Source of the DNA: Deltaproteobacteria bacterium
GTDB taxonomy: Bacteria > UBA10199 > JADGCS01
Length of the DNA stretch: 64,000 nucleotides
Reading direction: 5' to 3'
Assembly: GCA_015228875.1 (NCBI GenBank)
Contig: JADGCS010000002.1
Span: 1 to 64,000, forward strand
Part shown: one piece after another, positions 1 to 64,000 of the stretch
How the letters are laid out: each line of letters begins with the position of its first letter
How positions within the stretch are numbered: the first letter of the stretch is position 1
The notes under the pieces: generated by a model
The model's input: only the letters and a program-made list of their open reading frames with translations
What the model was told of the DNA's origin: nothing
Databases searched by the model: none
Translations under genes and position numbers: made by a program

Positions 1-104
1 TACGGATTGCCTACCACAAGGCAAAACATTTGGCCAGTTTTTAATTGAATTTAAATGAATGTAGCGAGTTATGGTCCCGAACTACGAAGCCCTGGGTAAA
101 TTAG
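1..104 (-). repeat. About 100-bp repeat, inverted copy of 42796..42895
   Basis: Shared ACTCG[C/T]TACATTCATTTAAATTCAATTAAAAACTGGCCAA[A/G]TGTTTTG[C/T]CTTGTGGTA. Confidence 0.85.
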
Positions 105-401
105 ACCCGTACGCAAAAAACACTGTAACCTTCAGATATCTTGAGCGTAGTCACAGTTATGAATAAAGACCAAAATGCCGACCTTTATTTTTTGGCCACC
201 CAAAATATCAAGGTCAAAAAACAAAAAAAAGGGATTAAAAAAAAGTCGGATAACCATCTGATTGGCTGTATTAAGACCAAAAGCAGGACCCCCTGGTGCC
301 GCGGTGAGTGCAAGCCCGTCAATAATATCGGCGAATGCGGCAGGATTGCGCCTTACAAACTCGAAGGGCGGACGGTCCAGGCCATCAAGGAATTTAATAA
401 A

Positions 402-1145
402 TCAAAGGCCAAGGGTAAACTGCCCTAGAATGCCGTGGCAGTGTGAGCTTGTGGCAATGATCACCCGGCGATCCCCTTTGTTTATTAACGAGGCCTCTAA
501 CCTCGCCGCGTACGTCTGAACATCTGTCAAGGGGATGTAAGAGATCTCATCAAGTAATTGTTGGCATTCAAATGCGTAAACATCTGTGTGCGTCTGCGGT
601 TGTTGGTTTGTGTTATCACGTGTCTCTTCCTGTATCAACCTCATGAGATCCCAGTTTCTATCAAGCCCTGTGTGAGGACAGACCTGCGGTTCGGGGCATG
701 TGGCAGGACAAGTCCATGTTGCGTAGCTCAGTGCCAGCACAGAGTGGTCGGGGCTTTTGTGTTCAAAGGGGGTATTGTATTTTAATACGATGGGAGAGGG
801 GTCTATGTGTGAGCCTGGGGAATACTGGCGAGCGAGATTAAGAAAGACCTCAAACATCACGTGTCTTGCGTTGTGGTCGGGGACAAAAATATCATTGGGA
901 TGTTGTAAGGATTTGTCCTTAAGATAATCCAGAACAAACTGGCTGTAGCTTGATCGAATAACGCACGCAGCGTCTACGTCTGCGAGTGCGTGTACATTGG
1001 GATCAATCATGAGTACATTTTTGCAACGCATCTCGCGGTGTGCCTTTGCCCTGATGATTCTATCGTAATAAGAGAGCGACAGCTGGTTGGCACCAAGGAT
1101 GTAAATGGTGTTGGGGGCTAAGGTCATGCGAGGCGTATTTGGCAT
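402..1145 (-). CDS. hypothetical protein with Cys cluster (CPATCPEPQVCPHTG); the frame stays open past the TGA to about 132
   Basis: 247-aa ORF with Rossmann-like N-terminus (TIYILGANQLSLSYY). Downstream in-frame sequence is FIKFLDGLDRPPFEFVRRNPAAFADIIDGLALTAAPGGPAFGLNTANQM. Confidence 0.55.
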   Translation of the reverse strand: MPNTPRMTLAPNTIYILGANQLSLSYYDRIIRAKAHREMRCKNVLMIDPNVHALADVDAACVIRSSYSQFVLDYLKDKSLQHPNDIFVPDHNARHVMFEVFLNLARQYSPGSHIDPSPIVLKYNTPFEHKSPDHSVLALSYATWTCPATCPEPQVCPHTGLDRNWDLMRLIQEETRDNTNQQPQTHTDVYAFECQQLLDEISYIPLTDVQTYAARLEASLINKGDRRVIIATSSHCHGILGQFTLGL

Positions 1146-1279
1146 TATCGGGCAATAAAGTCACCAAGAAACAAAAGATCGTGAGCATAAGACTGAGCAC
1201 GGACAGTGGTTCCAAAGCGGTATGAGCCCCTCAAATATTAGTCGTGGAAATTAACACACAATTAATGTAAAATACCCTC

Positions 1280-1477
1280 ATGAAAGTCTACACAAAAAGA
1301 CATGGTAAGCCAGACCACATCAAAGACGCTAAAATTCTACTCAAAACAATAAATAAACTGAGAAACTATGCCTTGATCCCCAAAGGACTTTATAAATTCA
1401 AATCATTTAAAGAGGCTGACAAATGGATGATGCAAACCATGGCGAGTACGCACGTGCTCCTGAATTCGAAGACCTAA
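1280..1477 (+). CDS. small protein preceding and overlapping the nucleotidyltransferase; possible antitoxin partner
   Basis: 65-aa ORF (MKVYTKRHGKPDHIKDAKILLKTINKLRNYALIPKGLYKFKSFKEADKWMMQTMA) overlapping the next ORF by 55 bp. Confidence 0.5.
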   Translation: MKVYTKRHGKPDHIKDAKILLKTINKLRNYALIPKGLYKFKSFKEADKWMMQTMASTHVLLNSKT

Positions 1478-1932
1478 TCCCCCTCTGCAAGGCCCTCAAC
1501 GAACATGGCGTGAAATACATGCTCATTGGTGGCTTTGCGGTCATCATCTTTGGATTCACACGCGGTACCAAGGACATAGACTTTTTGGTCGATCCCTCTG
1601 TTGAAAATATACAAAAAATTAAAAAGGCACTTTCTTATCTGCCGGATAATGCTGTGGCCGAAATGAACGATGATGATATCATCAACTATCATGTTGTTCG
1701 TGTGGCCGATGAATTTGTCATCGATCTTATGGGAAAGGCTTGTGGAGTGGATTATAAGGAGGCCTCAAAATCCATTGAACACACCATCATTGATGGAATA
1801 AAAATACCCATAGCATCCAAAGAGCTTCTTGTGAGACTCAAAGATACAGTGAGACCAAGCGACAAAATGGACGTCTCTTTTTTAAAATCTGTCATTGAAA
1901 ATCAAAAAAAATTAAACAAGTTACCAACTTGA
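1423..1932 (+). CDS. MNT/DUF6036-like nucleotidyltransferase
   Basis: GGFAVIIFGFTRGTKDIDFLVD nucleotidyltransferase signature. Confidence 0.7.
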   Translation: MDDANHGEYARAPEFEDLIPLCKALNEHGVKYMLIGGFAVIIFGFTRGTKDIDFLVDPSVENIQKIKKALSYLPDNAVAEMNDDDIINYHVVRVADEFVIDLMGKACGVDYKEASKSIEHTIIDGIKIPIASKELLVRLKDTVRPSDKMDVSFLKSVIENQKKLNKLPT

Positions 1933-1960
1933 CTATGACGCGGTTGAATTCCTCCAGTAG
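1917..1960 (+). repeat. Family-1 palindromic repeat, truncated copy
   Basis: CAAGTTACCAACTTGACTATGACGCGGTTGAATTCCTCCAG. Confidence 0.7.
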
Positions 1961-2066
1961 GCAAATCAAACTACGAAGGCCCAAAGCATGGGTGATCCTC
2001 GCTTGCATTTTTGGGACTATCGCATTAGGGGTGGTGGGGGCGACAAGTCGCCCGGAACTCAACAAA

Positions 2067-2138
2067 GCCCTCGTAGCTCAGTGGATAGAGCACTGGCCTC
2101 CGAAGCCAGGTGCGCAGGTTCGATTCTTGCCGGGGGCG
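2067..2138 (+). tRNA. tRNA-Arg (anticodon CCG)
   Basis: Cloverleaf drawn by hand: acceptor GCCCTCG/CGGGGGC, anticodon arm CTGGC-CTCCGAA-GCCAG, T arm GCAGG-TTCGATT-CTTGC. Confidence 0.9.
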
Positions 2139-2226
2139 CAACGACTTTTCTTCAGACAAGTCCCTCTATTTTCCATGGCCATTATCCCGTGCGAAGTGTC
2201 GAGATAAGGGATGGTTAACCGCAGGA

Positions 2227-2487
2227 TTATACCGAGGCAACAGCGAGTTGTTCCCTGATCTTTTCGTACAGCCAGATTTTAATGAGGGGTTGTCTTGCAA
2301 TGCCGATATCGGAGGCAATCTGGTCGATCTTTTTTAGTACCGGCAGCGGGATATCCAGGTTGATTTTTTTTACCAGGGGGCGCACCACCTCTCCTTGTTT
2401 AAAGAGAGAACTCAGATCGCGCGACTCGAGAAAAGAATCCATTTTATGAATGCTTTTAAATCTTTTGGTTGTAGATTTTTTCTTCAT
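2227..2487 (-). CDS. BrnA/CopG-like antitoxin (start trimmed from the longer ORF)
   Basis: MKKKSTTKRFKSIHKMDSF...IPLPVLKKIDQIASDIGIARQPLIKIWLYEKI, immediately downstream of and overlapping a BrnT-like ORF. Confidence 0.65.
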   Translation of the reverse strand: MKKKSTTKRFKSIHKMDSFLESRDLSSLFKQGEVVRPLVKKINLDIPLPVLKKIDQIASDIGIARQPLIKIWLYEKIREQLAVASV

Positions 2488-2725
2488 TTTTTCTTGCCCT
2501 CCTGACGCTGATGAGGCGAATTTTATTGTTTCTTTTTGTCCAGATGGCCACATAAAGCCTGCCAAAAATCTTTCCCATGGTTGCAGAGCGGTATTCATTT
2601 TTTGCGTAGGCGATGTTTATGATATCAATGTGGGGCTCCTGCCAGATTAATGTCGCCTCATCAAAACTCACCCCGTGAGATTGCTTGTTCTTAACACTTT
2701 TTTCAGAATGCCATTCAAATTCCAT
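2456..2725 (-). CDS. BrnT family toxin
   Basis: FEWHSEKSVKNKQSHGVSFDEATLIW...RLISVRRARKNEEKIY, typical BrnT pattern. Confidence 0.85.
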   Translation of the reverse strand: MEFEWHSEKSVKNKQSHGVSFDEATLIWQEPHIDIINIAYAKNEYRSATMGKIFGRLYVAIWTKRNNKIRLISVRRARKNEEKIYNQKI

Positions 2726-2790
2726 AGATATAAAAAATATACTTAAATTATACTCTTAATCAAGGGCTGTTTTCAACATATATCTTGAAG

Positions 2791-3741
2791 TCACACCTTG
2801 ATCTTCAACACCCCTGGAAGGATCTTGATCCTGATGTTGCCCTCGCCGTGGTTCTCGCCATCGACTTCGGTCAAAAGTTTGTGGGATTTGTCGACTGCCT
2901 CTACCTTGATCTCGCTTGCCTGAAAGAAATCCAGAATATTTGAAGAGACAAATTTTTTTGACATGTAGATCTGCGGAAAGTTGATCACAAATTTTGAGAG
3001 GCTCATGTTTTTGATGACCACAACATCAAAGAGCCCGTCGTCCAGCTTTGCCTGGGGGGCTGGTCTCATGCCGCGGCCGAAGTACTGGCCGTTTGCAATG
3101 ATGAGGTTGGTCAGATTGACCTCGTGGGTCCCCTGCGGCTTCAGGTGTATCCTGACAGGGCAATTTTTGTAATCCATAAAGCCCTGAAAACTGCCTGTGA
3201 TATAACGGGCAAGGGCAGGTATTTTTTTGTTCTTGGCATTGACCCTTTTCATGATGGCACCGCCCAGACCAGTCTCTGCAATGTTTATAAAGTAACGCGG
3301 TTTGTATTTTGGGTTTGAGTACTCGATCATGCCAAGGTCTATCTGCTTGGTTTTGCGGGTGGTCAGATGAACCGCTGCCTTTTTGTAAGAGTGATCAAAG
3401 CGTAAGGTCCTGACAAAGTCTCCACCGCTGCCGTAGGGTAAAATGCCCAGCACGGCCTCGGGATTGATGAGCTGACCGTCTTTAAAAAAACCGTTGACGA
3501 CTTCGTTAAGGGTCCCGTCTCCGCCCATGGCAAGGATCAGTTGATAGGCGTTGTGGCAGGCCTCGCTGGCAATCCTTGTTGCGTCGCCCTGTTTTTTTGT
3601 AAATGTCACCTCGAAATTCTTGAGCTTGTCCCTTAAAAAAGGATAGATTTCATTGTTCCATTTGGCCTTGAGTGTCTTGTCGCCGGCATTGGGATTGGCG
3701 ATCAGCATGATTTTTCTGGGACCTGGTGTTTTGAGGTTCAC
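2791..3741 (-). CDS. diacylglycerol kinase/YegS-type lipid kinase
   Basis: IMLIANPNAGDKTLKAKW and GGDGTLNEVVNG motifs. Confidence 0.9.
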   Translation of the reverse strand: MNLKTPGPRKIMLIANPNAGDKTLKAKWNNEIYPFLRDKLKNFEVTFTKKQGDATRIASEACHNAYQLILAMGGDGTLNEVVNGFFKDGQLINPEAVLGILPYGSGGDFVRTLRFDHSYKKAAVHLTTRKTKQIDLGMIEYSNPKYKPRYFINIAETGLGGAIMKRVNAKNKKIPALARYITGSFQGFMDYKNCPVRIHLKPQGTHEVNLTNLIIANGQYFGRGMRPAPQAKLDDGLFDVVVIKNMSLSKFVINFPQIYMSKKFVSSNILDFFQASEIKVEAVDKSHKLLTEVDGENHGEGNIRIKILPGVLKIKV

Positions 3742-4901
3742 GGGGTACTCCTTGCGCGACTGTGACGCGCATCCTGATATTCTCCTTCTGGTTCCTCAAC
3801 GCAGTCATTGATGTAACTGATCACGTCCTTGACAATAAATTTTCTGCCGTGCTCGCGCATCTTGTGGATGCACGAAGGGCATTGTGTCACAATCATGTTT
3901 ATTTTTTTTTCGGTACATTCGTCCAGCCTGGTCTTGATGATCTCGCAGGCGTGGTTGTCTTCGATAATAGGGTAAGTCCCGCCGTGACCCGAACAGGAGG
4001 TGTTTTTTCGGTTATTGTAAAATTCTCCCGGCTGCGTACCCGAAGCCCCGGCAATCATTTCGCGGGGCAGTTCGTGTTCGTCAAGGTGTCGCGCAAGATA
4101 GCAGGGATCGTGGTACATGAGTTTTGTTCTCACGTTTTTTTTGAGTCTGTAATTTATGTTTTTGAGATAGGGTTTTAAAAACTGGTTAATGGAGACCACG
4201 GGGGCTGGGAGTTTAAAGTCATATTTTGCGTAGGTTGTTTTAAGTGTGTAGGCACAGGCGGGGGAGCCTGTAACAATGAGCTTGTATTTTTTGAGTGAGT
4301 GAAAATTGACCTCGGCAAGATCTACAAAGTCGTATTCCGCGCCCGCCGTGATGAGCGGGTAGCCGCAGCATTGGATGGGGTCTGCGTAGGGTGTGACAAA
4401 ATCTATTTTCAATTTATCAAAAAGCGAAAAGGTGTCCCTGATAATTTCGGGACAGCGATGGATTGTGGTGCAGGAAGAATAATAGGCCACACTGGCGGAT
4501 TTTTTAAAATAACGGGCGGGTAAAGTATTGTATAGTTTTTTTAACAGATCCCTCGCATGTGGGTTGTTGTGCCTGTGAAATTTTGCAATGTATTCCTTGA
4601 TGGGATCGGGGGCAATGTCCATTTCGACAGCCTTGGCTCTTGCAGAGAGCAGGACGGGAGGGATCTCGATGTCATGTTCGCATTGTTCCGAGCACGCCAT
4701 GCAGCCCAGACACTGATAGGTTAACGCTGCCACTGCGGGTGTGAAAGGCATTTCTTTTTTTCGCACCCGGTTGAGGATGTTCATGATTCCCCAGGGGGAA
4801 TGACTCTTGTTGCCGTCTTGTATAAAAACTGGACACGCAGACTGGCAGAGGCTGGGACAGGTTGTACAAAGTCTGAGGGTTTTTTTAAATTCTTCAAACA
4901 T
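3738..4901 (-). CDS. (Fe-S)-binding protein with CCG domains (GlcF/GlpC/HdrD-like)
   Basis: CTTCPSLCQSACPV, CLGCMACSEQCEHD and two CCG-type motifs (DPIQCCGYPL; TSCSGHGG). Confidence 0.85.
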   Translation of the reverse strand: MFEEFKKTLRLCTTCPSLCQSACPVFIQDGNKSHSPWGIMNILNRVRKKEMPFTPAVAALTYQCLGCMACSEQCEHDIEIPPVLLSARAKAVEMDIAPDPIKEYIAKFHRHNNPHARDLLKKLYNTLPARYFKKSASVAYYSSCTTIHRCPEIIRDTFSLFDKLKIDFVTPYADPIQCCGYPLITAGAEYDFVDLAEVNFHSLKKYKLIVTGSPACAYTLKTTYAKYDFKLPAPVVSINQFLKPYLKNINYRLKKNVRTKLMYHDPCYLARHLDEHELPREMIAGASGTQPGEFYNNRKNTSCSGHGGTYPIIEDNHACEIIKTRLDECTEKKINMIVTQCPSCIHKMREHGRKFIVKDVISYINDCVEEPEGEYQDARHSRARSTP

Positions 4902-4937
4902 GGGGTGCTCATGAGAGTCTGTCTATGTTGACAGACT

Positions 4938-5732
4938 CTAATTATAAAAACTCATATAATTGGTAAAGTGTTTCTCCCATTTTGACTGGGCGGTCTCATC
5001 AGAGGCCCGCCAGAGAAAATGCCTGTATTGTTCCAGTATCTCCTTGTAGCTCTCGGGGTTGTGAATACGTGTATGGATGATCTCGTGCTCGTGTTTTTTT
5101 GCAAGCCAGTTCATCTGATAATGCTGGCTGGCACAGAATTCATCCATCACCTCCTGAAAGACAGTCACCATCTCTCTCAAGCCGGACAGACAGAATAACA
5201 GGGCCTCTGTGGGTTTTGTTTTTATTTTAAGCTGGTCCAATATTGTTTCGGCGTCGCCCAGTCCAAAGAAACGAAAATAAAGCGGCTGAATAAAAGTACC
5301 CTGCATATGGGCGATGATTTTTTTTGCGCAGTCCCGTGAGTGGACAAGGACAAGCCCGTGCACAACGTGTTCGGGGATTGAAATGATTTTTAACGTGACG
5401 GTTTTAATTTTGCCCAAAAGTTCCCCCGATCCAATCATCACTTTGTTAAAATCAGGCCCCTGGATCGGTCGCGGGGAATCTTTGAGATGAAAACTTTTGT
5501 CTTCGCCAAGCTTGACAAGCAGTGAGCTTGTGAGATCGGAGATACTGCCGTATTTAAAATGATAGAGATTTGGCGTGCGTCTGACAAGGTAGTCGTGCAG
5601 GGGCAGGTTGATGTCGTCAAGGGGGTGATAGCCCAGATACAGCCCTTCGCGTATGAGTTCTTTCTTTAACTCACTGAGTTTAAAATCGGCAAGCACGGTC
5701 ACGAGGTGCGAGTTTTTATTGATCTTGAGCAT
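4938..5732 (-). CDS. GlcE-like FAD-oxidase paralog lacking a canonical N-terminal FAD motif; longest ORF extends to 5822 into a palindromic repeat
   Basis: Between Fe-S and FAD-oxidase genes. LVTVLADFKLSELKKELIREGLYLGYHP resembles the PCMH segment of GlcE. Confidence 0.5.
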   Translation of the reverse strand: MLKINKNSHLVTVLADFKLSELKKELIREGLYLGYHPLDDINLPLHDYLVRRTPNLYHFKYGSISDLTSSLLVKLGEDKSFHLKDSPRPIQGPDFNKVMIGSGELLGKIKTVTLKIISIPEHVVHGLVLVHSRDCAKKIIAHMQGTFIQPLYFRFFGLGDAETILDQLKIKTKPTEALLFCLSGLREMVTVFQEVMDEFCASQHYQMNWLAKKHEHEIIHTRIHNPESYKEILEQYRHFLWRASDETAQSKWEKHFTNYMSFYN

Positions 5733-5742
5733 TGTTCTGAGA

Positions 5743-5891
5743 GTCTGTCGGGAAAGACCCTGTTTCTCCGGAAGTTTGAAAATTTTGCCGCTTGCAAAAT
5801 ATTTCAAACCCTGAAAAATCATGTCCTAAATATTTTGTCACGGGACATGATTTTTCAGGACTCCTGCGAAACAGGGCATTTCCCGACAGAC
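5743..5891. repeat. Palindromic MITE-like element copy 1
   Basis: Same ends and core as 46498..46645. Confidence 0.85.
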
Positions 5892-5896
5892 ATAAT

Positions 5897-7447
5897 TCAA
5901 TCCACCGTATGAATCCGGGGATTCATGATCCCGTGAGGATCAAAATAATCCTTGAAGTTTTTATATAAAAAAGCAGCATCACCCCATTCGTCCATAATGG
6001 ACTGCCTTTTAATGCTGCCAATACCGTGATGATGATTCATGACGCCTCCATATTGTTGCACGGCATCAAGGGCTGTCTTCCAGATTTTGTCAAATTTTTT
6101 TAAGGAAGATTTTAGCCCTGTCAGCGGGGAGACAATGGTAAAATAAACCGCGGCACCTTCTTCGTAAGCATGGGCAATATGCGCAAGGACAAAGCAGTAG
6201 GACTTAAGGCTCTTTTTGACGCCCAGATAAAGTCCGGGGATGTTATCCCATGTTGTGGCCGCTTCAAACGTATCGACAAAGGCCCCGTCCCTAAAGAGAC
6301 CGGAGGCCGCATAAGAAACACTGTACCGGTTTGCAAACCAGTGCATGGCGCTGTCCTCGCCGATGTCAACCGCGTTAAGGTCGTTACAGATTGACGCAAT
6401 GATTTTTGCCTGCTGATCAATAATTTTGCTGTGGCCTTCTAATACGGTGATCAACGCGCATTGTTGAAATGAGATCTGAAAAAATTTGTTGACGATCTTG
6501 TGCGAATTAAACGCGATGGTGAGTGCCGATGACTTGATTTTTTTGAGCTGCTTGACCACCTGCCCCGGCATAAAGTGCGATAATCTCTCTTCGTTAAGGG
6601 CCTTGCGTGATATTTTTGAGAGGACGAGTGCTGTTTCGAGCTCGTCGTAAAGCCTTAAGGCATCCGGTTTGAGCCCTGTCTGCATGATGCGTCGGATGCT
6701 CTCGATGCCGTATTCAAACCTGTTAAAAATAAAGCTTTTAAAGACCCTGTTTTGGGGGAGGGGCGAAATTTTAAGCCTGGCCTTTGTGATGATGCCAAAG
6801 GAGCCCTCTGTCCCCACGATCATCTGGGTCAGGTCGATCCCTGCTTGTCTGGAGACATCGGCTGTTTGACAGATGACGCCGTTGCCATCGACAAATTCGA
6901 GGTCGATGATCATGTCTTCGATCTTGCCGTACTTGCTTGAGTACTGCCCTGCAGACCGTGATGCAATAAAACCGCCAAGACAGGCGCAGAGTATGGAAGA
7001 GGGGAAATGCCCCAGCGTAAAGCCTTTTCTGTTTAGTTTTTTTTCGAGCTCCATGCCCAGGATGCCAGCCTCGACCTCAACAAAGAGTCTTTCGGGGTCA
7101 AACTTAAGAAATCGCTGCATCTTCTTTGTGTCGATGATCATCCCTGCTTCATAAGATATGGCGCCGCCGCTCACACCCGAGCCGCCCCCATAGGGGGTGA
7201 CCGCCACATTGTCTTTTCCCGCAAGAATGATCAGCTTTGAAATCTGTTCTGGTGTTGTGGGCCAGACAATGAGTGAAGGAAAATGGCCAAAACTTGAATA
7301 ATGGGCCTCCAGGGTGGACCTGAAATTGGCATCGCGGGAGTATGAGAACCTGTCGATATCAGCGGTTGAGAGGCCTTTTTCGCCCACGATGTCGATGACA
7401 GACTTGATAAAGGTTTTTTTGAGTTTGATTTCGGGGATATTTACCAT
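5897..7447 (-). CDS. FAD-binding oxidase, alkyldihydroxyacetonephosphate synthase-like (AGPS/GlcD superfamily)
   Basis: VTPYGGGSGVSGGAISYEAGMIIDTKKM, VEAGILGMELEKKLNRKGFTLGHFPSS, GGFIASRSAGQYSSKYGKIEDMI, C-terminal NHHHGIGSIK. Confidence 0.85.
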   Translation of the reverse strand: MVNIPEIKLKKTFIKSVIDIVGEKGLSTADIDRFSYSRDANFRSTLEAHYSSFGHFPSLIVWPTTPEQISKLIILAGKDNVAVTPYGGGSGVSGGAISYEAGMIIDTKKMQRFLKFDPERLFVEVEAGILGMELEKKLNRKGFTLGHFPSSILCACLGGFIASRSAGQYSSKYGKIEDMIIDLEFVDGNGVICQTADVSRQAGIDLTQMIVGTEGSFGIITKARLKISPLPQNRVFKSFIFNRFEYGIESIRRIMQTGLKPDALRLYDELETALVLSKISRKALNEERLSHFMPGQVVKQLKKIKSSALTIAFNSHKIVNKFFQISFQQCALITVLEGHSKIIDQQAKIIASICNDLNAVDIGEDSAMHWFANRYSVSYAASGLFRDGAFVDTFEAATTWDNIPGLYLGVKKSLKSYCFVLAHIAHAYEEGAAVYFTIVSPLTGLKSSLKKFDKIWKTALDAVQQYGGVMNHHHGIGSIKRQSIMDEWGDAAFLYKNFKDYFDPHGIMNPRIHTVD

Positions 7448-7467
7448 TTGGTTTCGGCGGCCCCTTA

Positions 7468-7893
7468 TTAACCTGCGGCCTGCAGATTCTTTTTTTCCTG
7501 CTTTATAAACGACAGAATCTGCCTGATCGGTATGGACTGCGGGCAGACGCTTTCGCAGACACGGCATTGTTCACATGTGGCGCCTGTAAAATCGTAGCAA
7601 AAATCTGTTAACGACCTCGAAAAAGACCCCACTATAAAACTTGGAGGCATAAAAGCACTGTTTGAGCCGTTATTTTCGGGGCAGTGGGCGTCACATCGAA
7701 AACAGTACAGACATCTTGAAAAATCAGGCAGCATGTCTCTAAAAGTTGGGGAGACCGGAAAAATACGATCATCCCTGTAGGATGCCAGAAATTCTTTTTT
7801 GTGACGCCGGTTGATGTGAAAAAGGCTCAAGAAAAAATGCTGGACAAGCCCCATTGCAAGAAAGGCCAGCGATTTTATTTTTTTTAAATTCAC
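7468..7893 (-). CDS. 4Fe-4S dicluster protein (HdrC/ferredoxin-like)
   Basis: CLYCFRCDAHCPENN and CEQCRVCESVCPQS. Confidence 0.8.
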   Translation of the reverse strand: MNLKKIKSLAFLAMGLVQHFFLSLFHINRRHKKEFLASYRDDRIFPVSPTFRDMLPDFSRCLYCFRCDAHCPENNGSNSAFMPPSFIVGSFSRSLTDFCYDFTGATCEQCRVCESVCPQSIPIRQILSFIKQEKKNLQAAG

Positions 7894-8033
7894 GAGCTTA
7901 AGAAAATAGTGTTAAAACGGGCAAAAGTCAAAAGGGATTAATGTGCGCTTGTCGGGCATCGCAAAACCATAAAGACCATAAAATGTGTGATTGATTATTA
8001 GACATCTCTTGCTGTAGACCCCTGTGATCCGTT

Positions 8034-9419
8034 TTGACAGCAGGAATCACTTATGACGGGCGTTTAGCAAAAGTTTCTATGCCCCAGAACGAAGGCTCAA
8101 CCAATCATCTCAAAGTGACACAGAGGGACAAACTTGCCGAAATGCATGACCTTGCAAAGAAACGTCAGGGCCGTTGTCTGTCGGAGTTGTACAGCAACAA
8201 CAAGACAAAGCTTCAATGGCAGTGTCAAAATAATCATGTATGGGAGGCCGTTCCCCATGCCATCAGGGCAGGCACATGGTGTCCTTTTTGTGCGGGGAAG
8301 ATAAAAGGCAGCATCGAAGAAATGCGATCTCTCGCCAAAAAAAGGGGCGGTGATTGTCTCTCCGCTGTTTATATCAGCAGACACCATCCTCTTGAATTCA
8401 CATGCCGCAGACATCACAAATGGCGGGCCTCTCCAACGGCCATTATCCGCGGGCAGTGGTGTCCTGCCTGTTTTGGCAATCAAAAGGGCAGTATTGAAAA
8501 AATGCAGCAGCGGGCAGCGGAGATGGGCGGTGACTGTCTGTCGAAAATATACATCAACGAAAATACCAAACTTACCTGGCGGTGCAGGCACGGGCATGTG
8601 TGGCAGGCCGTTCCCGGAAATATCAAAACGGGTCACTGGTGTCCCGTCTGCGGGAGATTAAAAAGCATAGAGCGACGCCGCTACCTGTACAAGCAAAAGA
8701 TAACCAGGCTCATAAAGGATCGCGGCCGCGGTTTATGGAGTGAATATAAAAACGCCAAACAACAAATGCGCTGGAAGTGTCATCGGGGGCACGTATGGAG
8801 CGCCACACCCTACAGTGTGTTAAAAGGCGGGTGGTGTCCCCTGTGTTTTAAAAAAGTGATGGCTGGTGATGCTCCGACAATCAAAAAAACAAAAGAGCTG
8901 TGTTACGGGCGTGGATTAAGGGCCCATCCAAAAAATTCGCGTTCCGTAGGGTCCCGAGGAGAGATTTTTATTTTTGGCAGGTCATTTGACAGAAGGGCCG
9001 TGGTCAAGCAGGCAGAGAGTAAAAACAGGGTCATGGTTCTGGACGATAACGACGTGATTTTAGAGTTTCTTAAAGACTATTATACCGCTAAAAACTGCGA
9101 GGTTCTGTGTTTTGACTCTGCTGACAAGGCACTTATAACGGCGCGTCACCATCAATTTGATCTTGCTTTGGTAGATGTAAATCTGGGAAACCAGATGAAC
9201 GGCATCAGTTTTATAAGGGCGATGAAAAAACAACAGCCCTCATGTTGTTTTCAGGCCATGACGGGTTACTCTGACCTGCTTAACTCGTCAAACCACGCAC
9301 TTGCGCGTCTGGGTGTCGATGGTGTCTGGAGCAAACCCTACACGGCTGAAAGACTCAACAGCATACTTGATGTTTTAAAAAAGAGAAACCATGAATTACC
9401 AAAACCTGACAAGAGATGA
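8034..9419 (+). CDS. four-repeat zinc-ribbon (DUF4379-like) protein with C-terminal receiver (REC) domain
   Basis: Four repeats of [W/F]xCxxxHxWxAxP...WCPxC, then VMVLDDNDVILEFLKDYY...LALVDVNLG...SKPYTAERL (REC). Confidence 0.8.
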   Translation: MTAGITYDGRLAKVSMPQNEGSTNHLKVTQRDKLAEMHDLAKKRQGRCLSELYSNNKTKLQWQCQNNHVWEAVPHAIRAGTWCPFCAGKIKGSIEEMRSLAKKRGGDCLSAVYISRHHPLEFTCRRHHKWRASPTAIIRGQWCPACFGNQKGSIEKMQQRAAEMGGDCLSKIYINENTKLTWRCRHGHVWQAVPGNIKTGHWCPVCGRLKSIERRRYLYKQKITRLIKDRGRGLWSEYKNAKQQMRWKCHRGHVWSATPYSVLKGGWCPLCFKKVMAGDAPTIKKTKELCYGRGLRAHPKNSRSVGSRGEIFIFGRSFDRRAVVKQAESKNRVMVLDDNDVILEFLKDYYTAKNCEVLCFDSADKALITARHHQFDLALVDVNLGNQMNGISFIRAMKKQQPSCCFQAMTGYSDLLNSSNHALARLGVDGVWSKPYTAERLNSILDVLKKRNHELPKPDKR

Positions 9420-11331
9420 ACTGATGAGAGAAATTGAGGCACGGGATCGGCAAGCGGAAGCGGCAACGGTCTCCCTGCAGGCATTTGCGGACGCATCAGC
9501 AGACCTCATGATGGCTATAGACGCCGAGGGTAATCTTCTGCATGTCAACAGGACACTTGCCCGACGTTATAACAAGGATCAACAAGAACTCGTGGGGACT
9601 AACGCATGGTCTCTTATTGCGCCGGAACTCACAGAGAGCCGCCAAAAACATGTCGCCATGGTCCATAAGACAGGTCAGCCGGTTCGGTTCGAGGATTTTA
9701 GCCGGGGGACATGGCTTGATAATCTCGTTTTTCCGATCTTTGATGAACAGGGAGGGGTCAAGGCCTTTGGGATTGTCGCACGCGATATCACCGCTCAAAG
9801 GCTGCAGGAGCAGAAACTCAGGGATCTTCAAACCGAGCAGCGCCTGATTATAGACCACATTCCCACACTCATAGCCTTTGTTGACAAACAAAAGAGATAC
9901 CGTTTTGCCAATAAAGCATACTGTGACCTTTTTAAAACTACTCCCGACGCGATTGTCGGAAAAACACTCGAAGAAGTGATGGGCAAATATCTGTGCGATA
10001 TGCTCGCACCAAAGATCGAAAAGACTCTTATGGGTCAGATTGTCGAGTTTGAGACCACACCCATGCTCCCCGACAAGATGTTCAGGCAATTTCATGCCCT
10101 GTATATTCCCTTTAAAAAAGACCGATTCACAGACGGTTTTTTTGCTTTTGTAAATGACATCACCGAGCAAAAAAAGAAAGAAAAAGAGATGCGTCAGTTG
10201 GAGAAGATGGAGGCCATCGGCCAACTTGCGGGCGGCATTGCGCACGACTTTAACAATCAGCTCGCGGGTATTCTGGGATACAACGATTTGCTTCTCAGGT
10301 TTTTAGAAAATGAAAAGCTTGTCAAATACGCAAAAAATGTTCGTGTCGCGGCAGAGAGGGCCGCCGATCTGACTGCCAAGCTCCTGGCCTTTGCACGCAA
10401 GGGCAACGACACGTTTGCGGCTGTGGATTTTCACGCCATTGTCGCAGAGGTGGCCAACGTGACCGAGCGCATTGCGGACAAACGTATCGAGATTACGCAG
10501 GAACTCTCTGCAAAGCACTCCATTGTCCTTGGTGATTCAAGCCAACTACAGAATGCCGTCCTTAACATGGCGATTAATGCCATCGACGCCATGCCAGAGG
10601 GGGGGAGATTGACCTTTAAAACAGATGTTGTGGCCATAACAGAAGGTGTCACTACAGAAAAAACAATCATCCCCATACCACCCGGCCAATATTTTAAAAT
10701 AGCGTTGACCGATACAGGCATCGGGATTGACCCCGAAATTCAAGGGCGTATCTTTGAACCGTTTTTTACCACAAAGCCGGTGGATAAGGGCACAGGGATG
10801 GGGCTTGCCAGTGTTTTTGGCACGGTCGAGAGACACAAGGGTTCCTTATCTGTCTTTTCCCAGGTCGGCATGGGCAGCACATTTACCCTTTATCTGCCGC
10901 TTGCCAACAAGTCGCTCATCAGCAAGTCATCCGAGATCCAAAGAGACATTTTAACAGGCAGTGAACACATCCTTTTTGTAGACGACGAAAAGGTGGTTCG
11001 CGAGATGGGCGCCGACATGCTTGCCGAGCTGGGGTACCAGGTCGATGTAAAAAAGGATGGCGCAGAGGCCGTGGCCTTTTACAAAAAATCGTGGCGAGAC
11101 ATCCATCTCGTGATCCTCGACATGACCATGCCCGTCATGAACGGCAGGGAGGTTTTTAAAAAAATGAAAGCCATTAACCCCGATGTAAAGGTGATTATCT
11201 CTTCGGGTTACGACATCAGCAAAGAATCTCAACGCCTTGCCAGCGAGGGCGTCCAGGCATTCATAAGCAAACCCTACGATACGGGCCAAATCTCGGCAAA
11301 GATAAGAAACGTGCTGGATAAAAAAAAGTAG
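9391..11331 (+). CDS. hybrid sensor histidine kinase (PAS-PAS-HisKA-HATPase_c-REC)
   Basis: AGGIAHDFNNQLAGILGYNDL, DTGIGIDPEIQGRIFEPFFTTKPVDKGTGMGL, HILFVDDEKVVREM...LVILDMTMPVMNG. Confidence 0.93.
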   Translation: MNYQNLTRDELMREIEARDRQAEAATVSLQAFADASADLMMAIDAEGNLLHVNRTLARRYNKDQQELVGTNAWSLIAPELTESRQKHVAMVHKTGQPVRFEDFSRGTWLDNLVFPIFDEQGGVKAFGIVARDITAQRLQEQKLRDLQTEQRLIIDHIPTLIAFVDKQKRYRFANKAYCDLFKTTPDAIVGKTLEEVMGKYLCDMLAPKIEKTLMGQIVEFETTPMLPDKMFRQFHALYIPFKKDRFTDGFFAFVNDITEQKKKEKEMRQLEKMEAIGQLAGGIAHDFNNQLAGILGYNDLLLRFLENEKLVKYAKNVRVAAERAADLTAKLLAFARKGNDTFAAVDFHAIVAEVANVTERIADKRIEITQELSAKHSIVLGDSSQLQNAVLNMAINAIDAMPEGGRLTFKTDVVAITEGVTTEKTIIPIPPGQYFKIALTDTGIGIDPEIQGRIFEPFFTTKPVDKGTGMGLASVFGTVERHKGSLSVFSQVGMGSTFTLYLPLANKSLISKSSEIQRDILTGSEHILFVDDEKVVREMGADMLAELGYQVDVKKDGAEAVAFYKKSWRDIHLVILDMTMPVMNGREVFKKMKAINPDVKVIISSGYDISKESQRLASEGVQAFISKPYDTGQISAKIRNVLDKKK

Positions 11332-11507
11332 CGCGTTCAGGACTGGATTTCGCTCGGATTTATTTCTCTGATCGCCGTGGAATCTTTAACGCGGGCAGAA
11401 AAGAAGCGGGCAATAGAGCAGGTAGCGGGTCGCGAGATTGAGATGAAGGCAGTTTTTTGTTGTTTTATTTCGTTGCGTAATACAAACACTATTGTTAAAA
11501 TTGTGCA

Positions 11508-12287
11508 ATGAAATACATCCCCGAAAACATCGCCCTTTATGCCCGGCTAAAGGGCATTTCTGAGAGAGCAGCCTTACAGGTTTTTTTGCAGATTCTGGTT
11601 CTCAAAAACATTAGATGGAGCAAACAAAAGATGATTGGCGGGACGGTCCTTGTATTGGGGCATGGCAACCCGCGTTTTTCCGAAGACATCGACCTTACGG
11701 CACTCAATGATCCAATGAGTCTCGAAACGGATCTGCAAAAGGCAGGACATGAGGTTGGGGTCTGGCTCAAGGCCAAGGCTAAATTGACAGCCCCAAAACC
11801 GGGTAAAAGCACATGGAAACTCAAGGTATGTTTTGATGACGAGCCGGGGCAAATCAGTCTGCATATTGATTCGCAGACGTATCCATCACATTCAAGTCAT
11901 TCTGTGGTTGTTGCATTTCAGGGCATACCCCCCTTTATCATTCCCAGTGTTTCCCTTGTCGAAATTATGGCAGACAAACTGATCGCACTCGCCATGCGTC
12001 ATTATGTCGGAGGGCGTGATATTTTTGATCTCTGGTATCACTGGTTCAACACACCTGACTCGGCAAAGTCAGACAAACCTGTTCTGGATATTCTTAAAAA
12101 AAAGGCAAAGGATCGCAAAATCAAAGAGGACATCATCACCCTTGCGGGAACACGTTTGGCCAAAACCATTCCGTCAAGATGTGTTGACGAGTGGGATCGT
12201 TATCTCCCCCAAAATCTACGTCATGAGGGATTGTATCAGACGATTTACAAAACGGTACAATCAAAATTAGAAAAACTTAAAAAATGA
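11508..12287 (+). CDS. AbiEii-family nucleotidyltransferase toxin
   Basis: VLVLGHGNPRFSEDIDLTA; LVEIMADKLIALAMRHYVGGRDIFDLWY. Confidence 0.85.
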   Translation: MKYIPENIALYARLKGISERAALQVFLQILVLKNIRWSKQKMIGGTVLVLGHGNPRFSEDIDLTALNDPMSLETDLQKAGHEVGVWLKAKAKLTAPKPGKSTWKLKVCFDDEPGQISLHIDSQTYPSHSSHSVVVAFQGIPPFIIPSVSLVEIMADKLIALAMRHYVGGRDIFDLWYHWFNTPDSAKSDKPVLDILKKKAKDRKIKEDIITLAGTRLAKTIPSRCVDEWDRYLPQNLRHEGLYQTIYKTVQSKLEKLKK

Positions 12288-12859
12288 AAAAGATCGCCGT
12301 CATCAAACTGCTCCACGAACTTGCCAGTAGGCATAATAAAAAAATTGTAACTCTCAGGGAGATTTCTATTCTCACGGGTGAATCACAGGCATCTCTTGGA
12401 ATCAGTTTTTTACGATTGAGCCGCGAGGGTTTTGTGGCCTGCGTAGGAAGGCACTGGATCAATCTGGTTAACGCCCCGCGGCTCGAAGACATTGCATTTG
12501 TCATGCGGCCCGTTTCATACATTTCTTTTGAGAGTGCCCTGTACAAAAAAAATATTCTTTCGCAGGCACCGTTAGGAAAATTATCAGTAGCAACAACAGG
12601 ACGCCCCAAAAATGTCAAAACACCGCTTGGCGAGATTGAATTTATCCACATCAAACAAGATCTGTATTTTGGATTTGATGCTTCGCGCACAGCCCTTGCA
12701 GAAAAGGCTCTTTTAGATCTTATTTATGTCCGCAAAAAAAAAGGACTCACTCCTTTGCCGCCAGTCACCCTGTATCTGGATGAACTCAATCACGGGCTTT
12801 TGAAAAGGTTTGTAAAACGATTTCCGCAGAGTGTTGGGGTAGAGGTGAGGGATTTTTAA
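12284..12859 (+). CDS. AbiEi-like type IV antitoxin/winged-helix regulator
   Basis: ATGA overlap with the toxin gene; ISILTGESQASLGISFLRLSREGFV...ALAEKALLDLIYV. Confidence 0.75.
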   Translation: MKKIAVIKLLHELASRHNKKIVTLREISILTGESQASLGISFLRLSREGFVACVGRHWINLVNAPRLEDIAFVMRPVSYISFESALYKKNILSQAPLGKLSVATTGRPKNVKTPLGEIEFIHIKQDLYFGFDASRTALAEKALLDLIYVRKKKGLTPLPPVTLYLDELNHGLLKRFVKRFPQSVGVEVRDF

Positions 12860-12879
12860 CCCCCAGCTGGGGGTAATAG

Positions 12880-12955
12880 GCGCATATCGCCAAACATGAA
12901 ATCTTTCATGTTCAGCGCTAAGCACTCCCCGCCCCTTGGGGCGTAACGCGAGGAT
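12880..12955. repeat. Diverged family-2 palindromic repeat plus GC-rich palindromes (ACCCCCAGCTGGGGGT at 12859..12874; CGCCCCTTGGGGCG at 12930..12943)
   Basis: Contains AACATGAAA-TC-TTTCATGTT as in the copies near 36440, 45730 and 47690. Confidence 0.6.
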
Positions 12956-13166
12956 TTTCTCGACTTGCCAGTTGTATCAGGTTCACCCTTGTATTAATTG
13001 CTTTTTTATCAACAAACACCCTTGTATAATTTGCCGTTATATCTGGTGGGGCAGCTGCAGAGGATTGTTAAAACTCAATTGATTGAGAGTTGACAAAGGG
13101 GGATTTTAAACACCCCGCCACTTGGTGCTTGAGCATTTTGAAATTGCACGGTACACGTGGCGGAAT

Positions 13167-14693
13167 ATGAACAAAATCTATCCAAGACGTGTCTTACACA
13201 TCCTCTTGTTGACTGTTGTGTTTTCCATTTTCTTTTCCTGTTCTGCCTTTAACAACACCGAGACCCTCGACCTTAAAAAAAGAATCAAAAAAATCACACT
13301 CGATAACGGCATGCGGGTCCTGCTGTTAAAGAGGCAGGGGGCCCCCGTGTTTTCGGCGCAGATTAAGGTTAAGGTGGGCAATGTCGAAGAACAGGCAGGG
13401 TCCTACGGGCTGGCCCATTTTTTTGAGCACCTTGCCTTTAAGGGGACAGAGACCATCGGGACAACAGACTACGCAAAGGAGCGCGCACTTTTAGATCAAA
13501 TCTTTAAGATCGGGACCGAGATCGTCAACCTCAAAAAACAAAAAGGGGATGCAGCAAAAATCGCCGCACTTGTCACACAGCGCGAGCAGCTCGAAGCAGA
13601 ACAAAAAAAACTTGTGGTGAACAACGAGTTCATGCAGATTTACCAGCGTCACGGGTCAGTCGACCTTAACGCCACCACAGCAAATGACTTTACAACGTAT
13701 TATGTCTCGCTGCCGGTCAATAAACTTGAACTCTGGGCCTACATGGAGAGCGCCCGTTTTCAAACCCCTGTGATGCGCGATTTTTTTACCGAGGTGAGTG
13801 TGGTGGCCGAAGAAAGACGTTCCCGCATCGATAACTCGCCTGTTGGCCTTTTGTACGAGGCCTTTGTGGATCAGTCCTTCGATCAAAGCCCTTACGGGGT
13901 CATGGTTGTGGGTCCTGCGGCCGATATCCAAAATTACACACCTGCAGTGGCGCGGGCGTTTTATGAAAAATACTACATCCCCTCGCGCATTGTTGTTTCT
14001 GTGGTTGGCAACATCGATATCAAAGAAACCGAGGCCATCATCAGAAAATATTTTTCGTCAATCCCCGCAAAAGAAGACCCCAAAAACAATTTTACGCACG
14101 AAAATTTTGACCCCAAGACATTTCCCAGAAAAAAGGTTCTCACCGGACCCGAACAGCCTCGATTTTATCTGGGCTATCACAGACCGGCACACCCGCATGA
14201 CGACGACATTATCATGGATGTGATTCAGGATATCATGTGCAGCGGCCGGACATCGCGTTTGTTTAAACAGCTTGTGCTTGATACCAAAAAAGCCTCTTTT
14301 GCGGGTTGTTATGCCTCGATCCCGGGGGCAAGGCTCGACAATATCTTTACGTTTTATGTGATGCCCCTTAAGGGACACACAAACAGCGAGTTAAAAAAAG
14401 ACATAGAAACAGAGATCGAAAAATTGATGACAGAGGGCCCGTCACCATACGAACTTCAGCGGGTCAAAAACAGCATCGATGCGGATCTTGTTTATTCATT
14501 GCAGTCAAACAGCGGTCTTGCCTCACAGCTCGCATTTTATGAGAGCCTCACCGGCAGTTGGGAATATATTTACACACTTCAGGATCGTATTCATGCCATC
14601 ACGGCAGATGACGTTAAAAGGGTGCTTAAAACCTACTTTGTGGAGAGCGGCGAGGTTGCTGTTTATTACGAACTGGATAAAACAAGTTACTAA
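13167..14693 (+). CDS. M16 family zinc peptidase
   Basis: Signal peptide/lipobox-like N-terminus; HFFEHLAFKGTETIG (HxxEH). Confidence 0.9.
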   Translation: MNKIYPRRVLHILLLTVVFSIFFSCSAFNNTETLDLKKRIKKITLDNGMRVLLLKRQGAPVFSAQIKVKVGNVEEQAGSYGLAHFFEHLAFKGTETIGTTDYAKERALLDQIFKIGTEIVNLKKQKGDAAKIAALVTQREQLEAEQKKLVVNNEFMQIYQRHGSVDLNATTANDFTTYYVSLPVNKLELWAYMESARFQTPVMRDFFTEVSVVAEERRSRIDNSPVGLLYEAFVDQSFDQSPYGVMVVGPAADIQNYTPAVARAFYEKYYIPSRIVVSVVGNIDIKETEAIIRKYFSSIPAKEDPKNNFTHENFDPKTFPRKKVLTGPEQPRFYLGYHRPAHPHDDDIIMDVIQDIMCSGRTSRLFKQLVLDTKKASFAGCYASIPGARLDNIFTFYVMPLKGHTNSELKKDIETEIEKLMTEGPSPYELQRVKNSIDADLVYSLQSNSGLASQLAFYESLTGSWEYIYTLQDRIHAITADDVKRVLKTYFVESGEVAVYYELDKTSY

Positions 14694-14765
14694 CTTGACT
14701 GTGACGCGATTGCATTTCTCCATTTTGCAAGGAATGTGCCCGCGCTCTGTCAACTTTGAACTTTC
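14683..14765 (+). repeat. Family-1 palindromic repeat
   Basis: CAAGTTACTAACTTGACTGTGACGCGATTG...CCCGCGCTCTGTCAACTTTGAA. Confidence 0.85.
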
Positions 14766-14819
14766 TATACATCAAGGTAGTCTCTTTCATGTGCATATTC
14801 TGGAGGCGTTGTCACAATT

Positions 14820-16238
14820 ATGAAAAACATCATCCAACTGTTATTTGTTGCCCTTGTTTTATTTTACACACACTCTCTCTTTGCCCTTGACCCCAAAATA
14901 TCAGAGATCACACAAAAACAACTGCCGATCATCGCAGAACCAGAGATCAACATCACAACCCTCTCAAACGGTGTAAAACTCTATTACCTCCAGGACAACG
15001 AACTGCCGATCATTAAAATCAAATCTTTTTTTGAAACAGGCCTGGTTTACGAGTCAAAGGATCAGAGGGGTCTTACAAGTTTTTTTATGTCTGCATGGCA
15101 GTCCGGTGGGGCAAAGGGGCTTTCCCCCGAAAAGGTCGATGAAGAACTCGAATTTATTTCGGCGAGTCTTATGGGGACCGAGGCCGCGGACCTTGCTTCC
15201 ATGACTTTGATCTGTCTTCAAAAGGACCTTAAAACGGCCCTCGACATTTACTTTAATGTTCTTAAAAATCCCGACTTCGAACAAAGCCGGATTGATGTGA
15301 TTAAAAAAAATATTCTCGACGGCATACAAAGAAGAAACGAAGAACCGCTGAGTATTTTAAACAGAGAATTTCTGCAGGCATTGTTTGGAAAAGACAGTGT
15401 CTACGCCTGGATGTCTACTCCAGAGACGATCAATGTCGTCAAGCGCGAGACACTGTTCAAATTTTATGCGGATAATATTGCGCCAAACCGTATGCTGATC
15501 GCAGCAAGCGCGCCGCTTTCGTTCGATGCATTTGTAAAACTGATCGAAGGTTATTTGTCTGACTGGCGAAAAACACTGCCTCCCAAAAACTATCCACCCG
15601 AGATTCAAAAAAAATGGGAAAAATCAGTGGGCTTTATTCACAAGCAGGGGAATCAAAGCTCCATTGCCTTGGGGCATTTTGGTGAGAGGCGCTTTAACAA
15701 GGATAAATACAAACTGATCCTTGCCGACGAGATTTTGGGGGGTTCGACCTTTGGTTCAAAACTCGGCGACAAACTGCGGACAGATCTTGGTCTTGTCTAC
15801 TCGATTATGTCATCGTTTGGGTTTGAGAGGGACTACGGGTCATTCAGGATGGTCACGCAGACAAAATCCGAATCCACCTTTACAGCCATCGACGCGATCA
15901 AAAAAATTATTGACGACATGGTGAAAAATAAAAACATCACCGAGGCCGAACTGTTTATGGCAAAAGAGCGCATTCTCAACCGTCTGGTCTTTGAGTACGA
16001 GACCCCGTTTAATATTGTGACAAGACGGGTGATCTACGATTATCATGGATACCCTCCCAATTACATCAGCCTGTACCAGAAAGAGATCAGTCAGGTAAAA
16101 CTTGCAGACATCAAGGAGATCCTTGATAAGTATTTTTTTCCGGACCAGCTTAAAGTCATGATTGTCGGGGATCGCGACAAAATACCGGGGCTCAAGGAGT
16201 ACGAAGGACTTGTTGAAACCCCTCTTGACGAGGAGTAA
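14820..16238 (+). CDS. M16 family peptidase-like protein (inactive-type partner)
   Basis: Signal peptide, M16 fold pattern (ILGGSTFGSKLGDKLRTDLGLVYSI), no HxxEH. Confidence 0.85.
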   Translation: MKNIIQLLFVALVLFYTHSLFALDPKISEITQKQLPIIAEPEINITTLSNGVKLYYLQDNELPIIKIKSFFETGLVYESKDQRGLTSFFMSAWQSGGAKGLSPEKVDEELEFISASLMGTEAADLASMTLICLQKDLKTALDIYFNVLKNPDFEQSRIDVIKKNILDGIQRRNEEPLSILNREFLQALFGKDSVYAWMSTPETINVVKRETLFKFYADNIAPNRMLIAASAPLSFDAFVKLIEGYLSDWRKTLPPKNYPPEIQKKWEKSVGFIHKQGNQSSIALGHFGERRFNKDKYKLILADEILGGSTFGSKLGDKLRTDLGLVYSIMSSFGFERDYGSFRMVTQTKSESTFTAIDAIKKIIDDMVKNKNITEAELFMAKERILNRLVFEYETPFNIVTRRVIYDYHGYPPNYISLYQKEISQVKLADIKEILDKYFFPDQLKVMIVGDRDKIPGLKEYEGLVETPLDEE

Positions 16239-16248
16239 ACACCATCTC

Positions 16249-18030
16249 ATGAAATCCATTTTACAAGCAATCAAAGAGGCCTTTGCAACCGCCATTAACG
16301 CCATGCTTCCCGAGGGGGTGGAGCGTCCGGTCCCGCAGATCATCGAGACTGCAGAAAAAAAATTTGGAGATTACCAGTCAAACATTGCCATGGGCCTTGC
16401 AAGGCTCATCAAAAAGCCCCCCCGTGAGATCGCGCAGGATCTGGTAAACCGCCTCAAACTCAGCGATGTCTGCGAAAAGATCGAGACAGCGGGCCCGGGG
16501 TTTATTAACCTGTTTATCAAGACAGAGAGTCTTGAGCGTTTTTTAAAAACCATTCAGGCGGACCCTCGTCTGGGTGTGACGGTGGACCCAGAGATTGTGC
16601 ATCATGTGATCGACTTTTCAAGCCCCAACCTTGCCAAAGAGATGCATGTGGGGCATTTGCGCACCACAGTGACCGGAGAGGTCATATCCCGAATCATTGA
16701 GTTTAAAGGACACACCGTTGAAAGGGTCAATCATGTGGGGGACTGGGGGACCCAGTTTGGGATGTTGTTGCAGAACATTTTTGAAAACCATCCCGATGTG
16801 ATTGATGCCCCTCAAAACTTTGTTGTGAGCGATCTCGAAAAATTTTACAAAGAGGCCAAACAGCGTTTTGATAACGACGCGGCCTTTGCAGAAAAGGCGC
16901 GCGATAAAGTGGTGCTGTTGCAATCAAGGGACGCGACGGCCCTTAAAATCTGGAGGGCCTTTGTCAACGAGTCTTTAAGGCACTGCCACGCCCTCTACAA
17001 GATCATGGGGGTCACTTTAAAGGATGTCGGCGAGAGTTTTTACAACGACAGGTTGCCGCTGATTGTCGAGGAACTCAAAAACAAGGGACTGGCTGTAACC
17101 GATCAGGGGGCCGTCTGTGTCTTTCTGGACGGCTACAAAAACAGGGACGGTGAGCCTTTGCCCATGATCATAAAAAAATCTGACGGCGGGTACAACTACA
17201 CCACAACCGATCTCGCCGCGATCAGGCACCGTATTTTAGACCTTGGCGCGAGGAGGCTCATCTACATTACCGACATCCGTCAGGCCCAGCACTTTGAAAT
17301 GTTCTTTAAACTCGCAAGAATCATCGGGTGGGCGGGCCATGATGTCACACTTAATCACATCGGTTATGGCATGGTGCTGGGGCCGGACAAAAAACCATTC
17401 AAGACACGGGAGGGCGGCACGGTCCGGCTCAAAGACTTGATTCATGAAGGGATCGAGCGGTCACGGGCCCTGATGCTCGAAGGCAATGCGGACACCGAAA
17501 ACACAAGGGTGAGGTCCTTTTCTGCAGAAAAAATTTTAGACATCGCGACAAAAGTAGGTCTTGCGGCGATCAAGTATTCGGATCTTTGTCACAACCTTGC
17601 CAGTGATTATGTGTTCAGCTGGGACAAAATGCTTGCGATGGATGGCAACACGGGGCCTTACATGTTGTACGCCTACACGCGCATTATGGGGATTGGCCGC
17701 AAGGCAGGGATCAACATAAATCACACGCCTCTCGACACCCCGCTTGTGCTCGCACACCCGACGGAGATTGCACTGGCAAAGGAGATCGCACGATTTTCAG
17801 ATGTCATCGACGATGTTGCCATCACCCTTAAACCCAACACCCTGACTGACTATCTTTACGGGCTTGCCAAGGCCTTCAGCTCCTTTTACGACAAAAAGCA
17901 GGGGGTGCCTGTGCTGGATTCGCAACCAGAGTCTACCCGCCAAAGCAGGCTTCTCCTATGCTGCCTGACCGCCCGCACTTTAAAACTGGGACTCAACCTG
18001 CTGAGTATTGATGTTGTCGAAGAGATGTGA
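16249..18030 (+). CDS. argS: arginyl-tRNA synthetase
   Basis: SSPNLAKEMHVGHLRTTVTGEVISRI, HVGDWGTQFGMLL, GMVLGPDKKPFKTREGGTVRL. Confidence 0.96.
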   Translation: MKSILQAIKEAFATAINAMLPEGVERPVPQIIETAEKKFGDYQSNIAMGLARLIKKPPREIAQDLVNRLKLSDVCEKIETAGPGFINLFIKTESLERFLKTIQADPRLGVTVDPEIVHHVIDFSSPNLAKEMHVGHLRTTVTGEVISRIIEFKGHTVERVNHVGDWGTQFGMLLQNIFENHPDVIDAPQNFVVSDLEKFYKEAKQRFDNDAAFAEKARDKVVLLQSRDATALKIWRAFVNESLRHCHALYKIMGVTLKDVGESFYNDRLPLIVEELKNKGLAVTDQGAVCVFLDGYKNRDGEPLPMIIKKSDGGYNYTTTDLAAIRHRILDLGARRLIYITDIRQAQHFEMFFKLARIIGWAGHDVTLNHIGYGMVLGPDKKPFKTREGGTVRLKDLIHEGIERSRALMLEGNADTENTRVRSFSAEKILDIATKVGLAAIKYSDLCHNLASDYVFSWDKMLAMDGNTGPYMLYAYTRIMGIGRKAGININHTPLDTPLVLAHPTEIALAKEIARFSDVIDDVAITLKPNTLTDYLYGLAKAFSSFYDKKQGVPVLDSQPESTRQSRLLLCCLTARTLKLGLNLLSIDVVEEM

Positions 18031-18181
18031 ACCCTGATTGTGCCAGATTTCTTTTGTGGATAACCGGTATAGCGCAATGAAAAAGCTCGATATTTTTCCA
18101 AAAATTTGATAGCTGAAATGCCCGAATGGTCCCGATGTTTTTTAAACAGCATGGACGGATTTAAAAAACATCAATGCCCAC

Positions 18182-19030
18182 ATGAAAAAAGTCACGACAA
18201 ATATCACCTTTGGTCAGGTTCTTTTTATTTTGTTTATTATTCTCTTTGCGTCTCTCATCTTTTTTTATCTGGGTGCAAAGTTTGGTCCTGGTATTATTCG
18301 TCTGGGACAGGTGCGGACGGGCATTGATGAACCCATTTTGCCTGATGAAAAAATGGCCCTCGAGATCAAGGCCATCCTCAACGAAAAAAAACATGATTTT
18401 GTTTTTTATGATGCCCTGCAGAACAAAAGAGAGCTTCAGTCAGTCACACCATCGGACAACGCAAAGGATATTTTAAACCTCGATTCTCTTATTCCCGAGG
18501 AGATCCTGCAACAGATCAAACAGGAGATCGCAGAAGAAGAAAAAATGGCCTCCGAAAAAATTAAAACGGCGCTGCAAGATGCCGCTCCGGACAAGCAACA
18601 GGAGACACTTAAGACAGACAAAAAGGGGCAGATTGCAGACGATAAAAAAAAGAAAGAGCAGATAGCAGCGGAGAAGCAGGCAGAGATTCAAAAAAAACAC
18701 GACAAGGCCGTGGCAGATGCGGCAGCAGAAAAACTTAAGGTCAAGACGGCGGAACCAGACATCATAGACACCACTATCATCGATCGTCCCAAGACGCCTT
18801 ATTATCTGCAACTGGGATCCTATTCTAAAGAGAGCAAGGCACGGCAGGCACAGTCTGTGTGGATGAGCAGGGGGTATAGCCCCACCATTGTTTCTTTTGA
18901 AAACAAAGACAAGGGCACATGGTATCGTCTGAGGATGGGCGGGTATACCAATATTGACGAAGCGATTGCGGCAAAAAATACCGTGATGCAGCGCTACAGG
19001 CAGAGCGCACGTGTTGTGACTTTAAGGTGA
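18182..19030 (+). CDS. SPOR-domain membrane protein
   Basis: N-terminal TM segment, K/A/E-rich linker, C-terminal YYLQLGSYSKESKARQAQSVWMSRGYSP...WYRLRMGGYTNIDEA. Confidence 0.88.
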   Translation: MKKVTTNITFGQVLFILFIILFASLIFFYLGAKFGPGIIRLGQVRTGIDEPILPDEKMALEIKAILNEKKHDFVFYDALQNKRELQSVTPSDNAKDILNLDSLIPEEILQQIKQEIAEEEKMASEKIKTALQDAAPDKQQETLKTDKKGQIADDKKKKEQIAAEKQAEIQKKHDKAVADAAAEKLKVKTAEPDIIDTTIIDRPKTPYYLQLGSYSKESKARQAQSVWMSRGYSPTIVSFENKDKGTWYRLRMGGYTNIDEAIAAKNTVMQRYRQSARVVTLR

Positions 19031-19066
19031 TTTTGTCGGGATATTCTCCAGATATAACAGAGGTGC

Positions 19067-20170
19067 ATGATGCAGACCAATCATGATTTAAAAAAATCAA
19101 ATATCCGGCTGAGCGCCGAAGCGGTGTGGTTTGATGACGATGTCGAGATCACCCATCAACGAACCATCGCTTTGTTTTTTAAAACAATCTTCGAACATAA
19201 CGGCGCCTTTTTTTTAAAGGGCGAAAAAGAACCTGTCCCTGTAACAGTTGAGGACACGGCCTATTTTGTCACGGGCCTTGATCGCAAAAAGGGGGCGTTT
19301 GTTGTCCAACTCTCCGACGGCTCACAAGAGCCTCTTGACATCACGACACTCGATGTGGGGCAGGAAAACAGGCTCTATTGCAAGGTGAAAAAAAACACCT
19401 CAAGGGCCAAGTTTGAACGCAAGGTTTATTACGAACTCATGCGCAATCTCGACAAGCAGGATGGTTTTTATGGTCTGCTCATAGACGGCCTTTTCTATCC
19501 CGTTCAGTCTGATGCACGGATTATCGAAGAGGAGGAACGAAAAAAGCAATTAGAGAGACAAAAAAAAGAAGCAGAGGCAAGGGCAAGGGCCCTCGAGAGA
19601 CAGAAAAAGGCGGATGCCGCAAGGGCCAAAATCGAGGAGAAACAAAGACAACAGCTCGAGGCCCTGGCGATTGCCGAGGAGAAAAAGAAAAGAGAGCTCG
19701 AGGTGGCCAAGGCAAAGGCGGCAGCGGATAAACAAAGGGCCATCGAAGAGGCAAAGGCAAGGGCCGAGGCAAGAAAAAAAGAGGCTATCGAAAGGGCAAA
19801 GTTGAAAATTGAGGCGAAAAAGAAAAAAGCGATCGAGGCCATTGCCAGGGCAAAGGAAAAAAAACAAAAACAAGTGGCAAAGGCAAAAGAACAGGCCGAA
19901 AAAATAAGGCAAAGACAGCGCGATCTTAAGGCCAAAATCGCCGCAAAAATAAAAAAAGAACGAGAGGCGAAAATCAAGGCCAGGCAAAAGAAAATGGCCC
20001 TCCAAAAAAAACAGACCAAAGGGAATAAAAAAATCAAAAATAAACCGTCCAAAAAGAAACCCATCTTAAAAAAGGCAATCAAAAAAAAGGCCCCTCCAAA
20101 AAAGCAGGGGGCGAGCCGTAAAACAATCACCAAGAAATCAAAGAAAAAGGCCGGGGGCAACAGGAGATAA
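19067..20170 (+). CDS. DUF1285-like N-terminal domain with long Lys/Ala/Glu coiled-coil and basic Lys-rich tail
   Basis: AVWFDDDVEITHQRTIALFFKTIFEHNGAFFLKGEKEPVPVTVEDTAYFV; C-terminus KKKPILKKAIKKKAPPKKQGASRKTITKKSKKKAGGNRR. Confidence 0.65.
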   Translation: MMQTNHDLKKSNIRLSAEAVWFDDDVEITHQRTIALFFKTIFEHNGAFFLKGEKEPVPVTVEDTAYFVTGLDRKKGAFVVQLSDGSQEPLDITTLDVGQENRLYCKVKKNTSRAKFERKVYYELMRNLDKQDGFYGLLIDGLFYPVQSDARIIEEEERKKQLERQKKEAEARARALERQKKADAARAKIEEKQRQQLEALAIAEEKKKRELEVAKAKAAADKQRAIEEAKARAEARKKEAIERAKLKIEAKKKKAIEAIARAKEKKQKQVAKAKEQAEKIRQRQRDLKAKIAAKIKKEREAKIKARQKKMALQKKQTKGNKKIKNKPSKKKPILKKAIKKKAPPKKQGASRKTITKKSKKKAGGNRR

Positions 20171-20247
20171 GGGATACTTGAGCTTTTTCAATAACCTTAT
20201 TGCTAAATAGTATCATTTATGGTATCATTTAGTCCGAGAGGGCTTTA

Positions 20248-20442
20248 ATGGGTAAGATTCGGCGCGGTAATTATGTGTTTTTAAGTTACAAGGGTGATCA
20301 CTCTCCGCGACATGTACATGTTTTTAAAAACGGGGTCGAAATCTGCAAATGGGATCTTGAAAATTAAAGTTTGATGACAGGAAAACTGTCCCAGAAGATT
20401 AAAAAATTGATTATTGAATTACAACGAGAGGGGCTTTTATGA
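20248..20442 (+). pseudogene. DUF4160-like toxin interrupted by an in-frame TAA
   Basis: MGKIRRGNYVFLSYKGDHSPRHVHVFKNGVEICKWDLEN*SLMTGKLSQKIKKLIIELQREGLL*; ATGA overlap with the downstream HTH gene. Confidence 0.65.
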
Positions 20443-20918
20443 AAATCCTATCAGTCAAGATCAACAATCGCAAAAAATGTCTTATCATCAAAACGGCATC
20501 GGGTGAATTATGTCTATCCTATGCGCGACTCGAAGAGCGGCCAACGTCCATTTTGAATGCCTTTGTTGATAAAGAGCTGGGTTGTCGGGCAGTGACGTAT
20601 TTGTATGGGGCACAAAAAGAAGGCTCTGTTCATGTTGATGCCTTTCTTGAATACAATCAAGATCCAGAGCATACTAAAAGACTTATGCTGTATAAAATTA
20701 CTCTGTTGGCACAAAAGGCCATCAAACTCTCGCACCTCACCAAACGTGAAGTTGCTCGAAATATGGGCACATCCCCGGCACAGCTATACCGGCTTCTCGA
20801 TGCTTCAAATTATTCAAAGACCATTGACCAAATGTTTAAGCTGATGTCCTGTCTTGGTTACAAATTGGATGTGGTGTGTGAACAAAAAAATAAATCAGGG
20901 AGCAGTCTGTCCCCTTAA
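20439..20918 (+). CDS. HTH-domain antitoxin-like protein
   Basis: LTKREVARNMGTSPAQLYRLLDASNYSKTIDQMFKLMSCLGYKLDV. Confidence 0.75.
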   Translation: MKILSVKINNRKKCLIIKTASGELCLSYARLEERPTSILNAFVDKELGCRAVTYLYGAQKEGSVHVDAFLEYNQDPEHTKRLMLYKITLLAQKAIKLSHLTKREVARNMGTSPAQLYRLLDASNYSKTIDQMFKLMSCLGYKLDVVCEQKNKSGSSLSP

Positions 20919-21048
20919 TTACCTTAGAGGTGTCCATAAATAATTTAATCTACCTTCCGTATCAAACGACTGATAAAGAACATCCAACAATGGTACCTTT
21001 ACACGGCCTTTACATGCCAGTTGGTTAGACCAAGGGTGATGACACCTC

Positions 21049-22401
21049 TCACGCCGGCAAAATAGACCGGCACTCCAGATAATACCGCTTCTCGCAGGCC
21101 TCGCCCATCGAAAAGGTCTTACGTGGCAGGGCGCCATCAAGGTACACTGTTTTAAAGAGATCCTGTTTTGCCATGGCGGGGAGATAAAAGCCCATGTTGC
21201 CCTGTTGGGAACCAAGGTCGGTCACGACACCTGTGCCATGAATGTAGTCTATTTTTGTTTCTTTGTGACTTACGAGGTAGTCATCCAGAAATGATTGCAG
21301 GGTTCCCACGGCCAGGTTGAGTTTGGGATTTTCGATCGAGATAAAACCGCTCACCCCTTCGGCCACAAAGGCGATGATGTGTTCGGTCTTCTTGGGGATA
21401 AAGTTTTTTAATTCCTTTTCTGCGGTTCCCACACTGGTGAAGACGGTTTTGGTGAGTGAAGAACCCAGTTTTTCAAAATGATTTTTCATTGCCTTTAACA
21501 GGGAGTCCGCCTGGACATGAAACAGCACACGGTGAATGGGTTCAAACGTCAGTCCCGCATCGTGAACATTGACAAGCTCTACCAGTGCGTAACGGGCGGG
21601 GTGATCCATGATGTCTTGTTTGTTGGCGGTTTTTTTAAGATCTTCCCAGATGGCCTTTGCCGTGGCCAGCGAGTGATTGCCGTCTCCCATGGCATAGAGC
21701 AGAATCCCGTTTTCTGTAGAACCATACTTTGACGCCATCATCTCTTTTGAAGAGAGGGCGGTTATTGTGTCTGCAACGGTCTTCACAAGACCGGGTTCGT
21801 CAACGCGGTAAGTCTTGATGTGCCCGCCATCAAGCATCAGGTCGAAGTCGTAAATCAGTTCGAGATTTTTATGAAACAGCGGTTCGATGACCGTCCTGCC
21901 TGGATCGTCAATCAGGACCATGATGTGCGGGAGTTCAATGGGTGCGTTTTTTCTTATTTTAATGCGCGGGGGAAGGCGGTCCAGGACGGTTCCCTCTGTG
22001 GCCCTGATCAGTGTTTGAGAACCCTTGTTGTAATCGTATTTTTCGAGATCAAGGGCCACGATCAGACCTTTGCGACTCGGGGTATGGGGTGTTTGACGAT
22101 CCACAAGAATAAACCCCGGCTTTTGAGGTATGAGGATGTTCTGATCAAGGTATTTTTTCATGTGTTGGTTAATGGAGCCAATCAGTTCATCGCGATTATG
22201 GGTTTTTGATTCAAGATAAACCTCTGGAAAAATCAGATTGAGTGTGGAGGGGTTGTTGCCCACAATGCTTTTTGCTTTTTCCCAGTATTCGGGTTGCGAG
22301 GTAAACTGGTCACAGGCGACCACGGACCATTTTGTGAGGTCCACGCCTTTTTTGGGGAGCAATACCGTTGGGGCTTTAAGGCCGATTGTATCGAAACGCA
22401 T
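21049..22401 (-). CDS. DUF1015 family protein
   Basis: GVDLTKWSVVACDQFTSQPEYW...YAMGDGNHSLATAKAIWEDLK. Confidence 0.85.
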   Translation of the reverse strand: MRFDTIGLKAPTVLLPKKGVDLTKWSVVACDQFTSQPEYWEKAKSIVGNNPSTLNLIFPEVYLESKTHNRDELIGSINQHMKKYLDQNILIPQKPGFILVDRQTPHTPSRKGLIVALDLEKYDYNKGSQTLIRATEGTVLDRLPPRIKIRKNAPIELPHIMVLIDDPGRTVIEPLFHKNLELIYDFDLMLDGGHIKTYRVDEPGLVKTVADTITALSSKEMMASKYGSTENGILLYAMGDGNHSLATAKAIWEDLKKTANKQDIMDHPARYALVELVNVHDAGLTFEPIHRVLFHVQADSLLKAMKNHFEKLGSSLTKTVFTSVGTAEKELKNFIPKKTEHIIAFVAEGVSGFISIENPKLNLAVGTLQSFLDDYLVSHKETKIDYIHGTGVVTDLGSQQGNMGFYLPAMAKQDLFKTVYLDGALPRKTFSMGEACEKRYYLECRSILPA

Positions 22402-22511
22402 CTGGGTTTTCCTTTCTTTGTATAAAAGCTTTTGCACAATTTAGACCGATTTAATCCCATAGGCAAAAGGTCTCAAGAAATATTTAACCTTAATCGCAAT
22501 GGCACTGTGAT

Positions 22512-22545
22512 CGGCAACAGGAGATACGGGTATCTCCTGTTGCCG
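22512..22545. terminator. 16-bp perfect hairpin CGGCAACAGGAGATAC-GG-GTATCTCCTGTTGCCG
   Basis: Perfect inverted repeat just after the stop of the 22554..23663 gene; core shared with the 36982..37092 inverted repeat. Confidence 0.7.
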
Positions 22546-22553
22546 GTAGTGTT

Positions 22554-23663
22554 TCAAGAGCCATTGAGGCTCAACCAGAGGCTTTTCCAGGCGGGGTGCG
22601 GGTCATTTGGGCCTGCTGGAAAATCAAAGGGGTTGTCTTCTCTTTTGAGTATTGAGAACGACCGACCGGCCTTGCTGATACTGTGTTTTAAGACGGGTTT
22701 GATGCCTTGCCAGTTGGAGCAATGAAAAAAAATATGGGCGTTGTTTGAGAGAGACTTTAACATGTTGTAGTACAGATGAAAAAAAGCGGTGGTGTTTTTG
22801 TCGGTCATTTTTACGGGGGGCTGCTTGATGACAACGCAGTCAAATTTGACCGGAGAGGTTGTTAAATGACCGCGTATCCGGTCTGTGATTTCACTGAGTG
22901 AAACATCATCAAAGGTGACCGTTAATACCTGTCCGATGTTTTTTTGGGTTGTGTCGCTGATCACAGCCTCCTCTTTTGCCCCTATGAGCAGAATATTGAG
23001 TGCGACCTTGTCCTGTATCATTGTATTCAACCACCCCCTGATCTGCCTTAAGGGGCAGGCAAAAAGGTCTCGGTTGTTTTTTGTATCGTAAGTGTAACAG
23101 AGATTGTTTTCCCTGATCTGCAACAGATCCTCACAAAGCCCGCCGGCTACAATTTGGTCTGAGAGCACAAGGTTTCTTTTAAGGCGTTTGTCAAAATAGT
23201 TTTTTAAGAGGACGGCATCGGCACTCAAGTTTTTGACAAGAATCTCTGATAACGGCCCTATTAAAAGATCAGCCGCCTCGTTGTATGTCTTGATGACAAA
23301 AACATTGTTGTATTTTTCTACCACGACTCCCTGTACCAGATCATGTCCATGGTGAATGAGCCTGAATGCCGAAAGGTCCCCGACGTGAGGCCCCCTTTTT
23401 TTAAAGGCATCGCCCAGTTTTTTTGTGATCAATGCCTCGATGGATTTATTTTCGTTGGATAAAAAATACAGCCGTTGTTCGGGGTGGCAGTACAGCCCAA
23501 GCCCAAGAAAATCCTTTGAGAGATGAAAGAGCCGGACGATACAGGAATTTTTTAACTCTGCAGCTACAGCCGGAAACTGGCTGATATCGAGGACAGGACG
23601 AGAGAGGTCCCATACGATGGACTTGGGAATAGGGGCCAGGATGTTTTTTGGGTTCAGGGTCAA
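22554..23663 (-). CDS. RlmI-like SAM-dependent methyltransferase (putative)
   Basis: FRLIHHGHDLVQGVVVEKYNNVFVIKTYNEAAD; VLSDQIVAGG; methyltransferase-like C-terminus. Confidence 0.5.
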   Translation of the reverse strand: MTLNPKNILAPIPKSIVWDLSRPVLDISQFPAVAAELKNSCIVRLFHLSKDFLGLGLYCHPEQRLYFLSNENKSIEALITKKLGDAFKKRGPHVGDLSAFRLIHHGHDLVQGVVVEKYNNVFVIKTYNEAADLLIGPLSEILVKNLSADAVLLKNYFDKRLKRNLVLSDQIVAGGLCEDLLQIRENNLCYTYDTKNNRDLFACPLRQIRGWLNTMIQDKVALNILLIGAKEEAVISDTTQKNIGQVLTVTFDDVSLSEITDRIRGHLTTSPVKFDCVVIKQPPVKMTDKNTTAFFHLYYNMLKSLSNNAHIFFHCSNWQGIKPVLKHSISKAGRSFSILKREDNPFDFPAGPNDPHPAWKSLWLSLNGS

Positions 23664-23674
23664 AAGACGCGGGA

Positions 23675-24283
23675 TTATTTGATCTCAATGTTTACACTGA
23701 GGATCTTGTCGCCGGCCGCGATTTTTTCGACAACGTCCATGCCGAGAGTTGTTTTACCAAAGACAGAATACTGGTTATCGAGATGAGGGGTCTCTGCCAA
23801 GGTGATGTAAAACTGGGAACCGCTGGAGCGGCGCTCCGGATTGACCTGATCACCGGTTCTTGCCCAGGCGAGTGCGCCCTTGATGTGTTTAAGGCCGTTT
23901 GTGGTCTCTCCCTTGACCGTGTATCCCGGACCGCCAGAGCCGTTGCCATCGGGGTCGCCGCCTTGAATAACAAAGCCGGGCACAACGCGGTGAAAGGTGA
24001 GTCCATTATAAAAACCACCCTGTGCGAGCTGCACAAAGTTTGTGACAGACAGGGGGGCCGCTTCGGTGTTGAGTTCGAGGACGATATCGCCTTTTTCTGT
24101 CTTGAGGGTTGCCGTATATTTTCCGGTTTGAAATTTCATGGGTTCTTTGGGTTCTGTTGGGGTAAATGTGGGCACTGTGCCTCCGTAAGTTAAGGTTGGG
24201 ATAAGCATGATAGCCAGTAAAATTGTGATAAATCTATGTCTAGGAATTTCAAAGTTGACAGAGCGCGGGTGCGTTCCTCGCAT
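23675..24283 (-). CDS. cyclophilin-type peptidyl-prolyl isomerase, exported; N-terminus lies within a dispersed repeat
   Basis: APLSVTNFVQLAQGGFYNGLTFHRVVPGFVIQGGDPDGNGSGGPGY...SQFYITLAETPHLDNQYSVFGK; h-region ITILLAIMLIPTLTYGG. Confidence 0.88.
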   Translation of the reverse strand: MRGTHPRSVNFEIPRHRFITILLAIMLIPTLTYGGTVPTFTPTEPKEPMKFQTGKYTATLKTEKGDIVLELNTEAAPLSVTNFVQLAQGGFYNGLTFHRVVPGFVIQGGDPDGNGSGGPGYTVKGETTNGLKHIKGALAWARTGDQVNPERRSSGSQFYITLAETPHLDNQYSVFGKTTLGMDVVEKIAAGDKILSVNIEIK

Positions 24284-24325
24284 AACGGAGGAACTCAATC
24301 GCGTCATAGTCAAGTTAGTAACTTG
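24243..24325 (-). repeat. Family-1 palindromic repeat
   Basis: GGAATTTCAAAGTTGACAGAGCGCGGGTGC...GTCAAGTTAGTAACTTG. Confidence 0.85.
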
Positions 24326-24401
24326 TTTCATGGGTGGCTCGTCGTGGGCAAAAGTGTAAGGGGTCAAAGAGTCTTTAACCCTTTTAAAGCCCGCAACAAG
24401 A

Positions 24402-27002
24402 TTACAAATCATCCGCAAAAAAGTCTGCACCGCCGCCGCCGCTGAGACCGCCGCTGGTAAACATGTTGCTGATATCTGTGGGTGCAACACGGATGGGGGG
24501 ATCAAGCTCTGCGTACTGCGTCTCTTTTGGGTTTCTAAATTCTGTCACAGGTTTGTCTTTTAGAAATTCTTGCATGTAATATAAAAAAATCGGGGCGGCC
24601 GCTTTGCCACCGGTCTCCCCGCCACCAACCTTGGTTGTGGCCTGATCATAACCTGTCCAGACTCCGGCCACATGATCGGGGGTATAACCCACAAACCAGC
24701 AGTCTGTGAGATCGTTGGTGGTCCCTGTTTTGCCGGCGACGGGGCGTCCAAGGGCATGGACACGGTAACCTGTCCCCCCCGAAACAATGGCCTGCATGAT
24801 CTCGACCATGGTCCCGATGGTCTTGGGACTCATGATGTAACCCTCTGGCAGGTGCTTGCCGTAAAGGATAATCTCTTCGAAGGGTGTGAGCATGAGATGA
24901 TCTTTTTTGACCCAGCTCTGCGCCTCTGTCCATAGATCTGCCCTTAAGTTTTCTGTGTTGGCATCGGTCTCCGAAACAAGGGACAAGGCTGCGTGTGTGC
25001 CGGCTTCGATTTGTTGTTTAAAGTCGGTTATTTTTTTGGGCTGGTTGATCTCGAGCGTTGTTCCAAAGCGGTCGGTCATTCTCTTGACAAAGATAAGATC
25101 GGGCAAGACCCCCCCTGTGGGAAAGATACCAAAGGCGCGGGCAACCTCCATGACTTTCATGTCGTTGGCCCCCAGCGCCATAGAGTAGACCTTGGCGATG
25201 TCTGTTGAAAATCCCAGTTTTCTGCAGAGGGCTGTCACGTATTCGACCCCGATATCCAGGATGATGCGCACCGAGACGACATTTCGGGATGCAATCAGCG
25301 CGGATCTGAGTGACATGGGGCCCCTGTAGCCGCCGCCATAATTTTTTGGTTCCCAGTAACGCCCGGGACCATCTGGAATACGAATTGGTTCGTCCTGAAT
25401 GACGGTTTCGGGCTTGTAGCCTTTGTCGACGGCGCCGGTGTAAAGGAGGGCCTTAAAGACAGAGCCTGTCTGCCTTACAGCCTGTGTGGCCCTGTTAAAT
25501 TCGCTTTCGAGAAAGTCCTTGCCGCCAATGATGGCCCTGACGTAGCCGGTGTTGGCATCGTAGGAGAAGAGGGCGCCTTCGGCCAGCGGGGTTTGTTCGA
25601 GAGAAAAATAGGTTTTATTTTCTTCGTAATTTTTTTTGTCTTTTGGTTCGAGGCCTGCAACGTCAACAACCTTGACCTCAATGACATCTCCCACCTCAAA
25701 TGTTTTATCGGGGCTTGTGATGTACAGGACCCCGTCGTATCCTGATGCGTCGTTGTTTCTTTTTCTTGCCCATCCGTAATTTTTTGGGATGATGATCCCT
25801 GTGATCCCGCCAACACTCACGGTGACTGTCTTTGTTTTTTTGTCTATTTCTGTGACAATCCCCTGATAGAGTTTGTCCTTTTTAAGGTTGAGTTTTGTTG
25901 TCTTGACCCTCTCTTTGGTGAGATCGGGGATGATGGTTCCTGGAGGTAGAGATTCAAAAAACATTTCCCGTCGAACCGTGTAATTAAAGTTATCAAACTC
26001 GGAAACAGGCAGTTTTTTTATGGGCCCTGCGTAGCCATGCCGTTTATGCAGTTCTGTCAGTCCCTTCCAGATGGCGTCGTGAGCCGCTTTCTGGGCATTG
26101 AGATCAAGTGTTGTGTAAATTTTAAGACCGTGTGTGTAGGGGGCATCTTCACCGTATTTTTCGATAATTCTGCGGCGGATTTCTTCGACAAACCAGGGGG
26201 CATAACGCATGTTGTATTGTTTGTCTGTGGGGGCCTGAAAAATTTCGAGTGACGCTCTTTTGGCCTCGGTCTTTTGTTTTTCGGAGATATAACCCTCTTC
26301 AAACATGCGATCGATGACGTATTCTTGTCTTTGTTTTGACCTTTCGAAATTAAGGATGGGGTTAAACTTTGACGGCGCCTTTGCAAGCCCTGCAATCATG
26401 GCGGCCTCGGCGATGTTGAGTTCTTTGGCAGATTTATGAAAATAGTTTTGCGCTGCGGCCTCTATGCCGTAGGCCCTGTTGCCAAAAAAAATCTGGTTGA
26501 GATAGAGATAGAGGATTTCTTGTTTGGAAAAATTGTCTTCGAGTCTTTGGGCAAGGATGGCCTCTTTTATCTTGCGTTCCCACGATTTTTCGCTGGTGAG
26601 CAGAAAACTTTTAACCACCTGCTGCGTGATAGTGGACCCTCCCTGCACAATCTGACCTGCCCTTAAATTTTCGAGCATGGCGCGAAAAATCCCCATGACA
26701 TCAATGCCAGAGTGTTCAAAAAAAGCGGAGTCTTCACTGGCAATGATGGCCTCTTCCACAGTTTTTGGGATCTCCTGGGGAGATAGAACAATGCGTCTCT
26801 CAATCCAGAATTCGCCTACTTTTGTGCCGTCATCCGAGAAAACCTCGCTGATCACAGGGGGATGGTAGTCTCTGAGAGAGTCAAGGAGGGGGAGGTCCTT
26901 GGAGAATTGGGCATAAAGGTAAACAGAAAACCCTGCAACTGACAAAACAATCATCATGCACAGGTAAAAACAGAATTTAAAAAACAGGTAGACGCGTTTC
27001 AT
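24402..27002 (-). CDS. mrcA: class A penicillin-binding protein (PBP1A-like)
   Basis: EDSAFFEHSGIDVMGI, GGSTITQQVVKSFLL, QTGSVFKALLYTGA, GKTGTTNDLTDCWFVGYTP. Confidence 0.95.
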   Translation of the reverse strand: MKRVYLFFKFCFYLCMMIVLSVAGFSVYLYAQFSKDLPLLDSLRDYHPPVISEVFSDDGTKVGEFWIERRIVLSPQEIPKTVEEAIIASEDSAFFEHSGIDVMGIFRAMLENLRAGQIVQGGSTITQQVVKSFLLTSEKSWERKIKEAILAQRLEDNFSKQEILYLYLNQIFFGNRAYGIEAAAQNYFHKSAKELNIAEAAMIAGLAKAPSKFNPILNFERSKQRQEYVIDRMFEEGYISEKQKTEAKRASLEIFQAPTDKQYNMRYAPWFVEEIRRRIIEKYGEDAPYTHGLKIYTTLDLNAQKAAHDAIWKGLTELHKRHGYAGPIKKLPVSEFDNFNYTVRREMFFESLPPGTIIPDLTKERVKTTKLNLKKDKLYQGIVTEIDKKTKTVTVSVGGITGIIIPKNYGWARKRNNDASGYDGVLYITSPDKTFEVGDVIEVKVVDVAGLEPKDKKNYEENKTYFSLEQTPLAEGALFSYDANTGYVRAIIGGKDFLESEFNRATQAVRQTGSVFKALLYTGAVDKGYKPETVIQDEPIRIPDGPGRYWEPKNYGGGYRGPMSLRSALIASRNVVSVRIILDIGVEYVTALCRKLGFSTDIAKVYSMALGANDMKVMEVARAFGIFPTGGVLPDLIFVKRMTDRFGTTLEINQPKKITDFKQQIEAGTHAALSLVSETDANTENLRADLWTEAQSWVKKDHLMLTPFEEIILYGKHLPEGYIMSPKTIGTMVEIMQAIVSGGTGYRVHALGRPVAGKTGTTNDLTDCWFVGYTPDHVAGVWTGYDQATTKVGGGETGGKAAAPIFLYYMQEFLKDKPVTEFRNPKETQYAELDPPIRVAPTDISNMFTSGGLSGGGGADFFADDL

Positions 27003-27087
27003 GAAGTCCCTTAAAATTATGGACAAGGATGTGTTGATTTATGCACACCTCTTCGATTATTGTATTGTGCGTATAGGTCCGGTAAAC

Positions 27088-27315
27088 ATGAAAGTCAAAA
27101 TGCATTTAAAGCATGCTGGCAAATATGCAGCAAAAGGCAATTCGTTGGCATTACTTGTCATTATTGTTCTTTTTTGCCTTGGGTGTCGCCAGGGGGTGCC
27201 CGACCGTGATCTCAATTCCGACACTGCAAATCCCTCACCTGTCATGACAGGCGAACTCCCCATTGATTCCCCGTATATTCAAGTGAGTGGAGAGATTTCT
27301 AAAGTAAATAAATGA
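27088..27315 (+). CDS. small putative lipoprotein
   Basis: LALLVIIVLFCLGCRQG lipobox-like; overlaps the start of rnr. Confidence 0.5.
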   Translation: MKVKMHLKHAGKYAAKGNSLALLVIIVLFCLGCRQGVPDRDLNSDTANPSPVMTGELPIDSPYIQVSGEISKVNK

Positions 27316-29513
27316 AAGACCAAATACTATCCCTTTTAAGGGCAGATCCCAAACACCAGTTTAATGCGCGGCAGATTGCGCGTCGTCTTGACTTGACGTC
27401 GGGTGATCACAAAGAACTCCGGGCAGCGCTTAAGGAGCTTGCCAGAGAGGGCAAGATCATCATCCACCCTGTTAATCTTTACAGTTTTCGTGATGTCAAA
27501 AAGATACTCAAGGGGACTCTCTCTATTCACGCCGCAGGCTACGGTTTTTTTATACCAGACAGTGCAAAGAAGATAGACGTCTTTATCCCGGCTCGTTACA
27601 TCAATTACGCCATGAATGGTGATGTCGTTCTTGTCGAATCCACAGTCAACAGAAACGACGGCCGTTATGAAGGGCGTGTGATTCAAATCCTGCACAGGGC
27701 GAACAGCACATTTGTCGGCAAACTTTTTAAGAGCGGTGGTCAGTACGTGGTCAGGCCCATCGATGCCACAGGTTTGATCGAGGCTTATATCCCTCAAAAA
27801 AATCTCCTTAAGGCTGTCGAGGGCGATATCGTCCTCGTTCGCATTATACAGTACCCCGGGCACGGGATTATTTCTCTGGGAGAGATCGAAAAAGTCTTTG
27901 GTAAGGAATCAAACGACAAAGACATCACCGATGCCATTTTGCAGAAACACGGGATCAAAAAGGGGTTTGAAAAAAAGGTGCATGACGAAATTGCAAACAT
28001 CCCCGACGATGTTCTGCTTTCGCCCGGGGACAACCGGGTCGATTTGAGGGGGTTGCCCATCATCACCATCGATGGTGTTACGGCACGGGATTTTGACGAT
28101 GCTGTCTGTGTGATTAAAAAGGCCAATGCCTATGTACTTTATGTCTGCATTGCCGATGTCTCTGAGTACGTTGCTGCGGGTGGTGCGCTTGATCAAGAGG
28201 CTTATCAACGGGGGACGTCTACTTATCTTACAGACGAGTGTATTCCCATGCTGCCCGAAAGGCTCAGCAATCATCTGTGTTCCCTCAATCCCTTTAAGCC
28301 GCGTTACACGGTGACGGCCGAGATTCATTACAACGGCAGTTTTGAATTTACCAAGGCCCTCTTTTATCGTTCGCTCATTCAGAGTCGCAGAAGGGCCACA
28401 TATCAAGAGGTCCAGGCCTATTTTGATGGGACGGGCGACCCTCGATTTGATCGCGATGTCAAAAAATCACTCGACAACATGAGGGTGCTTGCTACGAGTC
28501 TGATCAAGCAGGCTGCCGGTCGGGGGGCCCTTGACTTTGAACTTTCTGAGTCAGAGGTGATCTACGATCCGCAGGGCAAAATCACAGCCATCCAGAGGGT
28601 TCAGCGGCTTTTTTCACACCGCCTCATAGAGGTCTTTATGATCGCGGCCAATCAGGCGGTTGCCCAACTGTTTACGGTTAAAAGACTCCCGCTCTTGTAC
28701 AGGGTTCATGACAAGCCTGACGGTTTCAAGCTGGCCAACTTTGTCGCACTGCTCGAATCCATGGGATTAAAACGGGTGAAAGGCACTCGCGATGCTGACC
28801 TCTTTAAATTAATTACAGATCACCCCATGGAGTCTTATTTAAAAATTGTTTTTCTGCGTTCACTTAAACAGGCGCGGTACAGCCCTGAGAACAGGGGGCA
28901 TTATGGTCTGGCTTTGAGTGATTATGCCCATTTTACATCGCCCATCAGACGTTACCCCGATCTTGTGGTACACAGACAGCTTAAATCCATACTCAACACC
29001 GCAAAAAATGGGATGTTGGTCTTAAAACCATCTGATTTTAAATCAGAGGGTGGAAATAAAAGGACATCCACCCAGTATCATTTTTCTGGTTTGCAAAAAA
29101 TTGGAGAGAGGTCATCGCTGCGAGAGAGGGAAAGCTGTGATGCAGAGAGCGAGGTCTTAAAAATAAGAAAAGCCAGATTCATCAAAGATTTTATTCACGA
29201 AAAGTTTTTTGGACTCATCACAAAGATCACCAAGTATGGTTTGCATATCGAACTGGAACCCCATTTTGTAGAAGGTGTTTTAAAAATCGGTGACCTTGAT
29301 GACGATTATTATTTTTTTGACGAGCGGCGTATTTTGCTTACCGGTCGTCGTTCACGCAGGCGCCTCAAGATTGGTGATCGTCTCTGGGTGGGTGTCGCGG
29401 GTGTTGATATCATCAAGGGTGAGGTATTTTTAGAGCCTGTGATTGCCAAAAAGAAACTTTCAGAGGCACAATCGTTGATAAAGTCCAAGCGGGGCGGGCG
29501 TCGGCGGCGTTAG
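27312..29513 (+). CDS. rnr: ribonuclease R
   Basis: LRGLPIITIDGVTARDFDDAVCV; HFTSPIRRYPDLVVHRQLK; S1 domain and basic tail. Confidence 0.95.
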   Translation: MKDQILSLLRADPKHQFNARQIARRLDLTSGDHKELRAALKELAREGKIIIHPVNLYSFRDVKKILKGTLSIHAAGYGFFIPDSAKKIDVFIPARYINYAMNGDVVLVESTVNRNDGRYEGRVIQILHRANSTFVGKLFKSGGQYVVRPIDATGLIEAYIPQKNLLKAVEGDIVLVRIIQYPGHGIISLGEIEKVFGKESNDKDITDAILQKHGIKKGFEKKVHDEIANIPDDVLLSPGDNRVDLRGLPIITIDGVTARDFDDAVCVIKKANAYVLYVCIADVSEYVAAGGALDQEAYQRGTSTYLTDECIPMLPERLSNHLCSLNPFKPRYTVTAEIHYNGSFEFTKALFYRSLIQSRRRATYQEVQAYFDGTGDPRFDRDVKKSLDNMRVLATSLIKQAAGRGALDFELSESEVIYDPQGKITAIQRVQRLFSHRLIEVFMIAANQAVAQLFTVKRLPLLYRVHDKPDGFKLANFVALLESMGLKRVKGTRDADLFKLITDHPMESYLKIVFLRSLKQARYSPENRGHYGLALSDYAHFTSPIRRYPDLVVHRQLKSILNTAKNGMLVLKPSDFKSEGGNKRTSTQYHFSGLQKIGERSSLRERESCDAESEVLKIRKARFIKDFIHEKFFGLITKITKYGLHIELEPHFVEGVLKIGDLDDDYYFFDERRILLTGRRSRRRLKIGDRLWVGVAGVDIIKGEVFLEPVIAKKKLSEAQSLIKSKRGGRRRR

Positions 29514-30391
29514 AGTAAAACCTCCAAACAAACAAAGACCAAAAAAACCATCGAAACATACCCGTTAAGTGTAAAAAAGGCTGTGTTGACCTTTGAGAGA
29601 TCGTGCGGTTTGATGAGGCTGTGTTCGTAAACGAGAAGACCTGCCATGATGACAATTCCCAAAAAATAAAAAAAAGACAGGCCCTGTAACACACCACTAA
29701 AAATGAGAAATATGATCGAGAATATATGGTAGTCTACTGAAACTAAAAGGGCTCCTTTTATACCCTGTTTTACAACAAAACTATTGATGTTGTGTTTTTT
29801 ATCGTGTTCATAGTCCAGTGTCGAATATATGACATCAAAGCCAGCCACCCAAGCAAAAACGGCAGTGCCAAGCAAGAAGGGGTAAGGGGCGAGGGTGCCA
29901 ATCGATGCAATCCAGGCAGCGATGGGGGCAATGCCCAAGGCTAGACCCAGAAAGATTTGCGTGTAAGCTGTCCACCTTTTGGTGAGGGAATAGCCCAAAA
30001 TAATAATTAATGCTAAAGGTGATAAGATAAAAGTTAACATGTTAAAATAAAATGATATTGCTATAAATAAAATTGAATTAATTATACAAAAAATCACCGC
30101 AAACCTTACTGACAATTGACCGCTGGGGAGTTCGCGGTCCTTTGTGCGTGGATTAAGCCTGTCAAACCGCACGTCGACAATCCTGTTAAATGACATAGCG
30201 GCATTGCGGGCCGTAACCATGGCAAGGCAAATCATAAATAGAAACAAGAGGGGTGGGATGCCCTTAAAGGCTACAAGACAACTCGACACGGCAAAAGGCA
30301 ATGCAAAGATTGAATGCTGAACCTTAATCATCTTGAGGGTCAGAATCATCTTGTTAAAAAACGAGGTGTTCAAATGAATGATCTTATCCAT
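29510..30391 (-). CDS. ubiA: UbiA prenyltransferase
   Basis: NAAMSFNRIVDVRFDRLNPRTKDRELPSG; AGFDVIYSTLDYEHDKKHNINS. Confidence 0.92.
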   Translation of the reverse strand: MDKIIHLNTSFFNKMILTLKMIKVQHSIFALPFAVSSCLVAFKGIPPLLFLFMICLAMVTARNAAMSFNRIVDVRFDRLNPRTKDRELPSGQLSVRFAVIFCIINSILFIAISFYFNMLTFILSPLALIIILGYSLTKRWTAYTQIFLGLALGIAPIAAWIASIGTLAPYPFLLGTAVFAWVAGFDVIYSTLDYEHDKKHNINSFVVKQGIKGALLVSVDYHIFSIIFLIFSGVLQGLSFFYFLGIVIMAGLLVYEHSLIKPHDLSKVNTAFFTLNGYVSMVFLVFVCLEVLL

Positions 30392-30395
30392 TGGG

Positions 30396-31157
30396 TTACC
30401 CCTTTTTATCCGCACTGACGACGGAACTAATTGACATTAAAAAGTCTTTATGAATCATGTCGATAAAATTATATTGACAAAGTAATTCTTTAAACTGGCT
30501 GGTTGACAAAAACCCCTGAATGGAATCCTTGAGGTATCGGTAGGCCACATCATGACCAGAAATCAACTTGCCGACAAACGGGACAATGTGTTTTGCATAG
30601 GTCTGATGAAATAAAACCCCCCCATTGTTTGATGGCCTAAAAAAATCCAGGACAATAAACTGTCCCCTTGGCTTTAAGACGCGATGAACCTCCGTCATGC
30701 CTTGTTCCAAATCTTGCAGGTTCCTCATGCCAAATGCGCAGGTAATCAAATCGATAGAATTATCATTAAATGGCAAGTCTAAACAATCACACAAAATGGG
30801 TTTAATCTTACCTGCTTTAAAATAATTTTCAATTTTGTGATGTCCGGCCTCTAGCATTTTTTTTGAAAAATCTGCGGCATTCACTGTCGCATTGGGAAAT
30901 TGTTTTATGATTTCTAAACTGAGATCGAATGTCCCGGCGCAGAGATCAAGGGCGTCAAAGGGTTCATCCGGCAGTTTTTTTATCATTGCAACTGTTTTTT
31001 TGCGCCAGATTTTGTCGGTGTTGAGGCTGAGAATGTGGTTAAGGCGGTCATAGGTGGGGCTGATCTCGTCAAAGATGCGTTTGACTGCCCCTGATGCCTG
31101 CGTATCATTTTGCTGTGTCCCTGCGGCTTTGGTGGTGTTGTCTGGTTTGGTGTTCAT
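30396..31157 (-). CDS. ubiE: demethylmenaquinone/ubiquinone methyltransferase
   Basis: FDEISPTYDRLNHILSLNTDKIWRK; DLCAGTFDLSLE; LITCAFGMRNLQD. Confidence 0.93.
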   Translation of the reverse strand: MNTKPDNTTKAAGTQQNDTQASGAVKRIFDEISPTYDRLNHILSLNTDKIWRKKTVAMIKKLPDEPFDALDLCAGTFDLSLEIIKQFPNATVNAADFSKKMLEAGHHKIENYFKAGKIKPILCDCLDLPFNDNSIDLITCAFGMRNLQDLEQGMTEVHRVLKPRGQFIVLDFFRPSNNGGVLFHQTYAKHIVPFVGKLISGHDVAYRYLKDSIQGFLSTSQFKELLCQYNFIDMIHKDFLMSISSVVSADKKG

Positions 31158-31291
31158 CAGGTCCGTTTATGTCAATCTGCCGTGGGGTTCAAGAATCAAT
31201 GTTACAAAGAATGATCATCACAATCCTTGAATAATGTGGCCCAAATATATATGGCACCCAGAAGAAAAAAACTTAATAGCGAGGATACTAT

Positions 31292-32473
31292 ATGAACGAA
31301 ACAGTCATCGTTTCTGCAAAACGAACACCTATCGGATCTTTTAACGGTACTCTGGCTGCTGTGTCGGCCCCCAAACTCGGTGCTGTGGCCATTAAGAGCG
31401 CGCTTGAGACCATTGCCTTAAACCCCGAACACGTTGAAGAAGTCATTATGGGTAATGTGGTGATGGCGGGAGAGGGACAGTCCCCAACGCGTCAGGCGCT
31501 CCTTGCGGCGGGTCTTGGTGAAAAAACTGCGGCGCTCACCATTGGCAAGGTCTGCGGGTCGGGGTTAAAAGCGGTCATGCTTGCCGATCAGGTGATCCGC
31601 TGCGGTGATGCCTCGGTCATAGTTGCCGGCGGGATGGAAAACATGTCACAGATACCTTACGTGCTCGAAAATGCCAGAAACGGCTATCGACTGGGCGATG
31701 GAAAACTTGTGGACCTGATGATTAAAGACGGTTTGTGGGACCCCTATAACAACTGTCACATGGGAAACATCGCCGAAAAATGCGCGGCGAAGTACAAAAT
31801 TTCACGTGAAGCGCAGGATCAATACGCCGTCGAATCCTACACACGCGCGCTTTCTGCCATCAGGGACGGCAAGTTTAAAAACGAGATCGCCTGCGTGGCC
31901 ATCCCGCAAAAGAAGGGTGATCCCGTCATTGTCGACACAGACGAAGAACCCGCCCGCGGCAAACCGGACAAACTGCCAGGGCTTAAACCAGCGTTTGATA
32001 AAAATGGGACCGTCACTGCCGGTAATGCGTCAAGCATCAATGACGGGGCGGCCGCTGTGGTCCTGATGTCAAGGGAAAGGGCAGAACAACTTAAAATAAA
32101 ACCGCTTGTTAAAATTGTGGCTCAGGCCCAAGTGAGTCAGGCCCCCGACTGGTTTACCACGGCACCTGCAGCGGCGATGCAAAAGGTCCTCGACAAGGCC
32201 GGTTTAAAACCTAAAGACATTGATCTATGGGAGGTCAACGAGGCTTTCGCGGTTGTCTCGCTTTACAACAACAATAAACTCGGCATCCCCGCAGACAAGG
32301 TCAACGTCAATGGCGGTGCTGTGGCGTTGGGACATCCCATTGGGGCATCGGGGGCGCGTATTCTGGTGACGCTTATCCATGAGATGCTTAAACGCTCAGA
32401 GGCAAAAAGGGGCATGGCATCCCTCTGCATAGGCGGCGGAGAGGCTGTGGCGCTGATAATCGAAAAATGTTAA
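31292..32473 (+). CDS. acetyl-CoA acetyltransferase (thiolase)
   Basis: [46 protein letters not shown]. Confidence 0.95.
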
Positions 32474-32553
32474 TTTAAAAAGGCTCCTGTTTCTTGGCAA
32501 ACTTTATCTTGGCTGATGGCTAAGGGCTAAGGGCTGGATGCTGGGGGAAAAAA

Positions 32554-33339
32554 ATGACCTACGAAAATATAAATCTCGCGATCAATGAAGGCATTGCAAC
32601 AGTCACCATCAACAGACCAAAGGTACTCAACGCGCTTAACGCCGCTGTGATCAGGGAGCTCTCACAGGCCTTTGATTCTGTAAAAAACAACACACGAGAA
32701 ATCAAGGCCGTGATGATCACGGGTTCTGGCGACAAGGCGTTTGTTGCGGGCGCCGATATCGCGGCCATGAAGGCCATGACGGCACTCGATGCCGAGGCCT
32801 TTGTCAAAGACGGGCACGACTGCATGAAGAAGATCGAAAACTGTCCCGTGCCTGTGATTGCCGCTGTTAACGGGTTTGCTCTGGGCGGGGGGCTCGAACT
32901 TGCCCTGTCCTGCGATTTTATCTATGCGAGCAGGGCGGCAAAGTTGGGGCTGCCCGAGGTAAACCTTGGCCTCTTTCCCGGATTTGGCGGGACACAGAGG
33001 CTGGCAAGACTTTTAGGACGCAACCGTGCCAAGGAGTTTATTTTTAGCGCAGATATGGTCACGGCGGACGAGGCTTGCGCCTTGGGTATTGTCAACAGGG
33101 TCTTTGAGCCTGATCAGCTCATCAGCGAGACAGTCAAGCAATTACAAAAGATCACGAGCAAAGGGCCCATTGCGGTCAGGCTTGCAAAAAAAGTAATCAA
33201 CGAAGGTACCGATCTCTCGCTGGCATCGGGACTTGCCTTCGAAGAGGCCCAGTTTCCCATTATCTTTGCGACGGACGACCGCATGGAGGGTGTGACGGCG
33301 TTTTTAGAAAAACGAAGGCCCAACTTTACCGGAAAATAA
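32554..33339 (+). CDS. enoyl-CoA hydratase
   Basis: AFVAGADIAAMKAM; NGFALGGGLELALSCDFIYAS; LPEVNLGLFPGFGGTQRL. Confidence 0.94.
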   Translation: MTYENINLAINEGIATVTINRPKVLNALNAAVIRELSQAFDSVKNNTREIKAVMITGSGDKAFVAGADIAAMKAMTALDAEAFVKDGHDCMKKIENCPVPVIAAVNGFALGGGLELALSCDFIYASRAAKLGLPEVNLGLFPGFGGTQRLARLLGRNRAKEFIFSADMVTADEACALGIVNRVFEPDQLISETVKQLQKITSKGPIAVRLAKKVINEGTDLSLASGLAFEEAQFPIIFATDDRMEGVTAFLEKRRPNFTGK

Positions 33340-33417
33340 ATAACCCATCATCTTCAGAGGGCATTCGCCAGACCGATCAAACTTTGTCTTTTGAAGGCCG
33401 TCTCTTGATGACGATGT

Positions 33418-34578
33418 ATGCACTTTAATCTTTCAGACGAACACAAAATGATTCAGGACATGGCGCGCAAGTTTGCGCGTGAGGAACTTGCCCCAAAGGC
33501 CGCCGAGCTTGATGAAAAATCCGAGTTCCCTTCCATGCACATGCCCAAGATGTTTGAACTTGGTTTTATGAGCATGACCGTAGACACCAAATACGGCGGG
33601 GCGGGGATGGACACCTTGAGTTATGTTTTAGCCCTCGAGCAAATCTCTGCGGGTTGTGCCTCTACCGCAGTCACCATGTCTGTCAATAATTCGCTCTACT
33701 GCGGCCCGATTCAAAAATACGGGACCGAAGAACAGAAACAGGAATTTTTAGTGCCGTGCGCTACGGGTAAAAAACTGGGCGCTTACTGCCTTTCTGAACC
33801 GGGGACCGGCTCTGATGCCGCCAATCAAAAGGCCACCGCCCTTCTTGATGGGAACGACTACATCTTAAACGGCACAAAGAATTTTATCACCAATGCCCCC
33901 AACGCCGATAGTTTTATTGTCTTTGCCATGACCGACAAAGAAAAAAAGACAAAAGGGATTACGGCCTTTATTTTACAAAAAGAGGATGCCGGTTTTTCAA
34001 TAGGAAAAAAAGAGGTTAAGTTGGGCATCAGGGCATCATCCACCAGTGCGGTTGTGATGGAAGACTGTCGGATCCCAAAATCCCGCGTCCTGGGAGAGGT
34101 GGGCAAGGGTTTTAACATTGCGATGAACACGCTTGATTACGGGCGCATTGGTATTGCCACACAGGCCCTTGGTATTTCAAACGCGGCCTTTGACTACGCA
34201 CTCAAATACGCCGGAGAGCGCGAGGCCTTTGGACAGAGTATTAATAATTTTCAGGCGATTCAGTGGATGCTGGCCGACATGTCCACACGCATCGAGGCAT
34301 CAAGACTCTTAATTTACAGGGCGGCATGGATGGTCGATCAAAAAATGCCCTGCAGCCTGCAGGCGGCACAGGCAAAGTTGTACGCGAGCGAGACCTCCAA
34401 TTTTGTGACCAACAAGGCCGTGCAGATCCACGGTGGTTATGGTTACTGCCGCGAGTATCCTGTGGAACGCCTGCTGAGAGATGCCCGCATTACCGAGATC
34501 TACGAGGGGACATCAGAGATTCAGCGGCTTGTCATTGCACGCAATCTTATCAAGGCCAACGAATATTATTTTTTATAG
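33418..34578 (+). CDS. acyl-CoA dehydrogenase
   Basis: AYCLSEPGTGSDAANQKATA; QIHGGYGYCREYPVERLLRDARITEIYEGTSEIQ. Confidence 0.96.
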   Translation: MHFNLSDEHKMIQDMARKFAREELAPKAAELDEKSEFPSMHMPKMFELGFMSMTVDTKYGGAGMDTLSYVLALEQISAGCASTAVTMSVNNSLYCGPIQKYGTEEQKQEFLVPCATGKKLGAYCLSEPGTGSDAANQKATALLDGNDYILNGTKNFITNAPNADSFIVFAMTDKEKKTKGITAFILQKEDAGFSIGKKEVKLGIRASSTSAVVMEDCRIPKSRVLGEVGKGFNIAMNTLDYGRIGIATQALGISNAAFDYALKYAGEREAFGQSINNFQAIQWMLADMSTRIEASRLLIYRAAWMVDQKMPCSLQAAQAKLYASETSNFVTNKAVQIHGGYGYCREYPVERLLRDARITEIYEGTSEIQRLVIARNLIKANEYYFL

Positions 34579-34656
34579 CAAGTTACCAACTTGACTTTGA
34601 CGCGATTGAGTTTTTCTATTATGCGCAGGGCGCACCCGCGCTCACTCAACTCAATC
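34579..34656 (+). repeat. Family-1 palindromic repeat, diverged
   Basis: CAAGTTACCAACTTGACTTTGACGCGATTGAGTTTTTC...CACCCGCGCTCACTCAACT. Confidence 0.8.
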
Positions 34657-34672
34657 CTTGTGCATCAAAAAT

Positions 34673-36325
34673 ATGACCATCAACAAACAAAAGTGGGAAA
34701 AAGAAATCCTCGACCCCTTCATAAAAAAAACTCCTGAGAGGCAGAACGAGTTTACGACTGTTTCAAACCGGCCGATCAACAGGGTTTATACCGCAGACGA
34801 TCTGGCAGGATTTTCAGCGGAGGCAGACCTTGGTCTCCCCGGCGATTTTCCCTTTACCCGCGGTGTTTATCCCACCATGCACCGCGGTCGCTTGTGGACC
34901 ATGAGGCAGTTTGCGGGTTTTGGAACGGCTCGCGATACCAATGCGCGTTTTAAGTACCTCCTAAAGAACGGACAAACGGGGCTCTCGACCGCGTTTCATT
35001 TTCCAACGCTCATGGGCTACGACTCGGACGATCCGCGAAGTCGCGGCGAGGTCGGTGTCTGCGGTGTCGCCATCGACAGCCTTAAGGACATGGAGCAGCT
35101 CTTTGACGGGATTCCACTCGAGGACGTTACTGTTTCAATGACTATCAACGGCCCTGCGGCGATTCTTCTTGCCTATTTTGTAGCCACGGCCGAGAAGCAG
35201 GGGTGCAACTTGAACAAAGTGGGTGGAACCACACAAAATGACATTCTCAAAGAGTACATTGCGCAGAATTCGTATATCATTCCACCGGAACCGGGCATTA
35301 AACTGGTCGTGGATACCATCGAGTACTGCGCAAAACACCTGCCCAAATGGAACCCTGTCTCAATCTCCGGCTACCATATTCGCGAAGCGGGGAGCACCGC
35401 TGTTCAGGAACTTGCTTTTACAATCTACGATGGTCTCGAATACGTCAAATATTCTGTTGCAAGGGGACTCTCTGTCGACTCATTTGCGCCGAGGCTCTCT
35501 TTCTTTTTTAACGCCCATCAGGATTTTTTTGAAGAGCTTGCAAAATACAGGGCAGCGCGCCGTATCTGGGCACGCGAGATGCGGCGGCGCTTCAATCCGC
35601 AAAATCCAAACTCCATGCGCTGCCGCTTTCATGTGCAGACTGCGGGCTGCAGCCTGACGGCACAACAACCCGAAAACAACATCATCCGCACCACGCTGCA
35701 GGCGCTTTCGGCGGTACTTGGGGGTTGTCAGAGTCTGCACACAAACTCGATGGATGAAACACTCGCGTTACCGTCCGAAAAGGCTGTGCAGATAGCGCTG
35801 CGTACGCAACAGGTCATTGCCCACGAGGCGGGTGTGGTCAACACCATTGATCCTGTGGCCGGTTCTTATTTTTTGGAGTCGCTGACAAATAAAATGGAAG
35901 AAGAGGCCATGGCGATCATAAAAAAACTTGATGACATGGGTGGTATGGTGGCAGCCATCAAGAACGGCTATCCCATGATGGCTATTGCAGAGGCGAGCCG
36001 TGTGTATCAAAGACAGGTCGAGACAAAAGAAAAGATTATCATTGGTGTCAATGACTACATCGCGAAGGACGAGACCCCGCTCGAAATTTTAAAAATCTCG
36101 CACGAGGTCGAACAAAATCAGGTGAGAGACCTGCAAAGGCTGCGTCGGGAGAGGGATCAGACAGGGGTCAGGGAGGCCCTGGACGCCCTGACCACAGTGA
36201 TCAAAGGGCAGGGCAATGTGATGCCGCCCCTTGTGGCCTGTGCGCATACCTATGCCACCATCGGTGAAATAGCAGCAGTCCTGCGCAAGGAGTACGGGGA
36301 GTACAGGGACCCTGGTATTTTTTAA
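34673..36325 (+). CDS. methylmalonyl-CoA mutase large (catalytic) subunit, split form
   Basis: GDFPFTRGVYPTMHRGRLWTMRQFAGFGTA; NPVSISGYHIREAGSTAVQELAFT. Confidence 0.95.
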   Translation: MTINKQKWEKEILDPFIKKTPERQNEFTTVSNRPINRVYTADDLAGFSAEADLGLPGDFPFTRGVYPTMHRGRLWTMRQFAGFGTARDTNARFKYLLKNGQTGLSTAFHFPTLMGYDSDDPRSRGEVGVCGVAIDSLKDMEQLFDGIPLEDVTVSMTINGPAAILLAYFVATAEKQGCNLNKVGGTTQNDILKEYIAQNSYIIPPEPGIKLVVDTIEYCAKHLPKWNPVSISGYHIREAGSTAVQELAFTIYDGLEYVKYSVARGLSVDSFAPRLSFFFNAHQDFFEELAKYRAARRIWAREMRRRFNPQNPNSMRCRFHVQTAGCSLTAQQPENNIIRTTLQALSAVLGGCQSLHTNSMDETLALPSEKAVQIALRTQQVIAHEAGVVNTIDPVAGSYFLESLTNKMEEEAMAIIKKLDDMGGMVAAIKNGYPMMAIAEASRVYQRQVETKEKIIIGVNDYIAKDETPLEILKISHEVEQNQVRDLQRLRRERDQTGVREALDALTTVIKGQGNVMPPLVACAHTYATIGEIAAVLRKEYGEYRDPGIF

Positions 36326-36326
36326 A

Positions 36327-36408
36327 CAAGTTACTAACTTGACTTTGACGCGGTTGAGTTTCCACGTCATGCGAGGAATGCACCCGCGCTCTGTCAACAT
36401 TGAAATTC
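36327..36408 (+). repeat. Family-1 palindromic repeat
   Basis: CAAGTTACTAACTTGACTTTGACGCGGTTGAGTTTCC...CACCCGCGCTCTGTCAACATTGAAATT. Confidence 0.85.
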
Positions 36409-36409
36409 A

Positions 36410-36545
36410 TAATCCGCATAAAGCGGAGTGCATTGCGATCAAACATGAAGAGTTTCATGTTTGGCGCTATGCGCCAGATCCTACGCGGGCCGGCACCTTG
36501 TAAAATATTGATGCAAAAACGCGTCGAAAAAACCTACTTAGGTTC
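36410..36545 (+). repeat. Family-2 structured repeat, upstream of the B12-binding mutase subunit
   Basis: CCGCATAAAGCGGAGTGCATTGCGATCAAACATGAAGAGTTTCATGTTTGGCGCTATGCGCCAGA...CTACGCG...CGCGTCG, matching 47652..47786. Confidence 0.8.
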
Positions 36546-36564
36546 TAGATATCGAGGTACCATC

Positions 36565-36981
36565 ATGCAAAAAAAAACACGCATCCTTATCGGCAAACCG
36601 GGACTAGACGGCCATGATCGCGGGGCAAAGATTATCGCACGGGCCCTGCGCGATGCCGGATTTGAGGTGATTTATTCGGGGCTGCACCAGACCCCCGAGA
36701 TGATCGTCAACACGGCCATACAGGAAGACGTCGACGCGATTGGTCTCTCCATTTTATCGGGGGCGCACAATTATCTCTTTCCAGAGATCATCAAACTCCT
36801 CAAAGCAAAAAAGGCCTCCGATATAACAGTCTTTGGCGGCGGGATTATCCCGGAGGACGAAATACCAATGCTTAAAAAAATAGGGGTAAAGGCAATCTTT
36901 GCCCCGGGCGCTGATACACGCGATATTGTGGAGTGGGTCAAGAAAAATATAAACTCAGATGCTTCAACCGAGTCGCGTTAA
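36565..36981 (+). CDS. methylmalonyl-CoA mutase B12-binding subunit
   Basis: [40 protein letters not shown]. Confidence 0.95.
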
Positions 36982-37092
36982 GCGACAGGAGATACGGGAT
37001 TTAATTGGACTCGGAGAGTCAAAGTTGCGCAACGAGCAGGTGAAGCACGGGAAGTCGCGCAGAGTCCAATTAAATCCCGTATCTCCTGTCGC
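36982..37092. terminator. 31-bp perfect inverted repeat with 49-nt loop, followed by a T-tract (terminator or structured element)
   Basis: GCGACAGGAGATACGGGATTTAATTGGACTC (36982..37012) / GAGTCCAATTAAATCCCGTATCTCCTGTCGC (37062..37092) then TTTTTT. Confidence 0.75.
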
Positions 37093-37127
37093 TTTTTTCA
37101 AAAGAACACACCCAGTCTAAAGTCATG

Positions 37128-37859
37128 CTACCCCCTCATTTTGGGTCTTGGTTTGAGGAGTGATTTGAGATCGATGGTTTCTTGGGCCGCGGCTTCTTTT
37201 GCTGGCGCGGCGGTCTGTTTTGAAGGGCCCTGCAGTTTCTTAAAGGCGTCTTCTTTGTTTTCGCTTTCTGTCTGTCCTATCGAAAAACCGCTGGTATCGC
37301 GGGCAAACTGACTTTTAAATTTTTGTTTGTCTTTTTCTATGCGGATTCTTCTGACTTCTTTTTCTAACAATGTGCGCGGTGACGGGTGCATTTTGACCAT
37401 GCTGTCAATACCCATTTTGACAGCCATGTCCATCATGAAGTGACCATCTTTATTGATATAGTGCGTGTGTTTTTTAAGCGAGTTGATGTAGGCCCAAAAG
37501 GTTTTGCTGCTTATGTTTGAGGCCACGCCGATAGACCGGTCGTAAAGGTACTGCAGTTCTTTATCGGTCCAGGGGCCCTCCTGTATTCTCAGGGCGTCAA
37601 AGAACTCGTCTGAAGGTCCGGTGTAACGGTACATCCGGAGTGCAAGAAATTGGTCTTTGTTAAGGACATAACTGCCATCAGGCTGTGCATAGGGTTTAAA
37701 CGCCGCCTTCCATTCTTCGAGTGTGAAGTTGCGGGTGTCCACAAAGCCGTGCAGGTAGAGGTAGTCTACATCACCCTTAATGTACTTGATGGTCTTGCCG
37801 TCTTTTTGTTTTGGAATACGATCCCAGATGTATTCCATTGCGTTGATGGTTTCAGCCAT
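37128..37859 (-). CDS. hypothetical protein
   Basis: 243-aa ORF with ordinary composition and Ala/Lys-rich C-terminal tail. Confidence 0.65.
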   Translation of the reverse strand: MAETINAMEYIWDRIPKQKDGKTIKYIKGDVDYLYLHGFVDTRNFTLEEWKAAFKPYAQPDGSYVLNKDQFLALRMYRYTGPSDEFFDALRIQEGPWTDKELQYLYDRSIGVASNISSKTFWAYINSLKKHTHYINKDGHFMMDMAVKMGIDSMVKMHPSPRTLLEKEVRRIRIEKDKQKFKSQFARDTSGFSIGQTESENKEDAFKKLQGPSKQTAAPAKEAAAQETIDLKSLLKPRPKMRG

Positions 37860-37929
37860 ATCTCTATTTTCTCAAAAAGAACGCCAAAATGAAAGGGCTA
37901 TTTTTTTTGGGGGGAGGGGGCCTACGGGG

Positions 37930-38337
37930 TTATTTGCCCTTGGGGGCACTTGCAGCGGCAGCGAGTGTGGCATCTCTGGCGCTTGACTGACGATCACCGG
38001 CCTTGTCTGCCGATCCTTTCTGGGGGTCCCCTGTCTCGGATGCCTGTGATTTCTCTGTTTCCGGCGGCGTGTCCGCGAAAAAATCGAGTCTTTTACCCAC
38101 GGCCTCAAGACCCCTGCCATCGCGCTTTTCGGCCCTTTCTTTTGATGACGTAATTTGAAACCCTGTCTGTTTTCTTTCTTTCTCATCGGCCTCTTTAAGG
38201 TTATCCAGCACAGAGCCGCTCTTGTTTTTACCCGCCCTGTCGATGATGGATTCCCTTGGAGGGGCAGAGCTCTGACCCTCGGATGAGGGCGCTTCGGAAG
38301 AGGGTGGGGGTGAGGATGTTGGGCCGCTTGTTCTCAT
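37930..38337 (-). CDS. hypothetical low-complexity protein
   Basis: 135-aa ORF, S/P/E/K-rich; same strand as its neighbours. Confidence 0.5.
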   Translation of the reverse strand: MRTSGPTSSPPPSSEAPSSEGQSSAPPRESIIDRAGKNKSGSVLDNLKEADEKERKQTGFQITSSKERAEKRDGRGLEAVGKRLDFFADTPPETEKSQASETGDPQKGSADKAGDRQSSARDATLAAAASAPKGK

Positions 38338-38418
38338 AGTGTGTTATTGCAGTGTGTTATTGCAGAGGCGCCAGATAAAAGATCTGGCGCCGGTAGTTAA
38401 AATATGATGCTGATCGAC

Positions 38419-39096
38419 TTAGAACCAACCGCTGCTGCCCGATGGCCCATAGGCATACGAATCTGCCTTGGCATAGGCCTTTGCCCGTTTACCATCGGCC
38501 TCGGTCTCTTCGGCACGCGCAGCACTGACCGCTGCCTGTGCGTGCAGGACGTCGACCTTTTCGATACGCTCTCTCTCAACCTCTAGTTTTTCAAACTCGA
38601 CCTTGATCTTTTCCATCTCGACCTCTTTTTCCATCTTGGCGATATCAAGATCGGTCTCGGCCTGCACTTTAACGGCCTGCAGGTTCTGATCGGCCTCGTA
38701 ACAGCGTGATTCACCATCCACAAGGGCTGCAGTAACAGCGGCCTCGGCCTCCAAGGCAGAAGACTTGAGCATGGCCTCGGACTCGATGAGGGAAGCGTTA
38801 ATTGTGCTTTCGGCAGTCAATTTTGCTGCAGCGACCTCGCCGACGGCATCTTTGCTGACACCATTGCCAATGTTGTGGCAACCCCACCCCGCTCCTGATC
38901 TTTCACCGTCAAAATCAATGGGATTGTTATTGGAATCAAGCAGGGGATTTTGCATTTTATAGTTACCGCTATATAACTTGTTTTCCCGCCCCCTTGATGA
39001 GATGTAATCATCTATCAAGGTTGCATATTTGCTGTCAGCCTTGTACGCGGCAAAGTCTGGTCTATTGCCCGCGCCTATCTTGATATCGGAAATCAT
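38419..39096 (-). CDS. hypothetical protein with Ala/Glu heptad-like coiled coil and YAYGPSGSSGWF C-terminus
   Basis: MISDIKIGAGNRPDFAAYKADSKYATLIDDY... Confidence 0.65.
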   Translation of the reverse strand: MISDIKIGAGNRPDFAAYKADSKYATLIDDYISSRGRENKLYSGNYKMQNPLLDSNNNPIDFDGERSGAGWGCHNIGNGVSKDAVGEVAAAKLTAESTINASLIESEAMLKSSALEAEAAVTAALVDGESRCYEADQNLQAVKVQAETDLDIAKMEKEVEMEKIKVEFEKLEVERERIEKVDVLHAQAAVSAARAEETEADGKRAKAYAKADSYAYGPSGSSGWF

Positions 39097-39484
39097 GGCG
39101 TTGTCCTTTCGTACCTTGATCACCTGCCGTGTTGCTTGATTGCACATGACTAGGTGATGATGTTTTTTTTACTTTGTTTTCATTATAACCTATCTGCACT
39201 CAAAAATCTGCAACTAATCTGTAAGGGTTATCGTCCCTAAAACCATGAGAGTTGTGAGCAGGGCTTTTTTTTTGAATTGATGATTAACAAAATGATACCA
39301 ATAAGTTGCATGTTTTATCGCGAGGGATAACTAAGAAAAAACTATAATAATTACGCCACCTGTGGTTTTTTGTGGACAGGCACATGTGGGGTGTCTGGGC
39401 CTCTGTGCGCAATGTGTCGGTTGTGGTTTCAATGAAAATGCGGATTGAAGAATTGATTGATGGGGTGTAAAAACGCGAGAAATC

Positions 39485-40600
39485 ATGGTGTTTAAAAGTT
39501 TATTTTTTTTGATGGCCTTTTTTATTGTGACTTTGGTGAGTTTGAGTTTCGAGGCCTTCGCACAAGTCCTTGACCCACAAAAGCAGCATCATCAAGCCTT
39601 TGCGGGTAGTCTCTGGGAGTCCCCGCTGATGGAAGGCGCTGTCATGAGCTTAGCCTATGGGAATGTTAATGGGGACCTCATCCCTGACATCCTCTATTGT
39701 ACGAGCCACAAAATTGTTGCGGGCTCGTTTGACGCGGGCCTCTATCAACCTTACGCTGCACATAAACTGGGCAGCGATACGGCGTGTCATCGCATCTCCC
39801 TTGGTGACTGGGATCACAACGGCGCGCGTGATGTGTTGGTTAACGTATCTTCCGGCGACAGGTTTTTAAGTGCCCTCTACAGGGTAAACGGGGATCACTT
39901 TGTACTCACCCAAGAGTTTGACACCTTGGTGATGTCCGTTGGTGAGAACGGGGCAGAAGACCTGCTCTCACAGGCATGGTTCGGACAGGGGCGCTGGGCG
40001 GGCATGGCACAAAAACTGGTCTATAAAAATCAAACGTGGGTCACGACTAATGAACAATTGGTTTTAAGCAGGGGATTATCAAACAACCCCCTGTCCCTCA
40101 TGACACTCACAAGGCAGGACAACAGGTCGGTGTTTATGACACAAGACCATAAAATACTTGTGCAGGACCATCATGCAAAAAAAATCTGGGAGAGCGGTAT
40201 GACCTATGGCTCTGTGGTCGATTATATCAAGTTAAACACCCCTGACCCCCTGGGCCTCAACAGGGCGAATATTTTCCCCATACCACCCCGCATGGCGAGC
40301 ACAGGAAATCACCTCTTTGTCATCAAAAACGATGACTACCTCAAATCCATCATTGGCAAACCAAATATTAAAGCAGGTTCACTGGTGAGTCTGGAATGGG
40401 TGGAGGGTGTGGGATTTAGAGAGCGCCACACTTCTCCACGATACGAAGGGGCCCTCACAGACCTTAATGTCGTCGACACAAACGGGGATGGTGTTAAAGA
40501 AATTCTTGCTGCCTTTTTGGTCCGCAAGATGGGCTATCTCGATGCCTATCAGGGACAGGTGAGTCAGATTGTGATCCTGCCTGTCAACAATCTGCAATAA
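39485..40600 (+). CDS. secreted FG-GAP/VCBS-like repeat protein
   Basis: Signal peptide; NVNGDLIPDILYC, DWDHNGARDVLVN, DTNGDGVKEILAAF. Confidence 0.7.
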   Translation: MVFKSLFFLMAFFIVTLVSLSFEAFAQVLDPQKQHHQAFAGSLWESPLMEGAVMSLAYGNVNGDLIPDILYCTSHKIVAGSFDAGLYQPYAAHKLGSDTACHRISLGDWDHNGARDVLVNVSSGDRFLSALYRVNGDHFVLTQEFDTLVMSVGENGAEDLLSQAWFGQGRWAGMAQKLVYKNQTWVTTNEQLVLSRGLSNNPLSLMTLTRQDNRSVFMTQDHKILVQDHHAKKIWESGMTYGSVVDYIKLNTPDPLGLNRANIFPIPPRMASTGNHLFVIKNDDYLKSIIGKPNIKAGSLVSLEWVEGVGFRERHTSPRYEGALTDLNVVDTNGDGVKEILAAFLVRKMGYLDAYQGQVSQIVILPVNNLQ

Positions 40601-40729
40601 CCTGCTGCTGATCTGTTCCTCATGTTTTTTTTTATATATCCGCATGTTATTGCTCGATTTTACTTTTTTGACATTTGGGTCATTATCCTCTACATGTTTT
40701 TTGGTTACCAAAGAAAATAAGGGAGACTT

Positions 40730-41224
40730 ATGAATACAAAAAAAACACTTCTGGTCTTCATTTTGCTTTCTCTTGCAGCTTGCCTTGATACGGGTAGCAC
40801 AGGCTCAACGGATAGCGTGGGGCAAAAAGGGCATAATGCGTCTGTAGCGACCGCTACATCTGATTCCCCTTACAATGGCACCTATCTCTTTGATACCGAA
40901 ACATACAAATCAGAACAGCTTAAACACGAGGACTCCATCTTTAAAAAACTAAAACCAGAGGATCTTGAACGGATGATGCAGGTGTTTAAACCATTTAAAA
41001 TCGAGGTTGCCGGTCAAAATGCCACGGCTGTGTTTTCTCACGACATCATCAAGGGCAGTCTTAAGACCATCAGAAGGACAAACGAGGGGGCCCACCTTTT
41101 TATGACACCCCTCGACGAAAATAAAACAGATCAAACAGTCACCCTTATCATCGAAGCAGATCGTCTTGTCCTTGATCCGGGGCGCAAAGAAACAGACAAG
41201 ATGTTTTTTAAACGGACCAATTAA
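40730..41224 (+). CDS. putative lipoprotein
   Basis: MNTKKTLLVFILLSLAACLDTGS lipobox. Confidence 0.75.
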   Translation: MNTKKTLLVFILLSLAACLDTGSTGSTDSVGQKGHNASVATATSDSPYNGTYLFDTETYKSEQLKHEDSIFKKLKPEDLERMMQVFKPFKIEVAGQNATAVFSHDIIKGSLKTIRRTNEGAHLFMTPLDENKTDQTVTLIIEADRLVLDPGRKETDKMFFKRTN

Positions 41225-41242
41225 CTCAAAGACGCAATAAAA

Positions 41243-42784
41243 ATGAACAAACAGACAGGTGATGCGGGATTTACATCCCCAAACAAAAGACGCTTGCTCG
41301 GGCCCAAGGAGCGCGATTTTGCAAGCCCCGAGGCCCAACTGATGATGCATCACCTGCTCATGCATCCCAAATTTTCAGACCTTAAACTCAATGGTGCCTG
41401 GGCATGGCTCGAACAAAGATATATCCCTTATGAACTTGAGGCCTATCTCGGCGGTCATCTTTCAGACCCCGTTGTCATGCCCTTTGACAGCCAGTTTGGG
41501 ACCATGCCCGATGTCAACAACGCAGGGGAGTGTGTTTCGCTCGACACAGAAATGATCATGGCGGCATGGGATTATTCCGGCATCCTGCACACAGGTGACG
41601 CCTTTGTGGCGATGTCACCCTTGATAGAAAATCTGCTTGATAATGACGAGGTCATCACTGGTCTCGAATACCACCGCTTTAATCGTGTGATGACCACACA
41701 GATGACAATGAAGGCCTCTTTTGCCCCCATCAACACGCCTGCAGGGATCAAAGAAACCATCGCGACAAAATTTAATACCAGTAAAGGTCGCCCTGTCTAT
41801 CTGGTCGCTTATGCAGATGGCAGGCCCATTGATCCTTATGTCGTACTCGAAAGACACCCGATGGTCATGGCGGCAACGCAGTCCTTTGCAGGACAGCTTG
41901 AATACGATGATACAGCTCTCGTGTATTCATTGCCCCTGACAGGTATGTTTGCCACTGATGCTGCAAAGGTATTAAATAAAAGATGCCGCACAGAGTCCGG
42001 CATGTCGATGGTTACAATAGCGGCGATCCTCGAAATCATTGTGCATGCGGGTCGCATGTTTCATTTGAGAAAAGACTCTGTTAAAAGAAAGGTGTTTAGC
42101 TTTATAGCGGGTTTTAGTGAAATGGTGTTTCCGGATGCCGATTATTTAACCAAAGGGGGGGGCAGAATCAGAATGTCGGTCCTGCATGACAGGCTCAAGA
42201 TCACAAAGACCGGGTTCAGGATTCAACCGGGTCTTGTCGAGTTTTTAGACGCACAAGGCAGGGCGGTCACAACAGGCATTATCACATACGCCACACCAAA
42301 TGAGGCCTCTCTTGGTTTAATGTACATGATTGACGCCAAAGGGGGCGTGGTGGCATCAAAGGTGTACGATGTTGCCGATGAAGCACTCAACATCATAAAA
42401 ACAAAATCAGTCAAACAATGTGTCGAAGAATTTAAAACAAGTGATTCCGTCAATAAACAACTGGCAAGGCGGCAATTAATGGTGTATCCCGTTGACGACG
42501 CCATAATAGACCCTGCAGATTTGCTGTTATTGGTTCTTTACGGAGACAATAAAGAGGCCGCTGCAAGGCTTGGCAGGCTTGCAAGGACAGACTTAGAGGC
42601 CTTTGAGGCCCTCGAGGCACTGGTCAAGGCAGGACACATATTGGCAGAGGTTAAGATGATAGAAATGGCAAACGATCCGGATGCCCAAAGTCACGATCTG
42701 GCAGAGGTTTATGTGCACGAGTTTATGGCAAACTACATCAACAACGAGACATACAGGCAGATGGCGAGGATGGAACATCTGTAA
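41243..42784 (+). CDS. hypothetical protein, 513 aa
   Basis: Long ORF, co-directional with the lipoprotein gene. Confidence 0.75.
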   Translation: MNKQTGDAGFTSPNKRRLLGPKERDFASPEAQLMMHHLLMHPKFSDLKLNGAWAWLEQRYIPYELEAYLGGHLSDPVVMPFDSQFGTMPDVNNAGECVSLDTEMIMAAWDYSGILHTGDAFVAMSPLIENLLDNDEVITGLEYHRFNRVMTTQMTMKASFAPINTPAGIKETIATKFNTSKGRPVYLVAYADGRPIDPYVVLERHPMVMAATQSFAGQLEYDDTALVYSLPLTGMFATDAAKVLNKRCRTESGMSMVTIAAILEIIVHAGRMFHLRKDSVKRKVFSFIAGFSEMVFPDADYLTKGGGRIRMSVLHDRLKITKTGFRIQPGLVEFLDAQGRAVTTGIITYATPNEASLGLMYMIDAKGGVVASKVYDVADEALNIIKTKSVKQCVEEFKTSDSVNKQLARRQLMVYPVDDAIIDPADLLLLVLYGDNKEAAARLGRLARTDLEAFEALEALVKAGHILAEVKMIEMANDPDAQSHDLAEVYVHEFMANYINNETYRQMARMEHL

Positions 42785-42795
42785 TCTGGCTGCCG

Positions 42796-42895
42796 CGCAG
42801 GGCTACGTAGTTGGTAGCCTTAACTCGTTACATTCATTTAAATTCAATTAAAAACTGGCCAAGTGTTTTGTCTTGTGGTAAGTAATCAGTAAATT
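42796..42895 (+). repeat. About 100-bp repeat, inverted copy of 1..104
   Basis: See 1..104. Confidence 0.85.
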
Positions 42896-43044
42896 GGGGG
42901 TGTTCTTTTTTGAAAGATTCATGCCCCTATCTTTAACCCGCAGGGTTTACAGCTATTAGCCGGTGGTTGAGGCCTTAAGGCCGACACCACCGGTACAGAG
43001 AATAACGGAGTTTGCACCCCAGATGGGGTGCTAGAAAAAGGTTT

Positions 43045-43491
43045 ATGGCATCCACATATCTCAGCCTGCATTATCACGTTGTCTGTGCAGTTAAAAATCG
43101 AATTCCCATGATTGCTTTAGAGTGGCAATCTCGCCTCCACGATTATCTTGGGGGTACCATTCGAGGGTTGGGAGGGATTTCCCAAGGGATTGGCGGTGTG
43201 ACTGACCACGTACACATTTTGATGGGACTCAAAGCCACACACACTTTGGCAGACATCATGCGTGAGATAAAAAAAGCTTCGTCGTCGTGGGTACATCAAG
43301 AAATCAATAGTCAGGACTTTGCATGGCAGGAAGGGTATGCCGCTTTTACTGTCAGTGCTTCAGCTCGTGATGGGGTCTTAAGATACATTGCCAATCAGAA
43401 GGAGCACCATCACAAGCAGTCGTCCAAGGAAGAACTCATCGAGCTGTTGACAATGGCAAGGGTGGCCTATGACCCAAAATATTTTGAATAG
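43045..43491 (+). CDS. REP-associated/IS200-like tyrosine (Y1 HUH) transposase
   Basis: STYLSLHYHVVCAVKNRIPMI; GGVTDHVHILMGL (HUH); LRYIANQKEHHHKQS. Confidence 0.9.
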   Translation: MASTYLSLHYHVVCAVKNRIPMIALEWQSRLHDYLGGTIRGLGGISQGIGGVTDHVHILMGLKATHTLADIMREIKKASSSWVHQEINSQDFAWQEGYAAFTVSASARDGVLRYIANQKEHHHKQSSKEELIELLTMARVAYDPKYFE

Positions 43492-44739
43492 GTGACTATG
43501 AGTCAAAGCCTCAAGACATTCAAAACACTGGTTGTGCGCTTGATAACACCCGCTGAGGTTGCTCTGTGGGAAAGCCTGATGGCTGGGCATCATTATCTTG
43601 GGTATCGGGGTTTGGTTGGAAGGCATTTGCGCTATGTAGCAACGTGGGAGAATAAATGGGTTGCTTTATTGGTTTGGGCAGATGCTGCTCTACATTGCAA
43701 GGTGCGAGACAGCTGGATTGGATGGCATCCACAAATTCAGTTCAAGCGATTGAAATTTGTTATTAACAATGCTCGTTTTCTGATTTTGCCAGATCAACAC
43801 ATCCGCAATCTGGCCTCAAAAATTTTAAGTTTAAACCTCAAACGTCTTTCTCAAGACTGGTCTTTTGTTTACGGCCATTCCCTTGTTTTGGCGGAAACAT
43901 TTGTTGATCCCTCGCGTTTTTCAGGAACTTGCTACAGAGCACAGGGCTGGACTCTTTTAGGACACACGCGTGGATTTGGAAAAAAAGCGGGCAAATATTT
44001 TCAACACGGCCAGAAAAAACTGGTATTTGTAAAACCTCTCGCAAAACAGTTTGTCCGAATTTTATCTGATCCGCTTTGTCAGGATGAAACCCTTCGCGCT
44101 CAACCCTCTATGATGAATTTATCTACCGTTACTGAAAAGCAGGCGGGCAGCCTCATCGATGCCTTTCGGAAAATACCAGATCCACGCAGTCCCTGCAGAC
44201 GACAACATTCCTTGGTGGCCATCTTGTGTCTCTCTGTTTGTGCTGTGTTAAGTGGCGCCAAGACTTTTTTGGCCATTGGTGATTTTGCCCAAAATGCCTC
44301 ACAAACAACACTAAAGCGTTTGTGGTGTCGGTACGATCAAAAAACGCAACGCTTTATGGCTCCGTGCGAGGCCACAATCAGACAAACCCTGAACAGACTT
44401 GATCCACAACAGGTGGATGATGCCTTGAGTGTGTGGTTGCTTCAGTTTTCAAGAAAAAACAACTTACAAAATACTGTGCTGGCTATTGATGGCAAAACAC
44501 TGTGTGGCTCGCGGCATCATCAAGATAAGCCGGTACACCTGTTTGCGGCTCTCCTACATCGCGAGGGTGTTGTTTGTGCTCAGCAGCAAGTTGAAGAAAA
44601 AACAAACGAGATTAACGCCGTTGTTCCTTTGTTTGCTGGTCTGGATATCACCGGCAGTATTGTTACTGCCGATGCCATGCATGCTCAAAAAAAACAGCGC
44701 GCTATCTTGTTGCAGAAAAGCACGCACATTATGTTTTGA
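43492..44739 (+). CDS. DruA (DUF4338)-like domain fused to the N-terminal part of an ISAs1-family DDE transposase (frameshifted)
   Basis: MAGHHYLGYRGLVGRHLRYVATWENKWVALLVWADAALHCKVRDSWIGW (DUF4338-like) then DPRSPCRRQHSLVAILCLSVCAVLSGAKTFLAIGDFA...AIDGKTLCGS. Confidence 0.85.
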   Translation: MTMSQSLKTFKTLVVRLITPAEVALWESLMAGHHYLGYRGLVGRHLRYVATWENKWVALLVWADAALHCKVRDSWIGWHPQIQFKRLKFVINNARFLILPDQHIRNLASKILSLNLKRLSQDWSFVYGHSLVLAETFVDPSRFSGTCYRAQGWTLLGHTRGFGKKAGKYFQHGQKKLVFVKPLAKQFVRILSDPLCQDETLRAQPSMMNLSTVTEKQAGSLIDAFRKIPDPRSPCRRQHSLVAILCLSVCAVLSGAKTFLAIGDFAQNASQTTLKRLWCRYDQKTQRFMAPCEATIRQTLNRLDPQQVDDALSVWLLQFSRKNNLQNTVLAIDGKTLCGSRHHQDKPVHLFAALLHREGVVCAQQQVEEKTNEINAVVPLFAGLDITGSIVTADAMHAQKKQRAILLQKSTHIMF

Positions 44740-45257
44740 CAGTAAAAGGCAATCAAGAATTGCTGCTTAATGATATCACGACCTGTTTTTTAGAGCCTGG
44801 TCAACCGCATTTTGAAACAAGCAACAAGGGACATGGTCGTCTTGAACAGAGGCAAATCTGGTGTTCGGAGGAACTTAATGGTTTTGTAAATTTTCCTTAT
44901 GCAGCACAGGTTTTTCGAATTGATCGTGAGTTAACGCAGATCAAATCAAAAAAAACAACCAGAGAGACCTCTTATGGTATCAGCAGCCTCAGTACGAAAA
45001 AGGCAGACCCTGCTGAAATTTTATCCCTTGTGAGAGGCCACTGGAGTATAGAAAACAGACTTCATTATGTTCGTGATACAACATTTGACGAAGATCGTAG
45101 CTCTATCAGATCGGCAACCGGCCAAAGAGTGATGGCTGGTTTAAGAAATCTGGTCATTGGTTTGATACGATCAAAAACATTAGAAAATAACACAGCCAGA
45201 ATTTTGAGACGACATGCCATGAAGCCGCATTTATCATTGGCGCTTATGGGTTTATAA
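44736..45257 (+). CDS. C-terminal part of the ISAs1-family transposase (-1 frame)
   Basis: TARYLVAEKHAHYVLTVKGNQ (read in the -1 frame after the A8 run) ... RGHWSIENRLHYVRDTTFDEDRSSIRSATGQRVMAGLRNLVIGL. Confidence 0.85.
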   Translation: MTVKGNQELLLNDITTCFLEPGQPHFETSNKGHGRLEQRQIWCSEELNGFVNFPYAAQVFRIDRELTQIKSKKTTRETSYGISSLSTKKADPAEILSLVRGHWSIENRLHYVRDTTFDEDRSSIRSATGQRVMAGLRNLVIGLIRSKTLENNTARILRRHAMKPHLSLALMGL

Positions 45258-45557
45258 CATTGCCCCTCGATCTACCTGGCACCCCATCCGGGGTGCAAAA
45301 TCTACTTTATCTTGTACCGGTGGTGTCGGCCTTCAAAAGCTCAGGCCTCAACCACCGGCTAATTGCTGAAAACCTTCCAGGTTTTGCAAAAAACATCTCG
45401 CTAACCTTATAAACTAATCAAAGAAACCCAAGACCACTGCCCCCAGAGTCAGGTCTTTGGGCACGTCAAAGAAATTTGCCTACGAAGCCCTGGGCTGCCG
45501 CGCGTTTTGTTTGACAGTGTGATGAGCAGCATGTAAATGGGCCCTCGTTTAGGGATT

Positions 45558-45629
45558 GGCAGGGTAGCTCAGTGGTAGAGCAGGAGACTCATAAGCTCTT
45601 GGTCGAGAGTTCAACTCTCTCCCCTGCCA
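45558..45629 (+). tRNA. tRNA-Met (anticodon CAT, elongator-like)
   Basis: Acceptor GGCAGGG/CCCTGCC, T arm GAGAG-TTCAACT-CTCTC, anticodon loop CTCATAA. Confidence 0.88.
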
Positions 45630-45689
45630 CAGTTTTCCTTTGCGTGATTCAATAATAAGATCTAAGTCCGCGGCTCGCGACCAAGAGGG

Positions 45690-45775
45690 GCGCACAGCGC
45701 TAAACATGTTGTGCTTTGCTTCAAACATGAAAAGTTTCATGTTTGAAGCAATGCGCCTGGGCATGTTCATCGCAG
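45690..45775. repeat. Family-2 palindromic repeat
   Basis: 17-bp perfect arms TTGCTTCAAACATGAAA-AG-TTTCATGTTTGAAGCAA. Confidence 0.65.
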
Positions 45776-45905
45776 TGCACGATCGGAGAGTTCAACAGGT
45801 TGCGCCTGATTTTTTTTGATGCACGTTAAACTTTGTCGCAATTTTTTCAATTGTTGCCTGGCGGTTTTTCGAAGGTTTATTTCCTTTTAAACTCACTTTG
45901 ACTCT

Positions 45906-46496
45906 TTGACCCCATCACACTATCACCACACCATGTGCGCAACCCATCTGCATTACACCCTCTGGTCTCTCTGGCTGATCTACTGGTTGTGGCGGTCGTG
46001 GGGGAATAAAAAATTTGCCAGACACGAAACGCTGATTGTTAAAACGACGTATCTGGCACCTTTGATTGCGGGGGTTTGTCTGCTCCTGCCGTTTCCTGCC
46101 TTTCCTGCGATTTTTACCATCAGGTTTTATGAGACCCCGGTCTTTCTTGTCTGGGCAGGTGTGCTTATGACAGTCGTCGGGCTTTTGTTGAGTGTGTGGG
46201 CCAGGCACTGTCTGGCTGGCAACTGGAGCGCCTTTGTCAGCATAAAAGAGGCTCATGTTTTGGTGAGGACCGGACCGTACGCCCTTGTCCGCCATCCCAT
46301 CTATTCGGGGATATTTTTGGCACTCGTGGGCGGGGTGATCACGTCAGGCGAGATCAAGGGTGTCGTGGCCCTTGTGCTTATATTTTTTTCCTTTGTTTAT
46401 AAGATCAACAGGGAAGAAGAATTCATGCGGTCCCGTTTTGCCGATCAATACGCTGCGTATCAGCAAACAACAAAAAAACTGATCCCGTTTATGTAG
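45906..46496 (+). CDS. isoprenylcysteine carboxyl methyltransferase/PEMT-like membrane methyltransferase
   Basis: VRTGPYALVRHPIYSGIFLALVGG; REEEFMRSRFADQYAAYQQ. Confidence 0.9.
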   Translation: MTPSHYHHTMCATHLHYTLWSLWLIYWLWRSWGNKKFARHETLIVKTTYLAPLIAGVCLLLPFPAFPAIFTIRFYETPVFLVWAGVLMTVVGLLLSVWARHCLAGNWSAFVSIKEAHVLVRTGPYALVRHPIYSGIFLALVGGVITSGEIKGVVALVLIFFSFVYKINREEEFMRSRFADQYAAYQQTTKKLIPFM

Positions 46497-46497
46497 A

Positions 46498-46645
46498 GTC
46501 TGTCGGGAAAGCCCCTGTTTCTCCGGAAGTTTGAAAATTTTGCCGCTTGCAAAATATTTCAAACCCTGAAAAATCATGTCCTTATATTTTGTCACGGGAC
46601 ATGATTTTTCAGGACTCCTGCGAAACAGGGCATTTCCCGACAGAC
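46498..46645. repeat. Palindromic MITE-like element copy 2
   Basis: GTCTGTCGGGAAA...TTTCCCGACAGAC ends; internal CTGAAAAATCATGTCC / GGACATGATTTTTCAG; near-identical to 5743..5891. Confidence 0.85.
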
Positions 46646-46699
46646 ACTCTGTGTTAAGAACAAAGACCCTGCAGCAGAAAATATTTGGGTGATGGCTGA

Positions 46700-47146
46700 T
46701 TACTCCTGCAAGATCACCGGGCACTGATCTGTCAGTTTTTGTTTTTCGGGGTCGCTTGAAAAACATAGAGGGTTGTAGAGTTCTGCCGGCAATGTGATCC
46801 CCGTGTTGATTGTTGGAAAAGGGATCATGATAAATTTGCCCAGTAAGAATTCTCTTGTGCTGTTGTAGCGTTCTTCATTCATGGAGCTGAAGCGTTTGTC
46901 GTGGATCTGCCATGGGCCCTTAAGCCCATCAATAACCACTTTGCCGTCTTTAAGGACATCGGTGATCTGAAAGAGATTGTTTTCTGACAGGATGGTCCCT
47001 TTTTCCACGGGTGTGTGCACAGTATCGGGGCTCGTTGTTTTACCGGTATCCTCCGCATGCAGTATTAAAGGTGCGCTAGACAGAAAAACAAATATCAGTA
47101 AGAGGAGGGTATGTTTTATCGTAATAAAACTCATGGACTTGCGCAT
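46700..47146 (-). CDS. hypothetical exported protein
   Basis: Signal peptide LLLLIFVFLSSAPLILHA. Confidence 0.6.
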   Translation of the reverse strand: MRKSMSFITIKHTLLLLIFVFLSSAPLILHAEDTGKTTSPDTVHTPVEKGTILSENNLFQITDVLKDGKVVIDGLKGPWQIHDKRFSSMNEERYNSTREFLLGKFIMIPFPTINTGITLPAELYNPLCFSSDPEKQKLTDQCPVILQE

Positions 47147-47180
47147 TGTATGGCCTTATAATCAGACAGAGGTGTGAGAT

Positions 47181-47262
47181 CAAGTTACTAACTTGACTTT
47201 AACGCGGTTGAGTTTCCCCGTCATGCGAGGAATGCACCCGCGCTCTGTCAACTTTGAAATTC
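47181..47262 (+). repeat. Family-1 palindromic repeat
   Basis: Near-identical to 36327..36408. Confidence 0.85.
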
Positions 47263-47281
47263 CCCGACACCCAGATAACAT

Positions 47282-47602
47282 ATGACAGACCATCAGCGAA
47301 AACCAGAAGAACAGGGCGATGTCGTCACCATGACAAAGCCCAAGGTCAAGCAGCCGTCATTTTATACGGTGATCATGCTTAACGATGACTACACCACCAT
47401 GGATTTTGTCATCCATGTTTTAAAAAAGTTTTTTAACAAGAGCCACGAAGAGGCCAATACCCTCATGCTCGCTGTTCATCATAAGGGCAGGGCGGTGTGC
47501 GGCCTGTATCCGTACGATGTGGCTTCAACAAAGATCGTGCAGGTACACGAATACGCGCGCAAGAACGAAGCACCTTTAAAATGTATCATGGAAAAAGCCT
47601 GA
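47282..47602 (+). CDS. clpS: ATP-dependent Clp protease adaptor ClpS
   Basis: YTVIMLNDDYTTMDFVIHVLKKFF. Confidence 0.95.
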   Translation: MTDHQRKPEEQGDVVTMTKPKVKQPSFYTVIMLNDDYTTMDFVIHVLKKFFNKSHEEANTLMLAVHHKGRAVCGLYPYDVASTKIVQVHEYARKNEAPLKCIMEKA

Positions 47603-47651
47603 CAAACCGGGTGTATGATTCAGCGTGACGTTAAAGGGTGCCACCATCACA

Positions 47652-47786
47652 TAACCCGCATAAAGCGGAGTGCATTGCGATCAAACATGAAGAGTTTCAT
47701 GTTTGGCGCTATGCGCCAGACACTACGCGGGCGGACACCATGCAAAAATTGATGCCGAAACGCGTAGAAAAACCTTCCAAGGTTTT
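47652..47786 (+). repeat. Family-2 structured repeat, between clpS and clpA
   Basis: Same sequence as 36410..36545 with conserved stems. Confidence 0.8.
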
Positions 47787-50087
47787 ATGATCAGTCGTGA
47801 ATTACAACTTATTCTCAACAATGCCGTGGCCATTGCCGCGTCCAATCAACATGAGTATGTGACGGTGGAGCATATTCTCTTATCCTTATTGAGTGACAAG
47901 GACGTTCAAAAAATTCTCAAGGCCTGTGGGGCCGATGTGACAGAGATCAACAATGATGTCACAGGCTTTATTAATTCACTTGAGACCATCAAGTCAGACA
48001 GACAAAAAGACATCCAGACGACCATTGGTTTTCAACGGGTGATCCAGAGGGCCATCTTTCATGTGCAAAGTTCCGGCAGACCCGAGGCCCTGCCTTATAA
48101 TGTGTTGATCGCCATCTTTTCAGAAAAAGAGTCCCACGCTGTGTATTTTTTGGAAAAACAAAACATCACCCGACTTGATGTGGTTGAGTACGTCTCGCAC
48201 GGACTTTACGGGGAGGACGCAGACGAAGAAATAGACGGTTATTTTAAAGAGGATCAGCCGCGAGCCCTGCTGGAGGAACACAGGACGGAGGCAGACAAGG
48301 GCACCAAGACAGAAACAGCACCCGACAAATCAAAGGATCCGCTGTACAAGTTTGCAGTTAATCTTAACGAGAGGGCAAAGGAAGGCAAAATAGACCCCCT
48401 CATTGGCAGACGGCAGGAGATCGAGCGCATTGTGCAGATTTTATGCAGGCGCGGCAAAAACAATCCTGTTCTTGTGGGCGATGCGGGTGTTGGCAAAACG
48501 GCTATTATCGAGGGACTGGCTCTGGAAATCATCAAAAACAATGTTCCGGAAAAACTTAATGACGTCGTTATTTATTCGTTGGACATGGGTGCCCTGCTTG
48601 CCGGGACAAAATTCAGGGGTGATTTCGAAGAACGCCTCAAGGCTGTGATCAAAAAAATCATCAAACAAAAAAATGCGGTTCTTTTTATTGATGAGATTCA
48701 TACAATCATCGGTGCGGGCTCGACAAGTGGCGGTTCGATGGATGCCTCCAATCTGCTCAAACCCTCGCTGACCAATGGTGATCTTAAATGCATCGGTTCG
48801 ACAACTTATGAAGACTTTCGCCGTATCTTTGAAAAGGATCACGCCCTGGCCAGACGTTTTCAAAAAATTGATATCATAGAGCCGTCGGTAGATGAGACAT
48901 TTCACATACTCAAGGGATTGCGTTCACGTTTCGAAGAACATCACGCGGTCAAATACTCCGATACAGCACTTAAAACAGCCGTTGACCTTGCCGCAAAATA
49001 TATTCACGATAAAAAACTCCCCGATAAAGCGATTGATGTCATTGACGAGGCTGGTGCGGCCAATGGTTTAAAACCGGAGGGCAGGAGAAAAAAAAATCTC
49101 ATGCCAAAAGATATCGAGAATATTGTTGCAAAGATTGCCAGAGTGCCGGTGAGGTCCGTGACTCATGATGACAAGATCAGTCTCCAGAATCTGGATTCCG
49201 AATTAAAACACACGGTCTTTGGACAGGATCACGTGATCAACGATGTGGTGACAGCCATCAAGATGTCGCGTTCGGGTTTGGGTGATCCCAACAAACCCAT
49301 TGGCAACTTTTTATTTGCCGGGCCTACCGGTGTGGGAAAGACAGAGCTTGCAAAAGAGATTGCGCGGGTTATGGGGATCGAGTTTCTGCGTTACGACATG
49401 AGTGAGTACCAGGAAAAACACACTGTCTCAAGGCTCATCGGCGCGCCGCCGGGGTATGTGGGTTTTGATCAGGGCGGGTTACTTACCGATGCTGTGCACA
49501 AGACCCCCCACGCGGTCCTGTTGCTTGACGAGATAGAAAAGGCCCATCCCGATCTTTTTAACATCCTGCTGCAGATCATGGATTATGGGACACTCACAGA
49601 CAATAACGGCAGAAAGACAGATTTTAAAAACACCATTTTAATCATGACCACCAATGCGGGTGCACGGGACATGCAGAAAAACACGATTGGGCTGATACAG
49701 ACTACAACATCTTTCGATGGGAAAAAAGAGATCGAAAGAATTTTCAGTCCCGAATTTCGAAACCGCCTCAGTGCAATATTGTATTTCAACGCTTTGCCGG
49801 AGGGGGTTGTTTTAAATATCGTGGATAAATTTCTGACCCGTATTGAGGCACAGCTTTTGGACAAGAAAGTTGAGATGGAGGTTACGGAGAACGCCAGATT
49901 ACTGCTCGCACACAACGGGTACGACGACAAAATGGGCGCGAGACCCCTGGAGAGACTGATTCATAACCAGGTTAAAAAGGCCCTTTCGGAGGAAATCCTG
50001 TTTGGAAAACTGGAGAAGGGTGGTCATGTTCTGGTGGAAGAAAAAGAGGGCGAGTTGTTTTTTACTTACAATCACGAATCATTCTGA
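47787..50087 (+). CDS. clpA: ATP-dependent Clp protease ATP-binding subunit ClpA
   Basis: [43 protein letters not shown]; downstream of clpS. Confidence 0.96.
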
Positions 50088-50164
50088 GGACGACTGATCA
50101 ACGGTATGAAACGCAGGGCTGGCCATGGCCCCAAGTCTCCTGTTGCTGGTGTGCCTCAACTGCA

Positions 50165-52156
50165 ATGCTGGTCGAAGTGTCATTGTCATTTCGCAATAAA
50201 ATTCTGATCTGGCTGTTTGTCTTGTTTGTGGCAACATCTGCGGCATATCTGCCTGCCATCAACAATGATTTTACCAATTGGGATGACCCCACCTATGTGA
50301 CCGCTAACCCCCTGATCCAATCACTTTCCTTAAAGAATATGAGGGACTGTTTTACCGGGTTTGTCATGGGAAATTATCACCCGCTCACAACGCTGTCACT
50401 TGCCCTGGATTATCGCATTGGGGGATTAAATCCCAGACAGTATCATCTGACAAATCTGATCCTGCACTTGTTAAATACCGGGCTTGTGTTTTTTTTGATT
50501 TTTCTGCTGTTTAACAGAAATCTCAACATTGTTGTTGTGGTGTCTTTGCTCTTTGGACTGCACACCATTCATGTTGAGTCCGTTGCGTGGGTGACCGAAC
50601 GCAAGGACGTCCTTTATGCCTTGTTTTATCTTCTCTCGCTGATCTTTTATGTTCAATATCTTGCGGGGAGGAGGTTTTTGTTTTTCTGTCTTTCCCTTGC
50701 GTGTTTTACCCTGTCCCTCTTGTCGAAGGGGCAGGCCGTGACCCTGGCCGCTGTCCTTTTTTTGATTGACTATCATTGGAACGGTTCTTCTCTGTCACGC
50801 AGGCGTGTCTGCAAAAAAATCCCGTTTGTTGTTATCGCCATTTTCTTTGGTGTTGTTTCGCTTATGGGAAGCCGCTCAAGCGGGGCAATTTCTGTTACCA
50901 ATCAAAATAATTTTTTTGAGCAGGTGGCTTTTGCGTGTTTTGGTTTGTGGGGCTATTTTATAAAACTGCTTTTGCCATTAAATTTGTCCGCGTTTTACCC
51001 TTACCCTGACAGGGTGAACGGCCACATACCATGGTTGTTCTGGTGCTCTTTATGGGTACTCCCGGCTCTCGCTGCGACCCTTGTCCTGACCCGCAAGAGG
51101 GCCCCGCAGATCTTTTTTGGACTTGTTTTCTTTTTGATCAACATTGCCCTGATGCTGCAAATTTTTCCCGTTGGCAATGTGATCATGGCGGATCGTTTTG
51201 CCTATATTCCTTCCATTGGTTTTTTTATTGTCGCTGCCTCGGGCCTTGAGACCCTTGCCCTGAGGGGCTTAAGACACAGGTATGTGAGTCGCGTTCTTTT
51301 TGTGGCCTATCTGTTGATGCTGGCTGTGTTGACATTTCACAGGTGTGATATCTGGAAGGACAGCCTCACCTTGTGGGATGATACGATCAATAAACACCCC
51401 AACTCTTTTTTTGTCTTTAACCTGAGGGGACTGGCCAAGGCTATTGAAAAGGACTTTCGCGGGGCCATTAAGGACTACGATCGTGCCATAGAACTTAATC
51501 CTGGGGTTCTCGAAACCTATTACAACAGGGGAAATGCCAGACTAAAAGCGGGTGATGATGCCGGGGCCATCAGCGATTTTGAGACTGTCTTAAAGCTTAA
51601 ACCCGATTACAGTGATGCCGCTGTCAACATGGCCTATGTCTTGATGCGGCAGCGGAGATACAACGAGGCGATTAAAACATACAACTCCCTCGAAAAAAAT
51701 ACGGGGCTGACCGCCGCCCTTTACCTGAGCAGGGGGCTTGCCAAGATAAATAACGCAGATTTTGACGGGGCCATCGAGGATTATAACAGGGCCCTTACAT
51801 CAGACCGCCACAATCCGGAGATTTATTTAAATAGATGTTATGCCTTTCTTAAGACTGCAAACTTCGCTGCTGCGGTCAAAGATTGTGATGAGGTTATTAA
51901 AACCTCACCGGATTACACAGAGGCCTTTTTTTACAGGGGGAGTGCCCTGTTGGGGAGGCATGAATATGAAAGGGCGGTCTCTGATTACACCCGCGTGATT
52001 TTTTTATTGCCGGATTATGAGGGGGTGTACTTTAACAGGGGCATGGCATTGATCAGGCAGGGCAAACACGAGGAAGGCTGCAGAGACCTCGATCTTGCAG
52101 ACAGACGGGGATTTGCATGGGCAAAAGAGGCCCTGATTGATTATTGCGATCGGTAA
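50165..52156 (+). CDS. membrane glycosyltransferase-like protein (TMTC/PMT-type) with C-terminal TPR repeats
   Basis: FTNWDDPTYVTANPLI, NYHPLTTLSLALDYRIGGLNPRQYHLTNLILHLLN; multiple A-x-x-DYDRAIELNP TPR motifs. Confidence 0.85.
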   Translation: MLVEVSLSFRNKILIWLFVLFVATSAAYLPAINNDFTNWDDPTYVTANPLIQSLSLKNMRDCFTGFVMGNYHPLTTLSLALDYRIGGLNPRQYHLTNLILHLLNTGLVFFLIFLLFNRNLNIVVVVSLLFGLHTIHVESVAWVTERKDVLYALFYLLSLIFYVQYLAGRRFLFFCLSLACFTLSLLSKGQAVTLAAVLFLIDYHWNGSSLSRRRVCKKIPFVVIAIFFGVVSLMGSRSSGAISVTNQNNFFEQVAFACFGLWGYFIKLLLPLNLSAFYPYPDRVNGHIPWLFWCSLWVLPALAATLVLTRKRAPQIFFGLVFFLINIALMLQIFPVGNVIMADRFAYIPSIGFFIVAASGLETLALRGLRHRYVSRVLFVAYLLMLAVLTFHRCDIWKDSLTLWDDTINKHPNSFFVFNLRGLAKAIEKDFRGAIKDYDRAIELNPGVLETYYNRGNARLKAGDDAGAISDFETVLKLKPDYSDAAVNMAYVLMRQRRYNEAIKTYNSLEKNTGLTAALYLSRGLAKINNADFDGAIEDYNRALTSDRHNPEIYLNRCYAFLKTANFAAAVKDCDEVIKTSPDYTEAFFYRGSALLGRHEYERAVSDYTRVIFLLPDYEGVYFNRGMALIRQGKHEEGCRDLDLADRRGFAWAKEALIDYCDR

Positions 52157-52160
52157 ATCA

Positions 52161-52670
52161 TCACAACACGTCTCTTCCCATGACTGTTTTTCGGCCGGCT
52201 GCTGTGGCGTGCTCCATGGCTTTAAGACATTCGTCCACAACTTTCTGTGTGAGGGCGTCAATACAGCAGGTGCTTGTGTTGAATCCGCTTTGGTCCTTTA
52301 TTAACTGCTTAACCTTTGACACCACAACCAGTGTGTCTGTTTTAATGGATGCGTAAGAGACCTTGCCCGCGGGTGTTTGCATTGCGGGGGCCGCGCTGAT
52401 AATTTTATTTCGGACCGGTTGTAACGAAGGTTCGTCTTGTTCCAATGCTGATATAAATTCATTTTTTGAAGGGGAAATGTATTCTTCTGCGCAGGATTCC
52501 CTATGGTTTGCAAAACCCAAGTGGGCGTCCCAACAGGCAACCGAGCAGAAGACAAGGCCGGTCCTTTTGTTTCTGCAGGTGCTGACCGAACAGAGTTTGT
52601 AGGGGGTGTTAAACCCGATCTCTTTTTTACAACTGCTGCACTTTTTCCAGTAGGTTATTTCTTGGGCCAT
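52161..52670 (-). CDS. putative zinc-finger/histone-fold fusion protein
   Basis: N-terminal CSSCKKEIGFNTPYKLCSVSTCRNKRTGLVFCSVACWDAHLGFANHRESC; C-terminal LVVVSKVKQLIKDQSGFNTSTCCIDALTQKVVDECLKAMEHATAAGRKTVMGRDVL. Confidence 0.65.
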   Translation of the reverse strand: MAQEITYWKKCSSCKKEIGFNTPYKLCSVSTCRNKRTGLVFCSVACWDAHLGFANHRESCAEEYISPSKNEFISALEQDEPSLQPVRNKIISAAPAMQTPAGKVSYASIKTDTLVVVSKVKQLIKDQSGFNTSTCCIDALTQKVVDECLKAMEHATAAGRKTVMGRDVL

Positions 52671-53094
52671 AGGGTGCGAGATAAAAGTTTAAAAACAGCG
52701 AATCAAGCATTAATACAACATTTGTCGATTACACCCTGTATCTTCTGTCGCTGTGTCTACTGATACCGTCGTTTCAAGGTTAATAACTTGTGTAGGCGGA
52801 CACATTTTGATGCTGCTTCTGACAACACATGACAGTATCGAGTGAGTCTATTCAAACCCTATCATTATGAGAATTTGGGAATAGAGTCCCACAGTTTTCT
52901 CAAAAATGAGACTTTTCTCCCCATACTTGTTTTTGTAAATGTGACAGACTTGACCTCCGCTGATAATAAATTTCTATAAAAACAAAACGTTATGAGAGTT
53001 TCGTTTTTTTTAAAAAAAAATAAAATTTGGCAGCATACTTGCATACAATAATAAAAAGAGGGCAACAGCAGGGGCTAAAACAAGAGGGCATAAT

Positions 53095-53439
53095 ATGAAA
53101 AACAATCGACTACAAACAATAGAGGGGATGCATTTAGATACCCGATTGCAGGCCGTAGACGCCGAATTTAAGGACTTTCTTGCCGATATCCTCTACAAGA
53201 GGGAATTTGGCCCAGATAAACTCAAAACATTCAGCCCGCTCGATGCGGTGGCAGATTTTGCACAAAAGGGGATCTTGTCCGTAAAAGAGGTCAGTCGTGA
53301 TGAGATGCTTGGTAACAATAACGCATTTAACAAGTTACTGGCAAACATGCTGGCAGAGTGCAAACCGGGTGCCTTGAGTGATGATGATTTAAATCAAATC
53401 ACCGGCATCAATGGCAGGGAGATTCATGCCGGCTTGTAA
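53095..53439 (+). CDS. hypothetical small protein
   Basis: 114-aa ORF with ordinary composition. Confidence 0.6.
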   Translation: MKNNRLQTIEGMHLDTRLQAVDAEFKDFLADILYKREFGPDKLKTFSPLDAVADFAQKGILSVKEVSRDEMLGNNNAFNKLLANMLAECKPGALSDDDLNQITGINGREIHAGL

Positions 53440-53464
53440 AACGACACGGGAAGGGATATAATAC

Positions 53465-53547
53465 CAAGTTACTAACTTGACTTTGACGCGGTTGAGTTCC
53501 TCCATTTTGCGAGAAATGCACCCGCGCTCTGTCGACTTTGAAATTCC
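53465..53547 (+). repeat. Family-1 palindromic repeat
   Basis: Near-identical to 36327..36408. Confidence 0.85.
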
Positions 53548-53573
53548 TGTACATAAACATAGAGGGGAAATTA

Positions 53574-54022
53574 TGACAACCATAAGAAAAACAAACATAG
53601 CAAGTGATGCGCGTATAAAAGATTTAATAGAGTCCGGTAATCCAACGGGGGCCTCAACTGTAAGTAACAGCAAAACCCCAGTTATAGACACCGCCACGGT
53701 GAGGGCGGGGCTCTTTCCTATCACCCAGTCCGGAAACAGGACCTACACCAATGCCGCACTTTTTAAAGAGGTTACTTCTGAGCCACGGGCCGCAGATGCT
53801 CACCCCGATCAGATCATGACACTCGCGATGGATGCCTTTGCACAGGGCGCCAGGGCGGCACTGCACATCAGCGAGCCTGTCGCAGAATCACCTATAGAGG
53901 AACCCGAAATCAGCGCGCACGAGCTGATGGCTGGGCTTGCAGGAGAGGGAGACCGCGCTGTGGGTGTGGGTAGTCTTTTCATGGATATGCTTAAGATGGC
54001 AAAGGATTCAGAAATTGCATAA
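53574..54022 (+). CDS. hypothetical protein; start placed after an AGAGGGG ribosome-binding-like site downstream of a repeat
   Basis: MTTIRKTNIASDARIKDLIESGN... Confidence 0.6.
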
Positions 54023-54069
54023 AATCCGTCGATGATTGTATTTTGTGTATGGCTGATGCTTGATATATA

Positions 54070-54152
54070 GGAATTTCAAAGTTGACAGAGCGCGGGTGCA
54101 TACCTCGCATAACGAGGAAACTCAACCGCGTCAAAGTCAAGTTGGTAACTTG
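54070..54152 (-). repeat. Family-1 palindromic repeat
   Basis: GGAATTTCAAAGTTGACAGAGCGCGGGTGCATACCTCGC...GTCAAGTTGGTAACTTG. Confidence 0.85.
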
Positions 54153-54207
54153 TCGTCAGCTTTTTTTTTGTCTTTTTTTTTCCCCCAGGAAATAATAGTA
54201 CCCCCTC

Positions 54208-55008
54208 GTGGCATACAGGCATTTTAAATCGTCAAAAGCATCACAACAATCGTCAAGACGGAGTCACCATGAGGATCAAGGGCGGCTGGATCTTGTCTAC
54301 GGGAAAAATCCTGTTTATGAGGCCTTAAGGGCGGGGAGGCGCAGGGTAAAACAGGTGTTGGTTTTGGAGAATGACCCACAAATGGACGGGACGCCATTGG
54401 TAAAGCTTGCCCGCGAAAAGGGTGTTGCGTGTCAGCAGAGGCGATTTAAAGAGTTGACCGATCTCACTATGGGGGCTGCTCATCAGGGCGTAGTGGCCTA
54501 TGTGGAAAAATTTCCTCCATACACACTTGATGAGGTCTTAGGTAGAGAGGCTCCCAAACAACTGGTCCTGGCACTGGACTGCATTCAGGATCCGCAGAAC
54601 TTTGGCACCCTCTGTCGCTCGGCCCTGTGTTTTGGGGTGACCGAAATTATTTTGCCCAAGGATCGTTCGGTCTCGGTAACAAGTGCGGTCTGCAAGGCAA
54701 GTGCCGGTGCGGTTGAACATCTTAAAATTATCTACGTGACAAATCTTTCAAGGACACTCGATGAGTTCAAGGAGAGAGGTTTCTGGGTCTATGGCGCAAG
54801 CCTTGATAAAACAGCGCTCGATTTAAACAAGGTGGAGCCCGCACATAAATCGGTCATCGTCCTTGGCAGTGAAGGCTCCGGGCTACGGAGGCTTGTAGCA
54901 GAAAAATGCGATCACTTGGTTAAAATTGAAATGACAACCACTTTTGATTCACTTAATGTGGCACAGGCCGGAACAGTGCTGCTCTATAAGTTTGCAAGGA
55001 TGCTCTAA
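54208..55008 (+). CDS. rlmB: TrmH/SpoU-family 23S rRNA 2'-O-methyltransferase (RlmB-like)
   Basis: LVYGKNPVYEALRAGRRRVKQVLV; LDCIQDPQNFGTLCRSALCFGVTEIILPKDRS; VLGSEGSGLRRL. Confidence 0.92.
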   Translation: MAYRHFKSSKASQQSSRRSHHEDQGRLDLVYGKNPVYEALRAGRRRVKQVLVLENDPQMDGTPLVKLAREKGVACQQRRFKELTDLTMGAAHQGVVAYVEKFPPYTLDEVLGREAPKQLVLALDCIQDPQNFGTLCRSALCFGVTEIILPKDRSVSVTSAVCKASAGAVEHLKIIYVTNLSRTLDEFKERGFWVYGASLDKTALDLNKVEPAHKSVIVLGSEGSGLRRLVAEKCDHLVKIEMTTTFDSLNVAQAGTVLLYKFARML

Positions 55009-55025
55009 AGCATTAAGGACATAAA

Positions 55026-56366
55026 ATGTTCGATCAACTATCCGATAAAATAGGCGGCGTTTTTAAGAACCTGCGTAACATTGGTGTCATCAAGGAGTCA
55101 CATCTTCAGGATGCCATCAGAGAGGTGCGCTTGGCCCTGCTCGAGGCCGACGTGCATGTGTTGGTGGTCAAGTCCTTTCTTAACAGGGTTAAAGAAAAGG
55201 CCCTTGGGGAAAAAGTGATTGGTTCAAACACGGCGCAGCAGCAGTTTTACAAGATCGTCCAAACCGAGCTTATCGAAACTTTGGGAGGCGCAGGGCAGAC
55301 GCTCAAGCTCGAAGGCAAACCGCCCCACATCATTCTTTTGGCAGGGCTTCAGGGCTCAGGAAAAACAACAACCGCGGCTAAACTTGCCCTGCATTTAAGA
55401 AAAAAAGGAGGGCGCCCCTTTCTGGTCCCCGCCGATGTCAACAGGGCTGCGGCCGTTGATCAATTAAAAACCCTCGCAAAACAGATCGACTGCCCTGTTC
55501 ACGATACAGACATCAAGCAGGATCCAGTCAAAATCGTCAAAAAGGCTGTTAAAGAAGCAGAAGATCGCTTTTGCGATATTGTCATTGTGGACACAGCGGG
55601 GCGTCTTCATGTGGATGATGAGATGATGGATCAGGTCAAGCGGATGAAAAAAAAGCTCGATGATCCTTTTATTCTCTTTGTGGCAGACGCGATGACAGGG
55701 CAGGAGGCCGTAAATGTTGCAAAGAGTTTTCATGAGGCACTTAACATCAACGGTGTGATCTTAACCAAGATGGACGGCGATGCCAAAGGGGGAGCAGCGC
55801 TGTCGATTCAGTCGGTTGCACAGTGCCCTATTTACTTTGCGGGGATGGGAGAAAAAATAAATGAGCTTGAGCCTTTTATACCCGAACGCCTTGTCTCGCG
55901 CCTGTTAGACAGGGGAGACCTCATGACCCTCATCGAAAAAGCCGAAGAGGTCATTGATATTGAAAGCGCCGAAGAGATGGTGGGTAAATTAAAGACAAAT
56001 GGGTTTGACTTGGAAGACTTTAGAAAACAACTCAAACAAATGAAAAAGCTTGGCTCGATGAGCTCGCTGATGAAATTTATCCCCGGCGCAAAAAAACTCA
56101 CCAAAGATATCGACATGGACAAGGCGGAGGGTGAACTCAAGAAAAAAGAGGCCATCATCAATTCGATGACCGTCCTCGAACGCCGCAAACCCAAGATCCT
56201 CAACGGTTCGCGAAGGAGTCGGATTGCTCTCGGGAGCGGGACGAGTGTTGCCGATATCAATCGCTTCATGAAAGAGTTTGATCAAATGAAAAAGATGATG
56301 AAAAAATTATCGAGCGGTGGTTTTGGGATGGGGCTCGATATGATGAAGGGAAAGTTGGGGTTGTAG
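55026..56366 (+). CDS. ffh: signal recognition particle protein Ffh
   Basis: LLAGLQGSGKTTTAAKLALHL; VIVDTAGRLHVDDEMMDQ; ILTKMDGDAKGGAALS; M-rich C-terminus. Confidence 0.97.
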   Translation: MFDQLSDKIGGVFKNLRNIGVIKESHLQDAIREVRLALLEADVHVLVVKSFLNRVKEKALGEKVIGSNTAQQQFYKIVQTELIETLGGAGQTLKLEGKPPHIILLAGLQGSGKTTTAAKLALHLRKKGGRPFLVPADVNRAAAVDQLKTLAKQIDCPVHDTDIKQDPVKIVKKAVKEAEDRFCDIVIVDTAGRLHVDDEMMDQVKRMKKKLDDPFILFVADAMTGQEAVNVAKSFHEALNINGVILTKMDGDAKGGAALSIQSVAQCPIYFAGMGEKINELEPFIPERLVSRLLDRGDLMTLIEKAEEVIDIESAEEMVGKLKTNGFDLEDFRKQLKQMKKLGSMSSLMKFIPGAKKLTKDIDMDKAEGELKKKEAIINSMTVLERRKPKILNGSRRSRIALGSGTSVADINRFMKEFDQMKKMMKKLSSGGFGMGLDMMKGKLGL

Positions 56367-56488
56367 GTAAAAACCATCACCATTGTTTCCCGCCGCAGTT
56401 TTAAATTGTGCGCAGGGTCTTCTGCTGTTTTTTTGCTTCTTTTTTCTTTCTTTGTGAATAAGTGCTCATTTTGTGGATAAGCTCCTAA

Positions 56489-57010
56489 TCAACCGGCCTT
56501 CTTTTGACAAGGGCTACCATCTAGCCCTTTCTCAAACTCATTTGGCGGCATATAGCCAATCGACGAGTGCAATCGTTTGTCATTGTAGACATCTTCGATA
56601 AAAACAAAAATGTTTTCCACAACGTCTTCAAAATCCTCATATTCCGACAAATAAGACCGCATGACGGAGGTCGGGACACTCAGATCAATGACGCTACGAG
56701 GACAAAGAGCGTTGGTGATATGATGTTGCTCAAGATGTACGCTGTTCTTTGTGCTGGAAAATTCCTTGTCGCCCACCAGCCCTGCTACGTGTACACCTGC
56801 AGCATGCAGGCGCTCCAAACACGGTACAACGTGTTGCGTATCATTCTTTGGCGACCCTTCAACAATATCCCAGTCCACGATGAGCCCGTGCGCTGATTCT
56901 CCCACCAGCATTTGTAATCCAAACTCTGTTTCACTTCCAGCCTTGCCACGATGATAAACCTGTGTATGAGATTCATAGAGAGATTCTTGAGATGGATTTA
57001 CATAAAAGCA
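56489..57010 (-). pseudogene. Chimeric transposase remnant: DDE transposase fragment joined in frame to an IS3-type integrase C-terminus
   Basis: VYHRGKAGSETEFGLQMLVGESAHGLIVDWDIVEGSPKNDTQHVVPCLERLHAAGVHVAGLVGDKEF, then FEDVVENIFVFIEDVYNDKRLHSSIGYMPPNEFE; no intact start. Confidence 0.75.
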
Positions 57011-57037
57011 GTGTTCCCTAAAAATAAAATTGCTCTG

Positions 57038-57571
57038 TCATGGTGTTTTGCCCAACCACATTTTTGAAATCGCGGACCTGACTTGTGGTTTAATATTTTT
57101 TACACCTTTGAGCCTTAAACGCAGGGTTTTTATCTGTACCAGATTTTTTTTAAGAAGCGCCCCGCAAAAATCAAAATCTTTTGGTCTGCCAGCTATGGCC
57201 TTGGAAATCCAGAGATCATGGGGTTCTAAACAAAGCGCGGTGACCCCGTTGGTGGCTGGGGTTAAAAAAGGAACGAGACGTTTTTGCCACCCGCCGGGCA
57301 AAACAGCCGTTTGAGTGGTGACGCCTTGTGCGTAGTAGCCAAAGGATTCTTGAAACATCGAAAGCTCACCGATCGAACCATCAATAAGGTCAGCGAGTGC
57401 GCCTTCCTTATCGTTCAGGGCGGCGATGTTGGCCTCGATGGACCTTTGAGCCTCCGGCAAATCAAAATCTATCGACGCGTGGATGGCCTGACTTCCGATG
57501 ACCAGCACTTTATTAACACCTAAAATAGCACCAGCCGCCCGTATTGTATGTTCAAACTCGTGACGTTTCAT
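57038..57571 (-). CDS. DUF6036-like nucleotidyltransferase (putative toxin)
   Basis: KVLVIGSQAIHASIDFDLPEAQRSIEANIA; ATGA overlap with the upstream HTH gene. Confidence 0.7.
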   Translation of the reverse strand: MKRHEFEHTIRAAGAILGVNKVLVIGSQAIHASIDFDLPEAQRSIEANIAALNDKEGALADLIDGSIGELSMFQESFGYYAQGVTTQTAVLPGGWQKRLVPFLTPATNGVTALCLEPHDLWISKAIAGRPKDFDFCGALLKKNLVQIKTLRLRLKGVKNIKPQVRSAISKMWLGKTP

Positions 57572-58071
57572 AGATCATTATTTTCTTTTTTAAAGTTTTT
57601 TAAAATCTTTACTCTGTCTTTGGCCTTGATGAGCCCTGCGAAAGGGGTGACCTGTCTCATTTCGCGCGCCATCATCCCCGGGTCTAGAATCTTTGCGGCC
57701 AATTCTTCGGCGGGAAGATTAAGCCATGTCTGCCAGCGATCAAAGAGTTTGATAGCGTCCTGATGTTGTTGTTTGAGTTTGGATAAATTCCGCCTTGCCT
57801 TTGTGACAACTTGGTCTGCCGTTTGACCCAGCATTTTTGCGATTTCACGGTGATAAGCAAGACTGCGCCTGTCTTCCCGTGTCATGACAGGGGCAAATAT
57901 CACGAAGAGTTCAAGTCCAAGAGACAGGACAAGTCTTTGTACGGTTGAAAGCGTGGGAGATTTAAGCCCCGCCTCATATTGAGCAATGGCAGGCTGAGAT
58001 GTCCCCGCTATTCTTGCCAGCTCCTGCTGACTCAAACCCGTTTGGGTCCGCAAGTGACGGATGATGTTCAT
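57568..58071 (-). CDS. XRE-family HTH regulator (putative antitoxin)
   Basis: LRTQTGLSQQELARIAGTSQPAIAQYEAGLKSPTLSTVQRLVLSLGLEL. Confidence 0.85.
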   Translation of the reverse strand: MNIIRHLRTQTGLSQQELARIAGTSQPAIAQYEAGLKSPTLSTVQRLVLSLGLELFVIFAPVMTREDRRSLAYHREIAKMLGQTADQVVTKARRNLSKLKQQHQDAIKLFDRWQTWLNLPAEELAAKILDPGMMAREMRQVTPFAGLIKAKDRVKILKNFKKENNDL

Positions 58072-58234
58072 TTTTAAATTATATCTGATCGGATATACTG
58101 ATGTCAACAGGTTGGCAAAGGGGGAGGCGTCAGGGGAGAGGGGGCAGGGGGGGCTATTGACAAATTATGCTAATGGGTGACCCCCAATCTAAAGCAAGTC
58201 CCAAGTCAAGACTTGACCCAACTAACAAAAAACA

Positions 58235-58326
58235 TATACCCGATCAGGTATACTTGATTAGATATTATAATTAAATAACTCTCATCGGGTATAACAAATT
58301 GACAAATAATCCCTTTCGGGTATAAT
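58235..58326. promoter_or_regulatory. Candidate HipB operator cluster: TATACC-CGATCA-GGTATA palindrome plus two CGGGTATAA half-sites
   Basis: Palindrome 58235..58252; CGGGTATAA at 58286 and 58317, directly upstream of hipB. Confidence 0.5.
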
Positions 58327-58334
58327 ATTTATTA

Positions 58335-58547
58335 ATGACAATTGCGGAATTCGTAAAAAAAAGAAGGCGGGAGGAAGGGCTTAATCAACGCAAACTTGCC
58401 GAGTTGAGTGGTGTCGGCTTGCGCTTTGTGCGCGAACTGGAACAGGGCAAAACAACACTGCAAACACACAAGGTCAATGCCGTTTTAAAGTTGTTTGGAA
58501 AAAAGCTGGGTCCCGTAAATCTTTTTGAAGAAGAAGGTGACCAATGA
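58335..58547 (+). CDS. hipB: HipB-like HTH protein
   Basis: LNQRKLAELSGVGLRFVRELEQGKTTLQTHKVNAVLKLFGKKL. Confidence 0.9.
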   Translation: MTIAEFVKKRRREEGLNQRKLAELSGVGLRFVRELEQGKTTLQTHKVNAVLKLFGKKLGPVNLFEEEGDQ

Positions 58548-58870
58548 AAAAAGCAAAGGTTTTTTTTGTCAACAAACTCGCCGGCCATCTCACAAAAACC
58601 GAACAGGGGTTTTCTTTTGTGTACGACCCAACATATCTTCAACAAGCTCATGCCCTTCCCATCAGCTTAAGTCTGCCACTGCAAACACAGCCCTTTACAA
58701 GCAAAGATCTGCATCCCTTTTTTGCAAATTTGATCCCAGAGGGATGGCTGTTTGATTTAAATGCGCAGGCATTAAAAATCGACATGGAAGATGAATTTGA
58801 AATGCTGCTATCCACGGGTAAAGATTGCATCGGTGCCGTCACCGTTATACCAAACGACGAGGTGATATGA
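58544..58870 (+). CDS. hipS: HipS-like (HipA N-terminal subdomain) protein
   Basis: KAKVFFVNKLAGHLTKTEQGFSFVYDPTYLQQAHALPISLSLPLQ...PFFANLIPEGWLFDLN. Confidence 0.85.
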   Translation: MKKAKVFFVNKLAGHLTKTEQGFSFVYDPTYLQQAHALPISLSLPLQTQPFTSKDLHPFFANLIPEGWLFDLNAQALKIDMEDEFEMLLSTGKDCIGAVTVIPNDEVI

Positions 58871-59808
58871 CCCAACATATTTGTCTGGCCTGCGAACAAT
58901 CCCTCGAAATTGCTGCGCCTTCCCCCTACCACAGGCACTGTCTAAAAAAAATTTTTGGCACAACAAAAACCCTGTCTCTCAAATTTTCCACTGAAGAAAT
59001 CTATTATCAGGCGCAAAAAATGGTTGGGCAAATGTCCATTTCAGGTGTTCAGGAAAAACTCTCTGTTTATCCAAACAAAAAAGACGGCTCAATCGATGTG
59101 GCGGCTGTCGGTGGATCCCATATCCTGAAACCTTCGCCTTCCCGTTTTCCTCATCTGGCAGAAAATGAAAATTTTTTCATGAATTTGGCCACAGCGCTGT
59201 CCATCGAAACCCCCGCGCACGGCCTGTTTGCACTTTCGGACGGGCCCCTGTCCTATGTCGTCAAACGCTTTGACAGAGATGATGTGGGCGGAAAAATCCC
59301 TGTGGAGGACTTTGTACAGCTATTGGGAGGACGTGATAAATACGCAGGATCAATAGAACAGATTGGCAGGTTTTTGATGCGGCATTCGTCCATCCCCTTT
59401 ATTGACACACAAAAACTTTTTGTGAGAACTCTTTTCAATTTTGTAATCGGAAACGGCGATGCGCATATGAAAAATTTTTCTATGATTCTCCTGCCAGACC
59501 AAGGTTACAGGCTTGCACCCGCCTATGATATCGTGAGTTCCCGTCTGGTGATACCAAACGAAAAAGACGATCTGGCTTTAAGTCTTAACGGCAAAAGAAA
59601 CAACATCACGACAAATGACTTTTTAAAACTGGCAGAGTATTTGGAAATTGAAAAAAAACGGTATGAACAGATTATGGGAACATTGAGAGATTTAAAAAAT
59701 ATTTTTGAAGAAAAAATTTTTCACAGCCCTCTGCCGCCACAGATGAAAGAGCAGGCAAAAAGAATTTTTTTAAAAAGATTTCATGTTCTTTTGGCCAAAG
59801 CAGAATAA
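58867..59808 (+). CDS. hipT: HipT-like Ser/Thr kinase toxin (HipA C-terminal)
   Basis: MSISGVQEKLSVY (SIS motif), YVVKRFDRD, GNGDAHMKNFSMI, LAPAYDIVSSRL. Confidence 0.88.
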   Translation: MTQHICLACEQSLEIAAPSPYHRHCLKKIFGTTKTLSLKFSTEEIYYQAQKMVGQMSISGVQEKLSVYPNKKDGSIDVAAVGGSHILKPSPSRFPHLAENENFFMNLATALSIETPAHGLFALSDGPLSYVVKRFDRDDVGGKIPVEDFVQLLGGRDKYAGSIEQIGRFLMRHSSIPFIDTQKLFVRTLFNFVIGNGDAHMKNFSMILLPDQGYRLAPAYDIVSSRLVIPNEKDDLALSLNGKRNNITTNDFLKLAEYLEIEKKRYEQIMGTLRDLKNIFEEKIFHSPLPPQMKEQAKRIFLKRFHVLLAKAE

Positions 59809-59928
59809 ACATTTTAATCTTCTCAATAAAGTGATCATCAGCCCCCCACAAACGCTTGCATGACCGCGCCCGTTACAATAATTTAGTGGGCACTTGCATG
59901 ACCGCGCACATTACAATAAAAGATCATC

Positions 59929-60129
59929 GCCTTTAACCGCCACCTCCACGCCCTGATCACAGACGGGGTAATCAACTCTGCCGATCCGCGCACAATCACT
60001 TTTCAACACTGCCCTCACTACTATTTCAACCAAATGACAGAATTGTTTAGGTGGGCCAAACTGATTGCCAGAACCTTTGGCGAGATGCCGACAATCTGCC
60101 CACAATGCGGCGAGGAGATGAATCTGTAA
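59929..60129 (+). pseudogene. IS91-family-like transposase remnant
   Basis: Frame reads FNRHLHALITDGVINSADPRTITFQHCPHYYFNQMTELFRWAKLIARTFGEMPTICPQCGEEMNL*. Confidence 0.55.
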
Positions 60130-60149
60130 CCCCTCACTAATCTGATTTG

Positions 60150-61700
60150 CTAATCCTCCACAACAGGCAGCGTAAATCCCGCATCGGTAATCACATCGAG
60201 GTAACCATCGCCATCATTATCTGCGGCGGTTTTTAATTCGTGTGTCAGATTTTGGGAGGGGTTGTTTTGATCGATGATGGAATTGTTATCAGAATCGTAA
60301 TCAAACGAGAATGGATCTGTCTGCGATGCCGTGTAGTTGCAGGAATTGGTTGGGGCGTATCTGATGTTGGAAGATTGCTCTGTAAACACACCTGTCACGG
60401 ATTGTGCGATACTTTGGTGTTGTACAAGATCAAGCAGCACATGATTGTTGTTGCCGGGGGCTGCCCAATTGCAGATAAACCCCGAGATGCGTCCATCAAA
60501 TTCGGTGGTATCCGAGTGGGGGCCATACCCGTAAAAGGCGTCGCCTGTGAGGGTCTCATCGGAGTTGATGTGCAGATTAAAGACACGCGAGTGGCTGTCC
60601 TGATGGCCCGCCTGCCACGCGTAGGCGTAGTTGCCCGACAGATTTTCGGGATTAAAGTTGGCAAGAAAGCGCGAATAATTATCGGTCCAGTCTTGCGTGG
60701 GATCAAGCAGGCGATTGGCGGTGAAGGGGGATTCGTCCCTTTCGTCAAGGCCGCCGCAATAAATCGCCCAGGCGGCATCAAAGGCAAGGGCTGTTGCAGA
60801 TGTCTTGTGATACAGGGTGGAACCAGCAACTGATGACAGGGCATGGCCTTCGAGACATTTGTAGCTGAGAGGCCAATCATACTGGTAGGTGAATTTACCG
60901 CGGTAGGGTGCGTCGTTGGTGTCTGCATCACCCGTCTCGGCAAGGGGCATGTGTTCGAGACCCACAGTCACACGCATGGCGTTGATTTGATCGTTGTCAA
61001 CGGGGGTAAATGTGAATTCGAGGGTGTATGTGTAAACATCATTGCCTGTGTCAGGGTCTGTGCTCTGTGAAAGGGTTGCATTTGAGAAACTTGAAGAGAC
61101 CGCTGTCATGTCGGCGGTTAAATTAATGGTCTCGCCGGCTGCAGGCAAATCAACCCCCGTGACATTGGCAATGCAGATCATGCTGGCCAGGGCCTTGAGG
61201 ATAACATCTGCCTTGTCAGACACACCGGCAATACGTTCATTTTGCTGGGCTGCAGAGCAGGCCTCGCCTGTGTCGGCCTCATTTTTTGTCCAGAGGCCCA
61301 CATCGCCGGATGGCAGTTGCCCGCTGTTGGGAAGGTTGCTATCGGGGTGATTGCTGTAATTGACGACCGGCCCATAACAGTCGGCGTTTTGGGATGGTCT
61401 GAGGAGCGGTTCGGGATCAAAGACACAATCCGAGGGTTCGGTGCCTGTTAGTATGTTGTTGATGGCGGTGGTTGTCTCCGAAAAAGAACTCAAGGCCAAA
61501 GGACCAGATGAGGGCAGTAGATTGACGGAGGCTGTGGCTGACTGGAAGCTCAGGGGCGATGTGATGGCAAAGCTTGTTGGATAGACATTTGTGATGGTCG
61601 TTGGGGGATTACCCACACGGGTGCCGGCCTCGCCGCAATGAATCATCAACAGGAGGACAAGGAGCAGGGGGGGTAATACCGATTTAAGATTGAGTTTCAT
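60150..61700 (-). CDS. large putative lipoprotein
   Basis: MKLNLKSVLPPLLLVLLLMIHCGEAGTRVGNPPTT lipobox. Confidence 0.75.
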   Translation of the reverse strand: MKLNLKSVLPPLLLVLLLMIHCGEAGTRVGNPPTTITNVYPTSFAITSPLSFQSATASVNLLPSSGPLALSSFSETTTAINNILTGTEPSDCVFDPEPLLRPSQNADCYGPVVNYSNHPDSNLPNSGQLPSGDVGLWTKNEADTGEACSAAQQNERIAGVSDKADVILKALASMICIANVTGVDLPAAGETINLTADMTAVSSSFSNATLSQSTDPDTGNDVYTYTLEFTFTPVDNDQINAMRVTVGLEHMPLAETGDADTNDAPYRGKFTYQYDWPLSYKCLEGHALSSVAGSTLYHKTSATALAFDAAWAIYCGGLDERDESPFTANRLLDPTQDWTDNYSRFLANFNPENLSGNYAYAWQAGHQDSHSRVFNLHINSDETLTGDAFYGYGPHSDTTEFDGRISGFICNWAAPGNNNHVLLDLVQHQSIAQSVTGVFTEQSSNIRYAPTNSCNYTASQTDPFSFDYDSDNNSIIDQNNPSQNLTHELKTAADNDGDGYLDVITDAGFTLPVVED

Positions 61701-62563
61701 TTTGTCCCCTTTTTTTCAAGCGCCCTTGTCACAGGAAAAAACTGAAAATTTAATTGAAAGACCTCATCGTATTGAATGTTTTTTTGATTGATCATCGTGA
61801 GGATTTCATCCTGCAGGTGTTGCATTTTTTTGGCGATGACCTTTTCAAGTTCTGCCGGTATCGGGATTGTTAACGCGCTGAAGTTGCGGTTTTGCTGTTT
61901 GAGATGCGCCAGATATCTTCTGGCCTTGTTGAGTACGGCCTCATGAAAACCAAAGGCCTCCATCGCCTCGACATGGCTGCCCGTATCGACCACAGCATCT
62001 GACTGACAGAGTTTTTGCTGCTCGTCCCTCTTTAACAGGCCGAGTTCGAGCAGGGTGTTGATGGCCTCTCTTGCCATCGCAGGTGTGATACGGGGCAGAC
62101 ACTTTGCAGCAATCCATTTTGGGTCTTCTTTAAAATCCTTGAGCAGGACCATCTCTCGGATACAGGCGTAGTAGTCATTTGAGAGGTACTTGTTTTGATG
62201 TTTTTTAAGCTCCGAAAAAACCAGCTTTGGTTTGAGTGAGATGATGCTGTTGTAGAGGGTGTTTTTTTTGTCGGGGTCGCTGGTATTTGAAAATTCAACC
62301 AGGTACTCTAAATATTTTTTTTCACGGTCCTTAAAATTAAGGTACGCGCATAATTTTTCGATACTGGTTTTTGAGAGTTTGCGTTCGCCATCGATGATCA
62401 TTTTGACAAAACTTGGCGAACCAAAGCCAATCTCTTTGGCAAGATTTCTCATTGTCATTTCGGGGCGCAGGGATTTTAATGCCTCAACAAGATCCCTTAA
62501 ATAAGACCGAAAGTCGCTGTAAAGAAAGATGTTGATCTTTGGTTTTGAGGGTTTTCTGCCCAT
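61697..62563 (-). CDS. TIGR02147-family protein (HTH-like N-terminus)
   Basis: FLYSDFRSYLRDLVEALKSLRPEMTMRNLAKEIGFGSPSFVKMIIDGERKLS; ATGA overlap with the lipoprotein gene. Confidence 0.8.
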   Translation of the reverse strand: MGRKPSKPKINIFLYSDFRSYLRDLVEALKSLRPEMTMRNLAKEIGFGSPSFVKMIIDGERKLSKTSIEKLCAYLNFKDREKKYLEYLVEFSNTSDPDKKNTLYNSIISLKPKLVFSELKKHQNKYLSNDYYACIREMVLLKDFKEDPKWIAAKCLPRITPAMAREAINTLLELGLLKRDEQQKLCQSDAVVDTGSHVEAMEAFGFHEAVLNKARRYLAHLKQQNRNFSALTIPIPAELEKVIAKKMQHLQDEILTMINQKNIQYDEVFQLNFQFFPVTRALEKKGTK

Positions 62564-62863
62564 AGAAGTACAAGTATTTTTTATTGATGGTTTTATTATA
62601 ACAACCTGTGTACATTAATGTCAATTTAATACTATGTAATAACTAAAAATTTTATTAGCTATTATTAATTATTAGGATTATTGAGCATTAATATTGTGTA
62701 CATTTCAACCCTCAAAGAGGACTCGAGTTTTTTGAGGGGGCTTTAAACACAACCCGCCGTTTTCATTGCAATGTGTCGTGACCAAAGCTTTTGCATGGTG
62801 TATAATAATAGATATCGATTTGTTTTTTAATAATTTATTACAACATCCCTTAAGGGGAGAATC

Positions 62864-63481
62864 ATGAAGCTTGCACATCGCATAATGGTTCTTTTCATCT
62901 ATCTACTCGTTGCTCAGGGGATTTATTTAGGCGCGCAAAAAATGGTACTGCAACACGTTGGTATTTCAAATATCAACCTGATGCTCCCCTATGAAGACCG
63001 TATTCCGTTTCTGCCTTTTATGGTAATCATTTACTTGAGTGTTTATCTTTTACCTGTTGGTATTATATTATCAATTTACAGAAAGGGAAGAATTTTTAAA
63101 ATCATGATTGTCTTTACGCTTGCCCTTTTCATTCACACCTTGTTTTTTATTATCATGCCTGTTGAGTACTCCCTGAGACCTGTGGTTAACATCCCGTCGG
63201 AAATCCTGCATCAACTCATGCTGTTTGTTTATTCTGTCGATGCCCCGATCAACACATTTCCCTCGCTGCATGTTTCCGTTGCCTTTATCAGTTATTACAT
63301 TATAAGACGTTACAGGCCACAATGGTCGAGGGGCGTCTTGATGCTTGCCATAGCCATCGCGCTGTCAACAGTCCTGGTGAAACAGCACTACATACTCGAT
63401 GTTGTGTCGGGGTTTTTGATTGCTCATTTGTTAAATGCGTTTATCCTGCAGAAAGACCTCAAAAAAATTCTTCATGTGTAG
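62864..63481 (+). CDS. PAP2-superfamily membrane phosphatase
   Basis: NTFPSLHVSVAFISYYIIRR; LVKQHYILDVVSGFLIAHLL. Confidence 0.85.
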   Translation: MKLAHRIMVLFIYLLVAQGIYLGAQKMVLQHVGISNINLMLPYEDRIPFLPFMVIIYLSVYLLPVGIILSIYRKGRIFKIMIVFTLALFIHTLFFIIMPVEYSLRPVVNIPSEILHQLMLFVYSVDAPINTFPSLHVSVAFISYYIIRRYRPQWSRGVLMLAIAIALSTVLVKQHYILDVVSGFLIAHLLNAFILQKDLKKILHV

Positions 63482-63562
63482 GCATTTCAAAGTCGACAGA
63501 GCGCGGGTGCAGTCCTCGCATGACGAAGGGACTCAATCGCGTCAAAGTCAAATTAGTCACTT
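63482..63562 (-). repeat. Family-1 palindromic repeat
   Basis: GCATTTCAAAGTCGACAGAGCGCGGGTGCAGTCCTCGC...GTCAAATTAGTCACTTG. Confidence 0.8.
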
Positions 63563-63633
63563 GTTTCTTGAAAAAAGACATTCCATCGCGTGTCACAAAA
63601 TCTTGTTTGCCAAATAGAGACGGATTATTTATG

Positions 63634-63653
63634 ACCTCCGGCAACCCGGAGGT
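63634..63653 (+). promoter_or_regulatory. Hairpin sequestering the folD Shine-Dalgarno (ACCTCCGG-CAAC-CCGGAGGT)
   Basis: Perfect 8-bp stem whose 3' arm contains GGAGG, 5 nt before the TTG start. Confidence 0.55.
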
Positions 63654-63658
63654 TTAAG

Positions 63659-64000
63659 TTGGCACAGTTGATAGACGGCAAACTTGTCTCTCAAAAAATA
63701 AAAACAGAGCTCAAAATCAAGGTGGATGAGTTTATTAAGCAAACCGGTATTCAGCCCGGGCTTGCGACCGTCCTGGTTGGTGACAACGAGGCCAGTCGCA
63801 TCTACGTCAAAAACAAAATTAAGGGGACAGAAGACAGCGGGATGAGGTCCATTCATCGCCAATGCCCACAGGGCATTACAGAGGCGGAACTTCTCACGCT
63901 GATCAACACACTCAATGGTGACCCATCGGTTCATGGTATCCTTGTTCAGTTGCCGCTCCCCGCGCATATCTCATCGGATAAAATCATCCGCGCCATTAAC
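63659..64000 (+). CDS. folD: FolD (methylenetetrahydrofolate dehydrogenase/cyclohydrolase), 5' part, TTG start, truncated by window end
   Basis: Manual translation: (M)AQLIDGKLVSQKIKTELKIKVDEFIKQTGIQPGLATVLVGDNEASRIYVKNKIKGTEDSGMRSIHRQCPQGITEAELLTLINTLNGDPSVHGILVQLPLPAHI; not in the ORF track. Confidence 0.92.
   Translation, partial: MAQLIDGKLVSQKIKTELKIKVDEFIKQTGIQPGLATVLVGDNEASRIYVKNKIKGTEDSGMRSIHRQCPQGITEAELLTLINTLNGDPSVHGILVQLPLPAHISSDKIIRAIN

What the first reader, a model, noticed from the sequence alone, without database searches (positions are those of the whole stretch)
52161..52670. Bacterial zinc-finger/histone-fold fusion protein
The C-terminal ~60 residues (LVVVSKVKQLIKDQSGFNTSTCCIDALTQKVVDECLKAMEHATAAGRKTVMGRDVL) have the layout of a single histone fold. 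There is a short helix 1, a 'STxxIDAL' loop-1/helix-2 start, a long amphipathic helix 2, an 'A-x-x-x-GRKTV' loop 2, and a final 'xxDV' as in archaeal and Bdellovibrio-type histones. The N-terminus carries an eight-plus Cys/His array (CxxC...C...C...FCSVACWDAHLGFANHRESC) resembling MYND/ZZ/HIT-type fingers. A zinc finger joined to a histone fold in a bacterium is unusual and could be a sequence- or protein-directed architectural factor. I recall a zinc-finger 'ZZ histone' class in recent prokaryotic histone surveys, but I could not check membership.
Basis: partly seen in the sequence, partly recalled or inferred. Interest (0 to 1): 0.85.

Follow-up and report, generated by a model that had tools for sequence, protein, structure and literature searches.

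The report
Bacterial zinc-finger histone (ZZ histone)
This gene encodes a small bacterial protein that joins a two-zinc finger to a DNA-binding histone fold; it is a clear new member of the already described but experimentally untested 'ZZ histone' class, so it is real but not a new kind of thing.

Summary
Window 52161-52670, minus strand, is a 169-aa ORF with an N-terminal finger (C11, C14, C27, C32, C42, C46, H50, H56), a disordered linker and a C-terminal single histone fold. A family profile matches the Bdellovibrio histone HBb in the PDB at E=3e-19. AlphaFold2 plus Foldseek also give HBb as the closest structure. Nine of ten HBb DNA-contact residues and the RD clamp are kept, and FtF tetramer residues are absent. 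Twenty full-length relatives were found in named GTDB genomes and more in the window's phylum, so it is not a chance ORF. The likely mechanism, inferred, is that the histone half dimerises and bends DNA without sequence preference while the finger docks a protein or peptide. Not seen in the paper text I searched: a conserved basic-hydrophobic linker motif (RRVV type) and finger-only genes. This is the only histone fold found in its genome, beside three HU/IHF genes. There is a hint, not significant, that its histone half comes from local solo histones. The 'ZZ' name for the finger rests on weak fold similarity. New member of a known kind.

The parts
52161..52670 (-). ZZ histone gene, 169 aa, ATG start; tail-to-tail with the TPR gene, whose stop codon ends at 52156
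52437..52670 (-). Finger domain, residues 1-78: zinc ligands C11, C14, C42, C46 (C4 site) and C27, C32, H50, H56 (C2H2 site); closing strand 61-65 and helix 69-77
   Evidence: ligand pairing follows the scheme in PMC11390915, not measured
52341..52436 (-). Linker, residues 79-110; residues 87-111 are below pLDDT 50
52398..52412 (-). Linker basic-hydrophobic motif, residues 87-91 RNKII (family form RRVV)
   Evidence: strict form in 15 of 22 linkers against 0.2 expected from shuffles
52164..52340 (-). Histone fold, residues 111-169: helix 1 114-128, helix 2 135-157, RKTVMGRD loop 2 at 160-167, very short helix 3

Best explanation
The protein is a ZZ histone. The histone half most likely forms an HBb-like homodimer that binds and bends DNA through the backbone, without sequence preference. 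The two flexibly tethered zinc fingers of the dimer most likely dock a protein or a peptide end onto that DNA. It would then be a low-abundance chromatin adaptor, with HU/IHF as the bulk nucleoid proteins of this cell. Shown here: both domains, the zinc-ligand array, retention of the DNA-contact residues, the flexible linker and its motif. Inferred: dimer formation, zinc loading, DNA bending and the docking role.
For: Profile and fold match to HBb, which is known to bend DNA as a dimer (PMC11317129). HBb contacts S9, K10, K12, K16, N22, S24, K52, T53 and R57 are identical at window positions S118, K119, K121, K125, N131, S133, K161, T162 and R166; only T8 differs (V117). The RD clamp is R160/D167. 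FtF tetramer residues are not present: positions 154 and 158 are H and A (sequence with the motif spacing). All eight ligands and W8, F41, W47, D48, R57 are invariant. Closest solved finger folds are peptide-binding ZZ domains of p62 and HERC2. Three genes consist of the finger alone with no histone downstream, which fits an independent docking role. The genome holds three HU/IHF genes. The B. bacteriovorus ZZ histone is expressed at a low level.
Against: No biochemical data exist for any ZZ histone in the papers I could search. The finger's Foldseek E-values are all above 0.1, and profile comparison with p62 ZZ gives probability 5.7%. [quoted passage not shown] The protein's net charge is only +5, and the histone half's is +1. 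No gene neighbour is shared across families, so context names no partner.
Confidence: 0.62

Rival explanations
1. The finger binds DNA itself, so that finger and histone together make a site-selective architectural factor or transcription regulator.
For: The finger and the linker motif carry conserved basic residues (R57 of the finger; RRVV motif). A single-copy gene whose Bdellovibrio homologue is of low abundance fits a regulator better than bulk packaging.
Against: The best fold matches are peptide- or protein-binding ZZ and MYND domains, not DNA-binding fingers. The HBb contacts that are kept are backbone contacts only.
Confidence: 0.17
2. The finger reads basic tails of other histones or N-terminal degrons, as eukaryotic ZZ domains do.
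For: Top fold matches are p62 ZZ with N-degron peptides, then HERC2 ZZ with the H3 tail.
Against: No second histone fold was found in this genome (about 95% complete), and the 2024 survey found a second histone in only half of ZZ-histone proteomes and a non-conserved pocket.
Confidence: 0.1
3. The histone fold serves only as a dimerisation module (as in TAFs or NF-Y-like partners) and the protein does not bind DNA in vivo.
For: Near-neutral histone half (net +1, pI 7.6); low expression of the Bdellovibrio homologue.
Against: Nine of ten HBb DNA-contact residues and the RD clamp are retained, and R160, T162, R166 and D167 are invariant across the family.
Confidence: 0.1

Closest known systems
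ZZ histones (Schwab et al. 2024, PMC11390915; e.g. D0LYE7 of Haliangium ochraceum)
   Same: N-terminal finger with C4 and C2H2 sites, C-terminal bacterial-dimer-like histone fold, RKTxxxxD motif; found in deltaproteobacterial-type genomes
   Different: No defining feature differs. The histone half resembles two Oligoflexales-type solo histones (56-61% identity) more than the ZZ histones outside its own clade (37-54%), and the genome has no second histone
HBb / Bd0055 bacterial dimer histone (PDB 8cmp, 8fvx, 9ezz)
   Same: Histone fold, 30 of 56 residues identical, DNA-contact residues and RD clamp
   Different: HBb has no finger or linker, has T8 and D49 where this protein has V117 and A158, and is very abundant
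Eukaryotic ZZ domains (p62/SQSTM1, HERC2, p300)
   Same: Predicted two-zinc fold; best Foldseek matches, probability up to 0.87
   Different: Different cysteine/histidine spacing, no convincing sequence-profile similarity, Foldseek E above 0.1
MYND fingers (ZMYND11)
   Same: FCSxxC...H spacing resembles MYND (from memory); second group in the fold search
   Different: Eighth ligand is His rather than Cys; lower fold scores than ZZ

Membership tests
ZZ histones | N-terminal finger with C4 site and C2H2 site | tested here: met
   Eight ligands present and invariant in 22 sequences, matching the scheme; zinc binding itself not measured
ZZ histones | C-terminal bacterial-dimer-like alpha3 histone fold with truncated helix 3 | tested here: met
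   HBb first by profile and by fold; helix 3 is three residues in the model
ZZ histones | RxTxxxxD motif in loop 2 | tested here: met
   R160 K161 T162 ... D167; R160, T162, D167 invariant and K161 nearly invariant
ZZ histones | Finger has a genuine ZZ-type fold | tested here: inconclusive
   p62 and HERC2 ZZ rank high but with E above 0.1; hhalign against p62 ZZ probability 5.7%; no Pfam ZZ match in 22 members
Bacterial dimer histones (HBb type) | Stand-alone histone fold without other domains | tested here: not met
   Finger and linker of about 110 residues precede the fold
Face-to-face (FtF) histones | Dimer-dimer residues R and N (six and two positions before the RxT arginine) | tested here: not met
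   H154 and A158 at these positions (sequence; motif positions)
Functional histone | Dimer formation and DNA binding | not testable with these tools

The most novel reading that the evidence does not exclude
The ZZ histones of this phylum arose by a second joining event, the finger being attached to a local solo histone, and the finger together with the linker motif is a docking module whose finger also exists as a free microprotein; it would recruit a still unknown partner to histone-bent DNA in a bacterium that has no other histone.
Probability: 0.2. Interest if true: 0.6.

Novelty: new member of a known kind. Interest (0 to 1): 0.3.

Why it matters
ZZ histones are a rare case of a bacterial histone with an added zinc-binding domain, and I found no experiment on one. 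A genome in which the ZZ histone seems to be the sole histone would separate its role from that of bulk histones. The linker motif and the finger-only genes give concrete handles for finding what the finger binds.

Tried and rejected
Pfam, PADLOC and PHROGs on the single protein gave nothing, so no defence or phage role is indicated. No viral contig or plasmid relative. Conserved gene neighbourhood: apart from the ZZ histone itself (and other frames over it), shared clusters came mainly from a few myxococcal/Kofleriaceae-type loci and three near-identical loci, and the window's flanks share nothing with the phylum relatives except the ZZ histone itself. Independent origin of this clade's histone half: trees place it among solo histones, but holding all ZZ histones together is not rejected (p-AU 0.11 and 0.09), and only about 66 columns are available. 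A finger tree was largely unresolved. The idea that the finger reads other histones' tails in this cell was set aside because no other histone fold was found.

Full report
Observation. The stretch 52161-52670 on the minus strand encodes 169 residues from an ATG. The gene lies tail to tail with a membrane TPR protein whose stop ends at 52156, and about 420 bases separate its start from the next likely gene. It looks like a single-gene unit; expression could not be tested.

Is it a real protein? A scan of GTDB genomes found 27 relatives. Twenty carry finger and histone fold in one reading frame, from Bdellovibrionota, Myxococcota, Desulfobacterota and other deltaproteobacterial-type genomes; L026 is a 21st with the same layout, whose match was split by its long linker. 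In an alignment of 22 sequences the invariant columns are the eight zinc ligands plus W8, V29, S30, F41, V44, W47, D48 and R57 in the finger, and S118, L140, A155, R160, T162, V163, R166 and D167 in the histone half. Chance cannot give this.

Histone half. Pfam sees nothing in the window protein alone, and NCBIfam's archaeal histone model scores E=5e-4, below its cut-off. A profile of the family hits HBb of Bdellovibrio at 3e-19, then Leptospira HLp and Thermococcus HTkC (names). The AlphaFold2 model (mean pLDDT 81; about 87-96 over the histone helices) has helices at 114-128 and 135-157 and a three-residue third helix. Foldseek again returns HBb first (TM by target 0.77, 51-54% identity over 56-59 columns). 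Of the ten DNA contacts listed for HBb in PMC11317129, nine are identical here, and the RD clamp is present.

Finger half. The ligands are C11, C14, C27, C32, C42, C46, H50, H56, the same order as in the published ZZ-histone scheme. A model of the finger alone (pLDDT 83) matches p62 and HERC2 ZZ domains best and MYND domains next, all with E above 0.1. No sequence relative was found in the PDB, and hhalign against p62 ZZ is not convincing. Calling it ZZ-like is fair; calling it a proven ZZ domain is not.

Linker. Residues 87-111 are predicted to be disordered. Yet most linkers carry one short basic-hydrophobic motif: the strict form [RK][RK][VILM][VI] occurs in 15 of 22 linkers against 0.2 expected from shuffled linkers (maximum 3 in 2000 runs). 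Four further sequences that the script skipped also show RRVV or RRLV by eye in the same output. The window has RNKII at 87-91, a looser form. Shared ancestry is not controlled for, but the linkers otherwise share little. The passages of the 2024 survey that I read do not mention such a motif; its supplementary logo could not be read.

Distribution. In the window's own genome (about 95% complete) this is the only histone fold found and the only finger, next to three HU/IHF-family genes. Among the 47 genomes held for its phylum, 41 have a histone fold but only 7 the finger. Of these 7, four have a further histone-fold match; in G011 one of its two matches starts at a contig end and is probably the C-terminus of its own ZZ histone. 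In G027 the gene looks decayed: a stop follows the finger and only the end of the histone fold remains. In G019 a ZZ-type histone half lacks the finger.

Finger-only genes. L021, L023 and L027 end with a stop right after the finger, and the three forward frames downstream encode no histone. L023 and L027 share their downstream gene and are close to each other, so they count as one event. L021 may be a separate one.

Evolution. In a tree of histone halves, this phylum's ZZ histones sit among solo histones and away from the other ZZ histones (also with an FtF outgroup and two long rows removed). A single clade of all ZZ histones is not rejected (p 0.11 and 0.09). This is a hint of a second fusion, or of finger loss in the solo histones, no more.

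How it most likely works. An HBb-like homodimer bends DNA without sequence preference, and two flexibly held fingers offer docking surfaces for another protein. DNA-contact conservation is shown; dimerisation, zinc, bending and the partner are inferred. Gene neighbourhood gives no partner.

Comparison with the known. The class was named in 2024 (PMC11390915), and its Bdellovibrio member is, by inference, the second and longer histone Bd3044 mentioned in PMC10627809. A literature search found only two papers that use the term ZZ histone, and I saw no functional study. The finding is a new member of a known kind.

Noticed in passing
window 53465-53557 (-) and 54060-54152 (+): Two inverted copies (87%) of a 93-bp element lie around ORF 53477-54022. 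The element occurs about 40 times in this genome, mostly at 88-97% identity (only 40 of 393 candidate places were scored), folds better than shuffles as single-stranded DNA (z -3.9) and has no Rfam match: a REP- or MITE-like dispersed repeat.
   Followed up: partly
L021:127-357, L023:1824-2060, L027:2730-2981: Stand-alone finger genes (about 70-80 aa) that lack the histone half; in L023 and L027 they sit upstream of what looks like a membrane pyrophosphatase gene (my reading of the sequence).
   Followed up: partly
L061 (G019:C23, about 39.8-40.1 kb) and L074:1-260 (G027:C1): One finger-less protein with a ZZ-type histone half, and one apparently decayed ZZ histone that keeps the finger but not most of the histone fold.
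   Followed up: partly
window 53095-53439 (+) and 53477-54022 (+): Two ORFs upstream of the rRNA methyltransferase and ffh genes have no Pfam match.
   Followed up: no
window 56489-56911 (-): ORF with a C-terminus that looks like an IS3-type transposase/integrase tail, by eye; probably a transposon remnant.
   Followed up: no
literature: A review (PMC11318664) states that deletion of both Bd0055 and Bd3044 is lethal, but the passages I read in the study it cites (PMC10627809) report failed deletion for bd0055 only.
   Followed up: partly
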